A stretch of 64,000 nt of DNA from a virus. The notes under the pieces were generated by a model. That model did not search any database and was not told where the DNA came from. It was given only the letters and a program-made list of their open reading frames with translations. The stretch covers positions 1 to 64,000 of the IMG/VR virus record IMGVR_UViG_3300047323_000304; one strand, 5' to 3'. The stretch's first letter is position 1; the number at the start of each line of letters is the position of its first letter. This document shows, one piece after another, positions 1 through 64,000 of this stretch. The translations under genes were made by a program, and so were the position numbers.

Positions 1-2
1 CA

Positions 3-806
3 TATTGTAAACAATGTTGTATAAATATGAGTTTAAACGATAATGGAACATTAAATATAGATAAGTTCAAAAATATGTTATCAAAAGTAGATAGACCGTT
101 TTTATATCAAACATTAACTGATAACTTGAATAAATATCCTCAGAAAATAGAGTCTGCTATAGGTTTTTATTTTAAAGACTTAGGAATGACTCAAAATAGG
201 GGATTGAGATATAAAGATAGTATATTTGAAAATGAAGAGTCAAATAAATTAAGTAGTATAAGTTCAGTAAGTTATAATGTTTCTGATGATGTTATAAGAA
301 AATGGGGACAAAATTATAATTCTGAACAAATTATAAAACTAGAGAATTTTTATAATGATATGCAAAATAGCTATGACGTTAAAACAGCGTCCCACAAAGA
401 CTATTTAAAAAAAATTTCTAAAGTTTCGTTGAAAATGGATGAGGCATTAGATAATGATAATGTAAATGAATTTCAGAAACTATCAGGAGTTTATGATAAC
501 TTAATGAAATCTGCAAAATTTACAGCAGTACAAAGATCAGCAGTTGATGATACTGGTGGCTTTGCAACATTTTGTGAGTTTATAGAAAGTCTTGAAAAAG
601 AAGGCTTTATAGAACCTGCAAAAATTACTGAAGATTATGATATTGTTGAAGCCACAATTGCAGATATGAAGAATTATACAAAAAAATTAGTATTGGGTGA
701 TAGTTCTATATCTACTATTACAACAGAACAATTAAATAAAATAAAAGAAAAACAAGAAGAAACCGATGAAGAATTAGAAGGTGAAAATGATGTCATCGAT
801 AAATAA
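3..806 (+). CDS. Terminase small subunit-like protein, 5' partial
   Basis: The first ATG is at 27, but no Shine-Dalgarno sequence precedes it. The frame stays open to the window edge and encodes a C-x-x-C pair just upstream (residues reading CKQC), so the gene probably begins outside the window and carries an N-terminal zinc finger. The rest is acidic and helical. It overlaps the next gene, the terminase large subunit, by a few codons. Position directly before terL, and the zinc-finger-then-'RPFL' pattern seen in some phage TerS proteins, suggest the DNA-recognition subunit of the packaging motor. The product is inferred mostly from context. Confidence 0.55.
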   Translation, partial: YCKQCCINMSLNDNGTLNIDKFKNMLSKVDRPFLYQTLTDNLNKYPQKIESAIGFYFKDLGMTQNRGLRYKDSIFENEESNKLSSISSVSYNVSDDVIRKWGQNYNSEQIIKLENFYNDMQNSYDVKTASHKDYLKKISKVSLKMDEALDNDNVNEFQKLSGVYDNLMKSAKFTAVQRSAVDDTGGFATFCEFIESLEKEGFIEPAKITEDYDIVEATIADMKNYTKKLVLGDSSISTITTEQLNKIKEKQEETDEELEGENDVIDK

Positions 807-2556
807 TTTTAAAGCTGAAAAAGACAATAAAAAACAAGGAATTTTAGATATACATAATCCTTCGGGGAATAGTTTTGAAAAAGATGTAAATCCTATGGAG
901 TCAACATTTGAGAGTGTAAAAAATGAATTCGCTAAATATGTAAGTTTATGGAGAGTATGTCCCGATTTATTTATTGATTTTATTACCCCAAAGGATAGTA
1001 AATTTAAGTTATTTTTCTATCAAAGGGTGTTCCTAAGAACTGCAATAAGACATAAATATTTTTATGCAACTTTTACAAGAGCATTTTCAAAGTCGTTTTT
1101 AAGTATATTAATACTATACATAAAACTTATTCTGTACCCTAACATATCTTTATTTATTTGCTCAGGTGGAAAAGGACAAGCTACAAATATTGCTAAAGAA
1201 AAAATAGAAGAGATATGGGAAAAGTTTCCTATACTTAAACGAGAAGTTAAAGATTATCAAGTTTCTAAAGATTATTTAAAAGTCACACTTCAAAATAATA
1301 GTAGGCTTGATATAGTTGCAGTCCGTGAAAGCACACGTGGTGGTCGTAGAAATGCTGGGTTGATTGAGGAGGCAATTTTAGTTGATGGAAAACTTTTAAA
1401 TGAAGTAATAATCCCTTTAATGAATGTTAATAGACGTGCGAAAAATGGAGATGTTGACCCAAATGAACCACATAAACAACAAATTTATGTGACAACAGCA
1501 GGATATAGAAATACATTTGCGTATGATAAGTTAAAACAAATACTAGTTTGGATGTGTACAAAAAACAATGAAGCATTTGTTATGGGTGGCAGTTGGAAAA
1601 TACCAGTATTACATAAATTATTAGACCCAGATTTTGTTGATGAGTTAAAAGAAGACGGTACTTATAATCCTTTATCATTTGACCGTGAATATAATTCTAT
1701 ATGGACAGGGTCTGGTGAAGATAGTTTCTTTAATGAAGATATGATTACGAAAAACAGAACACTTAAAAAATCTGAAGATAAACCTGATTTTAAAGTTACA
1801 GATGATACAAAGTATGAAATTAAATATATTGTATCAACAGATGTAGCTAGAAGTGAAGGAAATCAAAATGCTAATACTGTAGTTACAGTAGGAAAAGTAA
1901 AACAGAATCTTGCAAATGGACATTGTGTAACTAATATAGTCAATATGTTTGTTTTACATGGTGAACATTTTGAAGAGCAAGCTATAAAGATTAAAAAGAT
2001 AGTATTTAAATACAAAGCAGAAATGTGCCCATGCGATTTAAATGGACTTGGTGCAGGATTGGCAGATTATCTAGTAAAAGAAAACATAGATGAAAATGGA
2101 GAAATTTATCCACCTTTTTCAATTGTCAATGATGATAGATTTGATAAATATAAAACAGATGATAGTCTACCTTTATTATATGCAATTAGATCGCAAGGAA
2201 TAGCTGGACAAATTCATGTAAATTGTTTATCTCAAATTTCATCAAATAAAGTTAAGTTTCTAATAGACGAAATGGAAGCGAAATCACAACTTTCAAAAAC
2301 TCAGGTTAAAGATATGAGTGGTAGAGAAATGGGAGAATATTTAGCACCATTTTTAAATACCACATGTTTAAAAGATGAAATGTTAAATCTACGTGCAAAA
2401 CAAACAGGTAAGGATATTATATTGGATAGAATTAATAAAGGAGTTCAAAAGGATAGATTTAGTTCTTTGGAATATCTTTTATGGTATGTAAGACAAATAG
2501 AAGATAATTTTGAAGATGATTCTGATGATGATGAACGTCAATACGTATTCTATTAA
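790..2556 (+). CDS. terL: Terminase large subunit (packaging ATPase/nuclease)
   Basis: This 588-residue protein drives DNA packaging and cuts concatemers. The N-terminal ATPase has a deviant Walker A (TRAFSKS, about residues 96-102) and a Walker B-like GLIEEA (about 190-195). The C-terminal RNase H-like nuclease shows STDVAR (Asp about 351), CDLNGLG (Asp about 416) and a last acidic residue in KDRFSSLEY (about 555). ATG 790 was chosen over GTG 781 and ATG 787 because AGAAGGTG at 776-783 is correctly spaced for it. The gene overlaps the end of the TerS-like gene, as expected for coupled translation. Confidence 0.93.
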   Translation: MSSINNFKAEKDNKKQGILDIHNPSGNSFEKDVNPMESTFESVKNEFAKYVSLWRVCPDLFIDFITPKDSKFKLFFYQRVFLRTAIRHKYFYATFTRAFSKSFLSILILYIKLILYPNISLFICSGGKGQATNIAKEKIEEIWEKFPILKREVKDYQVSKDYLKVTLQNNSRLDIVAVRESTRGGRRNAGLIEEAILVDGKLLNEVIIPLMNVNRRAKNGDVDPNEPHKQQIYVTTAGYRNTFAYDKLKQILVWMCTKNNEAFVMGGSWKIPVLHKLLDPDFVDELKEDGTYNPLSFDREYNSIWTGSGEDSFFNEDMITKNRTLKKSEDKPDFKVTDDTKYEIKYIVSTDVARSEGNQNANTVVTVGKVKQNLANGHCVTNIVNMFVLHGEHFEEQAIKIKKIVFKYKAEMCPCDLNGLGAGLADYLVKENIDENGEIYPPFSIVNDDRFDKYKTDDSLPLLYAIRSQGIAGQIHVNCLSQISSNKVKFLIDEMEAKSQLSKTQVKDMSGREMGEYLAPFLNTTCLKDEMLNLRAKQTGKDIILDRINKGVQKDRFSSLEYLLWYVRQIEDNFEDDSDDDERQYVFY

Positions 2557-2576
2557 ACAAAAAAGGAGGTGTAAAT

Positions 2577-4205
2577 TTGCAACCATCAAATTTAGATAAT
2601 AAACAATCAAAAAATGCTAAAGCTGGCAGACCACAGGGTTCTAAAAACACATTTACAAAAAAACAAGTTGAATCAATGCAGTTACAAATAGATGAACTTC
2701 AAAAACAACATAATTCATACGATGATGTTGTAGATAGTTTTGTTGATGGATTTATATTAGAGTTAACACAAAATATAAAAACGATAAGTATGGACACATT
2801 ACAAAAATGGTTTAGTAATCCAGATGATTATATGAAAGAAATAAATAATCTACTTACGTATTATTATATTATAGATGGTAATATATCTCAACTTTATGAT
2901 CTAATATTCTCATTGCCAGAATTAAATTATAGAATTAAAACTTATAAAAGATTAGATAGTTATGAGAGCGATATGTTAGCTATAAAAATAGCATTAGAAA
3001 GAAATGTAAAACATAAGACATTAACTAGAGAATTACTTGTTCAATTAGCAAATAACGGTTCTGTTTTAGGTACATGGTTAGGGAATAAAAAAGAACCTTA
3101 CTTTAATGTATTTGATGATTTAGATTATATTTATCCTTATGGCAATTATCAAGGTAAAATGGTTGGAGTATTTGATTTATCTTATATAGATACATTAACA
3201 GATTCACAAAAATTAGCTTTATATAATAATTTAAAACCATTAGTAACTTCTACAATATATGATAAATGGAAAAAGGAAACTAATATAACTAAAAAGAATG
3301 AATTACAGTTAATTGTATTACCTCCTGATAGGTCATTAGTTGCTAGAACTAGAGTATTATCACATAATCAAAGATTAGGATTACCACACGGTACTCAAGC
3401 CATATTCGATTTACAACACAAGCAAAAAATGAAAGATTTAGAACGTACTATGGCTGATAAAATTATAAGAGCTATTGCTATAGTTAAGATGAAAGATAAA
3501 GATGATAATGATAATAAAGTAAAAGAAAGCGTACAAAAGAAAGTATTTGATAAAGTAAAAAAAGCTTTAGAAAAAAATACTAGCAGTAATGGTGGTTTAA
3601 CTTGTTTAGCTATGCCATCTTTTGCAGATTTCTCATATCCAGAATTCAAGGGTGCTGATGATATATTAGATTCTGGTAAATATGATAGCGTTAATAATGA
3701 TATTACTATGGGAACTGGTATATCCTCGGTATTAGGAAATGGATCAGGGGGCAATTATAGTTCGGCAAACTTAAATCTTGATATAATTTATAGTAAGATA
3801 GGTGCAATGCTAGAACAAATTGAAGAAATATATAATCAATTAATAGTAATTACATTAGGACAGAACAAAGGATCTAACTATTATTTTGAATATGACAAAC
3901 AAAAATCATTAACAAAAAAAGAAAAATTAGATATTTATAAAGGATTATCAGATAAAGGATTTAGTGTTAGACCAATGATTGAATTGGTTGGTGGAGATTT
4001 TGAAGCATTTATAAATGAAAGTATATACGAAATAGATGTTCTGAAATTAAGAGAGAAAATTATCCCACAATTAACCTCATTTACATCTACTGATACAGAT
4101 TCAAATCAAATTGGACGAACTACAGTAGATAATCCTACTAATGAATCAACAATCACAAGCCAAGAAACTGATGGAAACAAAAACCCAAAACCTAGTACAA
4201 CATAA
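2577..4205 (+). CDS. Portal protein
   Basis: At 542 residues and immediately after terL, this is the expected dodecameric portal at the DNA entry vertex. It starts at TTG, with an excellent AAGGAGGTG at 2563-2571. The N-terminus is basic and Gln/Lys-rich (GRPQGSKN). The middle contains a clip/wing-like region (PYGNYQGKMVG, then RVLSHNQRLGLPHG), and the C-terminal third has a long helix (IIYSKIGAMLEQIEEIYNQL) like the portal stem/crown. The tail is Thr/Ser/Asn-rich. Gene order (TerL-portal-protease-capsid) supports the call more than any single motif. Confidence 0.82.
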   Translation: MQPSNLDNKQSKNAKAGRPQGSKNTFTKKQVESMQLQIDELQKQHNSYDDVVDSFVDGFILELTQNIKTISMDTLQKWFSNPDDYMKEINNLLTYYYIIDGNISQLYDLIFSLPELNYRIKTYKRLDSYESDMLAIKIALERNVKHKTLTRELLVQLANNGSVLGTWLGNKKEPYFNVFDDLDYIYPYGNYQGKMVGVFDLSYIDTLTDSQKLALYNNLKPLVTSTIYDKWKKETNITKKNELQLIVLPPDRSLVARTRVLSHNQRLGLPHGTQAIFDLQHKQKMKDLERTMADKIIRAIAIVKMKDKDDNDNKVKESVQKKVFDKVKKALEKNTSSNGGLTCLAMPSFADFSYPEFKGADDILDSGKYDSVNNDITMGTGISSVLGNGSGGNYSSANLNLDIIYSKIGAMLEQIEEIYNQLIVITLGQNKGSNYYFEYDKQKSLTKKEKLDIYKGLSDKGFSVRPMIELVGGDFEAFINESIYEIDVLKLREKIIPQLTSFTSTDTDSNQIGRTTVDNPTNESTITSQETDGNKNPKPSTT

Positions 4206-4219
4206 AGTAGGTGATAAAT

Positions 4220-4396
4220 TTGAAAATACTAGTTACAAAAAAAGAAGGATTAATTACTATTGCATATGGTAGTAATAGATTACTTATTGATGAAAATAGT
4301 AAAGTATATAAAAAATTAAAGGAATTATCAAAAGAAGATATTAAGATTTGGTATGAAACTAATAGATTTAATAATTTATTAGACTTAAATAATTAA
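4220..4396 (+). CDS. Small protein of unknown function (58 aa)
   Basis: A 58-residue Lys/Glu-rich protein between portal and protease. GTG 4211 is part of the ribosome site; GTAGGTG at 4207-4213 fits a TTG start at 4220. It has no membrane segment or recognised motif. Its place in the head operon suggests a minor head or assembly role, but nothing in the sequence shows it. Confidence 0.6.
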   Translation: MKILVTKKEGLITIAYGSNRLLIDENSKVYKKLKELSKEDIKIWYETNRFNNLLDLNN

Positions 4397-4471
4397 ATAT
4401 TGAATTAATATAATTATTTATTATATGTATTTTAATATTTAATAGATTATACATTGGAAGGTGGTGATAAA

Positions 4472-6085
4472 TTGGAAGAAAAGAATAAAAAGTTAGGACA
4501 ATTTAAAATGTCTTTGAATTCATTAGAAACAGTCCCAAGTGACCCAACAATTTTAAAAAGTGACATAGTAATATTTGACTTTGAAAAAAGTGGAAATAAT
4601 CAAGTGATTACTAAAGAAGTAGCACTAGATAATATGAAATTTTTAATAGGTAAGAGACTATGTTGTAAATATATTAATAAAGAAGATAATGGTGGAGAAT
4701 TAGATGCTCTGGGAACACATGAACAGTATGAAACTGCTAATAGATCTGGAGATGATGTAATTTATACAGATACTGAAGGTATTGGATTTATAGAAGATGT
4801 TTATATTGGTACATATATAAATGATAATGGGATAGAAAAAGAAGCTGTCATAGGAAAATGTATATTTTGGTGTGATGACCATTATTCAGATATAGTAAAT
4901 TTACTTAAACTATGGATTTCCAATAATATTAAAATTCATTTTTCTGTAGAATATTATTATTTTAATTATTTAATTAACGATGGAGTTGAATACATTCAGA
5001 GTCCAATTTTATTTAATGCTTTAACAGCTTTAAATAGTGAGGATAGGGGTGATGCAATTGAAGTATTGCCAGCATATAATTGTGCAACATTGACAAGCTT
5101 TAATGAATTAAAAGACCAATGGAATAAAGCAGTAAATAGTTTACAATCTAGCGAAAATCTAGGTTCTAATAAATTAAAACAAAATAACAACCAAAAGGAG
5201 GAAATAAAAAAAATGGAAAATATATTTTTAAACGCAATGAAGGCAAATAATCAACTTTCATTTGGAGATATTAGAGATAAAATATATGAATCATTAGCAT
5301 CGGTTATGATAGCTGAAGAATACAACAGTCTTTGGATTGGAATGTATGACGTATATGAAGATTTCTTTATCTATGATACAAGAGAAGGTGATAAGTACGT
5401 AAATTATAAGGTGGTTTATTCTAAAGCTGATGATGATACAATAACAGTGTCTTTGGATAGTAAAGAAAAGGTTGAATTTCAACGTGCTTATGTTTCAGTA
5501 AATGCATTACTAGAACTTGAAACTTCAAAGAATGCGTTAGTTGAATTGCAAGAATCTAAAAATGCTTTAGAAACTGCCACTTCTAAAATTGAAGAATTAA
5601 CACAAGAAAACAAATCTTTAAATGAAAAGGTGGTTGAAAAATCAAGTAACTCTAAAGTAGATACTGAAAAATTTAATGAATTGACTAATAAACTAGTATC
5701 TTTAAATTCATTAGTATCAGAAATGCAACCAATTGTTGAAAAATACAATGCAGAAGTATTTGAAAAATCTTTTAATGATGCAAAAGAGTCTTATAAAAAG
5801 AAATTTACTAGTGTAAATGCTTTGGAAGTATTTGATGAAGAATCAACACAAGAATTAATTAAAGAATCTATTAATTCTGTAAAAGAAAAAGCAGACAAAG
5901 CTAAATATAGTTTAAATGCTTTAATCGTTGAAAGTATTAAACCAATAGAAAAAGATATTGATACAGATGATATTATGTCAAATGTACCTAAAATCAGTAT
6001 TAACCAAGTTATTAAATCAGAAGATACTGAAAAATTGGTTAATATCGAAGAAAATGTCTTATCAAAATATGGACTAAACTATTAA
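4472..6085 (+). CDS. Prohead protease fused to scaffold-like domain
   Basis: This 537-residue protein sits where head maturation protease and scaffold are expected. The N-terminal 220 residues look like a prohead protease: a THEQYE segment (His about 83), a beta-rich DTEGIGFIEDVYI region and FSVEYY (Ser about 158), followed by the PAY-x-x-A-x-L-x-SFNE ending typical of phage protease/capsid-precursor genes. The C-terminal part is a Gln/Glu/Lys coiled coil typical of scaffolds. TTG 4472 is chosen because GGAAGGTGGTG (4456-4466) lies 5 nt upstream. The motif S-x-N-(A/S)-L recurs seven times. The catalytic assignments are inferences. Confidence 0.7.
   Translation: MEEKNKKLGQFKMSLNSLETVPSDPTILKSDIVIFDFEKSGNNQVITKEVALDNMKFLIGKRLCCKYINKEDNGGELDALGTHEQYETANRSGDDVIYTDTEGIGFIEDVYIGTYINDNGIEKEAVIGKCIFWCDDHYSDIVNLLKLWISNNIKIHFSVEYYYFNYLINDGVEYIQSPILFNALTALNSEDRGDAIEVLPAYNCATLTSFNELKDQWNKAVNSLQSSENLGSNKLKQNNNQKEEIKKMENIFLNAMKANNQLSFGDIRDKIYESLASVMIAEEYNSLWIGMYDVYEDFFIYDTREGDKYVNYKVVYSKADDDTITVSLDSKEKVEFQRAYVSVNALLELETSKNALVELQESKNALETATSKIEELTQENKSLNEKVVEKSSNSKVDTEKFNELTNKLVSLNSLVSEMQPIVEKYNAEVFEKSFNDAKESYKKKFTSVNALEVFDEESTQELIKESINSVKEKADKAKYSLNALIVESIKPIEKDIDTDDIMSNVPKISINQVIKSEDTEKLVNIEENVLSKYGLNY
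5213..6085 (+). CDS. Putative nested scaffolding protein (internal start)
   Basis: Inside the protease gene and in its frame, an AAAGGAGG ribosome site (5194-5201) precedes ATG 5213 by 11 nt. Translation from it would give a 290-residue protein equal to the coiled-coil scaffold half without the protease. Lambda C/Nu3 and many other phages make scaffold this way. The internal Shine-Dalgarno is visible in the sequence; its use is inferred. The spacing is a little long. Confidence 0.55.
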   Translation: MENIFLNAMKANNQLSFGDIRDKIYESLASVMIAEEYNSLWIGMYDVYEDFFIYDTREGDKYVNYKVVYSKADDDTITVSLDSKEKVEFQRAYVSVNALLELETSKNALVELQESKNALETATSKIEELTQENKSLNEKVVEKSSNSKVDTEKFNELTNKLVSLNSLVSEMQPIVEKYNAEVFEKSFNDAKESYKKKFTSVNALEVFDEESTQELIKESINSVKEKADKAKYSLNALIVESIKPIEKDIDTDDIMSNVPKISINQVIKSEDTEKLVNIEENVLSKYGLNY

Positions 6086-6119
6086 TAATATAAAATAAAT
6101 ATAAGTGAGGTATAAGTTA

Positions 6120-6290
6120 ATGGATAAATTTTATTGTTATTCACCTAAATTAAAAAATGAATTAAAAGAATTAGGTTATAAATGGATTGATACTGGAAAA
6201 CATCATGTAACTAATAGAGTATATTGGGTATATGAAATTGTACCAGAGTTAAAACAATATCTAGTTGAAAGAAGAGATAGAAAGAAATAA
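6120..6290 (+). CDS. DUF5659-like small protein
   Basis: A 56-residue protein reading FYCYSPKLKNELKELG, then a 'TGKHHVTNRVYWVY' segment. This pattern (F-Y-C-Y-S, long helix, W-I-x-x-G, Y-W-V-Y/F-E) matches my memory of the DUF5659 family of small phage/clostridial proteins of unknown function. The real start is ATG 6120, with GTGAGGT at 6105 as ribosome site. A relative lies at 46582-46764. A perfect terminator hairpin overlaps its stop codon. Confidence 0.6.
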   Translation: MDKFYCYSPKLKNELKELGYKWIDTGKHHVTNRVYWVYEIVPELKQYLVERRDRKK

Positions 6291-6306
6291 TCTATCTCTT
6301 TTATTA
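6273..6306 (+). terminator. Rho-independent terminator after the DUF5659-like gene
   Basis: AGAGATAGA (6273-6281) pairs perfectly with TCTATCTCT (6291-6299) and is followed by TTTATTATG. The stop codon of the preceding gene lies in the loop. It separates protease/scaffold from the endonuclease and capsid genes. Confidence 0.8.
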
Positions 6307-6355
6307 TGCAATAAATTATAAGTTGAATTTTATAAGTTAAAGGAGATAATAAGTG

Positions 6356-7165
6356 ATGAAAATAGGAAATTTAGAAGTATATGGAGTCATATACAAAATA
6401 ACAAACATTATTAATGGTAAAGTTTATATTGGACAAACTATAAATGGATTTGATAGGAGATATGATAATGGTGGCATAGGAATTGAAAGAGTTTATAATT
6501 TTCATAAATGCGCTAAGAAAAATAAAGGACATTTTAATCAACACTTGTTAGGCTCTATTGAAAAATATGGCTTTAATGCATTTGAAGTAACTGAATTACT
6601 AGACATAGCATTTTCAAAAGAAGAATTAAATATTAAAGAAATTTGTTGGATAAAAACTTATAAATCCAACAAATCTAGTTATGGATATAATCAAACTGAT
6701 GGTGGAGACAATTCTTTTCAAGTAACAAGAAAGATTATTTGTTTAAATAATAGAGAAATATTTAATTCTATAACTAATGCAATTAAAGAATATAATACCA
6801 AATCTATGTTATCTCATTTATCAAATCCTAAAAAATATAAATCAGCAGGAAAAGATAAAATAAGTAATGAAAAATTAGTATGGTCTTATTATGAAGATTA
6901 TTTGAATATGTCGGAAAAAGATATAGAAGAAAGAATACTCTTTACTAATACATCAAGAAAATTTTATAAAAAGGGTTCAAGAAAATCACATAAGATAAGA
7001 AAAATAATATGTGTTACAACTAATGAAGAATTTGAGTCGGTATATCTTGCTCAAGTAAAATATAAAATAGGTTCATATATTTTTGAAGCCTTAAAAGATA
7101 TTAATAAATCTTGTGGAAAACATCCAATCACAAACGAACCATTAAAATGGGAATATGTAATTTAA
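6356..7165 (+). CDS. GIY-YIG free-standing homing endonuclease
   Basis: This 269-residue protein begins with a GIY-YIG nuclease domain: YGVIYKITN then GKVYIGQT (residues 9-28), a following Arg pair, and helices ending in a Glu-bearing KEICWI segment. The C-terminal half has two NUMOD-type DNA-binding repeats, each starting RKIIC (about residues 122 and 215) and ending LVWSYY or LKWEYV. It lies between protease and capsid genes with its own AAGGAG site (6340-6345). It is typical of selfish homing genes and not needed for virion assembly. The start could be GTG 6353. Confidence 0.88.
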   Translation: MKIGNLEVYGVIYKITNIINGKVYIGQTINGFDRRYDNGGIGIERVYNFHKCAKKNKGHFNQHLLGSIEKYGFNAFEVTELLDIAFSKEELNIKEICWIKTYKSNKSSYGYNQTDGGDNSFQVTRKIICLNNREIFNSITNAIKEYNTKSMLSHLSNPKKYKSAGKDKISNEKLVWSYYEDYLNMSEKDIEERILFTNTSRKFYKKGSRKSHKIRKIICVTTNEEFESVYLAQVKYKIGSYIFEALKDINKSCGKHPITNEPLKWEYVI

Positions 7166-7261
7166 ATATTTGTTAATTGAAATGATATACATTAATAAAT
7201 ATTAAATAAATAAATTAAAGAAAATAATAATTAATTTTTATAATAAAAGGAGACGATTTTT

Positions 7262-7783
7262 ATGGCTACACAATTACGTAAAGCATTATTTACACCAGGA
7301 ACACATGCAGTATCAGAAATCAATACAATTTGGGCTAAACCAGTAGCAAATGGTGCTATTCTAACAGGTTCAAATATGGACAATGGAGGATTAGTAGAAT
7401 TTGCAGGAAGAGATGCTAATGGAAATAGACAATGCAAACCATTTGATGGAACAGGAGAATATTTTATATTACAAACTCATGTTGAAGATCAATTACTAGT
7501 TGATATGGGAGAGACAGATTACAAAAACTTTTTCAATGAAATCGGAGAACCTGTAAGACTAGTTAGAGTAGAAAAAGGAGTAAATCAAGAATTATCAGGA
7601 TACACAGTTAAAGGTGGAGTTACTCTAGCTTTAGACTTACCTGTAATTTGGGATGCTACTAATAAAGTATTCCAAGTAATAGATACTATAACAACTGAAA
7701 CTCAAATAGCGACTGTAGTAGGATTAGACACTGACTTTGGTTACAATGCTGGTGCAACTACTATCAGAATCGAATACAAATAA
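7262..7783 (+). CDS. Putative capsid decoration/minor head protein
   Basis: This 173-residue, Gly/Thr/Val-rich, probably all-beta protein sits directly before the major capsid gene. It has a good AAAAGGAGA site. There are no catalytic motifs. In this position phages usually encode a head decoration or stabilisation protein; no family was recognised by sequence, so the role is inferred from gene order. Confidence 0.55.
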   Translation: MATQLRKALFTPGTHAVSEINTIWAKPVANGAILTGSNMDNGGLVEFAGRDANGNRQCKPFDGTGEYFILQTHVEDQLLVDMGETDYKNFFNEIGEPVRLVRVEKGVNQELSGYTVKGGVTLALDLPVIWDATNKVFQVIDTITTETQIATVVGLDTDFGYNAGATTIRIEYK

Positions 7784-7817
7784 TAAATAAATTATAAAAA
7801 GAAAGGATGATAATAAA

Positions 7818-8879
7818 ATGGAATTAAATAAAGAATTCTTACAATTAGGTAAAAGAGTATATAACAACAAAACATCAGTAAACGCAGAAGGAATAAATGA
7901 GGACGAAAATGTAATAATTGAATTAGTTAATAAAGCTTATAATTCAAATGCTACTATAAATAACATTCAAGCCTATAGAGATCTAAATCAATTAATCGTG
8001 ACTACTGCTGAACAATTACAAGTAGTAGATAGACAAAGATATATCGACTTAGTTTCTGACTATAAGAAAGTTGGTTCTAACGATATAATGCAATATAACG
8101 TAGCGGATAAAGTAGCTAAAGTTACTACTGCTGTAACTGCTACTGGTACAGGAGTAAACTTTACTAAAGTACCATCTTTCACAAGCAAAGTTTATGCTAC
8201 ACCATTTAAACATCAATTTGGTATTAAGTATTCTGTTTCAGATATGCTTTCAAATCCAATTAACCAATTTCGAAATGCTGTAAATTTAGTTAATGAAGAA
8301 AAGACTAGATATATATTATCACAAATATTCGTTGCAGTAAGAGAAGCTTCTGCAAATTCTAAGATACCTACAAAACAAAAATATAGTGGTGCAGGTATTA
8401 CTTTTTCAGGATTTAAAGGAATTGAAAGTTCTTTATTAAGATACGGTAGAAATATTAAACCTGTTATGATAGCTGACACTGCTTTTATAGGTTCTTTAGC
8501 AGACAAACAAGCTAGTGTTACAGTAACAGGAATGACTAATGTTCCTTTATATTTAACAGATGCTATGAAAGAATCATTATTAAGAGATGCAACTATAGAA
8601 CAAATTTCTAAAACACTTGCTATTTCTATAGATAATCCTTATACAGATAACATGAATTCAAAAGTAGATTTACCAGTTGATGAAGCAATTTTAATTGCTG
8701 GTGGTTCTGCTAGTCCATTAAAAGTTACAGAATTTGGAGATATGGCTTTACTTTCAGATACTATGCAAGAACATATCGAAAACGAAGAAGTATTTATGAA
8801 AATATCTTATAAAGTAGATATAACTTTATTATTAAATAGAGCTATTGGTTACATAAAAGATACTTCTGTAGTTCTTTAA
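7818..8879 (+). CDS. Major capsid protein
   Basis: 353 residues, directly downstream of protease/scaffold and followed by a strong terminator, as expected for a highly expressed capsid gene. The ribosome site is GAAAGGATGAT. The sequence shows mixed alpha/beta composition, a long helix (NEEKTRYILSQIFVAVREA, about 155-173) like the HK97-fold spine helix, and a beta-rich C-terminus. Near the N-terminus it carries SVNAE (residues 20-24), close to the S-x-N-(A/S)-L motif repeated in the scaffold, which may mark a maturation cleavage site. Confidence 0.82.
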   Translation: MELNKEFLQLGKRVYNNKTSVNAEGINEDENVIIELVNKAYNSNATINNIQAYRDLNQLIVTTAEQLQVVDRQRYIDLVSDYKKVGSNDIMQYNVADKVAKVTTAVTATGTGVNFTKVPSFTSKVYATPFKHQFGIKYSVSDMLSNPINQFRNAVNLVNEEKTRYILSQIFVAVREASANSKIPTKQKYSGAGITFSGFKGIESSLLRYGRNIKPVMIADTAFIGSLADKQASVTVTGMTNVPLYLTDAMKESLLRDATIEQISKTLAISIDNPYTDNMNSKVDLPVDEAILIAGGSASPLKVTEFGDMALLSDTMQEHIENEEVFMKISYKVDITLLLNRAIGYIKDTSVVL

Positions 8880-8890
8880 TCAATATAATT

Positions 8891-8920
8891 AGGACTTCTT
8901 TAATTAGAAGTCCTTTATTT
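8891..8920 (+). terminator. Terminator after the major capsid gene
   Basis: AGGACTTCT (8891-8899) pairs with AGAAGTCCT (8906-8914) around a TTAATT loop and is followed by TTTATTTT. This is a 9-bp perfect stem. Confidence 0.88.
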
Positions 8921-8951
8921 TAATAATTTATAAATTAAGGAGAGAAAAATA

Positions 8952-9494
8952 ATGAGAAAAAATACAGTAACATTAGTAAGAAAACAAGCTGATACATTTG
9001 AGGTAAATTATCCTTTTGCATTACCAGAAGGGAAATTAACACATTTTGACTGGACGGGAACTAAAGGGAGTATTATAAGCAAAAGAGATGTTCCAGTAGA
9101 AGTGTTTCAATGGTTAAAAGATAGTACAACTACCTTTACATCAGGACAATTAATGGTTGAAGAACAAGGTAATGAAGATTTAGAAGAAGATGTTAAATAT
9201 TTAGTAGAAGATGTTGAAGAAAAACAATTAGAAATAAAAGATGCTATAAAAACTAAAGATGAAATACAAGCAATGTTAACAACAGGAAATCAACTTGTAT
9301 TAAAGAAAGCTTTAAATGATTTAGTCAAAGATATTACAGATGACGTACAAGTAAAAGAAGTAAAAGCTTATATATATAGAACTGCAATTGATATCGGTAT
9401 AGATTCCAACGCAAAAAGAAAAGTAGTTTGTGAATGGTATGGATTATCGGATTATGAAAATTGTGGTTATATTTTTGATGAAGAAACTAAATAA
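8952..9494 (+). CDS. Head-region protein of unknown function
   Basis: 180 residues. The first 70 look beta-rich (KNTVTLVRKQADTFEV), followed by a strongly acidic stretch (EEQGNEDLEEDVKYLVEDVEE, about 75-95), then a helical Lys/Glu part. It lies between capsid and connector genes and starts at ATG with TAAGGAGAG just upstream. The position suggests a head or neck protein; no family was recognised. Confidence 0.6.
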   Translation: MRKNTVTLVRKQADTFEVNYPFALPEGKLTHFDWTGTKGSIISKRDVPVEVFQWLKDSTTTFTSGQLMVEEQGNEDLEEDVKYLVEDVEEKQLEIKDAIKTKDEIQAMLTTGNQLVLKKALNDLVKDITDDVQVKEVKAYIYRTAIDIGIDSNAKRKVVCEWYGLSDYENCGYIFDEETK

Positions 9495-9517
9495 AATATA
9501 GAAAGGTGTGAGATATT

Positions 9518-9934
9518 ATGGCAGTTACAAGTTATGATACTATATGGGAAACCTTTCGAGATATCTCAGGATTAGATGATGATTTACTACCTTCTGATGA
9601 ACAAGGAATATATATAGAAATTCATAATGCAGTAAGAAAATATAATATCAAGACCGATGATAGTGAAGAAAAGTTAACTTATTCAGATACAACAGAAGAT
9701 TTGAGTAAGTCTTTAGATGATAATAGATTACAATTACTCGCATTATTTATTAAACAAAATATATTAGAAAGTAAATTAGAATATTTTGAACAAATATATC
9801 AATATGATTTAAAAGAAGTTAAGAGTAAATTCTTTAAAGATCAAGTTTCTACTAGACAATCCACTATAGAAAAAGTAGAAAAAGAGATATTGGAAATATT
9901 GAGTTACATGGATGACCATGATTTAAATGACTAA
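9518..9934 (+). CDS. Putative head-tail connector protein
   Basis: 138 residues, almost entirely helical and acidic (SYDTIWETFRDISGLDD, then long helices). Size, composition and position after the capsid gene fit an HK97 gp6-like head-tail adaptor. Its stop overlaps the next start by one base (TAATG), indicating coupled translation with the downstream gene. Confidence 0.55.
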   Translation: MAVTSYDTIWETFRDISGLDDDLLPSDEQGIYIEIHNAVRKYNIKTDDSEEKLTYSDTTEDLSKSLDDNRLQLLALFIKQNILESKLEYFEQIYQYDLKEVKSKFFKDQVSTRQSTIEKVEKEILEILSYMDDHDLND

Positions 9935-11178
9935 TGAAAGATTTTAGTAATTATAAAAAACATGTTCAGATTGATATGAAGGATTATAGTGGTAAATTTC
10001 ATTTTAACGAACAGTTAAAACAAGAAGGTACAGATATTGAAATAAATGAAAAAAGTAGCCAAACAATAGATAATGTAGATACTGTTATTAGAGCAATAGT
10101 TAGAAATCATGGTAACGAATATAATGAATCAAAAGAAGAACGTTCTGTAATGATTGATAAGAAATATGACTATAAAACAGGAGATTATGTTGAATATTTA
10201 GGGGATATATATTTAACGAATACTTTTGTTGATAAAGATAATCCGTTTTTTAATACTGCTAAAACGACTAGATGTAATTACATTTTGAAATGGATGATAG
10301 ATGGTGTTCTTTATGAAATGCCAGCAATTGTAACTAATAATACCAAATATACGTTAGGAATAAAAAATTTGACCAGTGGATTTACTGAAGCCGATGGTAT
10401 GTTTGGGGCTATAGTTGGTTATAATGATATAGCTAAAAATATACCTTTGGGCAAAAGATTTATAGTAAATGGACAGGCTTGGGAAGCTACTCAATTAGAT
10501 CATTCTAGTGTACCAAATGTATTGGCTATATTGCTAGGAGAAACTAGTAAAGTAAGTGAAAATGACAATTTAGAACTTGAAATTGCTGATTTCTACCAAC
10601 ATAAATACACAATCACATTAAATTCAACATCGAAATCAGTTGTTGAAGGTGGTACTTATCAGATTTCTACAGTGGTTAAAGATGATGGAAAAGAAGTTAG
10701 TAGTTCTAATGTTACTTATAAATCATCAAACGAAATTATTGCAACAGTTGATAATAAAGGTTTAATTACAGCTTTTAAAACTGGTACAACAATTATCACG
10801 TGCAGTATAGGTGAAGTAAAATGTGATTTATCATTAAGTGTAATTACTAAGACTACAATACCTGTGATAAATTATACTACAAGCTGGACAAATAATAATG
10901 GTAGTGTATTGAAGTTAATGAGTTCAACTACAGTCAATTGTGTTAAAACAGTTGATGGTATAGGTGATAACTCTTTGGTTGTAAATTATACATTAGATAG
11001 TGTTGCAAGTAATTTAGTGGCACAAAAGAAATTAACTATTACAAAGGTTAATGATACAAGTTATACAATTAAAAATACTAATACATCTGTTGTTACTGAT
11101 ATTAGTATCACATTTACTGATAGTGTTACCGGAACAGTTATTGAAACAAAAGTAATACAATTGAAGGGGGTATCTTAG
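9934..11178 (+). CDS. Head-tail structural protein with bacterial Ig-like (BIG2) domain
   Basis: 414 residues. The N-terminal 220 residues are mixed alpha/beta and probably form the virion-attached part. Residues about 227-312 are a clear BIG2-type Ig domain: YTITLNSTSKSVVEGGTYQI, then KSSNEIIATVDNKGLITAFKTG and SLSVI at its end. A further beta-rich Thr/Ser/Val domain follows. Ig-like domains on phage heads and tails often make weak contacts with cell-surface sugars. The start overlaps the preceding stop. Confidence 0.7.
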   Translation: MKDFSNYKKHVQIDMKDYSGKFHFNEQLKQEGTDIEINEKSSQTIDNVDTVIRAIVRNHGNEYNESKEERSVMIDKKYDYKTGDYVEYLGDIYLTNTFVDKDNPFFNTAKTTRCNYILKWMIDGVLYEMPAIVTNNTKYTLGIKNLTSGFTEADGMFGAIVGYNDIAKNIPLGKRFIVNGQAWEATQLDHSSVPNVLAILLGETSKVSENDNLELEIADFYQHKYTITLNSTSKSVVEGGTYQISTVVKDDGKEVSSSNVTYKSSNEIIATVDNKGLITAFKTGTTIITCSIGEVKCDLSLSVITKTTIPVINYTTSWTNNNGSVLKLMSSTTVNCVKTVDGIGDNSLVVNYTLDSVASNLVAQKKLTITKVNDTSYTIKNTNTSVVTDISITFTDSVTGTVIETKVIQLKGVS

Positions 11179-11293
11179 AATATGAATATTTTAAACCCTT
11201 CTAATAAAATAAAAGCAAGTAAAATTATTAATTTATCATGTCTTAATTAGGCTATGACTAGGTTTACAAATTAAATGAAAGGAGTGGTAGGAT

Positions 11294-11905
11294 GTGAATT
11301 TAGATGATTTAAAAGAATTAGACGATTTTCAAGAATTTAAGGAATATATAAAGACTTTTATAATAGAAAACGAGAATTTATTTAGAATGATTTACTTTCC
11401 AACAAAAAATCCACTAGATACTATATCTTATCCATATCCTCAAGACCCTTATCAAATATTTGATAGTGATTCGGCAATTGGAGAAGATGGGAAGTCAGAA
11501 ATACATGGTGTAGTACTATTTAAACAAAAAAATGATAAAATTCTCAATTCTAGTTTGCCAATATTATTAATAGACTTCCATACAACTAAACTAGGAACAA
11601 ATAATATATACGATAATTTATATATTGCAGTAAGATTTTTATGTAAAGGTGAGTATGTACAAGAACTCGAAAACGGTATGAATCGTTCGTTTGTTATAGC
11701 TAATATGTTTGATAATCTTTTTAACTTTGCTAAATTTAATGATGTTGGAAAAGTACATAGGCAATCTTTTGATCCTATTCCTATCAATGAACAAAATATC
11801 GGATATTCAAGTATATATAAATGCAGAGTATTGGCAAATCATCTTTTAGATAATAAAAATTATTTACAAGATAAGTATGGAGTTGATAGTCGTGAGTATT
11901 TATAA
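11294..11905 (+). CDS. Putative tail-completion/neck protein
   Basis: 203 residues starting at GTG, with AAGGAG at 11279-11284 nine bases upstream. It is mixed alpha/beta, with an acidic helical N-terminus (LDDLKELDDFQEFKEYIKTF). It lies between the head-tail joining genes and the tail tube, where tail terminator or completion proteins are encoded. Function is inferred from order only. Confidence 0.5.
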   Translation: MNLDDLKELDDFQEFKEYIKTFIIENENLFRMIYFPTKNPLDTISYPYPQDPYQIFDSDSAIGEDGKSEIHGVVLFKQKNDKILNSSLPILLIDFHTTKLGTNNIYDNLYIAVRFLCKGEYVQELENGMNRSFVIANMFDNLFNFAKFNDVGKVHRQSFDPIPINEQNIGYSSIYKCRVLANHLLDNKNYLQDKYGVDSREYL

Positions 11906-12722
11906 AGAATATGATATTGATGATATATTATTGGATATTCCTTGTGAATTTGAAGATAATTTAAAATTATATCCAATTAAGATTAAAGATAGAAAAGAAT
12001 TTCAAAAGTATGCGATGTTTATAATATTTTCAGCAGAACATTATAAAATAGATGAAGACGAACAATCAATATTACGTATAGCATTAACAAATTATATAGG
12101 CTTAATAAACAATGGAAAGTATCCTGACAATGAAGAAATAAAAAATACATATTTTTATATTGCAGTTAATGCCTTTGTAGAATTGTTCAAGATAATAACT
12201 AGAGGACAAGTATTGAGATTGTCTTTTAATCAAGAAGAACAAAGATATATATTCATAGATGAAAATGAAGTACCAGTTATAACTGATTGGAATTTTAATA
12301 AAATACGTCATATAGTTTTAAAACAAAATCTAATGTTTGAACCATTTGTATATGATGACGCTGATGATGCTCATTGGGCTAAAAAGGCAAAAAGGGCGAG
12401 AGAAAAACAAAATAAAGATTTTGGAGAATGGGAAAAGATTAATATTGTTAGTTGTAATAAACAAGTTAGTTATGATTTTATAAGAGACAACTATAATATT
12501 CTTCAATTAGAAGCTGATTTTGGAAGACTTATCAAGGACAAAGCAGTAGATGATATTCTTGCATGGAGAAAAGTATGCGATGAAAAAGGTGCAAAAACTT
12601 TACCTAATATTAGTCATACAGATGCAATATTTAAAGACTTATATAAAAACCCAGAAGAAAGTATATGGAAAGACGCAGATAATTCAGATTTATTAAAAAA
12701 TATGGGTGCGTTAAAGAAATAA
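11892..12722 (+). CDS. Tail-region protein of unknown function
   Basis: About 276 residues, acidic and helical with Trp/Tyr-rich patches. The frame is open from ATG 11877, but GGAG at 11879-11882 is better placed for GTG 11892, which makes the gene overlap the preceding one by 14 bases. A strong terminator follows. It lies just before the tail tube gene, so a tail assembly role is likely; no motif was recognised. Confidence 0.55.
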   Translation: MSIYKEYDIDDILLDIPCEFEDNLKLYPIKIKDRKEFQKYAMFIIFSAEHYKIDEDEQSILRIALTNYIGLINNGKYPDNEEIKNTYFYIAVNAFVELFKIITRGQVLRLSFNQEEQRYIFIDENEVPVITDWNFNKIRHIVLKQNLMFEPFVYDDADDAHWAKKAKRAREKQNKDFGEWEKINIVSCNKQVSYDFIRDNYNILQLEADFGRLIKDKAVDDILAWRKVCDEKGAKTLPNISHTDAIFKDLYKNPEESIWKDADNSDLLKNMGALKK

Positions 12723-12724
12723 TC

Positions 12725-12760
12725 AAAAGGCTACTTATTAATTTAAGTGGTCTTTTATTA
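12725..12760 (+). terminator. Terminator before the tail tube gene
   Basis: AAAGGCTACTT (12726-12736) pairs with AAGTGGTCTTT (12745-12755) using two G-U pairs and is followed by TATTATAT. Confidence 0.75.
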
Positions 12761-12797
12761 TATAAAAAATTAAAAAAAAGAAAGGATGATATAAATT

Positions 12798-13895
12798 ATG
12801 TCAGTAAAAGTAGGAAAAAGAATACTTTGCGATGTTATGGACTTACATGTTTTTGATATTGCTACAGGAAAACATATTATGACAGAAGAAGATTTAACAA
12901 CAGCATCATTAGATTTTGATGTTACAACAAAAGAAGTTAGAGGAGGTAAAGGAAATCCAGTTATCTGCATACTTTCAAGTGGTAGAAAAGTTACAATAAA
13001 AAGTGAAAATCCAGTAATGAATTTACAAAATATTGCAACTCAACTAGGGACTTCAATAGTTACTGGAGAAAATATTGGCTACACTGAAAAAAATAAATTA
13101 AAAGTAGATATTGATGGATTAGGTGTTGCTACAGTAGTTCTACCTAAATTGCCATTAACTCCAGCAAACTTAAAATTTTCTTACAAAGGAGAAGATTTAG
13201 TTGTAACAACTGATTATACAATAGGTGCTGATAAAAGAACAGTTACTATTTTAAAAGCAGGAGTTCAATTAAAGGAAGTTATAGTTGTAGAATCTTATGA
13301 TTATAAAACTTCTGCATCAGCAAGAACAATTTCTATAGATAGTGAATCTTATCCAAAGGGAGTAAAACTTGTTTGTGATACATATTTAAAAGATACTGAA
13401 ACAAACATTAAAGAAAGTTTAAAGCTTATATTCCCTAAAGCAATCCCAACGGGCAAGTTCTCGATGGCAACAAAATCTGAGGTCGATGCATCTCAAACAT
13501 CTATTGAATACACAGTTATCAAATCAGATGATGCAGATGAGTTAGGATACATCTTATTAGAAGATTACACTACTACTCCTGACCCAATATTAGCACCAGT
13601 CAGCGATTTAGCAGTTACTAGTACAGTAGCAGGAAAGGCTGATTTAGTATTCTCTGCTTCAAGTGATGCTACTACTATTGGAGTTAAATATAAATTAACT
13701 TCTAGTTCAACTTGGTTAGATGTTGCAGTAGCAACAACTGGTACAAGTGTTAGAATGACTCCAGCAATAGCACCAACAGATACAACTGCACAAGTTATAA
13801 ATCTTGCAACAGGAACTTATGACTTCAAGTTAAATGTAGTTGGTGGATTACATGTAGGAGACTCTAATATTGCAACAGGTATTGTTGTAGCATAA
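12798..13895 (+). CDS. Major tail tube protein with C-terminal FN3/Ig-like domain
   Basis: 365 residues. The N-terminal 160 residues have the beta-rich make-up of a tail tube protein (GKRILCDVMDLHVFD, SSGRKVTIKSENPVM). From about residue 265 a fibronectin/Ig-like domain begins (PVSDLAVTSTVAGKADLVFS, then WLDVAVATTGTSVRMT). Tube proteins of many Gram-positive siphophages carry such exposed C-terminal Ig domains. It is flanked by its own terminators and has a GAAAGGATGAT site, consistent with high expression. Confidence 0.72.
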   Translation: MSVKVGKRILCDVMDLHVFDIATGKHIMTEEDLTTASLDFDVTTKEVRGGKGNPVICILSSGRKVTIKSENPVMNLQNIATQLGTSIVTGENIGYTEKNKLKVDIDGLGVATVVLPKLPLTPANLKFSYKGEDLVVTTDYTIGADKRTVTILKAGVQLKEVIVVESYDYKTSASARTISIDSESYPKGVKLVCDTYLKDTETNIKESLKLIFPKAIPTGKFSMATKSEVDASQTSIEYTVIKSDDADELGYILLEDYTTTPDPILAPVSDLAVTSTVAGKADLVFSASSDATTIGVKYKLTSSSTWLDVAVATTGTSVRMTPAIAPTDTTAQVINLATGTYDFKLNVVGGLHVGDSNIATGIVVA

Positions 13896-13914
13896 TAAAT
13901 TAAATGCTGAATAT

Positions 13915-13945
13915 ATGAACATCTTTAATTAGGTGTTCATTCTTG
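13915..13945 (+). terminator. Terminator after the tail tube gene
   Basis: ATGAACATC (13915-13923) pairs with GGTGTTCAT (13932-13940) around TTTAATTA. The T-run is short (TCTT). Confidence 0.75.
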
Positions 13946-13978
13946 AGTATTTAAATAAAATATAAATAATAATAATTG

Positions 13979-14007
13979 TTATTTTCACAAATGTGTGTTA
14001 ATATAAT
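13979..14007 (+). promoter_or_regulatory. Candidate promoter for the first Vsr-like endonuclease
   Basis: TATAAT at 14002-14007 has a 17-bp spacer to a weak -35 (TTATTT, 13979-13984). It lies directly upstream of the structured leader at 14024-14069. Confidence 0.4.
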
Positions 14008-14023
14008 AATGTAGGATAAATAA

Positions 14024-14069
14024 GGAAGTCATGAGCCTTATTGAAAAGGAGTATTCCGAACTCCCTTCC
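14024..14069 (+). promoter_or_regulatory. Structured leader of the first Vsr-like endonuclease gene
   Basis: GGAAG (14024-14028) pairs with CTTCC (14065-14069), and immediately inside it GGAGT (14048-14052) pairs with ACTCC (14060-14064). The two 3' strands are contiguous, so the helices can stack. The alternative start ATG 14031 lies inside this structure. A comparable hairpin precedes the paralogous gene at 22525. Confidence 0.45.
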
Positions 14070-14114
14070 TATATACATAAAAATCGGAAAATAAATTCAA
14101 CGGAGGAATTAATA

Positions 14115-15701
14115 ATGGAGGACATGGAATATCAACAAATTATACAACGGTTTAAAGAAGAAAACAAAGAATTAATTGAAAGTGGTAAATGTAAGAAGAT
14201 ATTTTTAGAAAATTTACCTAAAAGAGGGAAATTAATAAGTTGGAAAAATAGCATAGGATATAAAATATATTTTATATATGAGAATATAGAAGGATTTATA
14301 GAAATAATAGAACTAAATAAAGATGCTATAAATGTAATTGTGGAATATAAAGGAACACAGTATAAAATATCTACACCATCTTTATCAGATTGTAGAATTG
14401 GTGTAATTTTAGGAAAGATAACAAAAGATTTTAAAATAGAAATTGGAACAAAATTTAAAGATAATAGAAGAGATATTGTAATAACTGATAGAGAATACAG
14501 ATTGAAAGAAAAAATAAATAAACAAGGTTATCAAAGTATACTTAATGAAAAATGGTATAAATACACTTGTAATGTATGCGGTTGGACGGACGGTGCAATT
14601 GCTGAATCAGATTTAAAAGAAGGAAAAGGTTGCTCTTGTTGTTATGGAAGAACTGCCGTACTAGGCATCAATACGATATGGGATACTGATAAATGGATGT
14701 ATTATTTAGGAATATCCGAAGAAGACGCAAAAACACATACTTATAGAAGTAGTGAAAAAGTTAAAGTGACTTGTCCTGATTGTAAAACCATTGAATATAA
14801 AATAATATCAAATATATACAAAAACAAATCAATCTCATGTACCTGTTCGGATAAAATTCCATATGGAGAAAAGCTAACATTTTCATTATTTAAGCAATTA
14901 GGATTGATTTTTAAAACTCAATTGAATAAATCTACATTTAAATGGATTGGAAAATATAAATATGATTTTTATTTTGAGTTAAATGGAGAACCATTTGTGA
15001 CAGAAACGCATGGGCTTCAACATTATGAAGAATGTACTGGAAATTGGAAAAACAAATTGAAAGAACAACAAAAAATAGATAGTATTAAAAAACAATTAGC
15101 TTTAGATAATGGAATTAAAGAAGAAAATTATATAGTAATTGATTGTAGAAAATCAGAACTTAAATGGATTAGAGATAATGAAAATGGTATATTGAATAGT
15201 AGATTAAATGAATTGTTTGATTTATCTACTATTGATTGGGTAGAAGTAGAAAATTTTACTTTATCAAATCTAGTTAAAATAGCTTGTGAACATAAAAGAA
15301 ATAATTCTGAATTAACCTGTAATGATATAGGAACATTAATGGGGTATTGTGATGGTACAATTCGTAAATGGTTGAAACAGGGGAGTCTGAATAAATGGTG
15401 TTATTATAATGCAGATGAAGAACTAAGAAAAAGTACTAGTAAAAATGGGAAAAGTAAAGGAATGCCAACTGGCATATTTAAAGAAGGAATATTAATTGGT
15501 GTATTTGAATCATCTACAGATTTAACAAGGCAATCCGAAAAGTTATTTGGAGTAAAATTTATAAGAAGTAAAATTACTATGGTTTGTAATGGTAAAAATA
15601 AATCTCATAAAGGATTTACTTTTAAGTATTTAACACAAGAAGAAATTGAAGAGTTTGAGTTACGCAATATAAATACAGAACAAACAAAGACATCTTATTA
15701 A
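14115..15701 (+). CDS. Vsr-like (PD-(D/E)XK/EDxHD type) homing endonuclease with zinc knuckles
   Basis: About 528 residues. The N-terminal half holds zinc-binding Cys pairs (CNVCGW, CSCC, CPDC, CTC). The nuclease core reads KYDFYFEL (about residue 281), then TETHGLQHYEE (about 298-308) and NYIVIDCRKSELKW. This fits the Vsr-related phage homing endonucleases. A helix-turn-helix (LMGYCDGTIRKWLKQG) and a NUMOD-like C-terminus (CNGKNKSHKGFTFKY) follow. ATG 14115 has ACGGAGG upstream; ATG 14031 is an alternative. It shares long identical stretches with 22525-23742. Confidence 0.78.
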   Translation: MEDMEYQQIIQRFKEENKELIESGKCKKIFLENLPKRGKLISWKNSIGYKIYFIYENIEGFIEIIELNKDAINVIVEYKGTQYKISTPSLSDCRIGVILGKITKDFKIEIGTKFKDNRRDIVITDREYRLKEKINKQGYQSILNEKWYKYTCNVCGWTDGAIAESDLKEGKGCSCCYGRTAVLGINTIWDTDKWMYYLGISEEDAKTHTYRSSEKVKVTCPDCKTIEYKIISNIYKNKSISCTCSDKIPYGEKLTFSLFKQLGLIFKTQLNKSTFKWIGKYKYDFYFELNGEPFVTETHGLQHYEECTGNWKNKLKEQQKIDSIKKQLALDNGIKEENYIVIDCRKSELKWIRDNENGILNSRLNELFDLSTIDWVEVENFTLSNLVKIACEHKRNNSELTCNDIGTLMGYCDGTIRKWLKQGSLNKWCYYNADEELRKSTSKNGKSKGMPTGIFKEGILIGVFESSTDLTRQSEKLFGVKFIRSKITMVCNGKNKSHKGFTFKYLTQEEIEEFELRNINTEQTKTSY

Positions 15702-15718
15702 TTAAGGTGTCTTTTCTT
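15686..15718 (+). terminator. Terminator overlapping the end of the endonuclease gene
   Basis: AAAGACATCTT (15686-15696) pairs with AAGGTGTCTTT (15704-15714) and is followed by TCTTAT. Confidence 0.8.
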
Positions 15719-15797
15719 ATATCTAAAATTCATAGAGAAATAAAATATAAAGAATATAAAACAATCAATTTACGAGATTAAAGGAGATGAAAAATAA

Positions 15798-16235
15798 ATG
15801 GATTTTAATTCAATAGAAGAAATGCGTAGACAAATGATTAAAAATATTGAAATAGGTGCTAGAAAAGCATTAGAATATGGGCAAGAAAGAGCTTATGAAT
15901 ATATAATAAATGAATGGTATAGAAAACATCATAATGAAAAATATATAAGATTAAATTTAATGATTCAATCATTAAAAATTAAGATTACTACTAATAATGA
16001 TGGAGTAGAAGCTATATTATATATAAGTGATGAATTACATCCACCATCAAATTCATATAATAGAAATCCAATATCTTTTGAAGAATTATATGAATGGTTT
16101 GCAAATGGTTTTGGGGGAGAAACAGAACCAAATAAAGATATTATGGAATACACATATGAGGAATTAATAATGGCAAAATCTGCTTTTGATATTATTAAAC
16201 ATAATTTGATTGAAGAAGGATTTGATTTTCAATAA
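15798..16235 (+). CDS. Putative tail-completion (neck) protein
   Basis: 145 residues. A long N-terminal helix (EEMRRQMIKNIEIGARKALEYG) is followed by a short beta-rich part containing ELHPPSNSYNR and a C-terminal helix. This layout resembles the HK97-gp10-like family of neck proteins, though the match is only by shape. It has a clear AAAGGAGATG site and follows the endonuclease insertion. Confidence 0.45.
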   Translation: MDFNSIEEMRRQMIKNIEIGARKALEYGQERAYEYIINEWYRKHHNEKYIRLNLMIQSLKIKITTNNDGVEAILYISDELHPPSNSYNRNPISFEELYEWFANGFGGETEPNKDIMEYTYEELIMAKSAFDIIKHNLIEEGFDFQ

Positions 16236-16298
16236 CAATGAATAAATTATAAATAATTTAAATATGGGTAACGACCAAGCGTTAAAGGAGATATTAAA

Positions 16299-16877
16299 AT
16301 GTTAGATATGGATGAACACAGAGAAAAATTGGAAAGATTATTTGATATGATGTGGGAGATAGTGAAAAAAGAAAAAGAATACAACAAAATGACTTATAAA
16401 GTTGGAAGTTGGGAAAGTATTGATTCAGTTAGATTAGAAACTATATGCTCTATTAGAGAGTTAAGTAGAATGTATATCAAGGAATTAAATTCTGTAAAAA
16501 TGAATTGTGTTAAAGATGATGATGTTGTACTGGATATTAAAAGCATGACGAAATGGTTGGAAGAAGTCTATGGTTATATATTAAAAAACAAAAAAATAGA
16601 AGAAGTGAAAATATTAAAAATTGTAAATCAATTGCTTGAAGATTATAGTGAAGTTTATGAAAAAGCAAAAGTTATGTATAAATCACCGAATGTAACATTT
16701 TACAATTTAAATAATTTTGAATTTGGTAGAAAAGAAAAAGAATATAGTAATAATAATCAAGCTGTTAATTTAAATATATATTTTAATGGTGATGAAAATA
16801 TGAATAGAGTAAATATAGAAAAGATAACAAAAGCATTAAAAGAGTCCTTAAATAGTAGTGGCAGAATATATAAATAA
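16299..16877 (+). CDS. Helical protein of unknown function
   Basis: 192 residues, mostly helical and rich in Lys/Glu, with an Asn-rich beta segment near the end (NVTFYNLNNFEFG, then NNNQAVNLNIYFNGDENMN). It has TTAAAGGAGAT upstream. It lies at the end of the tail-tube segment and just before the accessory block. No family was recognised. Confidence 0.6.
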   Translation: MLDMDEHREKLERLFDMMWEIVKKEKEYNKMTYKVGSWESIDSVRLETICSIRELSRMYIKELNSVKMNCVKDDDVVLDIKSMTKWLEEVYGYILKNKKIEEVKILKIVNQLLEDYSEVYEKAKVMYKSPNVTFYNLNNFEFGRKEKEYSNNNQAVNLNIYFNGDENMNRVNIEKITKALKESLNSSGRIYK

Positions 16878-16897
16878 ATGAAAAGGAGGGGAAAGAA

Positions 16898-17014
16898 ATG
16901 AATAAATCAATAATTATTAGGGAAGATGATAAAATTACTACAATAGTAACAGACGGAAAACATCAAAGTAAAATGGTCTTTACAAAAGATCAAATTAAAA
17001 TATCTTGTAAGTAA
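16898..17014 (+). CDS. Small protein (38 aa)
   Basis: A 38-codon gene beginning MNKSIIIREDDKI, with an unusually strong AAAAGGAGGGG site (16881-16891). It has no hydrophobic segment and looks like a small beta-strand-rich protein. It lies 20 bases after the preceding gene and is the last gene of that operon. Confidence 0.55.
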   Translation: MNKSIIIREDDKITTIVTDGKHQSKMVFTKDQIKISCK

Positions 17015-17058
17015 AATGTTCATTTTAAAAGAATTAAATAAATTAAAAAGAATATGTA

Positions 17059-17087
17059 TTGACTTTGTTTCTTGATGGTAGTATAGT
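17059..17087 (+). promoter_or_regulatory. Sigma-A-type promoter for the Bro-N antirepressor operon
   Basis: TTGACT (17059-17064), a 17-bp spacer, and TATAGT (17082-17087). Shortly downstream is ATATACCAAG, a sequence also found after the promoter at 37112. Confidence 0.7.
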
Positions 17088-17204
17088 AATAATATACCAA
17101 GGGATAAAATAAAAAGAATAATAAAGTTGATACATATTTCAATCGTAGATTTTAATGATGTTCTCCGACATCAAAATTTATTTAATGTATGTATGAGTAA
17201 TTAT

Positions 17205-17228
17205 AACTAGGGAGTAGCTACCCTAGTT
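17205..17228. repeat. 24-bp near-perfect palindrome in the antirepressor leader
   Basis: AACTAGGG and CCCTAGTT flank AGTAGCTA. Allowing one unpaired base, the stem extends through GTAG/CTAC. It lies in the long 5' leader between promoter 17059 and ATG 17326, so it could be an RNA hairpin or a protein-binding operator. The rest of this 311-base gap shows only a weaker TGATGT/ACATCA hairpin near 17155-17170. Confidence 0.6.
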
Positions 17229-17325
17229 GGATTATTCAAATTAAATAAATAGTGGGAATATGATTAAAATGTATGTAGAAATACATGCATTAAATAAATT
17301 AAAATTTAAAGGAGGTTTCATATTT

Positions 17326-18081
17326 ATGGAACAAGAAAATCAATTACAAGTATTTACAAATGAAAAATTCGGAGAAGTAAGGACAACAAAAATTAATGGA
17401 GAGCCTTGGTTTGTTGGAAAGGATATTGCAGAAAAGCTAGGTTATAAAAATCCTAGAGACGCAGTATATAAGAGAGTTGACACCGAAGATAAAGGTGTAT
17501 GCAAAATGGCGACACCTAGTGGAGAGCAAGAGATGACTATAATTAATGAAAGTGGAATGTATTCTTTAATATTGGGAAGTAAATTACCACAAGCAAAAGA
17601 ATTTAAACGCTGGGTTACATCAGAAGTTTTACCTTCATTAAGAAGAAATGGTACATATTCAATCGAAACATCAAATGTAAATACTAATTTGGTAGATTTA
17701 GTACAAGCTACAATAACTAATATAGTACCATTAATAGCAACTGAAATGGGAAAATTAATAATGCAATCTCAAGACAAAATAGACCAAAGTATTGAAATGT
17801 TACATAATCAATCAGTAATTTATGACGCAGACAGAGAATCAATTAAGGAACTAATAGGATTTAGAAGTGTTAATACTACTAGAATAGTAAATACAACTAA
17901 AGAAATGTTAAGTGAAAAGTTAGGATATAAAGTTACTGCAACTACACCAATATTTCAAAAAGTTAAAAAGGCAATATTTAAAGAATTTAGTGTAATCAAA
18001 TGGGAAGATGTTGCAGTAGAAAAATATTCAAGAGTGTTTGCTTTTGTAGATGAATATATTAGTGAAATGGAGTGTAAATAA
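17326..18081 (+). CDS. Bro-N domain antirepressor-like protein
   Basis: 251 residues. The N-terminal Bro-N domain is clear: GEPWFVGKDIAEKLGYKNP (about 29-47), then INESGMYSLILGSKLPQAKEF and WVTSEVLPSLRRNGTY. Such proteins in phages act as antirepressors or DNA-binding regulators. The C-terminal part is a helical/coiled region and a short domain (KELIGFRSVNTTRIVN). ATG 17326 follows AAAGGAGGT; earlier in-frame starts lack a ribosome site. The gene has its own promoter and long structured leader. Confidence 0.82.
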   Translation: MEQENQLQVFTNEKFGEVRTTKINGEPWFVGKDIAEKLGYKNPRDAVYKRVDTEDKGVCKMATPSGEQEMTIINESGMYSLILGSKLPQAKEFKRWVTSEVLPSLRRNGTYSIETSNVNTNLVDLVQATITNIVPLIATEMGKLIMQSQDKIDQSIEMLHNQSVIYDADRESIKELIGFRSVNTTRIVNTTKEMLSEKLGYKVTATTPIFQKVKKAIFKEFSVIKWEDVAVEKYSRVFAFVDEYISEMECK

Positions 18082-18084
18082 ATT

Positions 18085-18585
18085 ATGAATAATATTATGG
18101 ATAAAGTAAATGAAAATATGAAACATAGTGAAAAACTATGCGAATTATTAAATAATAATGTTAAAGGTGATATAAAATATTCACCATCAGCTTCTAATGA
18201 TGAAATAAGAATTAAACAAATTCTAGATAAAAGAGAATTAGTGTATAATACTATTTGCCTTAAAGACACAATTATAAATGAATATAGCTTAGAGAAGATA
18301 GTAGATATTATTTATACCTTACTAGGTATGGGATATTTTACAACATCATATCCAAGTACAAAAGAAGTAGAATTGTATGATGAATTTATAATAAATGGAT
18401 GGAATGTATTTTTTGACAATGGCGTAATTTGGTTTGATGATAACGAAATTTATATCAGTGATATTTTATCTAAAGAAATAAATAAAGAATTTATTAAATT
18501 TGAATTAGATAAAGAAGAATGTGATTATTCAAGTGTTAAGATAATTAAAGAAGGTGAATTGTTTAATCTTGAATATACTGAATAA
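18085..18585 (+). CDS. Accessory protein of unknown function
   Basis: 166 residues, acidic. It has a helical N-terminus and a middle region reading YDEFIINGWNVFFDNGVIWFDDNE. It starts three bases after the antirepressor stop and uses GGAGTG inside that gene, so the two are probably co-translated. No family was recognised. Confidence 0.6.
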   Translation: MNNIMDKVNENMKHSEKLCELLNNNVKGDIKYSPSASNDEIRIKQILDKRELVYNTICLKDTIINEYSLEKIVDIIYTLLGMGYFTTSYPSTKEVELYDEFIINGWNVFFDNGVIWFDDNEIYISDILSKEINKEFIKFELDKEECDYSSVKIIKEGELFNLEYTE

Positions 18586-18601
18586 ATTAAAAAGAATAAT
18601 T

Positions 18602-18634
18602 AAGGGTAGAAAATAAAAACTCTACTCTTAAAAT
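18602..18634 (+). terminator. Terminator-like hairpin
   Basis: TTAAGGGTAGA and TCTACTCTTAA form an 11-bp stem with one G-U pair, but only a weak T-run follows. Confidence 0.5.
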
Positions 18635-18672
18635 TTACCACAGTTGATAATTAAATAATGGAGGAATATAAA

Positions 18673-18915
18673 ATGAAATTAGAAGAAATTTATGTAAATA
18701 AAATTAAAAAATTAGAACCAGAAATTAATTGTAGACAACATAGTGAAGCTGACCTAATATTATGTGAATTGTTAAATAAACTAGGATATGAAAAGGTAGT
18801 TGAAGAATATAGAAAAATACCTAAATACTATCCGAGTATGGATGAAAAAGAAATAATAACAAAAGATTGGAATGGGACTATAGTTCATAGAGTTAAAAAT
18901 GAAAATCTAAGATAA
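18673..18915 (+). CDS. Small accessory protein (80 aa)
   Basis: 80 residues, charged and helical (KLEEIYVNKIKKLEPEINCR), followed by a Pro/Tyr-bearing middle (RKIPKYYPSMDEK). ATG 18673 is chosen because TGGAGGAA lies just upstream; the ATG at 18658 is part of that ribosome site. Function unknown. Confidence 0.6.
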   Translation: MKLEEIYVNKIKKLEPEINCRQHSEADLILCELLNKLGYEKVVEEYRKIPKYYPSMDEKEIITKDWNGTIVHRVKNENLR

Positions 18916-18958
18916 ATTGCTATAGTATGTTAAAAGACGGATTTTATTTAAACTTATA

Positions 18959-18986
18959 TTGCTAAGGTATATAAATGTGTTATAAT
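18959..18986 (+). promoter_or_regulatory. Promoter of a candidate small RNA
   Basis: TTGCTA (18959-18964), a 16-bp spacer, and TATAAT (18981-18986) preceded by TGT (extended -10). No gene follows in this direction before the terminator at 19041. Confidence 0.6.
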
Positions 18987-18992
18987 GGATAT

Positions 18993-19101
18993 AATAAGAA
19001 AAAGGACGATTACTCGTTCTATGTATCTCAGCCAGATGTAGGCTCTAATTTAAGTATTCGGTTCCTTACTTCAGAATACTCATAATTAGGGTCTTTATTA
19101 T
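18993..19101 (+). ncRNA. Candidate antisense small RNA of a type I toxin-antitoxin pair
   Basis: A transcript of about 105 nt is predicted from promoter 18959 to the strong terminator 19041-19101. It has no credible reading frame. It converges on, and overlaps the 3' end of, the minus-strand small membrane protein gene (stop at 19066). This layout matches Firmicute type I toxin-antitoxin loci such as txpA/RatA. The RNA itself is inferred, not shown. Confidence 0.45.
19041..19101 (+). terminator. Long terminator hairpin ending the small RNA
   Basis: GGCTCTAATT (19041-19050) pairs with AATTAGGGTC (19084-19093) and, inside it, AGTATTC (19053-19059) pairs with GAATACT (19074-19080). TTTATTAT follows. 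Confidence 0.75.
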
Positions 19102-19245
19102 GTCTTGATCTACACCATTTGTAATTGCTTTAGATATTGAATATAGTATTATTACAAATAATATTGAATTCCAAAGGCTTAAACCATTCTTCTTAACTGA
19201 AACTGGTTTAGTTTCGTAATCAAAATGAATACGTCTCTCTTTCAT
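19066..19245 (-). CDS. Small membrane protein, candidate type I toxin
   Basis: 59 residues beginning MKERRIHFDYETKP, with one membrane segment (WNSILFVIILYSISKAI, about 30-46). The Shine-Dalgarno AAGGAGGTGA (complement of 19251-19260) is near perfect and proves the minus-strand start at 19245. The gene stands alone against the direction of all neighbours, has a structured 5' leader, and is met at its 3' end by a convergent small RNA. Size, membrane segment and layout suggest a type I toxin; similarity to a known toxin was not established. Confidence 0.6.
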   Translation of the reverse strand: MKERRIHFDYETKPVSVKKNGLSLWNSILFVIILYSISKAITNGVDQDIIKTLIMSILK

Positions 19246-19260
19246 GAAAATCACCTCCTT

Positions 19261-19325
19261 CAAAGTATTTTGCCTTAAAAATAACTTATTATTTCTACTT
19301 GTTATTTCTAAAGTAAAATACTTTG
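19261..19325. repeat. Nested inverted repeats in the leader of the minus-strand small gene
   Basis: CAAAGTATTTT (19261-19271) is perfectly complementary to AAAATACTTTG (19315-19325), 11 bp. Within it AAATAAC and GTTATTT pair. The hairpin abuts the Shine-Dalgarno of the minus-strand gene, so it could control its translation or stability. Confidence 0.65.
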
Positions 19326-19745
19326 AATTTGGTTGTTAGAACTATGAAAAACTACGTGCTTTATTATATATTATAGATCTAAACATTCGATAGTATTAGG
19401 TTTAGTTTTATGGTACTCAAAATTCTTTTCATTTTTCATAAGAACCTTCTATAATTATATAATGAAATTAGTATACCATTAATTAGTAAAAATGTATATA
19501 AATTAGTTGGAATAATATAAGACATGAAAATAAAAGGCTTAGAATTTAATTATAATCTAGGTCTTTTTTGTTATAAATATAATCAAATGAATAAAACAAT
19601 CGCCTTTTGTAGAAACTTTACATACGATTATATATATTATAGGTTACAATTTATGGTAATATATAGGTATATAAAAAATATGAATATCTATTATATACAC
19701 AATAATAGAAAGTTATTCATTTATTTAACAAAAATCGTTCGACAA
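19326..19745. other. Gap without gene between the small-membrane-protein locus and the PIN module
   Basis: The only clear structure is the bidirectional terminator at 19534-19571. No promoter with a good -35 was found for the minus-strand small gene. The plus frame at 19524-19763 contains the terminator and has no ribosome site. Confidence 0.6.
19534..19571. terminator. Bidirectional terminator
   Basis: AAGGCTTAGA (19534-19543) pairs with TCTAGGTCTT (19556-19565). TTTTTT follows on the plus strand and a T-rich tail on the minus strand, so it insulates the small-membrane-protein locus from the PIN module. Confidence 0.7.
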
Positions 19746-19749
19746 AGTA

Positions 19750-19776
19750 TTGAAATTTGGTAAAAGGTGGTATAAT
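19750..19776 (+). promoter_or_regulatory. Promoter of the PIN toxin-antitoxin operon
   Basis: Extended -10 TGGTATAAT (TATAAT at 19771-19776) with TTGAAA at 19750-19755; the spacer is short at 15 bp. Confidence 0.5.
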
Positions 19777-19845
19777 ATGTTAATAAAGAGAATACAAAAT
19801 ACATTAACTTTTAGAATTAGAGTTATAAAGAATGGAGGAATTTGT

Positions 19846-20019
19846 ATGGAAAATGTTATCTCTATGGATAAATATATTGAAAACACACAATCAGATGAAT
19901 GTGAATGGGATATCATAAGAAATATATTTCAGAAGGCTATTAAGCGAAAAGGACTAACAAAAGAACAAGTTCATGAAACTTCACAAAGATTATTAAGAGA
20001 GGTAAGGGCTGAAAAATGA
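19846..20019 (+). CDS. Antitoxin of a PIN-domain module (VapB-like role)
   Basis: 57 residues beginning MENVISMDKYIE, helical (WDIIRNIFQKAIKRKGLTKEQ). ATG 19846 follows a strong TGGAGGAA. Its stop overlaps the start of the PIN gene by four bases (ATGA), the usual antitoxin-toxin coupling. Its family was not recognised; the antitoxin role comes from size, order and overlap. Confidence 0.65.
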   Translation: MENVISMDKYIENTQSDECEWDIIRNIFQKAIKRKGLTKEQVHETSQRLLREVRAEK

Positions 20020-20492
20020 ATGTAATTCTTGATACAAATGTGTTTATAGAAGCTTTATTTGAAGGGAATGAAGATTGCATTTTAATATTAAGAGAAGAAC
20101 ATAAGGGCGAGTTTCAATTGATAATGAGTAATGAAATGCATGAAGAACTATTACGAATAGTGAATAAATCAGCTAAAGAATATAATCTTTCTAATATGGA
20201 AATACTTAACACTCAGAAAATATTATCAAGAACAATATTACGAACTGAATACATAAAGCCAACTACAAAATTTAAAAAATGTAGTGATAGTGATGATAAT
20301 ATGTTCTTTTCATGTGCTATAGATGGAAATGCAGATTATATTATTAGCAGAGATAAACATGTACAAGATCTAAGAGAAAGAAAAGACCTATTGAAAAATA
20401 AAGATGGTAAAGAAATAAAGGTTTTATATCCAGATGAGTTTGTCATGGAAATCAAAAAGATTAAATTAGTTGCAAGTTTTAGTAATAATTAG
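20016..20492 (+). CDS. PIN-domain ribonuclease toxin (VapC-like)
   Basis: 158 residues. The PIN nuclease signature is clear: VILDTNVFIEAL (Asp6), a Glu near 40 (MSNEMHEEL), KCSDSDDNMFF (acidic cluster 91-94) and ADYIISRDKH (Asp113). PIN toxins cleave RNA, often tRNA, until bound by the antitoxin. It lies in a self-contained cassette with its own promoter and terminators inside a phage tail operon, and may act in maintenance or superinfection defence. Confidence 0.85.
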   Translation: MNVILDTNVFIEALFEGNEDCILILREEHKGEFQLIMSNEMHEELLRIVNKSAKEYNLSNMEILNTQKILSRTILRTEYIKPTTKFKKCSDSDDNMFFSCAIDGNADYIISRDKHVQDLRERKDLLKNKDGKEIKVLYPDEFVMEIKKIKLVASFSNN

Positions 20493-20493
20493 A

Positions 20494-20527
20494 GAACTTA
20501 GTACAAGCTTTACTAGGTTCTTTTTTG
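20494..20527 (+). terminator. Terminator of the PIN operon
   Basis: GAACTTAGT (20494-20502) pairs with ACTAGGTTC (20512-20520), followed by TTTTTTG. Confidence 0.85.
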
Positions 20528-20541
20528 TTATAAAAATATGT

Positions 20542-20576
20542 AAGACTAGATATTTTGTTTAATCTAGTCTTTTTTG
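20542..20576. terminator. Bidirectional terminator between PIN operon and repressor A
   Basis: AAGACTAGAT (20542-20551) and ATCTAGTCTT (20562-20571) form a perfect 10-bp stem, with a T-run on the plus side. The stop codon of the minus-strand repressor lies in the right arm. Confidence 0.8.
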
Positions 20577-21355
20577 TTTAATTGAAGTGTTCTCAATAAT
20601 TCATTAGATTCATTTATTAAAGATTGTAATTCTTTATCTTGTACTGTACTGAAGAATGGACTAATAGAATATATTTTTCTTATTTTTACTATAAACTCTA
20701 ATAATTGTTTATTTTTGAGTTGTTGAACAATTACAACATATAAAATTCTATAAACAAGCATAAATTTAGATGCTTCTATAGAATTAGTCATATTCTTGTA
20801 ATTATTAATATCATATATGAAATTATCGGGGAGTTCAGATTTATCAGCATTATATATTATATAGTCAGTTATTAAGAATAAATTATGTGATAGAGTAAAT
20901 TCCATTTCAAATCTAATTTGCATTTGTTCCATATCATAATCTTCTTCACTTATATAGATATCTGTAAGACTTGTAGTATTACTATTTTCTTTTTTTAGTT
21001 TATCTATTATTTGTAATGTTTTTTCATTCTTTTTAATAATATCGGTTGATATATTATTAAGATTAAAAGATTTTTTATATCTGTGCATTATATCATTGGA
21101 ATCACTAATTTTCATCCAATTTGATATCTCAGAAGGGAGAAACATTTTTTGTTGAACAGATTCTAATTCAAATAAATCATTTGGAGTACATTTAAAAAAA
21201 TCACATAATAAATCAATATGATACTTATCTATTTTTTCAAATGTATTATTTACATATTTACTAATAGTATTTTTATTAATCCCAGTATAGTCAGCGATAT
21301 CTTTTTGATTATATGGACATTGATCTATCAATTTATCTAAATTCATTTTAGACAT
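20564..21355 (-). CDS. Cro/CI-type repressor A
   Basis: 263 residues. The N-terminal helix-turn-helix reads YNQKDIADYTGINKNTISKY (about 15-34), followed by HIDLLCDFFKCTPNDLFELE, the classic HTH_3 ending. The C-terminal 130 residues are helical and homologous to repressor B (32381-33070): both share an acidic 'EEDxxxxEQxQ' start, a 'NADxSxLP' segment and the ending 'INESNxLL'. No LexA-type protease signature is visible. AGAGGTGAT precedes the start. It faces the divergent promoter at 21446. Confidence 0.85.
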   Translation of the reverse strand: MSKMNLDKLIDQCPYNQKDIADYTGINKNTISKYVNNTFEKIDKYHIDLLCDFFKCTPNDLFELESVQQKMFLPSEISNWMKISDSNDIMHRYKKSFNLNNISTDIIKKNEKTLQIIDKLKKENSNTTSLTDIYISEEDYDMEQMQIRFEMEFTLSHNLFLITDYIIYNADKSELPDNFIYDINNYKNMTNSIEASKFMLVYRILYVVIVQQLKNKQLLEFIVKIRKIYSISPFFSTVQDKELQSLINESNELLRTLQLNKKD

Positions 21356-21375
21356 AGCATAATCACCTCTTATAT

Positions 21376-21404
21376 ATTATATAATAATTATTGACTATAT
21401 GCAA
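21376..21404 (-). promoter_or_regulatory. Promoter of repressor A
   Basis: On the minus strand, TTGCAT (complement of 21399-21404), a 17-bp spacer, and TATAAT (complement of 21376-21381). Confidence 0.65.
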
Positions 21405-21454
21405 TAAAGGGATTTAAATTTTTACTATTGTCCCTAAAAAATATATTGACAATA
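21389..21454. promoter_or_regulatory. Candidate operators for repressor A
   Basis: TATTG and CAATA half-sites occur as an inverted pair at 21389-21406, over the repressor -35, and as TATTGACAATA at 21444-21454, over the -35 of the divergent promoter. A third TATTG lies at 21426. The arrangement fits autorepression plus repression of the opposite operon. Confidence 0.5.
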
Positions 21455-21474
21455 TTTAAATTAAGGATTATTAT
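21446..21474 (+). promoter_or_regulatory. Consensus promoter of the repressor A divergent operon
   Basis: TTGACA (21446-21451), a 17-bp spacer, and TATTAT (21469-21474). A palindrome TTATG-ATTA-CATAA (21471-21484) overlaps the -10 and start site; module B has the same pattern. Confidence 0.8.
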
Positions 21475-21477
21475 GAT

Positions 21478-21600
21478 TACATAAGGTAAGTTAATCCAAC
21501 TTATCCAAATGAAAATAAGGCAATAACAAAAAATGTTATCACCTAATCCCTCGTAAAGATTAGTATAGCACATGTTTAAGCCTAAATCAAGGGAGATGTG
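21478..21600 (+). promoter_or_regulatory. Conserved structured 5' leader, copy A
   Basis: The leader starts at the predicted transcript end. Helix 1: GGTAAGTT (21485-21492) with AACTTATC (21498-21505), loop AATCC. Helix 2: ATAACA (21523-21528) with TGTTAT (21534-21539), flanked by a CA/CA internal loop and AGG/CCT. Helix 3: CTAATC (21543-21548) with GATTAG (21558-21563), loop CCTCGTAAA. TAGTATAGCA follows. Copy B at 33181-33300 keeps loops and changes paired bases in a compensating way. Confidence 0.65.
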
Positions 21601-21606
21601 TTAAAT

Positions 21607-22110
21607 ATGGAAAACAGTATTAACAAAAATGAATATTACACAGGAATAATGATGGATGTCAGGGATGTATTTATAGGCTATGGAAGATATCTAGAAAAGA
21701 ATAGTATTAATGAACAAGGAGATATTTCTGATTACGAAAATTACCTACATAACAGAGAAGAAGAAAATTGTACAAACTATCAGTTAAATAATGATTTATC
21801 AGATAGGAATATAGAATATATAGAGTTTATATCTTGGATATTAGAACAATCTCATTTAGATGAACAATTAAATGTTATTAGACAAGAAGAATGGGATAGA
21901 TTTTGGGAATCAGAAGATAAAGACGATGAAATAGACATGGAAATTGTACAAGCTGGTGATTTCTACAAAGAATTTGAAAAGCTTGTTGGTATAGATGATT
22001 TCGATGAATGTTTTGTTCATATGAAATACATAAATGAATTGCAGAATAGCGTTAATTTAATAGTGAATATTAATGGTATTAATCAAAGATTTATTATTGA
22101 TGTACTTTAA
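21607..22110 (+). CDS. Leader-controlled accessory protein of unknown function
   Basis: 167 residues, strongly acidic (SEDKDDEIDMEIVQ), with Tyr-rich N-terminal helices. It is the first gene after the consensus promoter and structured leader of module A. ATG 21607 is preferred over GTG 21598, which lies within the ribosome site AAGGGAGATG. It occupies the place held by the Bro-N antirepressor in module B. No motif was recognised; an acidic regulator or DNA mimic is possible but unproven. Confidence 0.65.
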   Translation: MENSINKNEYYTGIMMDVRDVFIGYGRYLEKNSINEQGDISDYENYLHNREEENCTNYQLNNDLSDRNIEYIEFISWILEQSHLDEQLNVIRQEEWDRFWESEDKDDEIDMEIVQAGDFYKEFEKLVGIDDFDECFVHMKYINELQNSVNLIVNINGINQRFIIDVL

Positions 22111-22147
22111 CAAGAGTTGTATAATGTTATTAAAGGAGTTGATATTG

Positions 22148-22366
22148 ATGGACGATAAGATTTTAGAGATACTAAAACAAATACAAGAGAATCAACAAGA
22201 AACTAATTCAAGATTAGATAGAATTGAAAAGAAACTTGATGGAGTAGTGGAACAAACTGCTGACTTAACTGAGTTTAGAATAGATATAAGTGAGAAATTG
22301 GATAAGTTAATAAATGTTACTAAGGATAATTGTTTTGAGATTTCAAATTTGAAAGTGATTAAATAA
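22148..22366 (+). CDS. Small coiled-coil protein (72 aa)
   Basis: 72 residues from ATG 22148, which follows AAAGGAG (22132-22138). It is a continuous heptad-like coiled coil (KILEILKQIQENQQETNSR, then DRIEKKLDGVVEQTADL). Small proteins of this pattern are common in phages and plasmids of Firmicutes; their role is unknown. It follows the acidic gene in the same operon. Confidence 0.65.
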   Translation: MDDKILEILKQIQENQQETNSRLDRIEKKLDGVVEQTADLTEFRIDISEKLDKLINVTKDNCFEISNLKVIK

Positions 22367-22367
22367 T

Positions 22368-22395
22368 TTGATTATAACGCTGAAAGGCTTATAAT
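22368..22395 (+). promoter_or_regulatory. Promoter upstream of the second Vsr-like endonuclease
   Basis: TTGATT (22368-22373), a 16-bp spacer, and TATAAT (22390-22395). The predicted transcript starts at the hairpin that begins at 22404. Confidence 0.6.
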
Positions 22396-22403
22396 ATAGA
22401 TTG

Positions 22404-22482
22404 TAGGAATGATAGACATTAACAAGGTTCGAAACTTGATTTATGTTGAAAGTGAATTCGACCTCATTTCATTCCTATTTTA
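22404..22482 (+). ncRNA. Hairpin leader RNA/attenuator before the second Vsr-like endonuclease
   Basis: TAGGAATGA (22404-22412) pairs perfectly with TCATTCCTA (22469-22477). Inside, AGGTTCGAA (22425-22433) pairs with TTCGACCT (22457-22464) with one bulge, and CAAG/CTTG offers an alternative small hairpin. TTTTATAT follows. It could end a roughly 80-nt RNA or attenuate the endonuclease gene. Confidence 0.5.
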
Positions 22483-22524
22483 TATAATGGTCGAAAATAA
22501 ATTATGAGAAAGGTCGAGATTGTA

Positions 22525-23742
22525 ATGTCAAAGAGAACAATATATAAATATAAAGCAGAAGATTTAATAGAGGGTAAGTACAGTAATATTAAAATTATTA
22601 AACCAATTAGAATTAAATATAATAGTGGAAGAAATGTTAAAGGGTATGAGTATAAATGCTTAAAATGTGATAATATAGATAAAATAACTGAAGCACAGAT
22701 TATTAATCAAAAATGTGGTTGTAATATGTGTTGCCCTAGTCCACAAAAAGTAGTTACAGGAATTAATGATATTGGAACTTCACATCCACATTTAATAAAG
22801 TATTTTAAAAACATTGAAGATTGTTATAAATATTCGTATCAGAGTAATGTATCTGTTCGTGTAATATGCCCTTATTGTGGACAAGAAAAAGATAGAAAAA
22901 TTTATAAATTAAATAAAGAAGGTCTTGCTTGCTCTTGCAACGATAAGGTGAGTTATCCAAATAAATTTATAACAGAATTAACAAAACAGTTAAATATAGA
23001 TTTTGAAACAGAAAAAATATTTGAGTGGTCAGGTTTAAAAAGATATGATGTCTATATATCCAACAAATATGTCATAGAAAATCATGGAATTCAACATTAT
23101 GAAGAATCTCCAAGAGGTCTTTCTTTAAAAAAAGAACAATTAAATGATAAGTTGAAGAAAGAATTAGCTTTAAATAATGGAATTAAAGAAGAAAATTATA
23201 TTGTGATAGATTGTAGAAAATCTGAATTAGAATGGATTAAAGATTCTATATTAAATAGTAGATTAGCATATTTATTTTATTTAGGTAATATTAATTGGTT
23301 AAAATGTCATGAGTTTGCACTATCTAATTTAGTACAAACCGCTTGTGAATATAAGAATAATAATATTAATATGACAATTAAAGACGTAAGTAAAATAATG
23401 GGGTTCAGTACTGATACAATCAGAAGATGGTTCAAACAAGGAAGTAAAATAAATTGGTGTCATTATGACTCTAAAGAGGAAGCTAGAAAAAGTGCAGATA
23501 ATAATAGAATTTTAAAAGAAATAATTTCAATTAATAATGGACTTATATTTGAATCTGCTAGAGAAATAGATAGACAATCAATTAAAATATTTAGAACTAA
23601 ATTGGATTATAGAAATATTTCAGCAGTTTGTAATGGAGTACAAAAAACACATAAAGGATTTCAATTTAAGTTTACACAAGATTTAACTGAAGCACAAATA
23701 AAAGATATTCAAGAAAATGCAAAATTAAATCAAGCAATGTAA
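22525..23742 (+). CDS. Vsr-like homing endonuclease with zinc knuckles, paralog
   Basis: About 405 residues and built like 14115-15701: Cys pairs (CLKC, CNMC, CPYC, CSC), nuclease core RYDVYISN (about 173), ENHGIQHYEE (about 185-194) and NYIVIDCRKSELEW, a helix-turn-helix (IMGFSTDTIRRWFKQG) and an 'AVCNGVQKTHKGFQFKF' ending. ATG 22525 follows AGAAAGGTCGAG; ATG 22504 is an alternative. The near-identical segments point to a recent duplication of a mobile gene inside this phage. Confidence 0.78.
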   Translation: MSKRTIYKYKAEDLIEGKYSNIKIIKPIRIKYNSGRNVKGYEYKCLKCDNIDKITEAQIINQKCGCNMCCPSPQKVVTGINDIGTSHPHLIKYFKNIEDCYKYSYQSNVSVRVICPYCGQEKDRKIYKLNKEGLACSCNDKVSYPNKFITELTKQLNIDFETEKIFEWSGLKRYDVYISNKYVIENHGIQHYEESPRGLSLKKEQLNDKLKKELALNNGIKEENYIVIDCRKSELEWIKDSILNSRLAYLFYLGNINWLKCHEFALSNLVQTACEYKNNNINMTIKDVSKIMGFSTDTIRRWFKQGSKINWCHYDSKEEARKSADNNRILKEIISINNGLIFESAREIDRQSIKIFRTKLDYRNISAVCNGVQKTHKGFQFKFTQDLTEAQIKDIQENAKLNQAM

Positions 23743-23800
23743 AATTGTTGGAATAATCACCTATTATTTGTTATAATCATTCTATAAGGGGTGGTTATAC

Positions 23801-24124
23801 ATGAAAGAAAAATTACTTTTTAGTAAAAAGAAAATAATAATTTTAGGCGTTATATTTATTTTACTTATTGGTATAAATATAGGATATAATCAATGGGATC
23901 AATATAAATATAAAACAGGATTTGGGTTAACTAATACTGAAAAATCACAAAATATACAAGTTGCAATTTTAGGGCAACAATATAATATGGCTTTAAAATT
24001 ATCTGATAATTACTATGAAGATAATGATTATATTAGACTACAATGGAAAACTAAAATAGAAAAATGTAAAATAGAAGGAATAAATAAATTTATGACATAT
24101 GATAGTTTAGATGATGTGAAGTAA
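23801..24124 (+). CDS. Single-pass membrane protein
   Basis: 107 residues. A Lys-rich start is followed by one membrane segment (KIIILGVIFILLIGINIGY, about 11-29) and an external acidic/Tyr-rich part. That part resembles the middle of 31715-32341 (both have T-E-x-x-x-N-x-x-V, then Y-x-x-A-x-x-x-x-x-x-Y), so this looks like a short paralog lacking the C-terminal domain. It has an extended -10 (TGTTATAAT) upstream and an AAGGGGTGG ribosome site. Confidence 0.65.
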   Translation: MKEKLLFSKKKIIILGVIFILLIGINIGYNQWDQYKYKTGFGLTNTEKSQNIQVAILGQQYNMALKLSDNYYEDNDYIRLQWKTKIEKCKIEGINKFMTYDSLDDVK

Positions 24125-24148
24125 CACTCTTTTATAGGGTGTTTTTAT
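24123..24148 (+). terminator. Terminator closing the first accessory block
   Basis: AACACTC (24123-24129) pairs with GGGTGTT (24137-24143), then TTTATTATG. Confidence 0.75.
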
Positions 24149-24173
24149 TATGTAAAAATAAAGGAGAGATATT

Positions 24174-24707
24174 ATGGGAATTTTAGATAAACATCAAAAA
24201 AGTGATATTAGGTATAAAAATAAAGATTTGACTTTTTTTGAACCAACAGAAGAACAATTACAAGAAGTAAGAGAAATAATTAAAAAAAATATTACTTTAC
24301 AAAAAGAATTGAAAATAAGTCAAGAATTAGATGTAAAAAGTATAAGATTAATTATTCGTGAGTTAACAAATATTGGTGCAGAAATAGATGAATATAGTGA
24401 TGAAGAGTTACTAGAAAAATTAAATAATGGCGATAGAATTTTAAAATTATTACTAAGAGAAGTTGAGAAATTTGTTAATGAAGTATTAGATGATATATTA
24501 GAAGAACAAATCGAACAAGCTAAATCTGTAAATACATTAATAAACATTGCTAATAGCAATCAAGACGTAAAAACACTAGAAATTAAAATAAATAAATTCT
24601 TTAAGAAAAATAAAATGGATATGAAATTTGAAGATTTTATGAATATGAAAGATAATCCACAAATAATGGAAAATTTAACGAAGAAACTAAATATAAAAAC
24701 CAAGTAA
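24174..24707 (+). CDS. Putative tail assembly chaperone
   Basis: 177 residues, helical and acidic, immediately before the tape measure gene, the usual place for the gpG-like chaperone that coats it. Its C-terminus (KNKMDMKFEDFMNMKDNPQ) is typical of such proteins. No slippery site or gpGT extension frame was seen, and a terminator separates it from the tape measure gene. Confidence 0.6.
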   Translation: MGILDKHQKSDIRYKNKDLTFFEPTEEQLQEVREIIKKNITLQKELKISQELDVKSIRLIIRELTNIGAEIDEYSDEELLEKLNNGDRILKLLLREVEKFVNEVLDDILEEQIEQAKSVNTLINIANSNQDVKTLEIKINKFFKKNKMDMKFEDFMNMKDNPQIMENLTKKLNIKTK

Positions 24708-24742
24708 AGAAGTGCCATTATAATAGGTACTTCTTTTATTTT
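24706..24742 (+). terminator. Terminator between chaperone and tape measure genes
   Basis: AAAGAAGTGCC (24706-24716) pairs with GGTACTTCTTT (24726-24736), followed by TATTTTTAT. Confidence 0.8.
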
Positions 24743-24770
24743 TATATAAATGAAAGGAGATAAGATTATA

Positions 24771-27700
24771 ATGGCAGAAAATTATAAAAATTCAATATTA
24801 CTTGGGGTAAAGCTCAGACCAACATCAGAAGTACAAGCTGAATTGAACACATTAATTTCTCAATTAAACGGAAATTCTACTATAAAATTAGACATAGATA
24901 CAGGTCAAGCAAATCAATCATTAAAAGAATTTAGTAGTATGTTAAATAAAATTTCTGAGCAATTGAGAAGTGGTATAAATTTAAATGGAAATACGGATAA
25001 TGTTGATAAACAAGAACAAGCAGTAAGAAGATTGAGTTCTACTATTTCAAATATGCAAAATAAATTAAATACTGCAAGTAGTAACGGATTCATAAATGAG
25101 TCAGTATTAACTAACTTACAGAATAAATTAAATGGAATAAATACAAATACTGCCGAATCAGAAATCAAAGAATTACAAACTGCTATCAATAATTTATCTA
25201 GTACAGATTCTCAAATAGTTAGATTGCAAAATGCCATAACCAAGATGGAAACTGGTTTAACTAATATGAAAGGAAAATATGGTTCATTAGTTGGAGATAG
25301 TTCGTCAAGAACACAATTAGAGTCATATATTTCTCAAGTAGAAAAACTAAAAACAATATTAAATAGTTTACAAAATGGCGGAACTATTAGTGGGGCAAAA
25401 TTATCAAGTGAATTAAATTTAGGCACAAATGCAAATAGAGATTTAACTACTGCTGTTAGAAATAGTAGTAGTGCTTTAAAACTAGCTCAAGCTGACGCTA
25501 ACTCTTTTGGTCAAAGTATAAAAAATGCGTTATCTAATGCTGGATTATATGTTGGCACATATCAAGCTATTCAGATGATGGTTAACGCATTTAAAGATGG
25601 AGTATCTACAGTTATTCAAATGGATACGGCTCTTGGAAATTTAAATAAAGTTGTTTCTATGAGTTCTGCCCAATTAATACAAATGAGAGATAGTGCTGTC
25701 TCAATGGGACAAGAATTAGGGAGAAGTGCTATTGAAGTTGCTAATGCACAAGCGGAATTTGGAAGACTATACAAGACACAAGATGAAATAAATAGTATGA
25801 CAAAGGTATCTGTAATGGGTGCAAATGTTATGGATAATGTTTCATCAGCAGATGTTGCAAAGGGTTTAACTACAATTATAACTTCCATGAAATTAGAAGC
25901 AAAAGACTCAATGGGAATTTTAGACAGTATGAATGAAATTCAAAATAACTATAGGATTGGAGCTCATGATTTATTAAGTGCTTTGTCTGAAGTAGGTTCT
26001 ACTGCTTATACAAGTGGCACTAATTTAAAACAAGTTGAAGGATATATAACATCAATTGCAGTCGCTACTGGTAAAAGTGGTGATGAAATTGGGAATTCTT
26101 TACGTTCCATAATGGCAAGAGTTTATAAACTTGGAGCAGAAGGTTTAGAAGGAGAAGGTAAACCTGAAAAGATGTTGCATGATATGGGTGTTGAAGTAAG
26201 AGATTCCTCTGGTAATTTTAGGAATTTTTCAGCTATATTAACTGATTTAGATGTAAAATGGAAAACTATGTCAAATACTCAAAAAATAGCAACTGCCCAA
26301 GTTGTTGGCGGAATTAATAGATATAATGATTTCATGAGTCTTATGAACAACTATGGAATGGCAGTAGATTCTACAAATACAGCATTAAATTCACAAGGTT
26401 CTGCATTAAAAGAAAATGAAATTCATATGCAAACTGCGGAAGCAAAATTAGGAACATTGAAAGCGACTACCGAAGCATTCTATTTACATTTGATCAATTC
26501 AGATGCAATAAAATCTGCAATAGATGGATTAACTTTATTAGTTGGAACTTTTGGTAATTTACCTACAATTATTGGATTGACTACTTCTGCATTAGTAGCC
26601 TTTAGTGGAAAAGCAATAATAAGTGCAATTTCTAGTGTGGGAGGATATATAACTAGTTTAATTTCATTAGCTTCGACCGAAGGAATAGTAGCAACTGCCA
26701 CAGGAGAATTAACTTTAGCGATGTCTACAAATCCATTTGGATTAATTGCAATTGCTATAGCTAGTGTAACAGTAGGACTAGTGGCATTAAATCATGCTTA
26801 TGAAGAATCAACGGATTATATAGGAAAAATAAATGACGCAACAAAAGGACTTCAAGAATTAAAAACTAATGAAAATTTAGTAAAGCAATATAATGATTTA
26901 ACATCAACTATAGATAGCACAACTTCATCTGTTGAACAAGTAACTACTGCGAAAGAGAAGCTATTAGGAGTACAAAAACAATTGGCGACACAATATCCTA
27001 ATTTAATTGACGGATACACAAAAGAAGGTGACGCTTTAGTTCGAAATATAGGTTTGGTTGAAGACAAAATAACTAAAGATAAAAAAGCACTTGGTGCAGA
27101 AGCAGAAAGTAATTATGGGAAATTAATAAATCAAGTTAATAATAAACAAGTTAATAAAATGTATGATACTTCCAGAGATTCTATTTGGTATTTACCAAGC
27201 ACTTGGAAAAGTGATATTGAAGTTTATAATAATTTGTTAAAAGAATCTGAGAGTAATGAAAACGGCTTGTCTGAAAATAGAAAAAATAAATTAACTGAAT
27301 TGTCAACGAAGTTTGGAGATTTGAACAAAGCTATTGTAACAATGAAAGATAATGGACAAGATATTAGTGGTAAGCAAATGTTTGATTTTTCAACAGGAAA
27401 ATTAGTTGATGCTGTTGGTTACTTAAAAGATATTGAAAATCAATCGGTTAAAACATCTGATAAAACTAAATTAATATCAAAAGCTATGAAAGAACTAAGT
27501 TCATCAAATATAGGTCAAGAATCAATAGACGCACTAAATAAAGCTTATCCTAATCTTGGTATAAATGTGGATAATGCAAAAGAAAAAATTAAGACTCTAA
27601 ACGATGAAATTAATAATGGTAAGACAGATGGTATAGATGACCAAGCAAATGCTATATCTAAAGCAACTAAAGAATATGCTAAATCCACACAAGAAATTGC

Positions 27701-30377
27701 TAAAATGCAAGGATATCTTGATAAGATAAATAAAACTCATTCACTAACCCCAACACTTGTGGCTCAAATCAGTAAAGCGTATCCAGAACTAGCTAATCAA
27801 GTAGGAAATGTTACACAACTTGAAGAATCTTTAAAACAAAAGATGCAAGAACAAGCGGATTCACAGTTGGCTAATTATGAAATCATGATGGGGGCAGATC
27901 AAAGTTTCTATTCTGAAAAAATAAAAAACAATCAATCATTCGAGAATTCCTTAAATACATTCTTAAACTCATTTGTAACTAATAGTGAAGACGCTTATAA
28001 TATTGATACAAATAATTACAAAACACTTAATGAGTTAAAAGAAGGAATACAAGGAGATTTTGGTGAATCAATAAATAAATGGTTAAGTCAGTATGTTGAT
28101 ACATCTGCACAAGGATATTCAATTGATTTAAGTAATTTTAAAAGCTTAGCAGATGCGAAGCAAGGTATATTAAAAATACTTAAAGATGAAGTTGATAAAT
28201 TAAACCAAGCCATGGCAACTATGACTCAAAATATAGCAGATCAAGCTAAAATAGCTGATAATAAGACTGATACAACAAGTGGGTTGCAAGCGGAAAAACT
28301 TTATGGCAAAGATATAGATGCATTGCAAAGGTTGGCAGATAAACAGAAACAAGTACAAGGTGGAATTGATGATTTTAATGCTAGTTTTGATAAATTTGGA
28401 ATAGCTGAAAAAGGTCTTAGTGGGGGAAGTATTGGAAATGGTGGAACAGCATCCGGTTCATCTGGTAAGTCAAAATCCGAATCCGAAGCTGAAAAAGCAC
28501 AAAAACTTGCTGAAGAAATTGCTAAACTTAAATCTGAAATAGAACCTGATAGATATTTAGATTTCAATAATGCAGTAAAACAAGTTGATAATGAATTAAA
28601 TTTAAATAAAGGTATTAAGGATAATCTAAAAAAAGATAGCCCAGAATATCAAAGTGCTTTAGAAAAAGATATTAAATTATATCAAGATAAAACAGTTGCT
28701 TTAAATAATCTTAATGATGAACAAAAAAGAGAGAGAGATGAATTAAAAACCAAATTATCTAATCTTGGATTTGAATTTGATGCAACAGGTAAATTAATAA
28801 ATAGTCAAAAAACATTATTAGATATGCAAGAAAAAGTTAATGCTATGGGTGGAAATGATGAACCGGCAAAACAAGCTAAAGAGGATGCTATAAAAAATCT
28901 TAAAGACATCAATGATGAAACTAAGAAATATATAGAATTAGTTGGAGATAAAATTCCTAAAACTACTGAAGAATGGGAAGAACAAGCTAATGCGATTGCT
29001 AAAGTTAAAGATGAAATGAAAGAAACTTTAGCTAATTATAGAGATAAAATAGCTGGATATGAATTAGAAGAATTGCAATCTAAACAGAAAAAATCAGAAG
29101 AAGATTTAGAAAACGCTGAAAAGAAAAAGAAAAAAGCTTTAGAAGATGCTAAAAAGGCTAAAGCTGATGAATTAGATGCACAAATAAAAGCACTACAAGA
29201 CCAAATAAAAGCTTTGGATGATGAATCGGCAGATAATGAGAAAAAGTTAGCTAAACTGAAGGCCGAAAGAAATTTATGGTTAAAAGATGACAGTGTATTC
29301 TCAAAAAGTAAGATTGCAGACTTAGATACTAAGATTGCAGAAACTGAGAAAACAATTAAAAAAGATAATCTTAATAAGCAAATTGAAAAATTTCAAGATG
29401 AAAAGGATAAATCGGATAAAAATTATGATAAAAAATTATCTGATTTAGATAGTTATTATGAAAAAACAAAAGAAAAGCAAAAAAAATCTGATGATGATTC
29501 AAAGCTTGAAGAAAAAGCATATGAAAAAGCTGATAAATTATTAAAGAGTAATAATCAAAAAGAGATACTTGACCTTATGACTAAATATGGAAAGTCATAT
29601 AAAGATGTAGGCACATTATTAGGACAAAACTTTAAAGATGGTTGGATTGCACAAATTGAACAAGCTAAGAAAGAATATTCTAGTTTGATGGGAAATTTGA
29701 GTGGAACTAATAGTTCAAATTCTTCTAATTCAGATAGTGGTATAACTACAGGTAATAAAGTCAAAGTGTCAAATACATCAACTAAAATATATAGTGAATC
29801 TGATTCTAGTGGTTATTCTAAGGGAACTGCATCTGATAATTCAATAAGTAGTAGTGATTCATTTACTGTAGCAGAAACTAATAATGGAAAAGCTTTATTA
29901 GTAGGTTCAGGTGGTGGTACTGCTGGATGGGTTAATTTAAATGATATAGCTAGTTATGATACTGGTGGTAGAACGCCTGATAATGTACCAAATGAAGGTG
30001 TAGTAGGTATTTTACATAAGAAAGAAAAGATACTTAATGAGAATGAAACTAATACATTTGATAATATGAAATCACAATTAGATCAAACATTTGAATGGAT
30101 TAAATCTACTGGTAGTGTGATATCAGGTCAACTATCAAGTCAATATGGAAATATAGGAAATTACACAATGCCAAGTTTAGGAACTGATTTGAATAGTCTA
30201 ACAAATGGAGTTACGAATAATACTAGTACTGATAATAGTAATACACAATCTATAAGTATGCCAATTACTATTATAAATCAAAAAGGTGCTGAAGCAGTAA
30301 CTGAACAACAAATAGAGAAAATCATGACAAAAGTTACGAAGAAACAAGCAACTAGATATGGTGGAAGACCAAGATAA
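24771..30377 (+). CDS. Tail tape measure protein (TP901 type)
   Basis: 1868 residues. A long helical N-terminus leads into the TP901 core (from about 275: MDTALGNLNKVVSM, then NNYRIGAHDLLSALSEVG, KSGDEIGNSLRSIMARVY and ILTDLDVKWKTMS). A hydrophobic Gly/Ala/Ile stretch (about 585-680) follows, as in proteins that enter the host membrane. A Lys/Glu coiled coil spans about 1424-1590, an SH3-like part about 1660-1727, and a DTGGRTPDNVP motif ends the core. ATG 24771 follows AAAGGAGAT; ATG 24750 is its spacer. The length predicts a tail of about 280 nm. Confidence 0.93.
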   Translation: MAENYKNSILLGVKLRPTSEVQAELNTLISQLNGNSTIKLDIDTGQANQSLKEFSSMLNKISEQLRSGINLNGNTDNVDKQEQAVRRLSSTISNMQNKLNTASSNGFINESVLTNLQNKLNGINTNTAESEIKELQTAINNLSSTDSQIVRLQNAITKMETGLTNMKGKYGSLVGDSSSRTQLESYISQVEKLKTILNSLQNGGTISGAKLSSELNLGTNANRDLTTAVRNSSSALKLAQADANSFGQSIKNALSNAGLYVGTYQAIQMMVNAFKDGVSTVIQMDTALGNLNKVVSMSSAQLIQMRDSAVSMGQELGRSAIEVANAQAEFGRLYKTQDEINSMTKVSVMGANVMDNVSSADVAKGLTTIITSMKLEAKDSMGILDSMNEIQNNYRIGAHDLLSALSEVGSTAYTSGTNLKQVEGYITSIAVATGKSGDEIGNSLRSIMARVYKLGAEGLEGEGKPEKMLHDMGVEVRDSSGNFRNFSAILTDLDVKWKTMSNTQKIATAQVVGGINRYNDFMSLMNNYGMAVDSTNTALNSQGSALKENEIHMQTAEAKLGTLKATTEAFYLHLINSDAIKSAIDGLTLLVGTFGNLPTIIGLTTSALVAFSGKAIISAISSVGGYITSLISLASTEGIVATATGELTLAMSTNPFGLIAIAIASVTVGLVALNHAYEESTDYIGKINDATKGLQELKTNENLVKQYNDLTSTIDSTTSSVEQVTTAKEKLLGVQKQLATQYPNLIDGYTKEGDALVRNIGLVEDKITKDKKALGAEAESNYGKLINQVNNKQVNKMYDTSRDSIWYLPSTWKSDIEVYNNLLKESESNENGLSENRKNKLTELSTKFGDLNKAIVTMKDNGQDISGKQMFDFSTGKLVDAVGYLKDIENQSVKTSDKTKLISKAMKELSSSNIGQESIDALNKAYPNLGINVDNAKEKIKTLNDEINNGKTDGIDDQANAISKATKEYAKSTQEIAKMQGYLDKINKTHSLTPTLVAQISKAYPELANQVGNVTQLEESLKQKMQEQADSQLANYEIMMGADQSFYSEKIKNNQSFENSLNTFLNSFVTNSEDAYNIDTNNYKTLNELKEGIQGDFGESINKWLSQYVDTSAQGYSIDLSNFKSLADAKQGILKILKDEVDKLNQAMATMTQNIADQAKIADNKTDTTSGLQAEKLYGKDIDALQRLADKQKQVQGGIDDFNASFDKFGIAEKGLSGGSIGNGGTASGSSGKSKSESEAEKAQKLAEEIAKLKSEIEPDRYLDFNNAVKQVDNELNLNKGIKDNLKKDSPEYQSALEKDIKLYQDKTVALNNLNDEQKRERDELKTKLSNLGFEFDATGKLINSQKTLLDMQEKVNAMGGNDEPAKQAKEDAIKNLKDINDETKKYIELVGDKIPKTTEEWEEQANAIAKVKDEMKETLANYRDKIAGYELEELQSKQKKSEEDLENAEKKKKKALEDAKKAKADELDAQIKALQDQIKALDDESADNEKKLAKLKAERNLWLKDDSVFSKSKIADLDTKIAETEKTIKKDNLNKQIEKFQDEKDKSDKNYDKKLSDLDSYYEKTKEKQKKSDDDSKLEEKAYEKADKLLKSNNQKEILDLMTKYGKSYKDVGTLLGQNFKDGWIAQIEQAKKEYSSLMGNLSGTNSSNSSNSDSGITTGNKVKVSNTSTKIYSESDSSGYSKGTASDNSISSSDSFTVAETNNGKALLVGSGGGTAGWVNLNDIASYDTGGRTPDNVPNEGVVGILHKKEKILNENETNTFDNMKSQLDQTFEWIKSTGSVISGQLSSQYGNIGNYTMPSLGTDLNSLTNGVTNNTSTDNSNTQSISMPITIINQKGAEAVTEQQIEKIMTKVTKKQATRYGGRPR

Positions 30378-30408
30378 ATAAAATATAAAATTAAATAGTA
30401 AACAGTTA

Positions 30409-30470
30409 AAACACATGTTTTAATAAGTCTTAAATGATTTATAGGACATGTGTTTAATAGTGCTTATTTT
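30409..30470 (+). terminator. Terminator-like inverted repeat after the tape measure gene
   Basis: AAACACATGT (30409-30418) pairs perfectly with ACATGTGTTT (30446-30455); a T-rich stretch (TTATTTTTAG) follows after nine bases. Confidence 0.6.
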
Positions 30471-30511
30471 TAGTAAATAAATTATAAATAAAGAAAGGGG
30501 TTGATTAATAC

Positions 30512-31330
30512 ATGGATTACCAGCATTTCGATTCATTTAATCTAACTGATATGAGAACTGGAAAAACTAAAAATATATTCGATGATTTCGGTGGAAGAAT
30601 AATTAATACAAATGAAACTACTTATGACAGAGAATGTATGCCACAATTAAACTTTATTACTGATAAGAATGATACTAGAGACGGTGAGATATTTATTGGT
30701 GGAACATTAGGAACGAGGATTATAGATATGACATGTTTCTTTTCTGAAGAAGATGGGGGTGGAGATTTATCTGAATTAAAAAGATGGTTATTTAAACAAC
30801 ATAATAACAAAAAACTCCAACAAATGTTTGAGTGGGATGGAACAGATGATAATTCTGCTATTTTTGCAATTGAATCTGGTGGTTGGCAATCTAAAGTCTA
30901 TTATCAAAAGAAGTTTTTTGGAGAAATTCCACTAAAATTTGTATGTCATTCGCCTTATTACTTCATTAAAGATGAAAAAGATATTTCTTTTATTGGGTTA
31001 AAAGTAGGAGATATAAAAAATATTAGATGTGCAGGAAATACTGAAAGTTTTCCATTGATTAAGATAGTTCCTAGTGGTACACAATCTATTGTAAAATTTA
31101 ATTGGAATGGCTTAATTGTCACTTTAAATAATGTAGACAAACCTATCTATTTAGATTGTTGGCTTAGTTCTTGTTATGAATATATAAATGGTATTATAAC
31201 TCCAACTAATAAATGTAGTACAACTCTATATAAGGATTTTCCATTAGTAGATGCGGATTTACCTAATTCTATAACTGTATTACAAGGAAATTTTGATATG
31301 ATTATTACTTTAAATAGTAGAATTATATAA
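30512..31330 (+). CDS. Distal tail protein (Dit, Sipho_tail family)
   Basis: 272 residues following the tape measure gene. The N-terminal part has the features of Gram-positive Dit proteins: a beta-rich start, GTLGTRIIDMTCFFS, SELKRWLFKQHNNKKLQ and a FAIESGGWQSKV region, then FGEIPLKFVCHSPYYF. The C-terminal galectin-like domain is beta-rich. Dit forms the hub ring joining tube and baseplate. The ribosome site is AAAGGGGTTGA. Confidence 0.82.
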   Translation: MDYQHFDSFNLTDMRTGKTKNIFDDFGGRIINTNETTYDRECMPQLNFITDKNDTRDGEIFIGGTLGTRIIDMTCFFSEEDGGGDLSELKRWLFKQHNNKKLQQMFEWDGTDDNSAIFAIESGGWQSKVYYQKKFFGEIPLKFVCHSPYYFIKDEKDISFIGLKVGDIKNIRCAGNTESFPLIKIVPSGTQSIVKFNWNGLIVTLNNVDKPIYLDCWLSSCYEYINGIITPTNKCSTTLYKDFPLVDADLPNSITVLQGNFDMIITLNSRII

Positions 31331-31345
31331 ATAAATATAAAGATA

Positions 31346-31374
31346 TTGTTAAGTATAACCTTAAGTAGTAAAAT
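31346..31374 (+). promoter_or_regulatory. Candidate promoter of the second accessory block
   Basis: TTGTTA (31346-31351), a 17-bp spacer, and TAAAAT (31369-31374), right after the dit gene. CCTTAA/TTAAGG and AAATAGT/ACTATTT inverted repeats lie over and after it. Confidence 0.45.
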
Positions 31375-31410
31375 AGTTATATAAATACTATTTAAGGGGA
31401 TGAAATAATA

Positions 31411-31725
31411 ATGAAAAAAACTATGGGAATATTAACAATACTATTAGGTATTATATCATGCATTATGTTTTTTCAAGCAGGAAGTCATTTAAATGATAAT
31501 GGAAAAGAAATGAAGCAACTAAAATCTCAAGGTGGAACATCGCTTGCAGAAGCTTATTATCAAGATATTGGAGAAATAAGCAAGGGGTTAGGAAGTCTTT
31601 GTTATGCTTTTGGATTTGGGTCTCTTGCCATATCAATTGGAATAGGTGGAAATTTATATCAAACTGAAAATAAAATAGTTTCACGTAATAATGTTATTGA
31701 ATTAGGTGAAAATGATGGTAAGTAA
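31411..31725 (+). CDS. Two-segment membrane protein of unknown function
   Basis: 104 residues with a hydrophobic N-terminus (MGILTILLGIISCIMFFQAG) and a second, Gly-rich hydrophobic segment (SLCYAFGFGSLAISIGIGG, about 64-82). It has a TAAGGGGATG site. Its end overlaps the start of the next membrane protein. Both lie in the accessory block between dit and tal, so they are probably lysogen-expressed cargo. Confidence 0.65.
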   Translation: MKKTMGILTILLGIISCIMFFQAGSHLNDNGKEMKQLKSQGGTSLAEAYYQDIGEISKGLGSLCYAFGFGSLAISIGIGGNLYQTENKIVSRNNVIELGENDGK

Positions 31726-32341
31726 AATTAAAAATTTATATAATTTTGTAATAGTAAAGCATAAAAAATTAACTATCATTATTGGCGTAATTACAATAAT
31801 ATTAATAACAATAATCGGAACAGGATATTTTTATTATGGTATAGGAATGTCAGAACAACATAAAAACGATAGAATAAAATCAGTAGTATTAAATAAAGAA
31901 TATGATAAAGCTACAGAAATGACAAATAGATATTTTAATAAAACAGACGAACAATCCATTGCTATAAAAAAAGTTAATATGTCATTAATTGATTTATGTA
32001 AAACTACCAATACAGGGAGTTTAGAAGAAGCTACAAGCAAATATAAAGCTTTACAAGAACAGCTAAATACAGTGAAAATAATAAAAGTAGATATAACTAA
32101 AGAAAAATATAATAGCAGTTATCATAATGTTGAAGTTACTGTTCAAAATAATGGAAAAGAAAATATAAATTATGTAAAAATAGGATTAGATTTTAAAGAT
32201 AAGAATGGGAATATTATTCAAAGTGATTGGACAAATGATAGTTCTGTTATAAAGCCTAATGCTAAACAGACTATTAAAAAGATGGTAAGTAATGATATTA
32301 AATATGATACAGTACAGGCAGAAGTACAAGATTTTAGATAA
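31715..32341 (+). CDS. Membrane-anchored protein with FxLYD-like domain
   Basis: About 208 residues. After a short Lys-rich cytoplasmic part comes a membrane segment (LTIIIGVITIILITIIGTG, about 17-35). A helical linker follows, then a beta domain at the C-terminus (VTVQNNGKENINYVKIGLDF, KDKNGNIIQSDWTND, SSVIKPNAKQTI), which matches the FxLYD pattern of surface proteins. The start is ATG 31715 or 31712, with AGGTGA upstream, overlapping the previous gene. The linker resembles 23801-24124. Confidence 0.72.
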   Translation: MVSKIKNLYNFVIVKHKKLTIIIGVITIILITIIGTGYFYYGIGMSEQHKNDRIKSVVLNKEYDKATEMTNRYFNKTDEQSIAIKKVNMSLIDLCKTTNTGSLEEATSKYKALQEQLNTVKIIKVDITKEKYNSSYHNVEVTVQNNGKENINYVKIGLDFKDKNGNIIQSDWTNDSSVIKPNAKQTIKKMVSNDIKYDTVQAEVQDFR

Positions 32342-32362
32342 AATTAAATATATAAAATATGT

Positions 32363-32396
32363 AAGACTAACCGATTTTGGCTAGTCTTTTTTGTAT
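32363..32396. terminator. Bidirectional terminator between membrane gene and repressor B
   Basis: AAGACTAACC (32363-32372) pairs with GGCTAGTCTT (32379-32388) with one mismatch, then TTTTTTG. It closely resembles the terminator at the same place in module A (20542-20576). Confidence 0.75.
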
Positions 32397-33070
32397 GTGT
32401 TTAATAAATTATTGGATTCATTTATAAAATTCATTAACTCATTATCACTTATTTCATATAGACCACCATTATTATAAATTTTAATAATTTTTGATATGAA
32501 ATTTATAAGTGGCTTACTATTAGATTGTTTAACAATCAATGTATATAGAGAACGATAGGAAAGTATAAATTTAAATTGAAAAGAAGTTGTATTTTGATCC
32601 CGATAAGCTTCTATTTCTTTTCTAATTCTAATTGGTAAAGAAGATAAATCTGCATTAGATATGATACTATTTATAATTAATTCTAAATTTTCTTCAAGAG
32701 TATATTCTATATCTAATCTTTCTTGAATTTGTTCTATTTCATATAATTCATCTTCTTCACATAATTCATCATTAGTATAATTATTTCCGTTTTTAATTTT
32801 ATCTATTATTTCTAAAGTTTCTGTATTTAATAAATTTTTCTTATTTGTATTATTATAATCAAAAATTGTTAATTGTGGTTCTATTTCAAATATATCATTA
32901 GGCGTAATATCTAACATATTACAAAGCTTTTCTAATATATCATATTTAATGGAAGTAGTTTCACCTTTAACAATTTTCCCTAAATTATTTTGTGTAACTC
33001 CTATTTCTTTAGATAATGAGTATACTGATATATTTTTATTATCTAAAATTTCTTGTAATTTAATTTTCAT
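32381..33070 (-). CDS. Cro/CI-type repressor B
   Basis: 229 residues. The helix-turn-helix is clear: VYSLSKEIGVTQNNLGKIVK (about 16-35), followed by LEKLCNMLDITPNDIFEIE. The C-terminal domain is a paralog of that in repressor A (20564-21355), and the genes share orientation, position next to a leader-bearing divergent promoter, and terminator type. The ribosome site AAAGGAGGTAA is strong. It presumably represses its own promoter and the divergent one. Confidence 0.87.
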   Translation of the reverse strand: MKIKLQEILDNKNISVYSLSKEIGVTQNNLGKIVKGETTSIKYDILEKLCNMLDITPNDIFEIEPQLTIFDYNNTNKKNLLNTETLEIIDKIKNGNNYTNDELCEEDELYEIEQIQERLDIEYTLEENLELIINSIISNADLSSLPIRIRKEIEAYRDQNTTSFQFKFILSYRSLYTLIVKQSNSKPLINFISKIIKIYNNGGLYEISDNELMNFINESNNLLNTYKKD

Positions 33071-33091
33071 TATAATTACCTCCTTTGTTTA

Positions 33092-33127
33092 AATATATTA
33101 TACCTCAACATATATTATGTTTGCAAA
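33092..33127 (-). promoter_or_regulatory. Promoter of repressor B
   Basis: On the minus strand, TTGCAA lies 18 bp upstream of TATAAT. Between them is AACATA-ATA-TATGTT, an inverted repeat (33107-33121) that may be an operator. Confidence 0.6.
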
Positions 33128-33147
33128 TATTTTTTAAAAAATAACTA

Positions 33148-33176
33148 TTGACAGATAGTATGTGAAGAGATATTAT
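33148..33176 (+). promoter_or_regulatory. Consensus promoter of the repressor B divergent operon
   Basis: TTGACA (33148-33153), a 17-bp spacer, and TATTAT (33171-33176). ACTAT/ATAGT (33145-33160) is an inverted repeat over the -35, and the perfect palindrome TTATGTATACATAA (33173-33186) covers the -10 and start site. Confidence 0.82.
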
Positions 33177-33180
33177 GTAT

Positions 33181-33300
33181 ACATAAGGTAAGTTAATCCA
33201 ATTTACCTAAATAAAAATAAGGCAGTAACAATATTGCTACCACCAACTCTCGCAAAGTTAGTATAGCATAAAATTACTCCTTAATCAATAAGGGAGATGT
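33181..33300 (+). promoter_or_regulatory. Conserved structured 5' leader, copy B
   Basis: Helix 1: GGTAAGTT (33187-33194) with AATTTACC (33200-33207), loop AATCC as in copy A. Helix 2: GTA and CAAT with ATTG and TAC, again flanked by CA/CA. Helix 3: AAC with GTT, loop TCTCGCAAA. TAGTATAGCA is identical. CTCCTTA (33277-33283) can pair with the ribosome site TAAGGGAG (33289-33296), so translation control is possible in this copy. Confidence 0.65.
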
Positions 33301-33307
33301 ATTAATT

Positions 33308-33970
33308 ATGGGAAATCAATTACAAATTTTTAACAATGAGGAATTTGGACAAGTTAGAAGTATAAGATTGAAAGGAAAAGATTATTTTGTAGCCAATGAT
33401 ATAGCAAAGGCATTAGGTTATATTTCGCCAAAGGACGCAATTACAAGACATTGTAAGGGGGCGACAAAAGTAAGCTACCTTACTGAAGGAGGAAATCAAG
33501 AAGTTAAGTTTATTCCAGAAGGGGATATATTTAGATTAGTGTCTAGGTCAAAATTACCTAACGCTGAAAAATTTGAATGTTGGATATTTGATGACTTACT
33601 TCCAACACTAAGACGAACAGGGAAATATGAACTACATAATGAGGAAGATGAAAAATCACAAACAGAATTAGAACAAATAGCAACCAATATATTTGGACAA
33701 TTAGATACTAAAATCACTAAGTTGGATGAGTATTATAGACCTAGACATAAAACCAAACTAGGATTAAATAAATTTATTAAAGATTGTTTAGGTGATAATG
33801 CCACAACAGAGAATTGCAAGAAAGCTAAGAATACATTATTAACTCTTTTAGGTAATTATTCTATATATGAAGAAGTACCTATAGATAGATTACAAGATAC
33901 TAATACTATAGCTAGGTTATACGATATTTGCAAAAATATTAACAATTCTATAGTTGGAGGTATACAATAA
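33308..33970 (+). CDS. Bro-N domain antirepressor-like protein
   Basis: 220 residues. Bro-N domain: KDYFVANDIAKALGYISPKD (about 25-44), then IPEGDIFRLVSRSKLPNAEKF and WIFDDLLPTLRRTGKY. The C-terminal part is different from that of 17326-18081 (GLNKFIKDCLGDNATTENC). It is the first gene after the leader of module B, so a repressor/antirepressor pair is likely. The stop overlaps the next start (TAATG). Confidence 0.82.
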   Translation: MGNQLQIFNNEEFGQVRSIRLKGKDYFVANDIAKALGYISPKDAITRHCKGATKVSYLTEGGNQEVKFIPEGDIFRLVSRSKLPNAEKFECWIFDDLLPTLRRTGKYELHNEEDEKSQTELEQIATNIFGQLDTKITKLDEYYRPRHKTKLGLNKFIKDCLGDNATTENCKKAKNTLLTLLGNYSIYEEVPIDRLQDTNTIARLYDICKNINNSIVGGIQ

Positions 33971-34719
33971 TGAGTGATTTGACTTATTTTGAAGTATTAG
34001 AATTACAAATGTACAAAGAAAAATGTATAACTCTTGGTATATATTATAAACATAATAATATCCAATACGATAAAGAAAAACTTAATGTAACAGAACTTTT
34101 ATATATAGAATTTGGTAGGTTTTGTGAGTATTATGAATTAGATTCTAGTTTATTTATTAACTATGAGAAGTATTTAGAATGTGGTGGAATTGAATGGAAT
34201 GTTGATAATAAAGAATTTGATTCAATAGAAGAAAATCAACTATATACTTTTATAAGAAGATTAAAAATTGGTGAATATAAAGTTATTTTATTTAATGAAG
34301 AAATTCCGATGGTTAATGATGAACATTATAATTCTATGGTGGGTTATGTATTTGATGAATTAAGAGAAGATAGTGTTATAGAAGTTGGTTTTGATACTCT
34401 AAAAATAATTCAAACCAATGGAGAAGAAATATTTTTAGAAGGACTAGAAGAAATATCAGAAGGAGAAATATTTGCAAGAAGATTTTTAAATAAATGTGAA
34501 TATGACACTTTAATTGTAAAAGACTTTTTGGGACAAGTTGATTTTGAAGATCATAATTATAAAGACATAAAAAAAGATAACTATTATTGCAAATGCAAAG
34601 ATATAACTAATATAAGAACAATGCCTGAAGATAGCGAACACTATAATATGAATTATGGGAATATTATAGTGGGATATGGAGAAGAAGATTTCTTTGAAGA
34701 AATTTGGCAACAAGGTTAA
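33970..34719 (+). CDS. Accessory acidic protein of unknown function
   Basis: 249 residues, very acidic and Tyr-rich (e.g. CGGIEWNVDNKEFDSIEENQ), translationally coupled to the Bro-N gene. It contains a Cys-bearing YYCKCKDITN segment near the C-terminus. No family was recognised. Like 21607-22110 in module A it is an acidic leader-controlled protein. Confidence 0.62.
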   Translation: MSDLTYFEVLELQMYKEKCITLGIYYKHNNIQYDKEKLNVTELLYIEFGRFCEYYELDSSLFINYEKYLECGGIEWNVDNKEFDSIEENQLYTFIRRLKIGEYKVILFNEEIPMVNDEHYNSMVGYVFDELREDSVIEVGFDTLKIIQTNGEEIFLEGLEEISEGEIFARRFLNKCEYDTLIVKDFLGQVDFEDHNYKDIKKDNYYCKCKDITNIRTMPEDSEHYNMNYGNIIVGYGEEDFFEEIWQQG

Positions 34720-34739
34720 TAATAAAATTTTAGATATTT

Positions 34740-34770
34740 AGAACTCATTTAACTATGGGTTCTTTTATTA
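34740..34770 (+). terminator. Terminator closing the second accessory block
   Basis: AGAACTCAT (34740-34748) pairs with ATGGGTTCT (34755-34763), then TTTATTATG. Confidence 0.82.
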
Positions 34771-34802
34771 TGTTTAAAAATAAATAATAGGAGGTAAATG
34801 AA

Positions 34803-36815
34803 ATGAATAAAATAGAGTTCATTAAAGATGAATTTCTTAATCCTACACCTATATTATATTTATGTAGGGGAATTATTGAAACATCATTAAAAAGCAGAGA
34901 TTTTAATACAACAGTAAATATAGTTAAATCTGATAAACAAAATGAAGTTTCTACACTTGCTTTTGATATTCCATTTTCAAAAGATAGAAAAATAACTATT
35001 GATGATTGTGATAAACTTGTAAAATTTGAAAATGATTATTATTTAATTAAGGAAATTGAAGTAGAAGATGGAAGTACCCCAAATATAAAAATATCATGTG
35101 AAAGTGAAAATACTGAACTTAAAGGAATTTACTGTGAAACAATCAATGCAATAGGCGTTTCACCTTATGATATGTATTTGGCTATTATGAATTCAGTTAG
35201 ACATCCAATTGATTTAACAAAAAATTATAAATGGGCAGGAACAGATGTTGTCAATAAATTTAGACATTTGCAATGCGAAGAAGAACAATCTGTATTTCAA
35301 AATTTCGTATCTTTAGCAGAAGTCTTTAATGGTTGGCTTGAATTTACTACTGATGAGAGTGGACAAAATTGGATTTTCTTGAGAACCCAAGAAATAGATG
35401 ATGGGAAATTTATTAAAAAAAATCTTGATATGAAAACATTAAATATAACATCTGATAGTAAAGAGATATTTACTCAAGTTGAGTTATTCGGAAAACAAGA
35501 TGAACTAACAGGTCAAGAAATAAATATAATGACAGTTAATCCAAATGGGAAAAGTTGTTTAGAAAATTATAGTTATTATCTTTCAAAAGGAATTCCAACA
35601 AGTAATATAGATAATGAACCTAAATATCAACAATTAAAAGTTATTAGAGACGAAAAGTACACAACACCTCAAGATTTATATGATATGGGAATTGAAGAAT
35701 TAGCAAAATGTTCAATTCCTAAAATAGATGCGTCTCTTACGCTTAGCGATTTATCTATACATATAGATAGTCCAATTATACCTCCAGTAGTTGGTCATAA
35801 GCTTTTATGTATTGACAAAGATATAGATTTTATTTTTACGTGTAAGATTATTGGTGTAGAAAGACCATATAATAATCCTGCTGATGTAAAAATTGAAATC
35901 TCAAATGTAAATAGGTATGATACAGCGTATCAAAACATAAATCATACTGTAGATAATGCAAATAAAGTAATAAGTACAGACCCAACTAATACAGATGGTC
36001 AAAATACAGGAGATTCTAAACCCTACATAAAAATGAGCGATTGTAAAGATGGTGATCACTGGAATGCAACTAAAAGATTTGCTGATACATATTCATTGGC
36101 AACTCAACAAAGTGACCTCATTTCTCTAAGAGTTGATGAACAAAATCAATCATTTGCGGAGCTTCAGGTCACAGCAAATATGATTTCAACTCATGTGGAA
36201 GATATAAGTGATACAAATCATAGAGTATATTCAGAAATACAACAAACAGCTAGAAATATAAAAGCTGTTGTAGTAGAAGATCAAGATAGTGGAAGTGTAG
36301 AATTAAATAAAGATAAATTTGTAGTTGCCTTTAATGGTAGTACAAATAGAAATGCAGTAATAGATAGAAATGTAGGTTTAATACTGGGAAATCCTGACAC
36401 TGGAACGTTTAGCCAAATAGAATATGGTGGTAAATTATCTTTAATGATGCAAGGAGAGAAGCATCCATATCATTGTTTAGTAGATGGAGGAGTTAGAAGT
36501 TTTGAATGTACAGATAGTGGATATACAACATTTTATATTAATCTGCCAAATAAGTTTTCAGGAATAGATGATTCAGAAATAACAGTTATTTCAAGTGTTA
36601 GAAAAGTTTATGATACAAATATTGATTCTACAAACAATATTTGTTTTTGGTTTGGTTGCTATGCCAGTTGTGTAAATGGGAGAATCCAAGTCGATGTGAT
36701 GAGTAAGTGGAGAACTGTACAATATGAAGATGACTCAAATGGAGATAGTTGGGTAAAGGATATTAACGGTGAAAAGAATGGACTGATTGATATTTCATAT
36801 GTTATAATAGCATAA
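34803..36815 (+). CDS. Tail-associated protein (Tal, prophage endopeptidase-tail family)
   Basis: 670 residues. The N-terminal 380 residues follow the Tal/gp27-like pattern of Gram-positive siphophages: beta-rich start, NDYYLIKEIEVEDGSTPNIK, then YDMYLAIMNSVRHP and VFQNFVSLAEVFNGWLEFTT, and a PPVVGHKLLCIDKDIDF segment. The C-terminal part is a stalk (DLISLRVDEQNQSFAELQVT) and a beta-rich tip. Tal forms the tail tip; whether the C-terminus is enzymatic cannot be seen. The ribosome site is ATAGGAGGT. Confidence 0.8.
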   Translation: MNKIEFIKDEFLNPTPILYLCRGIIETSLKSRDFNTTVNIVKSDKQNEVSTLAFDIPFSKDRKITIDDCDKLVKFENDYYLIKEIEVEDGSTPNIKISCESENTELKGIYCETINAIGVSPYDMYLAIMNSVRHPIDLTKNYKWAGTDVVNKFRHLQCEEEQSVFQNFVSLAEVFNGWLEFTTDESGQNWIFLRTQEIDDGKFIKKNLDMKTLNITSDSKEIFTQVELFGKQDELTGQEINIMTVNPNGKSCLENYSYYLSKGIPTSNIDNEPKYQQLKVIRDEKYTTPQDLYDMGIEELAKCSIPKIDASLTLSDLSIHIDSPIIPPVVGHKLLCIDKDIDFIFTCKIIGVERPYNNPADVKIEISNVNRYDTAYQNINHTVDNANKVISTDPTNTDGQNTGDSKPYIKMSDCKDGDHWNATKRFADTYSLATQQSDLISLRVDEQNQSFAELQVTANMISTHVEDISDTNHRVYSEIQQTARNIKAVVVEDQDSGSVELNKDKFVVAFNGSTNRNAVIDRNVGLILGNPDTGTFSQIEYGGKLSLMMQGEKHPYHCLVDGGVRSFECTDSGYTTFYINLPNKFSGIDDSEITVISSVRKVYDTNIDSTNNICFWFGCYASCVNGRIQVDVMSKWRTVQYEDDSNGDSWVKDINGEKNGLIDISYVIIA

Positions 36816-36834
36816 TTTAAAGGAGTGAAAACAA

Positions 36835-37092
36835 ATGGAAAATAAAAAAATGACTATATTTTATCGTTTAAGAAATTTAGAAATTAGTGATACTTGTACA
36901 GGAGTACAAAGTTTTAGATATTTTGGAGAAAATATTGAAGATTATGAAATGATATATGGACGTTTAGTTCTAGATTATGACGTTTTTATTTTAAGAAATA
37001 CACAAGATTTTTATCTAGAAAAAAATGAAAATGGAGAAGTACAATTAAAAATGAAACTTGAGTTTCAAGAATCCTTAAAAAAATATTTATAA
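36835..37092 (+). CDS. Small protein sharing a domain with the next gene
   Basis: 85 residues. The sequence MTIFYRLRNLEISDTCTG, then FRYFGENIEDYEMIYGRLVL, matches the C-terminal domain of 37235-38020 (I-F-Y, then I-x-D-x-x-T-G, Y-F-G and Y-G-x-L). It has no signal peptide. A small domain of unknown fold is therefore present once free and once attached to a secreted protein. Confidence 0.62.
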   Translation: MENKKMTIFYRLRNLEISDTCTGVQSFRYFGENIEDYEMIYGRLVLDYDVFILRNTQDFYLEKNENGEVQLKMKLEFQESLKKYL

Positions 37093-37111
37093 ATAAATTA
37101 AAAATAATATA

Positions 37112-37140
37112 TTGACAACTTTCTTTATTGGTGTTATTAT
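37112..37140 (+). promoter_or_regulatory. Promoter of the secreted cell-wall-binding protein
   Basis: TTGACA (37112-37117), a 17-bp spacer, and TATTAT (37135-37140) with an extended -10 (TGT). Just downstream, TATACCA and TGGTATA form an inverted repeat around a possible second -10 (TGGTATAAT). Confidence 0.75.
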
Positions 37141-37234
37141 TTAAATATACCAAGTAACAACAAAAAGTGGTATAATATTCTAAAAGAATATAAAATTTAA
37201 AATAAATATTAATTATGAGAGGAAAGTGTTAAAT

Positions 37235-38020
37235 ATGAAAAAGTCAATTAAAAAATTAATAACCTTGATTATTGCAACTACTACAATTTTAGGTACATCA
37301 GTTACAGCAAACGCAGAATGGAAACAAGACACTAATGGTTGGTGGAATACAGAAGGAAATTCTTATTCGACTGGTTGGAGAAATATTGACAACAAATGGT
37401 ATTATTTCGATAATAATGGGTATATGAAAACTGGTTGGTATCAAGATGCTGATGGAAAATACTATTATCTACAAACAGATGGAAGTATGGCTACCAATAT
37501 AACTACACCAGATGGATATAAAGTTGACGATAAAGGAGTTTGGGTGAAAACAACTAGTAATGCTATTAGTACAACAAATACAACTCAAAATCAAGTTGCT
37601 ACTAATGCAACAAATAGCACAAATAATCAAACTACATCATCTACTAGTAATGCAAGTTCAAGTTCTTCATCAAGTAGTAGTTCGTCATCAAGTAATTCAA
37701 ATAATAGTTCTAATAAAAATTATGTTTCTATATTTTATTTAAAAAATGATAATAATAAAATTACTGATGCAGGAACAGGTAAACAAACATTAGGATATTT
37801 TGGGCAAGAAAACTTAATAGAAACTGAGAAACAATATGGATTATTATATATAAATGCTAATGACTACGGAAAAACCGCGAAAGATTTTGCTAGAGAAGTA
37901 TTTGATAATTACGAAATAATCAATGATAATGGAATAGCAAAATTAGTAAAGAAATCAATACCCACTACATCCAATGCAACTACTCAAACAACTACATCCT
38001 CAGCAGTAACAGCATTATAG
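37235..38020 (+). CDS. Secreted cell-wall-binding-repeat protein
   Basis: 261 residues. Signal peptide: MKKSIKKLITLIIATTTILG with TANA cleavage. Three cell-wall-binding repeats follow (NGWWNTEGNSYSTGW, KWYYFDNNGYMKTGW, KYYYLQTDGSMATN), then a Thr/Asn/Ser-rich linker with a pure Ser run, then the domain shared with 36835-37092. ATG 37235 follows GAGGAAAG. It has its own strong promoter, so it looks like a lysogenic conversion gene acting on the host surface rather than a virion part. Confidence 0.82.
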   Translation: MKKSIKKLITLIIATTTILGTSVTANAEWKQDTNGWWNTEGNSYSTGWRNIDNKWYYFDNNGYMKTGWYQDADGKYYYLQTDGSMATNITTPDGYKVDDKGVWVKTTSNAISTTNTTQNQVATNATNSTNNQTTSSTSNASSSSSSSSSSSSSNSNNSSNKNYVSIFYLKNDNNKITDAGTGKQTLGYFGQENLIETEKQYGLLYINANDYGKTAKDFAREVFDNYEIINDNGIAKLVKKSIPTTSNATTQTTTSSAVTAL

Positions 38021-38050
38021 ATAATTAGTAAAAAAATAACAAAAAACATA

Positions 38051-38079
38051 TTGACATTAATAAACATTAGACATATAAT
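38051..38079 (+). promoter_or_regulatory. Perfect consensus promoter of a candidate small RNA
   Basis: TTGACA (38051-38056), a 17-bp spacer, and TATAAT (38074-38079): the full sigma-A consensus, yet no gene follows before the terminator at 38132. Confidence 0.85.
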
Positions 38080-38085
38080 AGTAAT

Positions 38086-38167
38086 TGTAAAGAAGTTATA
38101 TAATAAAATTCTACAAAGCATTTTATTTTAGATAAGACATTGATTGGTACTCAGTGTCTTATTTTTA
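38086..38167 (+). ncRNA. Candidate small RNA (about 80 nt), possible antitoxin RNA
   Basis: It is defined by the consensus promoter at 38051 and the 12-bp terminator at 38132-38162. There is no reading frame with a ribosome site. It converges with a minus-strand small hydrophobic frame (38304-38402), whose transcript would run into it. This fits an antisense RNA of a type I toxin-antitoxin pair, but a stand-alone small RNA is equally possible. Confidence 0.55.
38132..38167 (+). terminator. Terminator of the small RNA
   Basis: ATAAGACATTGA (38132-38143) pairs with TCAGTGTCTTAT (38151-38162), followed by TTTTATG. Confidence 0.88.
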
Positions 38168-38303
38168 TGTCCAAAATAAAGGACTTTCTAATTATATTAC
38201 TTACCATCTCACGTAATTGGTACTTACGCTTTTAAAATATATAATTATAGTCATCCTTATATTAATTATCTTATCATCTGTTCATTAAAATGTATTAATG
38301 GGC

Positions 38304-38402
38304 TTAAACAAAGTGTAATACTACAGTTAAAACAATATTAATTATAGCTATAACAATAGTTTCATCTAAATGATTTTTCAAGAAATCCACAAAGCTTTTT
38401 AT
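38304..38402 (-). CDS. Candidate type I toxin-like hydrophobic peptide (start uncertain)
   Basis: On the minus strand, GGGAGG (complement of 38411-38416) lies 8 nt before an ATA codon at 38402. The frame encodes about 32 residues, with a hydrophobic stretch TIVIAIINIVLTVVLHFV at the end. GTG at 38390 is an alternative start but is 20 nt from the ribosome site. A promoter (TTGTAT-17-TATAAT with extended -10, near 38450-38478) precedes it. The missing ATG means the gene may be dead or use a rare start. Confidence 0.35.
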   Translation of the reverse strand: MKSFVDFLKNHLDETIVIAIINIVLTVVLHFV

Positions 38403-38499
38403 TTTAATCGCCTCCCTTCCCAATGGGATGTTTCAAGATGGCAATTAAATTATATCACTTATTACTAGAATATACAATTTAATACAAAAAACTATTAAT

Positions 38500-38533
38500 A
38501 ACTTAGTGTAATATTTACTAGGTTGTTTTATTA
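38500..38533 (+). terminator. Terminator before the next tail genes
   Basis: AACTTAGT (38500-38507) pairs with ACTAGGTT (38517-38524), then GTTTTATTATG. It has no obvious plus-strand gene to end, so it may be a remnant or insulator. The gap 38168-38629 holds, besides this, only the minus-strand candidate peptide gene. Confidence 0.6.
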
Positions 38534-38629
38534 TGTCAAAAATTACTATACTATCAAGAATGTATAAACAAAATAAAAAGAATATATTAAAATAAAAACA
38601 CAATTTTAAAAGAAAGTTGGTGAGTAAAT

Positions 38630-38842
38630 TTGCCAAGTATATTAACAACAAAACATCAAGAAGCACAAGATGCTATTGCTAAAATGAACCAAAAATATAT
38701 AGATTCAAATATACAACTTAATAAAACAAAAGATGAAGGATTCAAAACATTAGAGAATAAATTAAAAGATGAAGCAGATTATCAGAAAAATACATTATTG
38801 AATGCTTATAAAGATATGAATGATTTACCCCCTGATGTATAG
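38630..38842 (+). CDS. Small tail-module protein (70 aa)
   Basis: 70 residues, helical (LTTKHQEAQDAIAKMNQKYI), starting at TTG with GTTGGTGAG upstream. It lies between the secreted protein and the BppU-like gene. Function unknown; possibly a baseplate accessory. Confidence 0.6.
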   Translation: MPSILTTKHQEAQDAIAKMNQKYIDSNIQLNKTKDEGFKTLENKLKDEADYQKNTLLNAYKDMNDLPPDV

Positions 38843-38881
38843 TAAATAAAGTATAAATAATGAAAGGAGTTGATTGATTAA

Positions 38882-39892
38882 ATGGCAAATACAAGTATAT
38901 TTCAGATTGATAATATGGATGTTGATTTAAAAACATATGTAAAGCTTAGATGTAAATCATGTTTGGGGGATTCAGTAATATTCAAATTTTTAGTATACAA
39001 TGAATCAAGTCCAGTAAATTTATCTGATTATAAAATAGAATTTCGTGCAAGATTACCAAAATCAGGACAAGTATATTCTGAAACAGATAATATAACAATG
39101 AATGGAAATGAATTAACTGTAACCTGTGATAATGTTCTTACATCTGAAATAGGAGAATGTATAATTACATTGCGTTTGGTTGATATAATTACATATAAAC
39201 AAAAATCAAATTATATTATTATATTAAAGGTAATGTCTACAATAGATGCTGATGAAGAAATACAAACGAGTAGTACACTTAGTGCACTTTCTTCACTTGA
39301 TTATGCAATAGACAGATATTTTGAATTAAAGGTTGATTTATTAGACCAAATAACAATAGGAAATTTATTGCTAAATAATTTAATATCAAATATAGCCACA
39401 GGTAGCACATTAAATACAAGTTTAATAACACAAAATACAAATGCATCTTTAAATATATCTACATTAATAACCCAAAACAATCAAGCAACAAATAATATAT
39501 CAACATTAACAACTAAAAATAACCAAGCTACGAATAATGTTTCAGTATTAACAACTAAAAATAATGAAGCAATAACTAATACAAATAATTTAAATAACTC
39601 GATTAATATAGGGACTTCTTTAAATTCAAGTCTACATACTGAAAATATAATAGGAACAAAACTATTAGTAGATTTAAATAATGCTAATTCATTAATAAAT
39701 AAAAAAATAGATGACCACATTAACGATAATAATAGGCATTTAAGTATTGGAGAAAGAGAGTCATGGAATATGTATGCTACTCAAATAAATGATATAGCAA
39801 AATTAATTGATATTTTAATGGGTACTACTACAATTGTCACTGAAAATGGAGATAATATTATAACAGAAACAGGTGATATTTTAATCCTATAA
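38882..39892 (+). CDS. BppU-like baseplate upper protein
   Basis: 336 residues. The N-terminal 150 residues fit the BppU N-terminal family: FQIDNMDVDLKTYVKLRCKS, then FLVYNESSPVNLSDYKIEFR and GECIITLRLVD. The middle (about 178-260) is a run of 14-residue repeats of the type N-(I/V)-S-x-L-T-T-K-N-N-Q-A-T-N, probably a trimeric stalk. The end reads HINDNNRHLSIGERESWN, common in phage fibre tips. It connects baseplate and receptor-binding proteins. The ribosome site is AAAGGAGTTGA. Confidence 0.78.
   Translation: MANTSIFQIDNMDVDLKTYVKLRCKSCLGDSVIFKFLVYNESSPVNLSDYKIEFRARLPKSGQVYSETDNITMNGNELTVTCDNVLTSEIGECIITLRLVDIITYKQKSNYIIILKVMSTIDADEEIQTSSTLSALSSLDYAIDRYFELKVDLLDQITIGNLLLNNLISNIATGSTLNTSLITQNTNASLNISTLITQNNQATNNISTLTTKNNQATNNVSVLTTKNNEAITNTNNLNNSINIGTSLNSSLHTENIIGTKLLVDLNNANSLINKKIDDHINDNNRHLSIGERESWNMYATQINDIAKLIDILMGTTTIVTENGDNIITETGDILIL
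39415..39660 (+). repeat. 42-bp tandem coding repeats in the BppU-like gene
   Basis: About five degenerate copies of a 14-codon unit (e.g. NISTLTTKNNQATN, NVSVLTTKNNEAIT). They fall in the stalk region and could change copy number by slippage. Confidence 0.65.
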
Positions 39893-39924
39893 TAAATTAT
39901 AAATAAAGAAAGTGAGGAATTTAA

Positions 39925-41925
39925 ATGGCAAATATAGAAATTAAAAATTTGATATCTGCTACACCTAATACTGCTGATTTTGTACCTATAAGTAATAATG
40001 GAAATACAAGAAAAGCTACAATTGCAGAAATTAGAGGTGTAGTAAATGATTTAACTACAGGTGGTACAGATAAATCTCTATCAGCAGAAATGGGAAAGGA
40101 TATTGGAACGGAAATAATAGATGCTAGAAATGGTGAATCTAATTTAAAAATCAGAATAGATAAAGAAGAAAATGATACATTATTAAGAGAATTGGAGTCA
40201 ACTGGTTATGGAGTAATTAGTGGATTGACAATATCAGCACAAGGCACACCTAACATGACAATAAATGTTGCAACAGGAATAGTACATATGATTGATGGTG
40301 TAAGATTGTCTCCAACTGGAGATAATGCTTTGGTAATAACTACAGCAGATTTAGTTAATCCAAGAAAAGATATAATATATGCAAAAATAGATAATACAAT
40401 TGGATATTTAATAGGAACTCCAGCAAGTTCTCCAATAGCACCAGCTACGCCAGTAGGTGCTATTTTATTGTCTGAAATCAATGTATTAGCAAATGCCACA
40501 AGTATTACAAATGAAAATATAACAGATAAAAGAAAAATGAAAAATACTACAGATGATTTGAAAACTTTAGTAGATTCAAATGTGAGTAAAATTGGAGATT
40601 TAAATGGACTGGCTACTACAGATAAGAATAACTTAGTTAATGCAATTAATGAAAATACTACACAATTGTCAGAAAAAGCGAATAATTGGTTGCAAGGAAA
40701 AATAATTAATTTTATGGGAGATAGTATCACATATGGAGTTAATAGTGCTGATAGTGGGAACAGAATGCCTAGACCTTTCCCAGCAGTAGTCGGAACTATG
40801 CTAAATTGTACTACTAATAATTATGGTGTTAGTGGTAGCACCATTTGTGGAGATGGAGGGATGTGCGACAGAGTACTCACAATGGACACAAACGCAAGCG
40901 TGAATGTAGTTATGGGGGGCGTTAATGATAGATACGGTATATTAGGCACAATAAATGATAACACAAAAACTACTATATTTGGAGCGTTAAATATACTATG
41001 CACTAATTTAATCAATACTTATCCAAATTCAATCAATATATTAATTACCCCATTGAAAATTGATGACGTATATTCTAATCCGAATTTAACATTGAGTAGT
41101 ATATCGGAAGCTATTATTGCAATTGGTAATAAATACAATTTTCCAGTAGTTGATTTATATAATGGTTCTCCAAATTTGGAACCTAATATAGCAACCTTAA
41201 AAACCAGATGGATAAATGATGGAATACATCCAAATCAAGATTATGTCGATAAATTTTTAGCTAGAAAGATAACAAATAGTATACTTAGTTTAGATAGTAT
41301 TGGTTTTAGTAATAATGAAATGGCGTATGAAAAAACAAGTAGAACAATAACAGTCGGAGTTGGTAAAAATTTTACTACTATTCAAAGTGCAATTAATTCT
41401 GTTAAAAAAAATATTTCCAGTGGAGTTATTATAGATATAGTTGTTGATGCAGGAACTTATAATGAAACAGTAGTAATACAAGGATTTTACGGTGGCGGAA
41501 CTTTAAGAATTAACAACGGAAGAACTACAATTAATACTATTGTTAATAATGTCATATTATCAAATTGTTCAATAGTTGTATATATAAATGGTATTAATGC
41601 AATTAGCAGTACTGCTCATGGATTTAGTATATCAAATGCTTTAAATACTATATGCGCTTATATTTCAGCAACAGTAACTACAGCAACATATTGTGGATTA
41701 TTAACATTTTCTTGCCCTTCAATACAAGTTTCAAATTCAAATTTTTCAAATCATAATGCTGGGATTCAAGCAGATGGAAATTCTAAAATTTACTCTAATA
41801 CAAATAGTGGAACTGGCAATACTTACGGCTTGGTTGCTACTTCCAATTCTAGTATTGGGAAAAACGGTACACAACCAAGTGGCACAACAGCGGAGGGCTC
41901 TAATACAGGAGGTGTTATAAGGTAA
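39925..41925 (+). CDS. Tail fibre with SGNH/GDSL hydrolase domain
   Basis: 666 residues. The N-terminus (NTADFVPISNNGNTRKATI, LTTGGTDKSLSAEMGK) is a typical fibre attachment region. Residues about 260-450 are an SGNH hydrolase: GDSIT (Ser267), NYGVSGST, GGVND (about 331) and DGIHPN (about 432). A parallel beta-helix-like part follows (NFTTIQSAINSVKK, DAGTYNETVVIQG). It probably removes acetyl or other ester groups from surface polysaccharide during adsorption. It overlaps the next gene by one base. Confidence 0.85.
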   Translation: MANIEIKNLISATPNTADFVPISNNGNTRKATIAEIRGVVNDLTTGGTDKSLSAEMGKDIGTEIIDARNGESNLKIRIDKEENDTLLRELESTGYGVISGLTISAQGTPNMTINVATGIVHMIDGVRLSPTGDNALVITTADLVNPRKDIIYAKIDNTIGYLIGTPASSPIAPATPVGAILLSEINVLANATSITNENITDKRKMKNTTDDLKTLVDSNVSKIGDLNGLATTDKNNLVNAINENTTQLSEKANNWLQGKIINFMGDSITYGVNSADSGNRMPRPFPAVVGTMLNCTTNNYGVSGSTICGDGGMCDRVLTMDTNASVNVVMGGVNDRYGILGTINDNTKTTIFGALNILCTNLINTYPNSINILITPLKIDDVYSNPNLTLSSISEAIIAIGNKYNFPVVDLYNGSPNLEPNIATLKTRWINDGIHPNQDYVDKFLARKITNSILSLDSIGFSNNEMAYEKTSRTITVGVGKNFTTIQSAINSVKKNISSGVIIDIVVDAGTYNETVVIQGFYGGGTLRINNGRTTINTIVNNVILSNCSIVVYINGINAISSTAHGFSISNALNTICAYISATVTTATYCGLLTFSCPSIQVSNSNFSNHNAGIQADGNSKIYSNTNSGTGNTYGLVATSNSSIGKNGTQPSGTTAEGSNTGGVIR

Positions 41926-42164
41926 TGAAAACATTAAAATTTAATAATGAAGAATTTAAAGCAGATAAAATTATAAAAAATGCTACAGATATCATTGGAC
42001 AAGATTTAGAAGGAAATGAGCTATTTGGATTTAGAGGAATATCTGATCTTAGTCAATTTATATTAGAAGAAGGACAAACTTTTGATATTGAATTAACTAT
42101 AGAAGAAAGAATGTCATTAATGCAAAAGGCAATAGATGACTTAACTTTAGGAGGTGCTTTATAG
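41925..42164 (+). CDS. Small tail accessory protein (79 aa)
   Basis: 79 residues (LKFNNEEFKADKIIKNATDI), with a TAATG start overlap with the fibre gene and a TAGTG overlap with the next. Small proteins of this kind follow fibre genes in many Firmicute phages and may be fibre chaperones. No motif was recognised. Confidence 0.65.
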   Translation: MKTLKFNNEEFKADKIIKNATDIIGQDLEGNELFGFRGISDLSQFILEEGQTFDIELTIEERMSLMQKAIDDLTLGGAL

Positions 42165-42310
42165 TGGGAGATTACTTAGCACAAAGAATTATAGATGGAG
42201 CATTTACTTATAACTTTGTAATAAGCAAAAAAACAAATCTAAAAACTGAAATAGATGCTTATTTAACTGAAATGGAAAGAATTGATTTAATAACAACTGC
42301 TACACCATAG
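42164..42310 (+). CDS. XkdX-like small protein (48 aa)
   Basis: 48 residues starting at GTG (MGDYLAQRIIDGAFTYNFVI), with a perfect AGGAGGTG at 42149-42156. The pattern 'YLAxxIIxGxxTYxxVIxK' is that of the small XkdX-type proteins after tail fibres. It is translationally coupled to the preceding gene. Confidence 0.7.
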   Translation: MGDYLAQRIIDGAFTYNFVISKKTNLKTEIDAYLTEMERIDLITTATP

Positions 42311-42400
42311 GATTAGAAGATAGGGCGTAGAAAAATTAAAGATAAAATAAATAATAAACAAAAGATGGACAATATTTAAATACAGAAAGGAATTAAAAAA

Positions 42401-43096
42401 TTGAGAAACATAATAAAAACTTTAGCAATTACTTTTATAATAGTGGGTAGTATAATATTGGTTAAAAGTAGTCCAGTATTTGCGAGTGAAGGCGCATTAA
42501 TCCAAACGGAAGTAAATACAGATTTTCAAAATTCAATCATTTATACAAGTACAACAAGAAGTGCTGTTAATATTGGACAAGTATTTAATGTAGGATTAAA
42601 CATTAATAATGTACAAAATATTTCGGCAGAAGATATAACTGTAAAATATGATAGTGATATATTGAATTTTTTAGGAGTATCAAATGTTAATGATGGATTT
42701 AGTATTATATCACAAACTACTGGAAGTGCAGTAGCTATTACTACACCTAGTTCAATCAGATTTATAATAATAAGTAATGGTTCAGTAATTAATTCACAAC
42801 AAGATATTTTACAATTAAATTTTCAATCAGTTACAACTGGTTGTGGAGTAATATATACTGAGAATGGTAAGATTACTGATGGAACTACTATGGAAAGGAA
42901 ACTAACCGCAAGTGAAATGGGTGGATGTATAATTGCAAAACATTTAGGCGAAAAAGCAGATTGTAACACTGAATATACTATGGATTTGGTCTGTGATGGT
43001 ATAATAGATGAAAAAGATTTAGAAAAAGCAAAAGAATGTTTGTTATGTAATTCAAACTATAATGATTATGAATGTAACAATGCACGAATAAATTAA
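42401..43096 (+). CDS. Secreted cohesin-like protein with dockerin-like loop
   Basis: 231 residues with a signal peptide (hydrophobic core about 8-20, cleavage near PVFA). The body resembles a cohesin domain: GQVFNVGLNINNVQNISAED, VKYDSDILNFLGVSNVND, and ILQLNFQSVT at its end. A Cys-rich C-terminus has an EF-hand/dockerin-like loop (DLVCDGIIDEKD) and further Cys residues (CLLCN, CNN). It starts at TTG with GAAAGG upstream. It is probably exported to the host surface; its ligand is unknown. Confidence 0.65.
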   Translation: MRNIIKTLAITFIIVGSIILVKSSPVFASEGALIQTEVNTDFQNSIIYTSTTRSAVNIGQVFNVGLNINNVQNISAEDITVKYDSDILNFLGVSNVNDGFSIISQTTGSAVAITTPSSIRFIIISNGSVINSQQDILQLNFQSVTTGCGVIYTENGKITDGTTMERKLTASEMGGCIIAKHLGEKADCNTEYTMDLVCDGIIDEKDLEKAKECLLCNSNYNDYECNNARIN

Positions 43097-43136
43097 AGAT
43101 AAGTTAAAATGGATTTTTTACTGGAAGTTTGAGAAG

Positions 43137-43320
43137 TTGACATAATGTTATTAAAGTGGGTTAAACTTAGGTATTACTTTATATGAGACTACTTACCAAA
43201 ATAATTATTATGTCACTCAATCATTGTTTGGAACGTAATTTTGAGTGTAGTAATTAACTCAATAATCAATAGAAACAGTAATTCTAAAGGCTTGGTTGAA
43301 ATATATCAAGCCTTTTCTCA
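43137..43320 (+). other. Gap before the endolysin: candidate regulatory RNA and terminator
   Basis: TTGACA (43137-43142) has only a weak -10 (GTTAAA) 17 bp downstream. CACTCAA and TTGAGTG form a hairpin near 43215-43250. AAGGCTTG (43287-43294) with CAAGCCTT (43307-43314) plus a T-run is a clear terminator. Confidence 0.5.
43287..43320 (+). terminator. Terminator before the endolysin gene
   Basis: Perfect 8-bp stem AAGGCTTG/CAAGCCTT, followed by TTCTCATG. Confidence 0.8.
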
Positions 43321-43361
43321 TGCAAATTTTAAAAATAAATTGAAAGAAGATGATTTATAAA

Positions 43362-44252
43362 ATGGGAAAATATATAATTTCTGTTGGTCATACTGCATCA
43401 GGAAACTTAGGTAGTGGTGCTAGTGACTTACTAGATGAATCAAACTGCACTAGAGAGATTTCTCCATTGGTAGTTAAGTACCTTCAAAAAGAAGGACATG
43501 AAGCATATTTATTAAGAGTTGATAAAAGTAATTCTTATAATTTTGAAGATTGTTATGTCCGTGCAAATCAAGCTAACGATATTGGTGGAGATTTGTTCGT
43601 GGAGATTCACTTAAATAGTGGAAAAGAAAGAACAGGTGACGGTGTTGAAGTATGTGTTAATAGTGCAAGTGGAAATACTTCAAACGTAGCACAAAGAGTT
43701 GTAGATAGATTATCTAATGTATTAAATATTGATAATCGTGGATTAAAAGAAGAAAAGCTTATTGTATTAAGAAAAACTAACATGCCAGCTATATTAGTAG
43801 AGTGTATGTTTGTTGATACAAATAATATTAACAACTATAATGCAGATGTTATAGCTAAAGCAATTGCCGAAGGTATTCTTGATAAAGATATCAATACAAA
43901 ACCAGTTCAAGGTTGGAATAAATCTAAAGATGGTACTAAATGGTGGTATTGTACAGATGTAGATAATGGGTATTACTATAAATCAGAATGGAAATTTATT
44001 AATAGTGAATATTATTCATTTAATGATAAAGGCTATGCGAAACAATCAGAATGGGAACTTTATAAAAGTAAATGGTATTATCTAAAAGATTCATGTAAGA
44101 TGGCTAAAACTGAATGGTTATGGATAGATGGAGAATGCTATTACTTCTTTTCTGATGGTATCATGGCTAGTAATATTTTAACACCTGATGGCTATACTGT
44201 TTGCAGTGATGGTTCATGGGACGAGTCTATTCCAAGAAAAATAATAAAATAA
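43362..44252 (+). CDS. N-acetylmuramoyl-L-alanine amidase endolysin (Amidase_3) with wall-binding repeats
   Basis: 296 residues. The amidase domain (1-175) shows the zinc site and catalytic residues: SVGHTASG (His10), LDESN (Glu26), FVEIHLNSG (His83) and AILVECMFVDT (Glu147). From about 184 on there are four cell-wall-binding repeats (GWNKSKDGTKWWYCTD, then SEWKFINSEYYSFNDKGYAK, and others). It has no signal peptide, so it needs the holin to reach the wall. ATG 43362 follows AGAAGATG. Confidence 0.92.
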   Translation: MGKYIISVGHTASGNLGSGASDLLDESNCTREISPLVVKYLQKEGHEAYLLRVDKSNSYNFEDCYVRANQANDIGGDLFVEIHLNSGKERTGDGVEVCVNSASGNTSNVAQRVVDRLSNVLNIDNRGLKEEKLIVLRKTNMPAILVECMFVDTNNINNYNADVIAKAIAEGILDKDINTKPVQGWNKSKDGTKWWYCTDVDNGYYYKSEWKFINSEYYSFNDKGYAKQSEWELYKSKWYYLKDSCKMAKTEWLWIDGECYYFFSDGIMASNILTPDGYTVCSDGSWDESIPRKIIK

Positions 44253-44309
44253 AAATAAAAATAAATAAGTTATGCCTAACCTTAAAGGCAATTTTAGGGA
44301 GGAATTAAC

Positions 44310-45107
44310 ATGGATATTAATCAAACATATCAACAAATTATTGGAGAAATCGGAACACTTATTACTATTTTTGCACCTTTATTAACAGCTTATAAACTTG
44401 CTTTGGCACTTGGATTAGACAACTATATTGAAAGTAAAATAAGTTTAATTAAAGATGATAATTTAAGAAAAATTGCAGAAAACATAAAAATAAGAGTTGA
44501 AAATATAACAGTAAATACTATAACTATGATTGAAGCAGTTGAAAAACCTATTATTATTGAAAGTATTAAAAATGGTTCAATGACCAAGGATGATTTGATA
44601 AGTTTAAAAGCTAAAGCTGTAGAAACTATAAAAAATCAATTAACAACTGAAGGAAAAACTGATTTACAAAATACAGTTGGAGATATTAATTCTTATTTAG
44701 ATACACTTATTGAAGCGAAATTAGCAGATTTAAAAGTTAATGATTCTTCAAGTATATCAAAAACAATTTTACCAGAAATCATTACACCTGTTGTAGATAC
44801 TACAGAATTAACTAATGCTAATGTGCAATTACAAGCAGATAAAGATAATTTAACTGCACAAGTAAATCAAATTGCTAATGATAAAGCGAGTGTTGAACAG
44901 GCTAATCAACAATTATTAGTTGAAAAACAACAACTTGAAGCAGATAAACAAGCTTTACAAAGTAAGTTGGATGTTATAAATAATGCTATAGCTACAGCAA
45001 ATATTAGTAATAATATGTCAGCTGGTGGGATTACAGTTAATAATAATGATGCAACTAATATTATGAATGGTATTACTAATACTGCTAATCAAATAACTAC
45101 AATGTAA
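44310..45107 (+). CDS. Holin, LLH-like (superfamily 6) with long coiled coil
   Basis: 265 residues. A single N-terminal membrane segment (IGTLITIFAPLLTAYKLALA, about 14-33) is followed by amphipathic helices, a linker, then a Gln/Ala/Asn-rich coiled coil (LQADKDNLTAQVNQIANDK) and an Asn-rich end. The first 110 residues fit the LLH-type holin pattern; the C-terminal extension is unusually long. Position right after the endolysin supports the call. The ribosome site is AGGGAGGAA. Confidence 0.75.
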   Translation: MDINQTYQQIIGEIGTLITIFAPLLTAYKLALALGLDNYIESKISLIKDDNLRKIAENIKIRVENITVNTITMIEAVEKPIIIESIKNGSMTKDDLISLKAKAVETIKNQLTTEGKTDLQNTVGDINSYLDTLIEAKLADLKVNDSSSISKTILPEIITPVVDTTELTNANVQLQADKDNLTAQVNQIANDKASVEQANQQLLVEKQQLEADKQALQSKLDVINNAIATANISNNMSAGGITVNNNDATNIMNGITNTANQITTM

Positions 45108-45153
45108 TAAAATAAAAAGAATAATATTGCTATAAAATTAAGATTTTAACAAC

Positions 45154-45262
45154 TCTTTATGCTTGAAAATGGAAGTATTTAAGAGTATGAATGAGAATAC
45201 TAGAGTTGAAAAATTGAACATTTTTGAAAAGACCGAGGAATTTTATTTCTTTGGTCTTTTTG
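45154..45262 (+). ncRNA. Structured RNA element after the holin gene, ending in a terminator
   Basis: CAACTCT and AGAGTTG (about 45152-45208) enclose AGTATT/AATACT. After 20 nt comes a 13-bp stem AAAGACCGAGGAA (45228-45240) with TTCTTTGGTCTTT (45247-45259). No good promoter was found, so it may be a structured 3' end of the lysis transcript. The rest of the gap to 45383 has a CTCCTT/AAGGAG hairpin near 45290. Confidence 0.45.
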
Positions 45263-45265
45263 TTA
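45228..45265 (+). terminator. Terminator of the lysis operon
   Basis: 13-bp stem with three G-U pairs around TTTTAT, followed by TTGTTATG. Confidence 0.82.
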
Positions 45266-45383
45266 TGTGAAAAATTAACCACGCTCCTTCATTTAAAGGA
45301 GTGATACTAAATTTATTTTAATGGAGTTCACCTATATGGTGGATTACTAAAAATAAATTATATGATGAAAGAAGGAATTTATA

Positions 45384-46526
45384 ATGAACAAAGAACAAGA
45401 AATTATTAAAAAAGAATTTGAAGGACAAGAAGTAGCTTTTAGAGAAACTGATGGAGTAAGTGAATGTAGGATTAATGAAGTTGCTAAATTTTGTGGTTGG
45501 ACTACTATTGCGAAAAGTGGAAATGAGGTAATAAGATGGGCAAGAGTTAAGGAAAAACTAGAATTATTAGGCGTTGCCAATGTTGGCAATGGTGATTTTA
45601 TACCTGAAAGTATTATGTATCCACTTATCGGAATGGCAGATTTTAAGAAAAATGAAAAAGCTAGAGAATTTATGATTTGGGTAGGACAAGTATTAGTTGA
45701 AATTAGAAAACATGGTGCTTATATCTCTAATAATGAAGAGATTGTAGATCAAGGATATATAAAATATACATATGGACAATTAAAGAATACATTTGCTAAT
45801 TGTCCTATAGAAAGTTTGTCTGAAACATATGATGAATGTATGGATTGGCATAAGAATAATAAAACAAGAATTCCTTTTGCAAATAATTCTAAACGTAGGA
45901 AAGACGCAACACATTCTCATAGTGATAGTAAAATTATGATTATGCAAAAAGTTATATCTGTATTAGAAGACAGAAACTTATTACTTTGTGAAAATTCTAA
46001 ATTTGGATTAATAAGTGAAGTAGATAACACTATAAAACAAATTAAAGATAATATAAAGAAACAACACAATATTAGTAATAGGGGTGTAATAGCAAATAAA
46101 ACTAAGAAAATAAATAAATTACAAGATGAAGTAAATTATCACAATCCTAACTTAGATGACTTTTTAGAACTTCCTATTCACGGTTTTAGTGTAAATTATA
46201 TGTTTACAAATTATATTTATAATGGTGAATTACGCACAAGAAAATCAGATAGTTACAAGATATGGATAGAAAGATTTCCAAAAGATTTAGTGATAGATGC
46301 TTTTAGTAATATAGATTTAAATAGGCCAACAAAGTTGTGGTTGAAGTTTGATTGTATTGAGTCTATGGATGTAGATAATATGGTAAAAAGTATTCAAGAT
46401 GAAATTTCAAGAGTAATAGGTGATTCTGAAGATAATAACATACAACTTGGTTCAGTTGAAGTGAATAAAAGAGTTAAGAATTATAAAGAAGGAAGAATTT
46501 ATATATTGTTAAAAAATATTGAATAA
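45384..46526 (+). CDS. Fusion of Bro-N-like antirepressor and RusA-like resolvase
   Basis: 380 residues. The N-terminal 120 residues resemble a divergent Bro-N domain (SECRINEVAKFCGWT, then ESIMYPLIGMADFKKNEKAR and GQVLVEIRKHGAYI). A charged helical linker follows. The last 130 residues look like a RusA-type Holliday junction resolvase: MDVDNMVKSIQDEISRVIG has the D-x-D-N-x-x-K signature, followed by a second acidic cluster (DSEDNNIQ) and a closing beta strand (GRIYILLKN). No stop or frameshift divides the two halves. DNA-binding regulation joined to recombination is unusual. Confidence 0.72.
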   Translation: MNKEQEIIKKEFEGQEVAFRETDGVSECRINEVAKFCGWTTIAKSGNEVIRWARVKEKLELLGVANVGNGDFIPESIMYPLIGMADFKKNEKAREFMIWVGQVLVEIRKHGAYISNNEEIVDQGYIKYTYGQLKNTFANCPIESLSETYDECMDWHKNNKTRIPFANNSKRRKDATHSHSDSKIMIMQKVISVLEDRNLLLCENSKFGLISEVDNTIKQIKDNIKKQHNISNRGVIANKTKKINKLQDEVNYHNPNLDDFLELPIHGFSVNYMFTNYIYNGELRTRKSDSYKIWIERFPKDLVIDAFSNIDLNRPTKLWLKFDCIESMDVDNMVKSIQDEISRVIGDSEDNNIQLGSVEVNKRVKNYKEGRIYILLKNIE

Positions 46527-46542
46527 AATAAATTATAAAAAT

Positions 46543-46566
46543 GGAGGATTAATTCCTCCTAATTTT
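46543..46566 (+). terminator. Terminator-like hairpin
   Basis: GGAGGA (46543-46548) pairs with TCCTCC (46554-46559), followed by TAATTTT. It is short, and could instead mask a ribosome site. Confidence 0.5.
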
Positions 46567-46581
46567 AAGGAGAGATTTATT

Positions 46582-46764
46582 ATGAAAAATGAAGAAAGAA
46601 AAGTAATGTTTATATACAATATCGAACAAGTCTCATTTTATATTAGTCAAGGATGCAGACCAATTGATACGGGAGTTCACCCACAAACTAAAATGGTATG
46701 GAATAAATTCTATAAGGATGAAACAGAACAAGCTTATAACTTATGGATGAATAGAAATAGGTAG
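46582..46764 (+). CDS. DUF5659-like small protein
   Basis: 60 residues from ATG 46582, after TAAGGAGAG. VMFIYNIEQVSFYISQGCRP, then DTGVHPQTKMVWNKFYKDE, gives the F-x-Y, G-x-x-P/W-I-D-T-G, V-W-x-x-F pattern seen in 6120-6290. Function unknown. It lies between the antirepressor fusion and the replication-like gene. Confidence 0.6.
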   Translation: MKNEERKVMFIYNIEQVSFYISQGCRPIDTGVHPQTKMVWNKFYKDETEQAYNLWMNRNR

Positions 46765-46797
46765 ATAGAATATTATGATGAAAGAAGGAATTAATTT

Positions 46798-47694
46798 ATG
46801 ATGAAAGACAAGTTTACTAAATTGCCAAATGACATGATTAAAGGAGATTTTGATTTGAACTCAAAAGAATTAACAATAGCTACAATACTTTTAATGACTA
46901 GGAATGGAAAAGATGTATGTATGTTTACTTTAAAATGGTTGTACGACATATTAAACATAGGTGCTAAAAATACATATAGTCAGAATGAAGTCAAAAAGAC
47001 ATTAAAGATGTTTGCTGATGAAGAGTTATTCTTCTATCATGACAATATATTTTTAGATAATGAGAAAAGTATAGATATTGATTCTATAAGTAAGACAGAT
47101 TTAATATTTGCAGAATTATATCATGATATGCGTGATAGTTTTACTATGTTAATTGATAATGATATAAAACAAATTATAAAACATAGCAATGAAAATAAGA
47201 TTGATACATATTCTCTATTAACTACATACACATATGTCTGTAGTTGTATAAACAATAATGAACAATGTGAAGATTATTTATTATGTTTTCCATCACTACT
47301 TAATATAGCTGATAGTGTAAATATTGCAGAGAAAACAGTATTAAAATACATAAATATACTTAGAGATTTAAACATATTTGTATTTGATTATGCAGGTTAT
47401 AAGGTATTAGCTGATGGAAAAGTAAAGAATGGAAAGATGTTTTATACAAGAGTTGGAAATGAAGAAATATTACTACAAAGACTACAAAAAGAAAGACAAG
47501 AACATGGATATTATAATATAAGTAGAAGACTAAAAGATAAAGGTAATCTTAAAAGATCATTAAAGCAAAAGATAAATGACTTGGAAAAGAAAGCTAGTAT
47601 TAATCCTATAGAGATAGAAGAATTAAAATTAATAAAAGAAGAATATAAAGAACTAAGCTATGAAGAAAAAGAAAAATCCTCCAGTAAGCTTTAG
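46798..47694 (+). CDS. Replication initiator-like winged-helix protein
   Basis: 298 residues. It begins KDKFTKLPNDMIKGDFDLNS, the 'F-x-K-L-P' entry of replication-initiator and replisome-organiser winged-helix proteins. A second helix-turn-helix follows (LLNIADSVNIAEKTVLKYIN, about 178-197). The C-terminal 70 residues are basic and helical (LKRSLKQKINDLEKKA). The repeat-bearing gap after it could be its binding region. A transcriptional regulator is the alternative. The start is ATG 46798 or 46801. Confidence 0.55.
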   Translation: MMKDKFTKLPNDMIKGDFDLNSKELTIATILLMTRNGKDVCMFTLKWLYDILNIGAKNTYSQNEVKKTLKMFADEELFFYHDNIFLDNEKSIDIDSISKTDLIFAELYHDMRDSFTMLIDNDIKQIIKHSNENKIDTYSLLTTYTYVCSCINNNEQCEDYLLCFPSLLNIADSVNIAEKTVLKYINILRDLNIFVFDYAGYKVLADGKVKNGKMFYTRVGNEEILLQRLQKERQEHGYYNISRRLKDKGNLKRSLKQKINDLEKKASINPIEIEELKLIKEEYKELSYEEKEKSSSKL

Positions 47695-47936
47695 CGAAAC
47701 TGTAAATTCATCTTCTTATTAGTCTTTCTTCTTCTTAGTATATCTTGTTAGTTAGTCTTATTGTTACACTTTACTGGGTTATGCATTTAGTATAACAATT
47801 GAAACGTTGATTTATGAAAATAACTTTATCTTGGAATGTCAGTTTATGCTTTTAGTATAACAACTCAATTCTCTATTTATACTATTTTCATAAATTGAAG
47901 GTTAAAGACAAAATAAATTAAATAAGGGGCATTAAA
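47695..47936. other. Origin-like repeat region after the replication gene
   Basis: Two direct repeats of 22 bp, TTATGC-(A/T)-TTTAGTATAACAA (starts 47779 and 47844), lie 65 bp apart. TTTATGAAAATA (47811-47822) is perfectly inverted at TATTTTCATAAA (47883-47894). The strand before 47760 is pyrimidine-rich. Iterons beside a replication gene suggest an origin, but operators or a structured leader for the next gene are possible. Confidence 0.45.
47779..47865 (+). repeat. Direct repeats with TTTAGTATAACAA core
   Basis: Copies at 47779-47800 and 47844-47865 match at 20 of 22 positions (differences: A/T at 47784/47849, T/C near the end). A third partial core (TTAGTAT) is near 47736. Confidence 0.75.
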
Positions 47937-48239
47937 ATGAGTGGAGTTTATATATTAAATAATATAAGTAAAAACAAGTCTGATAAGCTATATGTAAAAA
48001 TAGGGTGTAGCAAAGATATTTCAAAACGTGTATCTCAAATAAGAAGTTCATTTAGGTTTAATGGTAACTTAGATGAACTTTCTTTATATAAAACTATAGA
48101 ATGTAAAAACTATAAGGGCTTAGAGAAAATTTTACATCAAATAATGAAATCACGAAAAATAACTAATGAGTGGTTTCTTACCGAAGAACAATTTCTAGAA
48201 TGTAGATTAGATATGGTTGATTTATCAAGGTATAACTAA
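47937..48239 (+). CDS. MUG113/T5orf172-type GIY-YIG-like nuclease
   Basis: 100 residues. GVYILNNISKNKSDKLYVKI, then GCSKDISKRVSQIRSSF, and LEKILHQIMKSRKITNEWF gives the GIY-YIG-related MUG113/T5orf172 pattern (VYI, KIGxS-x-x-x-x-R, LH, EWF). Small stand-alone members occur in many phages; their target is unknown. ATAAGGGGC precedes the ATG. Confidence 0.75.
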   Translation: MSGVYILNNISKNKSDKLYVKIGCSKDISKRVSQIRSSFRFNGNLDELSLYKTIECKNYKGLEKILHQIMKSRKITNEWFLTEEQFLECRLDMVDLSRYN

Positions 48240-48469
48240 ATAAATTAAAAAGAATATAAAAAGATTGGAAAGTAAAAATCTAGTCTCTTTTTATCAATAA
48301 ATTAAAAATAAAGTTCACGTAAAATAGTTATTTTAAATCGTCTAGTACACAAATTAATAAAGGAAAGGAGAATTATATATAGGTTTAATAAAAAACTCAT
48401 TTTTAACCAAAAACAAATTTAAACAAAAAATAATAATAACTTAAAGCAATATAAGAGGGGGTTTAACAA

Positions 48470-49897
48470 ATGTCAATAAATAAATTAAATTTTAAAGAAG
48501 GAGATGTAGTTACTCAAGAAGTGTTTGATATTATAGATGTAAATATGACTAATGTTCAAGCAGATATTATAAACAATACAAATCAATTGACAGATATAGA
48601 AAATAGAATTACATGGATAAGTGTAAAAGAAAAAGTATATGGAGCAAAAGGTGATAGAACAACAGATGATACAATTGCTATACAAAATGCCTTAGATATG
48701 GCTTCTGTAAGTGGTGGAGGAACTATATATTTTCCACAAGGAGTTTATTTGATTTCAAGTAAATTAATTATAGACGGGAATTGTAGCTTAATTCTAGATA
48801 ATGATGCAGTGATAAGAGCTACTTCGTCTATGGATTGTATGATAGGATACAATCTGAATGGAAGTAATTCACACATATCAAGAAATAGAATAATAAGTGG
48901 GGGAAAACTTGATGGAAACAACTTAGTTAACGATTTATTACAATTAGCATTTTACATAGGTTTAGATTTACATAATGTAATCTTTTATAATTTTAAAAGA
49001 TATGGATTACACACCCAAGCAGTTACAGGTTCGTCTGCCGAATTAATAGGGAACAAACTATATTTTAGAAATCAAAATGTTGCATTAGGTGCTATCGCTA
49101 TTTATAATCTTTCCAATGATAACCATTTTAATGATATTGTTATACTTGATGTAGAAACTGCAATGGTTACAAACTTTGTAAAAGCTAGTAAAATACACAG
49201 TTGGATAAGTCTTGTAAGTTTAATTCCTAATTCTACATTTGTTAGTTTGCTTAGTAATGCTGGTGGTTCTTCATTTACAGATTGCTACTCTGATACTTTG
49301 AGATATACTTTTAAAACCGTTTCAAGTTCAGCGTCAGCCATTTCCATTAGAGGTCTTAATGTATTATGGAATAAAATTATATATACAGATGCTTTAGCAA
49401 CAACGTATTCTCCAATAATTTTTAAAGGAGATACAAATATGGCTTACAATGTATCAGGTTCAACATTTAATATTAGTTTAATAAACACATATTTTTGTGA
49501 AGTTGCACTGTCATCTACAAGAGTAGCAATATTCAGGGATTGCTTTGTTGAAATTAACTCTACTGGAACAATAATAAATTATACTCCAACCAATTATGAA
49601 TTTGAAATTGCAAAAAGTACAACTTTATTAAAGATTGGAACAGCTTTAAGTTTGTATACAGATGCACCATGTGGAGAATATTTAATTGGAGATATTTCAA
49701 TGTATACTGGTGCGCCATCAGGTGCTAGTGGAGTATACATACTTGAAGTTGCAAAGACTCCAACCTTTTATATTCACAAATTATATCCTCAACCATCAAA
49801 TGTTTCTGGAACATCAGGATTTATATATTATAGATTTTGTACTCCATCAAACGGTTGGTTTACTTCATGGAATAAAGTAGCAACTATAACAATATAG
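48470..49897 (+). CDS. Tailspike with pectate-lyase-like beta-helix
   Basis: 475 residues. After a short coiled N-terminus (DVNMTNVQADIINNTNQ) the sequence reads YGAKGDRTTDDTIAIQNALD (about 64-83), then SGGGTIYFPQGVYLIS, the hallmark of the Pectate_lyase_3 fold used by phage depolymerase spikes. The C-terminal 100 residues (PCGEYLIGDISMYTGAPSGA, and FTSWNKVATI at the end) resemble a trimerising tip. It probably binds and cuts capsular or wall polysaccharide. The ribosome site AGAGGGGGT is good. Confidence 0.83.
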   Translation: MSINKLNFKEGDVVTQEVFDIIDVNMTNVQADIINNTNQLTDIENRITWISVKEKVYGAKGDRTTDDTIAIQNALDMASVSGGGTIYFPQGVYLISSKLIIDGNCSLILDNDAVIRATSSMDCMIGYNLNGSNSHISRNRIISGGKLDGNNLVNDLLQLAFYIGLDLHNVIFYNFKRYGLHTQAVTGSSAELIGNKLYFRNQNVALGAIAIYNLSNDNHFNDIVILDVETAMVTNFVKASKIHSWISLVSLIPNSTFVSLLSNAGGSSFTDCYSDTLRYTFKTVSSSASAISIRGLNVLWNKIIYTDALATTYSPIIFKGDTNMAYNVSGSTFNISLINTYFCEVALSSTRVAIFRDCFVEINSTGTIINYTPTNYEFEIAKSTTLLKIGTALSLYTDAPCGEYLIGDISMYTGAPSGASGVYILEVAKTPTFYIHKLYPQPSNVSGTSGFIYYRFCTPSNGWFTSWNKVATITI

Positions 49898-49951
49898 TAT
49901 ATAATAGTATATGATGTAATATATTATAAATTAATGTATGGAGGTTATTGT

Positions 49952-50506
49952 ATGGACAAACATAACTTGGAGGTATATATAAAGATGGATTTACTTAGGT
50001 ATGGGGAAGATACATCAATCAAAAAACTTATTTCTACACTAATAAAGAAATCAGCATTTAGATTTATATATGTGTTTAGAAAGTGCCAATATCATATAAA
50101 TAGGAATAAAATAAGATTTATAATATATAAGTTTTTCTTAATTAGATATAAATCTAAATATGGATATCAAATACCCATAGATGTGAGGATAGGTAAAGGC
50201 ATGTTAATAGACCATCTGGGTAGTGTAATTATTAATAAAGATGTGATAATTGGTGATTTAATAACTATTAATAGTAGTGTGACAATAGGACAAACAAATA
50301 GAGGTTTAAAAAAAGGAAGTCCGACAATAGGTAATAAAGTTTGGATAGGTGCTAATGCAGTTATAGTGGGGAAAATTGTAATAGGCAATAATGTTTTGAT
50401 TGCTCCGAATTCCTATGTAAATACAGATGTTCCAGATAATTCTGTTGTTATAGGAAATCCAGCTAAAATAATTCATAAGGAAAATGCTACTGAAGGATAT
50501 ATTTAA
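49952..50506 (+). CDS. Hexapeptide-repeat O-acetyltransferase (serine acetyltransferase-like)
   Basis: 184 residues. After a basic helical N-terminus, residues about 75-170 form a left-handed beta-helix of hexapeptide repeats: IGKGMLIDHLGSVIIN, VIIGDLITINSSVTIG, TIGNKVWIGANAVIVG and NSVVIGNPAKII, as in CysE-type acetyltransferases; His in IDHLG matches the catalytic position. ATG 49952 follows ATGGAGG. A small-molecule serine acetyltransferase is unlikely among fibre genes; acetylation of surface polysaccharide (serotype conversion) is more probable. Confidence 0.8.
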   Translation: MDKHNLEVYIKMDLLRYGEDTSIKKLISTLIKKSAFRFIYVFRKCQYHINRNKIRFIIYKFFLIRYKSKYGYQIPIDVRIGKGMLIDHLGSVIINKDVIIGDLITINSSVTIGQTNRGLKKGSPTIGNKVWIGANAVIVGKIVIGNNVLIAPNSYVNTDVPDNSVVIGNPAKIIHKENATEGYI

Positions 50507-50525
50507 AATAAGATAATTAATATAA

Positions 50526-50563
50526 AAAAGACTAGATTTAAAATTAAAAATCTAGTCTTTTTA
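50526..50563 (+). terminator. Strong terminator after the acetyltransferase
   Basis: AAAGACTAGATTT pairs perfectly with AAATCTAGTCTTT (13 bp), followed by TTATT. It resembles the two terminators beside the repressors. The rest of the gap to 50752 shows only an AAGATTTA/TAAATCTT hairpin near 50660. Confidence 0.88.
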
Positions 50564-50752
50564 TTAATTGAAAATAAAAGTCAGAATAAATGATTGATTT
50601 TATTCATGCACAACCACTTAAAATTCGTCATTTACTAAACAGTTACCTTCATAAGATTTATTAAATTATAGTAAATCTTTAAAGTGAATTATGTAAATGT
50701 GTTAGCTAGATATTCATAGATTAACAAATTAAAAAAAGAAAGGGGAGATAAT

Positions 50753-51958
50753 ATGACAACAGTAACTACAATTACAGAATGTCAATCAAATACAGGTCTA
50801 AATACTCTCAATAATGGCAATACTTCAATTCAACTTATTTGTACGTATCCAAGTAGTTTTGATGTATCATTTGATTCTACATTATTAGAAGATATGTATA
50901 TAGAAAGTCTTAATGGATTTCAAACCAATGAGGTAATAACTGTTTCTATAAATGGCACTTCAATAGGTGATTTTACAATAAGTACAGATACTAAAGCTAT
51001 TTGGCTATCAGAATTAATTGGATTGGTTACTAGAGAACAATTATCGTTAAAAGTCTCAGAAACTATTCAATTTGATTTCTCAAGTAATAAATTATTAAAA
51101 TTTATATTAGCTTCAGCAACTAGTTCTAACTTTATTTCTACTAGTATAATTCAAACTTCTGGATTAGGTAGTAATATGTATAATTTGGCTGAAAGCGATA
51201 TAGAAAGTCAGGATGAATCATCTGTTGGTGCAATATCTAATGCGATAGCCGAAACTAAAACAGAAATTATAGGAAATAATTCTACTACAATTCAAATAAA
51301 AAATACTTATCCGGTATGGGGAACAGCGCTTCCTAAATCCTTTGTTATGGATAACTTAATTGTATTTTCAAAATTGCTTCCAATGAATACGGAAATATAT
51401 ATTAAAAAAGATGGAATACCAGTAAAAACATATAAAACAACTGCAAATATAAAATGTGTTTATTTAAGTGATATATTAGGTATTTCAAAAGAATTTCTAT
51501 ATACAAAAGTAAGTGAAGAGTATGAATTAAACTTTGTATATCCTCAATTTATTAACAATCAAATTTTAACTGGTGAACTTACTGATTTTTCTATTGCGTC
51601 AGTAATGGCAGTACAATTGCAACAAAATATATTTGAATTAGAAAATTCTCATACAATGGAAGATGCTCCGGTCACAACGAATGATTGCAATTTTGTAGTG
51701 ACTTATAGTAGTTATGATAGAAGTATTGAAAGTGCAGAATTACAAATCAATGCACAACAAACTATTTCATTGTCGTTTCTAACAGATACATCGGGTGATA
51801 TACCTGTACCATTAGTAAAGTTATCAAACATAGATAATTTATATAATACAGAAATTTCTTTAGTTATGGATGGAAATGCCATAATAGATTATTTGACAAT
51901 AATTCGTGATTTTGCGAGACAAAGAAACACATTAGAATACCAATATAAAGCTAAGTAG
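50753..51958 (+). CDS. Virion protein with internal duplication
   Basis: 401 residues, beta-rich and Thr/Ser/Ile-rich. Residues about 25-150 and 180-300 are related: each runs (S/T)-(S/T)-I-Q-(L/I), T-Y-P, a strand pair, an I-W-L-S-E-L-I-G or V-Y-L-S-D-I-L-G helix, then L-(S/Y)-x-K-V-S-E. A shorter third copy may follow. It opens the 50-60 kb fibre/baseplate block and so is probably structural. The ribosome site is AAAGGGGAGA. Confidence 0.65.
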   Translation: MTTVTTITECQSNTGLNTLNNGNTSIQLICTYPSSFDVSFDSTLLEDMYIESLNGFQTNEVITVSINGTSIGDFTISTDTKAIWLSELIGLVTREQLSLKVSETIQFDFSSNKLLKFILASATSSNFISTSIIQTSGLGSNMYNLAESDIESQDESSVGAISNAIAETKTEIIGNNSTTIQIKNTYPVWGTALPKSFVMDNLIVFSKLLPMNTEIYIKKDGIPVKTYKTTANIKCVYLSDILGISKEFLYTKVSEEYELNFVYPQFINNQILTGELTDFSIASVMAVQLQQNIFELENSHTMEDAPVTTNDCNFVVTYSSYDRSIESAELQINAQQTISLSFLTDTSGDIPVPLVKLSNIDNLYNTEISLVMDGNAIIDYLTIIRDFARQRNTLEYQYKAK

Positions 51959-51966
51959 GTGATATT

Positions 51967-52857
51967 ATGGGTTTTAAAATGATGTCATCTGGAGGGATAT
52001 TTAGAACTAATTCATTACCAAAAGAAGGAGATTATCATGGTCAAATTTTTGAATATTTAAAAGATAATATAAGCAACCCTGAACTATATTCATGGAATGA
52101 ATTACAGAAGAAATGGATTCCAATGAGTGGTGGAGGAAATGTAACTTATAAGAATTCAAATCCCATGCCAGTTGCTGTCGGTGGATTTTCAGTAGGAACA
52201 AATTTCACTGAAGAAAAAACAATCCAAGAGATGTTAGATGGTTTATTATATCCATATATACCACCTAGTATAAGTTTAGGAACTACAATTTCAACAATAC
52301 AAGAATTAGGAACAAGTTTACCTAGTATTCAATTAAATGCAACAATGGCTAAAAAATCTAATGATATTACAAAGGTAGAATATTATAAGAATGGAAGTTT
52401 AGTTTATTTAAAAGATAATCCTTCTTTAAGTGAAAGTTATATAGATTCTACAGGAATAAATAGTGATACAACATATTCTGTAAAAGTTTATGATGATAAA
52501 CCTAATTCTGTTTCTAGAAGTTTTAGTTTTAATTATATTTATCCAATGTATATAGGGAATGTTGATGATTTAAATCCTACTGAAACAAATATTAAAGGTA
52601 TAACTAAAAAATTAATTGTAAAAAGTAATCAGACTTTGGATTATACGATTTCAAATAGTAGATTTTGTTTTGCGTGTCCAAGTTCATATGGCAGTTTAAC
52701 ATCTATTAAAGACCCAAACAATTTTGAATTACTTAATACATTTAACATAATAAATATGAACTTTACAATGTTAGACAATAAATCAATTCCATATATAATT
52801 TATATTTCAAGTGTTTTGACAACACAATCAAATTTTACAATTACGTATAACTTTTAA
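51967..52857 (+). CDS. Baseplate/fibre protein of unknown function
   Basis: 296 residues. The N-terminus reads GGIFRTNSLPKEGDYHGQIF and SWNELQKKWIPMSGGGNV, a phage-fibre style start. The motif NPMPVAVGGFSVGTNF and then 'MLDGLLYPYIPPSI' resembles structural proteins of large phages. The C-terminal 180 residues are an all-beta Ig-like region (KVEYYKNGSLVYLKDN). It sits 8 bases after the preceding gene. Confidence 0.6.
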   Translation: MGFKMMSSGGIFRTNSLPKEGDYHGQIFEYLKDNISNPELYSWNELQKKWIPMSGGGNVTYKNSNPMPVAVGGFSVGTNFTEEKTIQEMLDGLLYPYIPPSISLGTTISTIQELGTSLPSIQLNATMAKKSNDITKVEYYKNGSLVYLKDNPSLSESYIDSTGINSDTTYSVKVYDDKPNSVSRSFSFNYIYPMYIGNVDDLNPTETNIKGITKKLIVKSNQTLDYTISNSRFCFACPSSYGSLTSIKDPNNFELLNTFNIINMNFTMLDNKSIPYIIYISSVLTTQSNFTITYNF

Positions 52858-52875
52858 CAAAAAGGAGGTGAAGAT

Positions 52876-55800
52876 ATGGCAGGAATACCAATAAGTAATT
52901 CATTTACAATGGGTTCAGCTTTAATGATAGATGATAGAGCGAACAAGAAGACTCTTATAGAACGTGACTCTATTGAAAGTTATAAACGTGTGAAAGGTCT
53001 TCAGGTATTCGTTGAAGAAACAAATACTTGGTATTATCTTAAAACAGGAATTACAAATTCTGATTGGGATATATTAGGAAGTAGTTCATCTAGTGGAACA
53101 AGTGCTGATTCAATTCCCAAGATAGTTAATCCAATAGTAAATGATATTATAGTTGCAAATACAGATGGTACAGTAAAAGATAGTGGATTAAAGACTACAG
53201 ATTTACTTGATAAAGCAACTTATGATCCAACTAATATTGGAATAGTTAAAGATAGTAAAAAATTAAATGGACAAGATGCTTCATATTATGCCAAAGCTAC
53301 AGATATACCAACTAAAGTTAGTCAGTTAACTAATGATAGTGGTTATCTAGCTTCTGTGCCTACAGGATATGCAAAAATTAATGATATTGCGACTACAGGT
53401 AATAAAATAGATACATATAGTGCAGATAAAATAATTAATTTAGTAAATAACTTTACATTGATAGTTGCAGATTGGACTAGTGGTGTTAATTATAAAAAAT
53501 ATCAATTAGTGGATTATTTGGGAACGTTGTATAGATTAAAAAATGATATTACAAATTCCATTTATACACCAGATATTTCACCTACAGATTATGAAGTATA
53601 TTCAAGTGGTAGTGGATCTGGGGGTTCGAGTTTAAAATTTCCAACATTTTCGACTAATCATAGTTACTCATATAGAGAAGGCATTTGGTATAATGGAATA
53701 TTATATTCTGCAAAATCATCATTTACAAGTACTTCAGTGTTTAGTGTAAGTGATTGGGATATTATTTGCGATATGACAAGAAACGTTTATGATACTAATG
53801 GTGATGGAAGAGTAGATATGGCAGAACGTGCTTTAATTTCCGATTTAGCACTTGAAACTCAATTAATGCAATCATGGAGGGCTAGCACGGTATATACAGT
53901 TGGACAAAATTTAATTTTTAACAATTGTATATACACCGTTAATAAAAATTTTACAAGTGGAACAACTTTTATTACAACTAATTTAACATTAACTGCAACT
54001 GGTACTCATAATTCTTTAACTGGATTGCAAGGAGGAAACGCTACAAGTGGTCAATATTATCATTTAGATCAAACACACTATGATATTGTAAATAAATTTA
54101 CAGACGCTTCTGGAAATATTGCTTATAATGGAACAAAACTAGGAGATATGTTTAAAGGAATTTTTGATAAGAATGGAGATAATATAGTTGATGTTGCTAG
54201 TACGCTTGATGGACTTTTATCTTCAATTACTGAACTTAATTCTTTGAAGGGTGTTACAGGAAATATTCAAGATAAATTTAATTCGTTGAGTGGAATAAAT
54301 TTAAAAGATACTCATAAAGCTACATATTCTACCTTAATATCTGCAACAGGAATGTTAAAAGGAGATGCTTATATAGTTGATGCTGATGAATCAAAAAACG
54401 GTGCTCAAACATGGTATACATGGAATGGAACTACATGGGTATTTTTAGGAACAGCTAGTGTCACATCTCGTGATTTTACTGTTAATCCATTAAATGTAAC
54501 AGCTGAGTCAACTGGGCTATATTTAGAACCAAGAATTGACCCTTTAATAGCTAGAAAAAGTGATATACCAACATTTAGCAATTTAACATTATTACAATCA
54601 TATTCAAATACGGATGGAGATATTACCAATGCAGTTAGTCAATCACATCAACATTTAAATAAAACATTATTGGATTCATATACTCAGTCTAATACCGATT
54701 TAGCTGATAGTGTTAATAAAAAACATGTTCATACAAATAAAGTATATTTAGATAAGATAAGTGAAGCTTCCGATGGAACTCCTTTATATAACGGAAGTCC
54801 AATGGGCAGTGGTTCATCTAGTGGAGGTGGAGGAATAACAGATTTATCCAAATTCACTACAGCAGATTTATCACCAAGTACAAATCGAAATTATGTTGCA
54901 GATTCGGAAAAAGCTAATATTCAAAATCTTACTAATATAGTTGCAAATCAATCATCTATGAATACTACACTAACAACAATTTCTTCTGAGATACCTTCAG
55001 ATGTTTCAGCAATAAATAAATTAATATCAACAACTACAATGAATGATAAAATTAGCGCAATGAAATTTGTTCAATTAAAAGATGTTGATCCGGCTATAAA
55101 AGCAAATGGATTTTTAGTAGTTGATTCAACTGGAACAAAGATAACTTATTTACAATCAATAAAAGATTATATTCAAATTAAACAAATTACAGATAAAGAT
55201 GGAAAAATATTTAATAATGTTCCAACATTTAAATTTGATGACCTAGCTGGAACTTTGCTAGGTGATGGAACACTAGAATTAAAATTAAAAAACATATTTA
55301 GTACAGACTTAAAAGATATGCCAACTACATTGGTTAATAATGGAGTATTAGTTGCAAATTCTTCAACGAATAAATATGAATTAAAAGATGTTGCTAATTT
55401 AACTAATTCACATGAAAATCCATCTTATAATGTAAAACAAGTTGATTGGTATTGGGATACAAATAATAATTGTTACCTGTGTGATATCACTCATAATTTA
55501 CAATCAATAAATGTAATTGTTGGAATTTATGATAGTACAAATAATATAATATCAAATGTATTTCCTAAAGTAGTAAATAGTAATTCTATACAGTTAAAAT
55601 GTCAAACCACTCCTGTTTGTAGAGTGGTTATTAATTGTTCACAAGGTACAGTAGGAAGTAGCTCAGGAGGTTCTACAATTGTAACATCTAGTGATTTTAT
55701 TGATGATACAAGAGTGAGGAGTGATAAAACTTATAGTTCGGATTTTATAAATACTACTTTAAAGGGGTATGCACAAACAAATCAAATATATACCCAAACG

Positions 55801-56265
55801 CAATCAAATTTATTATATGCAACAAAAAATAGTGAACATCTGCATAATAATTTTGATTTATTACAACAACTTACAACTGATAGTAGTAATAATTTATATT
55901 TCAGTGGACAAAAATTATTAACTAATTTTCAACCATACACTTATCAATTAAAATGGACAAACGAAAATAAGCCTATTTTAAATACAATAGTAGATGTTAA
56001 TTCGATATTTTTATCAAATAGTATAAATGCTATCATGAACAGTGAATTTACAATAGTTAATAATATAGTAAGTATAGACGATACTACTGATTCTAAGACA
56101 GAAAATTTAGTTCATTTATTAGTTTTGGACAATACAATAAAAATATTAGATGTATATATTAAACCAAGTAGAACTGAAAAATTTATATTAGGAATAAGTC
56201 CAAACATAAGTATAATGGTGCAAGGTAGTAACTTTTCTGGATTATATTATCTAACAGCATATTAA
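52876..56265 (+). CDS. Large tail fibre with carbohydrate-binding-like modules and EF-hand-like loops
   Basis: 1129 residues. Two chitin-binding-like (CBM5/12-type) modules are visible: VADWTSGVNYKKYQLVDYLG (about 197) and QSWRASTVYTVGQNLIFNN (about 333). Just before the second is a textbook EF-hand/dockerin loop DTNGDGRVDMAE (306-317); a weaker one, DKNGDNIVDVAS, starts at 431. Repeats with 'QSHQHLNK' and 'KKHVHTNK' suggest shaft segments. Gly/Ser linkers separate domains. Probably a calcium-stabilised receptor-binding fibre. AAAGGAGGTGA precedes the ATG. Confidence 0.75.
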   Translation: MAGIPISNSFTMGSALMIDDRANKKTLIERDSIESYKRVKGLQVFVEETNTWYYLKTGITNSDWDILGSSSSSGTSADSIPKIVNPIVNDIIVANTDGTVKDSGLKTTDLLDKATYDPTNIGIVKDSKKLNGQDASYYAKATDIPTKVSQLTNDSGYLASVPTGYAKINDIATTGNKIDTYSADKIINLVNNFTLIVADWTSGVNYKKYQLVDYLGTLYRLKNDITNSIYTPDISPTDYEVYSSGSGSGGSSLKFPTFSTNHSYSYREGIWYNGILYSAKSSFTSTSVFSVSDWDIICDMTRNVYDTNGDGRVDMAERALISDLALETQLMQSWRASTVYTVGQNLIFNNCIYTVNKNFTSGTTFITTNLTLTATGTHNSLTGLQGGNATSGQYYHLDQTHYDIVNKFTDASGNIAYNGTKLGDMFKGIFDKNGDNIVDVASTLDGLLSSITELNSLKGVTGNIQDKFNSLSGINLKDTHKATYSTLISATGMLKGDAYIVDADESKNGAQTWYTWNGTTWVFLGTASVTSRDFTVNPLNVTAESTGLYLEPRIDPLIARKSDIPTFSNLTLLQSYSNTDGDITNAVSQSHQHLNKTLLDSYTQSNTDLADSVNKKHVHTNKVYLDKISEASDGTPLYNGSPMGSGSSSGGGGITDLSKFTTADLSPSTNRNYVADSEKANIQNLTNIVANQSSMNTTLTTISSEIPSDVSAINKLISTTTMNDKISAMKFVQLKDVDPAIKANGFLVVDSTGTKITYLQSIKDYIQIKQITDKDGKIFNNVPTFKFDDLAGTLLGDGTLELKLKNIFSTDLKDMPTTLVNNGVLVANSSTNKYELKDVANLTNSHENPSYNVKQVDWYWDTNNNCYLCDITHNLQSINVIVGIYDSTNNIISNVFPKVVNSNSIQLKCQTTPVCRVVINCSQGTVGSSSGGSTIVTSSDFIDDTRVRSDKTYSSDFINTTLKGYAQTNQIYTQTQSNLLYATKNSEHLHNNFDLLQQLTTDSSNNLYFSGQKLLTNFQPYTYQLKWTNENKPILNTIVDVNSIFLSNSINAIMNSEFTIVNNIVSIDDTTDSKTENLVHLLVLDNTIKILDVYIKPSRTEKFILGISPNISIMVQGSNFSGLYYLTAY

Positions 56266-56294
56266 AAAATAAATTATAAAGAAGGTGACAGGAC

Positions 56295-57830
56295 ATGGCG
56301 AAAGTATTAAATTCAACATCATTCAATGGAAATATTTCTAAAATGGTGGAATTGCGTGATGAAATGATAGTTAATGGGATATGTTGTGATAAAGTTACCT
56401 TATCACCTAATCCATTAGATTATTGTCCAGTTTATGTAAGTAACAATAATGAAGTAATAATGAATCAAGTAGCGTATATGAATTCAACATGGTTTAGAAA
56501 TTTTTCTACAAATGGGTTTTTGGTTGATTCAAATGATCCGTATACATATTATGTGGCTACAGAATCAATAAGTGGAAATGGAATAAATCAAATGATTCAG
56601 ATAAAAAGGACATCTAATGGATTAATTACTTCTACACAATGGGGTAATTGGGACATAGGTACATATAGAGGTAATATAGATTTAATAGCCCAAGATAGTA
56701 ATAATATTTATTATACTTTTAATAGAGAATATGGTGGTTATTATAGTTATATTGGATATTACAATAAATTAACAGGTGGAGGAGCAAGTCTAAACATAAA
56801 TAGTGGAACGGTGCAATTGCTAAAAGATGTTGGTATATATTTGTATGTTTATACACCTAGTGTAAGTGCAAATACAATAAATGTAGGTAAATATAATAAA
56901 ACAACTAATACAATGACATGGATATACACTGAATCTGGTGCTAATGGATATTATGGAGATAACTTAATAAGTGATATAGATAATAATGGTGTTTTTTTCT
57001 TAGCTAGAGATGGCTTTAACTTTGGGAAAATAGACCATTATTTTGTTTATAGGAAATATATATTAAATACTAATAACGATTTAGTTACAGCAAGTACAGT
57101 AACAGTAGATATGTCATTATTACCTAATAATAGTATATTTATTAATTCAGGTAATGCTATGGCAACATGTAGTCAATTACTTAAATTTACAGACTCAAAT
57201 ACAGGGAAAAGATATATAACACATTTGTATTATAATAAAGGATTGAGATACACGAATTTAAGTGCATTGGACTCGGCAATGTATACATATGAAATGATAA
57301 GTGACGATAATTGGAAATTAGTATCATATTATTTATTCAATCCGATTATTTATAGAACATGTTTATCTATTAATAATGGTCAGTTTTTGATGTTAGCTTA
57401 TGAAAATGCATGTCATATATATATGTGGGATACAAGTTCAACATCTTATAAAAAGACTTCAGGTTTTGAAAGTCCGATAAATTCTATATCATGTGATATG
57501 AATAACAACATGTATGTTCAATACTCCGATTCTAGTATTGAATTAGTTTCTAAAACAATGCCAACAACTGTTTATGCGGATTTTGACCAAGATATTTATG
57601 CGTTTAGTGGTAGCGAAGTTTCAGCAAATGTGTCTTTATATATTCAAAATTACCAAGGTAAATATATATCAACAAGTGTTCAATTAACTTTATATGGCAA
57701 TGTAAGATTTACAAGCAATAATACTAAAACTTTAACTATTACAAGTTCAAACTCGGGGAAAATAAATATCCCAGTAACTATTTTCGACGAAGGAAATTAT
57801 CAAGTAAAAGCTTCAATAGTTACTAATTAA
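56295..57830 (+). CDS. Tail protein, probable beta-propeller, paralog 1
   Basis: 511 residues, rich in Tyr/Asn/Thr, with blade-like repeats ('NNIYYTFNREYGGY', 'GKYNKTTNTMTWIYTES'). The N-terminus MAKVLNSTSFNGNISKMVE matches that of the next gene. The last 90 residues form an Ig-like domain (IYAFSGSEVSANVSLYIQN, NVRFTSNNTKTLTI). No enzyme motif is visible. Probably a receptor-binding or fibre-cap protein. Confidence 0.65.
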   Translation: MAKVLNSTSFNGNISKMVELRDEMIVNGICCDKVTLSPNPLDYCPVYVSNNNEVIMNQVAYMNSTWFRNFSTNGFLVDSNDPYTYYVATESISGNGINQMIQIKRTSNGLITSTQWGNWDIGTYRGNIDLIAQDSNNIYYTFNREYGGYYSYIGYYNKLTGGGASLNINSGTVQLLKDVGIYLYVYTPSVSANTINVGKYNKTTNTMTWIYTESGANGYYGDNLISDIDNNGVFFLARDGFNFGKIDHYFVYRKYILNTNNDLVTASTVTVDMSLLPNNSIFINSGNAMATCSQLLKFTDSNTGKRYITHLYYNKGLRYTNLSALDSAMYTYEMISDDNWKLVSYYLFNPIIYRTCLSINNGQFLMLAYENACHIYMWDTSSTSYKKTSGFESPINSISCDMNNNMYVQYSDSSIELVSKTMPTTVYADFDQDIYAFSGSEVSANVSLYIQNYQGKYISTSVQLTLYGNVRFTSNNTKTLTITSSNSGKINIPVTIFDEGNYQVKASIVTN

Positions 57831-57861
57831 TAAATTATAATATAAAGGAGGATATATAACT

Positions 57862-59403
57862 ATGGCGAAAATATTAGACCAAAGTTGTTTCCAAGGTAAT
57901 ATACAAAAATGTGTTGAAACACAATTAGGTTTTATTATGCAAGGAAGTTATTATGATAAAGCACAATGGATTCCTAAAAAACTTCAAATATTTCCTGTAG
58001 CTGGAGATTTAACAGAATTAAGTATGAGTCAAAAATTAATGACAAATCATGCTCAGAATAATCATGGAAAATCATTTGGAGATACAGTTGTTAATGATAG
58101 ATATGATAGTACGATATCCTATTCTTGGGTGATTGGAACTAGGTCATCAAATAAATTAATGCTTTTTAAAATTAGAGAAAATAATGGTACAATTACAACT
58201 TTAAATTCAAATACATTTTCTGCTTTGCCAGCAACTTCACCATTTGTTAGAGCATATCTAGGACAAGATGCAACTTACTTATATTATTTAATAGATTGTA
58301 ATGCTACATGGCGTGAGTATTTTGTTAAAATAGATAAAAACACCTTAACAATGACAACAGTAGAAGATTTTAGTACATATTCTTGGGGAAATCTGATTAA
58401 AGAAACTGATACATATATTTACTATGGCTCAAAAAGAGGATATGGAACAAATTCTATTAAAAGATATAATAAAATGACAACTGTAACTGATACATTTGCA
58501 CCAACTGCGAAGACAAGTACTATTTATTTTAGTACTTGCTATAGTAATTTATTATCTAATTCAAGTACAGATTTTTATAATTATACAGTATTTCATAATA
58601 GTACAACTAATAAATTTGGTATCACAAGATATCATTATGACACAACTCAAACAGTTTTGACGAGTATATTGACTGAAGCAGATTGTAATATAACGTGGGG
58701 AGCAGTAACTCAATTACCTGTATTTGCTTCAAATGGAACAGTTCATTATGAACCATTTATTTCATATGTATCAAGTACAGGAAAGTATTATTTGAATATT
58801 GCAATCTATGAAATAAATGGTTCTACATCAGCAAATTTAGCATCGTACGGTATCTACACATTTTTAATAGACCCAACTACAAAAGATTTAACATTTAAAA
58901 ATTTTACAACAGTAACCTCTGATTATTTCAGGGGTTTTATTGGCGTTCAAAATAATACATTTTTAGCTTGTGTAAGTCCAACATCTACAATATTTGCAAA
59001 TTTTGACCCAACAAATGAAAAATTTATTATAACAAATACAATAGCAAATGCACCTACACATATTGGTGCTGACCAAAGTGATGGTATTTGGGTTGTTAAT
59101 GTACTAACTGAAATAGAATATTATAATACATATGTTCCAATTAATATTTATATTAATTCAGAAATGGATACCTATACTTATAGTGGAACTAATTTAAGTT
59201 CTTATATTACAATTCAAGCAACTAATTGGAATAATACTAATATTGCCTGTAATTTACAATTAACAATTAAAGGCGGTGCTGTATTTACTTCTAATGGCTC
59301 TAAAGTATTAACTGATACAACATTAACAAGTGGATCTAAACAAATTCCAATAACTATAACTAGCGACCAAGGATTTGCTATATTACCTCAATATATTATA
59401 TAA
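57862..59403 (+). CDS. Tail protein, probable beta-propeller, paralog 2
   Basis: 513 residues, same plan as 56295-57830: MAKILDQSCFQGNIQKCVE at the start, blade-like repeats with 'YFVKIDKNTLTMTTVEDF', and a closing Ig-like domain (TYTYSGTNLSSYITIQA, AVFTSNGSKVLTD). The middle has diverged far more than the ends, as expected after duplication and selection of different binding surfaces. TAAAGGAGG precedes the ATG. Confidence 0.65.
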   Translation: MAKILDQSCFQGNIQKCVETQLGFIMQGSYYDKAQWIPKKLQIFPVAGDLTELSMSQKLMTNHAQNNHGKSFGDTVVNDRYDSTISYSWVIGTRSSNKLMLFKIRENNGTITTLNSNTFSALPATSPFVRAYLGQDATYLYYLIDCNATWREYFVKIDKNTLTMTTVEDFSTYSWGNLIKETDTYIYYGSKRGYGTNSIKRYNKMTTVTDTFAPTAKTSTIYFSTCYSNLLSNSSTDFYNYTVFHNSTTNKFGITRYHYDTTQTVLTSILTEADCNITWGAVTQLPVFASNGTVHYEPFISYVSSTGKYYLNIAIYEINGSTSANLASYGIYTFLIDPTTKDLTFKNFTTVTSDYFRGFIGVQNNTFLACVSPTSTIFANFDPTNEKFIITNTIANAPTHIGADQSDGIWVVNVLTEIEYYNTYVPINIYINSEMDTYTYSGTNLSSYITIQATNWNNTNIACNLQLTIKGGAVFTSNGSKVLTDTTLTSGSKQIPITITSDQGFAILPQYII

Positions 59404-59424
59404 AATAAAGCGAGGTGAATAATT

Positions 59425-60360
59425 ATGTTTAATGACGGATTAGCAAGGTCTAGTGGAATAGTAGTAGTTGGATTTGATACTCTTATAACTGGAGAAAGCA
59501 GTGCAATATCATCAGAAAATATAACTACATTAATTACGCCAACTCCAATGGACAGTTCAGTATGTAATTTTGATAAAAAAATAATGGTTACAGGTGATGG
59601 AATACAAATTATAAACTTTATTCCTAAGTCTGTAACGGTTCAAAATGGAGTTAAAAAATATACTGGTATAAATTTAAATAGTGATTCTATGAGCAATCTA
59701 GAAAAAACATTTAAAGTTATACATGGACAACCAGTATTTATAAATAAGGCTGATTGCAAAGTTAATAGCGATAGTAATAAAGGCAATTATATAGTACAAT
59801 TTTTAACTTTAGATCAAAATAAGGCGAAACCATTACAGGTAAAAGTTGTATCATTTCAACAAAAAATAAACATAAATGATATAAAAATTCATAGTAGTTA
59901 TAAGCCTGTAAAAACTCCAATTATCACACAAATAAAAGGAATGATTGTTAAAGTTACCAAAATGTCATATAAGGTTTTAAATTTAGTACCTTACAATGTA
60001 AAAGTTCAGAATGGTGTAAAGAAATATACAGTTGCACCTGTAACGAATACTTCAACATTATATGTAAGAGTACAAAGTTATAAAAATGTATTAAATGCAG
60101 GTACTACAACTGGTGGTGGTAGTTTAAACTCATTTGTTTTAACTTTTCAAAAGTTCTCATATTATGAACAATCATTATCGTTTGGCAATAATGTTAAGGT
60201 TATAGGGGCAAGTGGCTTACCTCAAGGGATGATATTTGAATTGGACTGTATCAAAGGAAGTCCATTGTTATCAGGGCAGAGTACAGTAACATTGAAACTT
60301 TCGGACAATAGTACAGTTGTAGGTTTGATTATTGTGCCAGAGTTGCCTCGTATTATGTAA
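59425..60360 (+). CDS. Tail protein of unknown function
   Basis: 311 residues, beta-rich, with two related segments ('NFIPKSVTVQNGVKKYTG' near 65 and 'LVPYNVKVQNGVKKYTV' near 190), so it too contains an internal duplication. It follows the propeller pair closely. No enzymatic motif. Confidence 0.6.
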   Translation: MFNDGLARSSGIVVVGFDTLITGESSAISSENITTLITPTPMDSSVCNFDKKIMVTGDGIQIINFIPKSVTVQNGVKKYTGINLNSDSMSNLEKTFKVIHGQPVFINKADCKVNSDSNKGNYIVQFLTLDQNKAKPLQVKVVSFQQKININDIKIHSSYKPVKTPIITQIKGMIVKVTKMSYKVLNLVPYNVKVQNGVKKYTVAPVTNTSTLYVRVQSYKNVLNAGTTTGGGSLNSFVLTFQKFSYYEQSLSFGNNVKVIGASGLPQGMIFELDCIKGSPLLSGQSTVTLKLSDNSTVVGLIIVPELPRIM

Positions 60361-60379
60361 TTTTAAAGGAGGGGAAAAC

Positions 60380-60604
60380 TTGATTAAATATTATTTTAAA
60401 AATGATTCAAATACAGAAATATATCTAACTAATGATATAGATATAAATATATTACAAAGTAAAGACCCATCTACTCAACAATTATTTACTAATAAAGATG
60501 AAGCTATTGTATGGGCAACAGAATTTGTTAAAGTATATTACAATGAAGAACTTGTTGATGGTGAAAGTGTAGTTACTGATACAAATTCAGCAATACCATC
60601 ATAA
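60380..60604 (+). CDS. Small protein ending the fibre operon (74 aa)
   Basis: 74 residues starting at TTG with AAAGGAGGGG just upstream (60365-60374). It is acidic (YYFKNDSNTEIYLTNDIDIN, then a KDEAIVWATEFVKVYYNEE helix). Unknown function. A terminator follows. Confidence 0.62.
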   Translation: MIKYYFKNDSNTEIYLTNDIDINILQSKDPSTQQLFTNKDEAIVWATEFVKVYYNEELVDGESVVTDTNSAIPS

Positions 60605-60621
60605 CATAAATATAATAAATA

Positions 60622-60668
60622 AAAGTAGGTTGGTAACACGTGGGTATTACTCTCCTACTTTCATATTA
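60622..60668 (+). terminator. Terminator of the fibre operon
   Basis: AAAGTAGG (60622-60629) pairs with CCTACTTT (60654-60661). An inner GTAA/TTAC pair strengthens it. Confidence 0.75.
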
Positions 60669-60848
60669 TGTACTTATGCAATTTAGTACTAATTATTTAT
60701 TATAACATATATTATTTGTAATTACCATAGCACAGAATATTTAATTTTTACTCAAAATTATATTAAACGTTAATTTACTAGACTAATTTGATTTTAAAAT
60801 TTAAAAAATTGTCAGAATTGAAGTCCCAAGTAGCTTTAAAAAATGAAC

Positions 60849-60954
60849 AAGTAAAATTGCTTCGTTGCATATGGAGTTGCACTTCGTCGGTTTAAATATG
60901 GGTGACTGGAACGAACGATGGCGAACGCAAGATGTAAAAATTACTACTTTACTT
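60849..60954. repeat. GC-rich nested inverted-repeat island
   Basis: About 47% G+C over 60857-60934, in a window near 27%. AAGTAAA (60849) pairs with TTTACTT (60948-60954), TTGCTTCG (60857-60864) with CGAACGCAA (60922-60930, one bulge), and TTCGT (60883) with ACGAA (60911). CTTCGT and GTTGCA are each repeated. No ribosome site or promoter. It could be host-derived DNA, part of an attachment region, or a structured RNA. Confidence 0.55.
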
Positions 60955-60980
60955 TGAGTTAAGGAAATTGTGGATAAATA

Positions 60981-61008
60981 ATCTGACATAAGTAATATTA
61001 TGTGATAT
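60981..61008. other. dif-like recombination site (11-6-11 bp)
   Basis: ATCTGACATAA, a 6-bp spacer GTAATA, and TTATGTGATAT: the arms are inverted and agree at 9 of 11 positions, the right arm starting with the TTATGT typical of XerD sites. It lies 42 bp before a XerC/D-like recombinase gene, so it is the best candidate for its crossover (attP or multimer resolution) site. Confidence 0.6.
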
Positions 61009-61020
61009 TTATAAATTATA

Positions 61021-61029
61021 TGATATAAT
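61021..61029 (+). promoter_or_regulatory. Extended -10 promoter of the recombinase
   Basis: TGATATAAT (TATAAT 61024-61029) without a good -35; the leader would be very short. It lies 12 bp from the dif-like site, so recombinase binding could repress it. Confidence 0.5.
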
Positions 61030-61049
61030 ATCTATATGAGGTGATTTTA

Positions 61050-61877
61050 TTGAATACCATAAAACAATTTCAGGAGTTTTTATTAGAAAAAGATAAGAGT
61101 TCCAAAACAATTGAAGCCTATGTCAGAGATATTTATCAATTTTACAAATATTTAAGAACTAATAATATTAAAGAAATTCATAATGATACTTTGAAAAGCT
61201 ACAAGAACTATTTATTACATGAACGATTTCTTACTGCTACTACTGTTAATAGAAAATTAGTTGCATTACATCAATATTTATCTTTTAATGAAATTTCAGC
61301 CACAACTAATATTGTAAAAATTCAATCTCAAAACTTTTTAGAAAATGTATTAGATAAATCCGAAGTAGATAGAATGGTAGACATAGCTAAAAGTAAAAAA
61401 GATTTAAGAGCAGTTGCTTTATTTAAAACATTATCTAATACAGGAATGAGAATATCTGAAGCACTATCCTTAACTATTAATGATATACATAAAGATTCTG
61501 TAGAAATAATTGGTAAGGGAAATAAAAGAAGAATGGTATTTGTACCAAAATCATTAAATAAGATTTGGTTACAATATTGTAGAACTGGAAGGTATAAAAC
61601 TACATTAGACTATTTATTTGTAACTCAAAAAGGTAAAATGACAAGAGAAACGGCAGATAAAATAGTAAAAAAGTATGGTGATTTGTGTAATATACCTATA
61701 GAAAAATGCCATTGTCACAGTTTTAGACATATGTATTGTAAGCGTCTAGGTGATAATCCCAATATAACAATTGATATTATAGCTGATTTAGCTGGACATC
61801 AAGATATTTCTGTTACACGTAGATATTTAAGAAAGAGTAAAAGTGAATTACTTAGTATTATAGAAGATTTAGATTAA
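61050..61877 (+). CDS. XerC/D-like tyrosine recombinase (integrase/resolvase)
   Basis: 275 residues from TTG 61050, which is 7 nt after GAGGTG; GTG 61041 lies inside that site. The N-terminal SAM-like domain (FQEFLLEKDKSSKTIEAYVR) and catalytic domain are complete: TGMRISEAL (Arg134), GKGNKRR (Lys156), HSFRH (His223, Arg226), GHQD (His250) and RRYL (Tyr259). The size fits the Xer-like class. It may integrate the phage or resolve multimers of a plasmid prophage. Confidence 0.9.
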   Translation: MNTIKQFQEFLLEKDKSSKTIEAYVRDIYQFYKYLRTNNIKEIHNDTLKSYKNYLLHERFLTATTVNRKLVALHQYLSFNEISATTNIVKIQSQNFLENVLDKSEVDRMVDIAKSKKDLRAVALFKTLSNTGMRISEALSLTINDIHKDSVEIIGKGNKRRMVFVPKSLNKIWLQYCRTGRYKTTLDYLFVTQKGKMTRETADKIVKKYGDLCNIPIEKCHCHSFRHMYCKRLGDNPNITIDIIADLAGHQDISVTRRYLRKSKSELLSIIEDLD

Positions 61878-61902
61878 TTAAAATTGAATATATTAATTAC
61901 TG

Positions 61903-61932
61903 AAGGTTTGTAATTGTACAAGCCTTTTTTGT
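61903..61932 (+). terminator. Terminator of the recombinase gene
   Basis: AAGGTTTGTA (61903-61912) pairs with TACAAGCCTT (61917-61926), followed by TTTTG. Confidence 0.85.
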
Positions 61933-61965
61933 TGCGTGAAAATATAATTTGAAAGGAATGAAAAA

Positions 61966-62079
61966 ATGGAAGATTTAAGACAAAAGAATGAAATCATAGT
62001 TGAGTTTACTGAAGATAACTTAGATAGATTTTTAAATGAATATTATAAAACTCATAGAAAAGGAGGGATTTATGAATGA
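61966..62079 (+). CDS. Small protein (37 aa)
   Basis: 37 codons (MEDLRQKNEIIVEF, ending HRKGGIYE), with GAAAGGAATG upstream. The stop overlaps the start of the HNH gene by four bases (ATGA). Acidic; function unknown. Confidence 0.55.
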   Translation: MEDLRQKNEIIVEFTEDNLDRFLNEYYKTHRKGGIYE

Positions 62080-63113
62080 CATTGAGAAGTAAATTAGAAG
62101 AAGTAAGAAAAGGATTTAAAAATATGGGATTAACTTTAATTGCTGATGAATATATAAATAATACTCAAAAGCTCTTATGTATTGATAAAGATGGTTATAA
62201 GTTAATATGTACAACAGTGAATTTAAATAGAAATACATATCCTTCACCATTTACTAGTAGCAATCCATATGTAATAAATAATATAAATAATTATTTAAAA
62301 TTATCTGGCAGAAACAAAGTTGTAAAATTACTCAGTGCGAATTATGCAAATGTAAATTCTAAATTGAAATTTATTTGTTTAATAGATGGCTATGAATTTG
62401 AAGCTACATGGAGAAGTTTTTATTATCAAAATAATGGATGCCCTAAATGTGGAACTACCCTAAAATTTACATTAGAATCAATAAAAAATGATATCAAAAA
62501 TATTAATTCACATATAAAAATTATATCAAATGAATATATAAATTCTGAAACAGATTTAGAGTGTTATTGTACTAAGCATGAGTCAATATTTTATAGTAAA
62601 TGGAGAGAACTAAAAAGAGGACATATTGGATGTAAAAAGTGTCAGCATGAAAAATTTAGTGAGAATACATATTTTAGAGGACTTCATCTATGTGGAGAAA
62701 AAAGCCCTTCGTGGAAAGGTGGTATATCGCCATTATCTAGTCACTTAAGAGATAAAATAAAACAATGGAAACAAGCCAGTTTAAAAAAATATGATTATAA
62801 GTGTGATATAACAGGTAGTAATAAAAACTTGATAATTCATCATTTACATAATTTCAGTGATATATTACGAGAAACAATGGAAATTTTAGAATTGCCAATC
62901 TATCAAGAAGTTAATAAATATACTGATGAAGAATTAAAACTAATAGAAGATACATGTTTAGAACTACATTATAAGTATGGATTAGGTGTTTGTTTATGTG
63001 AAGAAATACATAATGAATTTCATAAAATATATGGAAAATATAATAATACAAAAGAACAATATGAGGAATTCAAAAAAGATGAATTAGAAGAAATGGAGGT
63101 AATAATTAAATGA
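62076..63113 (+). CDS. HNH endonuclease with zinc-binding N-terminus
   Basis: 345 residues. The N-terminal 200 residues contain repeat units with Cys pairs (CPKC, CYC, CKKC), each preceded by a W-R-x-x or F-x-x-x-W motif. The HNH core reads YKCDITGSNKNLIIHHLHNF (about 240-259), and ends in CLCEEIHNEFHKIYGKYNNT. A short 'HLRDKIKQWKQASLKKYD' helix precedes it. This is the familiar phage HNH homing endonuclease type. AGGAGGGAT lies upstream. Confidence 0.85.
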   Translation: MTLRSKLEEVRKGFKNMGLTLIADEYINNTQKLLCIDKDGYKLICTTVNLNRNTYPSPFTSSNPYVINNINNYLKLSGRNKVVKLLSANYANVNSKLKFICLIDGYEFEATWRSFYYQNNGCPKCGTTLKFTLESIKNDIKNINSHIKIISNEYINSETDLECYCTKHESIFYSKWRELKRGHIGCKKCQHEKFSENTYFRGLHLCGEKSPSWKGGISPLSSHLRDKIKQWKQASLKKYDYKCDITGSNKNLIIHHLHNFSDILRETMEILELPIYQEVNKYTDEELKLIEDTCLELHYKYGLGVCLCEEIHNEFHKIYGKYNNTKEQYEEFKKDELEEMEVIIK

Positions 63114-63694
63114 ATAATAATAAACAATTAAAATTAGTATGTGACGACTTTATATCTGTTAATCACTATATGAGTTATAGAGTGACTGGTAGAATTGTAA
63201 TGGCATATAAACCAAAAGAAACAAAAGACTTTGAAAAGAAGTTTGGTAAATATGTTAAAGAAGAAATGGACAAGCAAGGATGGTCTAAACCACCTTTAGG
63301 TAAATTCGTAAACCTTGATACTATATTTTACTTCCCTAGGATTGATATGGATGCACAGAATTATTTTAAATCTATATGTGACATAATGACTAATGTTGCC
63401 ACATATGAAGATGACAATATAGTTATGGAACGTGTAAATAGAATATATTATGATTCTAAGAAACCTAGAATTGAGTTAGTTTTAACCTTATCAGAATATG
63501 TTGGTATATTTGATAACGATAATGACTACGAAGAATTTAAATCTAAGTGTGATAATTGCTCTAGATTTAAAGAAGGAAAATGTAGTATACATAAAAAAGC
63601 TTTAGAATCAAGAATACAAGATGAAATTGTATTTATTGATAATAAATGGAACTGTGAGAAATTCACTGAAAAGAAGGTGAAGAAATCTAAATAA
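63110..63694 (+). CDS. RusA-like Holliday junction resolvase
   Basis: 194 residues. The central part has the RusA layout: strand-rich start, RIDMDAQNYFKSICDIMTN (D-x-D, N, K, D), then the acidic 'YEDDNIVMERVNRIYYD' and a final strand RIELVLTLSEY. The C-terminus has a small Cys cluster (CDNCSRFKEGKCSIH), possibly zinc-binding and not usual in RusA. It overlaps the HNH gene by four bases. It resolves recombination intermediates or branched DNA before packaging. Confidence 0.78.
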   Translation: MNNNKQLKLVCDDFISVNHYMSYRVTGRIVMAYKPKETKDFEKKFGKYVKEEMDKQGWSKPPLGKFVNLDTIFYFPRIDMDAQNYFKSICDIMTNVATYEDDNIVMERVNRIYYDSKKPRIELVLTLSEYVGIFDNDNDYEEFKSKCDNCSRFKEGKCSIHKKALESRIQDEIVFIDNKWNCEKFTEKKVKKSK

Positions 63695-63751
63695 TAGATG
63701 AGATCAATAAAAATAAAATAAATTAAAACAACTTAGAAAGGATGCGATTTA

Positions 63752-64000
63752 ATGTCAAGAAAAACATTTAGAAAAGTGATTACTTCAGACGAATATATAG
63801 AGCAAATAAATCCTAAAAATAAAAAACTTATGGAGAGATTTTTAAAAAATAAGAATGCAAAATGTAGTGATTTAACAATTAAAAATTACAAAAGTGATTT
63901 AAATATATTCTTTTGTTATAACCTAGTAAATAATGATAACAAACATTTTATAGACTTAAAGAAAATAGAATTATCAGAGTTTTTCGATTATGGATTACTA
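63752..64000 (+). CDS. Second tyrosine recombinase, 3' partial
   Basis: 83 codons run to the window end. The segment NKKLMERFLKNKNAKCSD, then LTIKNYKSDLNIFFCYN, is the N-terminal SAM-like arm-binding domain of phage integrases. The catalytic part lies outside the window. The ribosome site is GAAAGGATG. If complete, it would be a second recombinase within 3 kb. Confidence 0.6.
   Translation, partial: MSRKTFRKVITSDEYIEQINPKNKKLMERFLKNKNAKCSDLTIKNYKSDLNIFFCYNLVNNDNKHFIDLKKIELSEFFDYGLL

What the first reader, a model, noticed from the sequence alone, without database searches (positions are those of the whole stretch)
21444..21606. Duplicated repressor module with a conserved structured 5' leader (copy A)
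The transcript from a TTGACA-17-TATTAT promoter begins with three hairpins whose loops (AATCC, the CA/CA internal loop, (C/T)CTCG(T/C)AAA) are conserved in copy B, while stems differ by compensating changes (G-U to G-C in helix 1, A-T to G-C in helix 2). That pattern indicates a selected RNA structure. It sits between a CI-like repressor and an acidic protein gene inside a tail operon. No known riboswitch class was recognised.
Basis: partly seen in the sequence, partly recalled or inferred. Interest (0 to 1): 0.78.

Follow-up and report, generated by a model that had tools for sequence, protein, structure and literature searches.

The report
Phage antisense RNA on leader
The "structured leader" is the target of a tiny RNA apparently made from the opposite DNA strand: a family of about 45-base antisense RNAs, absent from the Rfam library, predicted to switch off accessory phage genes (an antirepressor here, integrases elsewhere) in large, AT-rich, probably clostridial phages.

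Summary
The duplicated leader is real (A 21444-21606, B 33140-33307; 77% identical), but its central feature was read on the wrong strand. In 21 of 22 homologous variants that could be scored, "hairpin 2" never forms a G-U pair on the mRNA strand. All 49 departures from Watson-Crick are A-C, which are G-U pairs on the opposite strand. There it is a complete intrinsic terminator (GGURRUARC...GUURYUGCC-UUAUUUU). About 40 nt upstream on that strand every member has a promoter (TTGNNT-17-TGYTATACT type) whose start site falls in the conserved loop of hairpin 3. These define a ~45-nt counter-transcribed RNA: 5' tail plus terminator hairpin, the anatomy of plasmid pMV158 RNAII. The mRNA leader also carries a covarying long-range helix (UAAGG-RYAAC with GUURY-CCUUA) holding the anti-Shine-Dalgarno strand. 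Antisense pairing should release that strand to mask the Shine-Dalgarno (strong prediction in canonical members, weak in the two window copies). The cassette sits between a divergent repressor and varied cargo: BRO antirepressor (copy B), acidic proteins, tyrosine integrase, a small plasmid gene. No Rfam family matches. It works like P22 immI (repressor + sar + ant) and pMV158 copG-RNAII, without detectable homology. No expression data exist.

The parts
20564..21355 (-). Copy A divergent repressor, 263 aa, Cro/CI-type HTH_26
   Evidence: Pfam HTH_26 E 1.9e-12; PHROG transcriptional regulator
21446..21474 (+). Copy A mRNA promoter TTGACA-17-TATTAT (start about 21481)
   Evidence: 11/12 match; equivalent in most homologs
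21485..21506 (+). Hairpin 1 of the mRNA (GGTAAGTT-AATCC-AACTTATCC), variable and optional 5' hairpin
   Evidence: loop and stem sequence change between homologs and it is absent in L032, L085, L165, L284, L287
21510..21554 (-). Copy A antisense RNA (about 45 nt): 5' tail 21554-21545, terminator hairpin 21544-21518, U-tract 21517-21510. Start inferred from the promoter
   Evidence: terminator; 5'-tail + hairpin fold; one of only two extended -10 + terminator mini-transcripts in 64 kb
21562..21590 (-). Copy A antisense promoter TTGATT-17-TATACT with TGC before the -10 (-35 21590-21585, -10 21567-21562)
   Evidence: same spacing and position in all 22 variants (one has spacing 18)
21544..21562 (+). 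Hairpin 3 of the mRNA, loop CCTCGTAAA (YUNR motif CUCG) = recognition loop for the antisense 5' tail
   Evidence: arms covary (own versus swapped, 0/5000); loop conserved
21516..21528 (+). 5' strand of the mRNA long-range helix (UAAGGC and AACA), covered by the antisense RNA
   Evidence: own versus swapped partner test, z about -5
21573..21584 (+). 3' strand of the long-range helix (UGUU) and anti-Shine-Dalgarno (GCCU, 21580-21583)
   Evidence: alternative pairing with the Shine-Dalgarno
21591..21595 (+). Shine-Dalgarno GGGAG of gene A (start codon 21607)
   Evidence: sequence; accessibility
21607..22110 (+). Cargo gene A: acidic protein, 167 aa, no known family
   Evidence: no Pfam or PHROG hit; homologs behind the same leader in L009, L013, L032
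32381..33070 (-). Copy B divergent repressor, 229 aa, HTH_26
   Evidence: E 4.5e-16
33148..33176 (+). Copy B mRNA promoter TTGACA-17-TATTAT
33213..33253 (-). Copy B antisense RNA: tail 33253-33245, terminator hairpin 33244-33221, U-tract 33220-33213
33260..33288 (-). Copy B antisense promoter TTGATT-17-TATACT with TGC before the -10
33308..33970 (+). Cargo gene B: BRO-N antirepressor
   Evidence: PF02498 E 2.7e-19; PHROG anti-repressor Ant
33970..34719 (+). Second gene of operon B, acidic; an L016 relative lies directly behind the leader

Best explanation
Each copy is an antisense-RNA-controlled expression cassette. A rightward promoter, probably repressed by the divergent HTH protein, makes the mRNA. 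A second, leftward promoter inside the leader makes a ~45-nt RNA with a short 5' tail and a terminator hairpin, fully complementary to the leader just upstream of the ribosome-binding site (promoter and terminator shown by sequence conservation; transcription inferred). In free mRNA the leader folds into one long interrupted hairpin: UAAGG-RYAAC pairs with GUURY-CCUUA, then GYUA with UARC, then hairpin 3. This locks away the anti-Shine-Dalgarno CCUUA and exposes the conserved CUCG loop. The antisense 5' tail pairs with that loop and zips through the 5' side (inferred). This frees CCUUA to pair with the Shine-Dalgarno AAGG and shuts off translation (computed for canonical members; inferred for copies A and B). 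The likely biological role is a second lock, on top of the repressor, on genes dangerous to a resident phage, such as an antirepressor or an integrase (inferred).
For: Strand test: in hairpin 2 across 21 scorable variants, 140 Watson-Crick cells, 49 A-C cells (= G-U on minus), 0 plus-strand G-U, 0 other; minus-strand folding is more stable in 22/22 (mean -10.0 vs -3.0 kcal/mol). Tool counts: 100% paired on minus, 73.7% on plus. An independent scanner finds a single terminator in A and in B, on the minus strand at this spot (0.1 expected), and the equivalent one in plasmid L165. Promoter: all 22 variants have -35/-10 at 17 nt (one at 18); of the 21 with spacing 17, 21/21 have TA...T in the -10, 18/21 have the TG of an extended -10, and the start falls in the hairpin-3 loop. 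In 64 kb, the only two extended -10 promoter + terminator mini-transcripts on either strand are these two. mRNA refolding helix: own partners -10.4 vs -8.4 kcal/mol for swapped, 0/5000 permutations as good. Masking the antisense site lowers Shine-Dalgarno accessibility from 0.70-0.79 to 0.03-0.14 in L085, L165, L284 and L287, and on average from 0.45 to 0.24. Antisense tails are specific: A on A -22.2, A on B -8.6; B on B -26.2, B on A -12.0 kcal/mol. The cassette is kept while repressor class and cargo change.
Against: No transcript data. Each antisense promoter alone is moderate (8-10 of 12; on average 14% of shuffles reach it), so the case rests on conserved position. For window copies A and B the model predicts a masked Shine-Dalgarno with or without antisense RNA (0.24/0.24 and 0.11/0.04), so refolding is not demonstrated there; direct blocking or RNase III cleavage could act instead. 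The members are related, so covariation counts are not independent events. The function of hairpin 1 is unexplained.
Confidence: 0.8

Rival explanations
1. Antisense RNA exists but acts by directly covering the translation start region or by recruiting RNase III / blocking leader folding, not by releasing an anti-Shine-Dalgarno strand.
For: Accessibility change is negligible for copies A and B; pMV158 RNAII acts just upstream of atypical initiation signals (PMC4485353).
Against: The UAAGG/CCUUA and RYAAC/GUURY complementarity is maintained by covariation and gives a strong predicted switch in four canonical members.
Confidence: 0.3
2. A ligand- or protein-binding leader (riboswitch-like).
For: Conserved loop and covarying helices on the mRNA strand; unrelated cargo genes share it.
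Against: Conserved sequence blocks coincide with -35, extended -10, start site and terminator of a minus-strand gene; hairpin 2 is not a plus-strand structure; loop and seed sequences differ between the two copies in a pairing-specific way, unlike a ligand pocket.
Confidence: 0.06
3. Hairpin 2 is only a leftward terminator protecting the repressor region from antisense read-through; no dedicated antisense RNA.
For: A functional terminator on the minus strand is well supported.
Against: The nearest minus-strand ORFs to the right of either leader are small overlapping ones, so no obvious gene needs termination; a promoter at fixed spacing accompanies the terminator in every variant.
Confidence: 0.08
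4. A put- or EAR-like antitermination RNA at the start of a phage operon.
For: Structured element directly at the transcript start, in two copies per genome.
Against: The core also occurs without its own promoter or hairpin 1 (L284 directly after a coding sequence) and before a single small plasmid gene; it is closely linked to the Shine-Dalgarno region.
Confidence: 0.03

Closest known systems
Plasmid pMV158 RNAII with repressor CopG (copG-repB control)
   Same: [quoted passage not shown] paired with a transcriptional repressor (PMC4485353).
   Different: Phage genes, not rep; repressor is divergent, not co-transcribed, and of several classes; leader has an anti-Shine-Dalgarno switch; in the plasmid collection only pRGI01042 was found to carry the leader core.
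Phage P22 immI: repressor / sar antisense RNA / ant antirepressor
   Same: Repressor plus small antisense RNA controlling translation of an antirepressor (PMC12197685; PMC12111858); copy B has the same parts list.
   Different: sar is 68-69 nt; here the RNA lies in the leader and is predicted to act by refolding; no Rfam model fits; hosts and proteins unrelated.
Phage P1/P7 c4 RNA
   Same: Antisense control of an antirepressor.
   Different: c4 is 77 nt and listed as trans-acting, whereas here a separate opposite-strand promoter is used; the Rfam library scanned gave no match.
pT181 / pIP501 antisense attenuation
   Same: Antisense pairing removes a competing partner so that an inhibitory hairpin forms (logic from general knowledge).
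   Different: There the output is attenuation of transcription (PMC5415839); here no U-run follows the hairpin, so the predicted output is translational.
hok/Sok-type 5'-tail to loop recognition with YUNR U-turn
   Same: Antisense 5' end complementary to a target hairpin loop carrying YUNR (described in PMC4485353); CUCR or CUAG in 17 of 22 members (counted by eye).
   Different: Not a toxin gene; recognition step not tested.

Membership tests
Cis-encoded antisense (counter-transcribed) RNA | Own promoter on the strand opposite the target | tested here: met
   TTGNNT-17-TATACT-type promoter in all 22 variants; transcription itself not testable
Cis-encoded antisense (counter-transcribed) RNA | Short untranslated RNA ending at an intrinsic terminator | tested here: met
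   about 45 nt
Cis-encoded antisense (counter-transcribed) RNA | Represses the sense gene in trans | not testable with these tools
   needs bench work
pMV158 RNAII family | 5' tail + single terminator hairpin, with a transcriptional repressor in the same locus | tested here: met
   folds; repressors
pMV158 RNAII family | Sequence homology / control of a rep gene | tested here: not met
   cargo are antirepressor, integrase and acidic genes; plasmid blastn finds only pRGI01042 with the core. So works like, not a member
P22 sar / P1 c4 | Antisense RNA controlling an antirepressor | tested here: met
   copy B BRO antirepressor; only for some members; control itself is inferred
P22 sar / P1 c4 | Match to a described RNA family | tested here: not met
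   no Rfam match, both strands; sar itself was not compared by sequence
Any Rfam riboswitch class | Covariance-model match | tested here: not met
Type I toxin-antitoxin | Small hydrophobic toxin under antisense RNA | tested here: not met
   cargo are acidic/soluble, antirepressor or integrase

The most novel reading that the evidence does not exclude
A portable antisense-RNA lock that large clostridial phages (and at least one small plasmid) move between unrelated genes and pair with whatever DNA-binding repressor is at hand. The tail/loop sequence would set allele-specific immunity between phages, and translation would be shut by release of an anti-Shine-Dalgarno strand.
Probability: 0.5. Interest if true: 0.72.

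Novelty: new variant of a known kind. Interest (0 to 1): 0.6.

Why it matters
It turns an apparent orphan riboswitch into a testable antisense RNA family with no Rfam entry, in a phage group where such control seems undescribed in the papers searched. It predicts which RNA regulates an antirepressor here and integrases elsewhere. It also gives a compact natural translational switch with evidently orthogonal copies in one genome, and it shows how G-U versus A-C bookkeeping tells which strand a conserved hairpin belongs to.

Tried and rejected
Known riboswitch or RNA family: nothing in Rfam. Upstream peptide: an ATG appears after AAGG in some members but not in others, so rejected. Conserved AATCC loop: rejected by wider homologs. 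Two-state plus-strand switch between hairpin 2 and the long-range helix: abandoned when the mismatches proved to be minus-strand G-U pairs. Bacterial genomes: the hairpin-1 pattern gave five chance hits, and 398 genomes of one Bacillota group gave none, but that sample had no positive control and probably lacks the hosts. Phage hits in staphylococcal and Clostridioides records were promoter-like or Shine-Dalgarno-only matches. Repressor-based search gave the known loci plus distant HTH proteins; nine of those records were scanned and lack the leader. A pair count with a mis-set column was redone.

Full report
OBSERVATION. The leader described at 21444-21606 has a promoter TTGACA-17-TATTAT (21446-21474) and a second copy at 33135-33315 (77% identity). 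Both lie between a divergent HTH_26 repressor and a rightward gene, in a region with tape measure and Dit genes. The genome is a 193.9 kb virus record with exactly these two copies. Both leaders fold better than shuffles (z -2.2 to -2.9), and no Rfam family fits.

HOMOLOGS. Pattern and protein searches of IMG/VR, the phage and plasmid collections and whole records gave 22 distinct leader variants, including a second copy in a 229 kb relative (L032) and one in the 2.3 kb plasmid pRGI01042 (L165). A covariance model of the core finds the members tested at E 2e-5 or better in their records. The loop AATCC of hairpin 1 is confined to the nearest relatives, and hairpin 1 is absent in five members. 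The core is AAGGCARYARC ... GYUAYYACC ... hairpin 3 ... RUARC ... CCUUAA. Most of the more distant members were found with a pattern that fixed part of this; A, B, L009, L011, L013, L016, L032, L165, L284 and L287 were not.

STRAND. In the hairpin 2 helix, 21 scorable variants give 140 Watson-Crick pairs and 49 A-C oppositions, with no plus-strand G-U and nothing else. A-C on one strand is G-U on the other. Tool counts on 11 aligned sequences give 100% standard pairs on the minus strand and 73.7% on the plus. All 22 fold better on the minus strand. The A-run before the hairpin is the U-tract of an intrinsic terminator, found independently by a scanner in A, B and L165.

PROMOTER. Reading leftward, a -35 of the form TTGNNT (TTTACA in L032), 17 nt (18 in L284) and TATACT (or TATCAT/TACAAT), mostly with TG one base before it, precedes the terminator in every variant. 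TA and the final T of the -10 are invariant, and the inferred start lies 6-8 nt further, in the conserved loop of hairpin 3. Individual promoter scores are moderate (on average 14% of shuffles match them); conservation of position is the evidence. Across both strands of the 64 kb window only these two places join an extended -10 promoter to a terminator within 75 nt. The RNA is a 5' tail of about 9-13 nt plus the hairpin.

mRNA FOLD. With hairpin 2 assigned to the other strand, the mRNA pairs differently. 5' UAAGG(CA)RYAAC pairs with GUURY(U)CCUUA near the Shine-Dalgarno; own partners beat swapped partners (-10.4 against -8.4 kcal/mol, 0 of 5000). Inside it GYUA pairs with UARC (44 of 44 cells, one compensatory pair), then hairpin 3, whose arms also covary. 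CCUUA is also the strand that can mask the Shine-Dalgarno.

MECHANISM. Making the antisense-covered bases unavailable lowers predicted Shine-Dalgarno accessibility from 0.45 to 0.24 on average. In four canonical members (L085, L165, L284, L287) it goes from 0.70-0.79 to 0.03-0.14. In copies A and B there is almost no change, because their Shine-Dalgarno is predicted masked either way. So the antisense RNA is well supported; the refolding step is well supported in canonical members and only inferred in the window. Copies A and B are predicted not to cross-react strongly.

CONTEXT. The cassette follows HTH_26, other HTH or ribbon-helix-helix-like repressors (the last two classes judged by eye) and precedes acidic proteins of no known family, BRO antirepressors, tyrosine integrases (L085/L112, L287) or a small plasmid gene. 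Copy B (repressor, antisense RNA, antirepressor) is the functional counterpart of P22 immI, where sar RNA blocks ant translation. The RNA's anatomy and its pairing with a repressor match pMV158 RNAII/CopG. Neither resemblance is backed by homology. Paper searches for antisense RNA with antirepressors, integrases or clostridial phages did not reveal a description of this RNA, though the library is incomplete. The host assignment to clostridia is an inference from low G+C content and the plasmid/phage neighbourhood; it was not tested.

VERDICT. Real, selected and misread: an antisense RNA target, not a riboswitch-like leader. New variant of a known kind.

Noticed in passing
17260-18081: A further antirepressor-like protein (PHROG anti-repressor Ant, E 1.9e-51) upstream of the module, without this leader.
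   Followed up: no
19750-20492: PIN-domain protein with a small upstream ORF beside copy A, looks like a toxin-antitoxin pair.
   Followed up: no
22504-23742: Homing-endonuclease-like protein (weak I-HmuI NUMOD-like match) between copy A and the tape measure gene; similar insertions near the cassette in relatives.
   Followed up: no
33080-33180 and L011, L013, L016: By eye, palindromes like ACATANTRTATGT lie next to the repressor start and over the mRNA promoter: likely repressor operators.
   Followed up: no
L085, L112, L287: The same leader core lies before a tyrosine integrase gene, suggesting antisense control of integration.
   Followed up: partly
L248:5761-9287: Four near-identical copies of a promoter/operator TTGACTTAAGGTTAACACCTATGCTATACT in one phage, unrelated to this element.
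   Followed up: no
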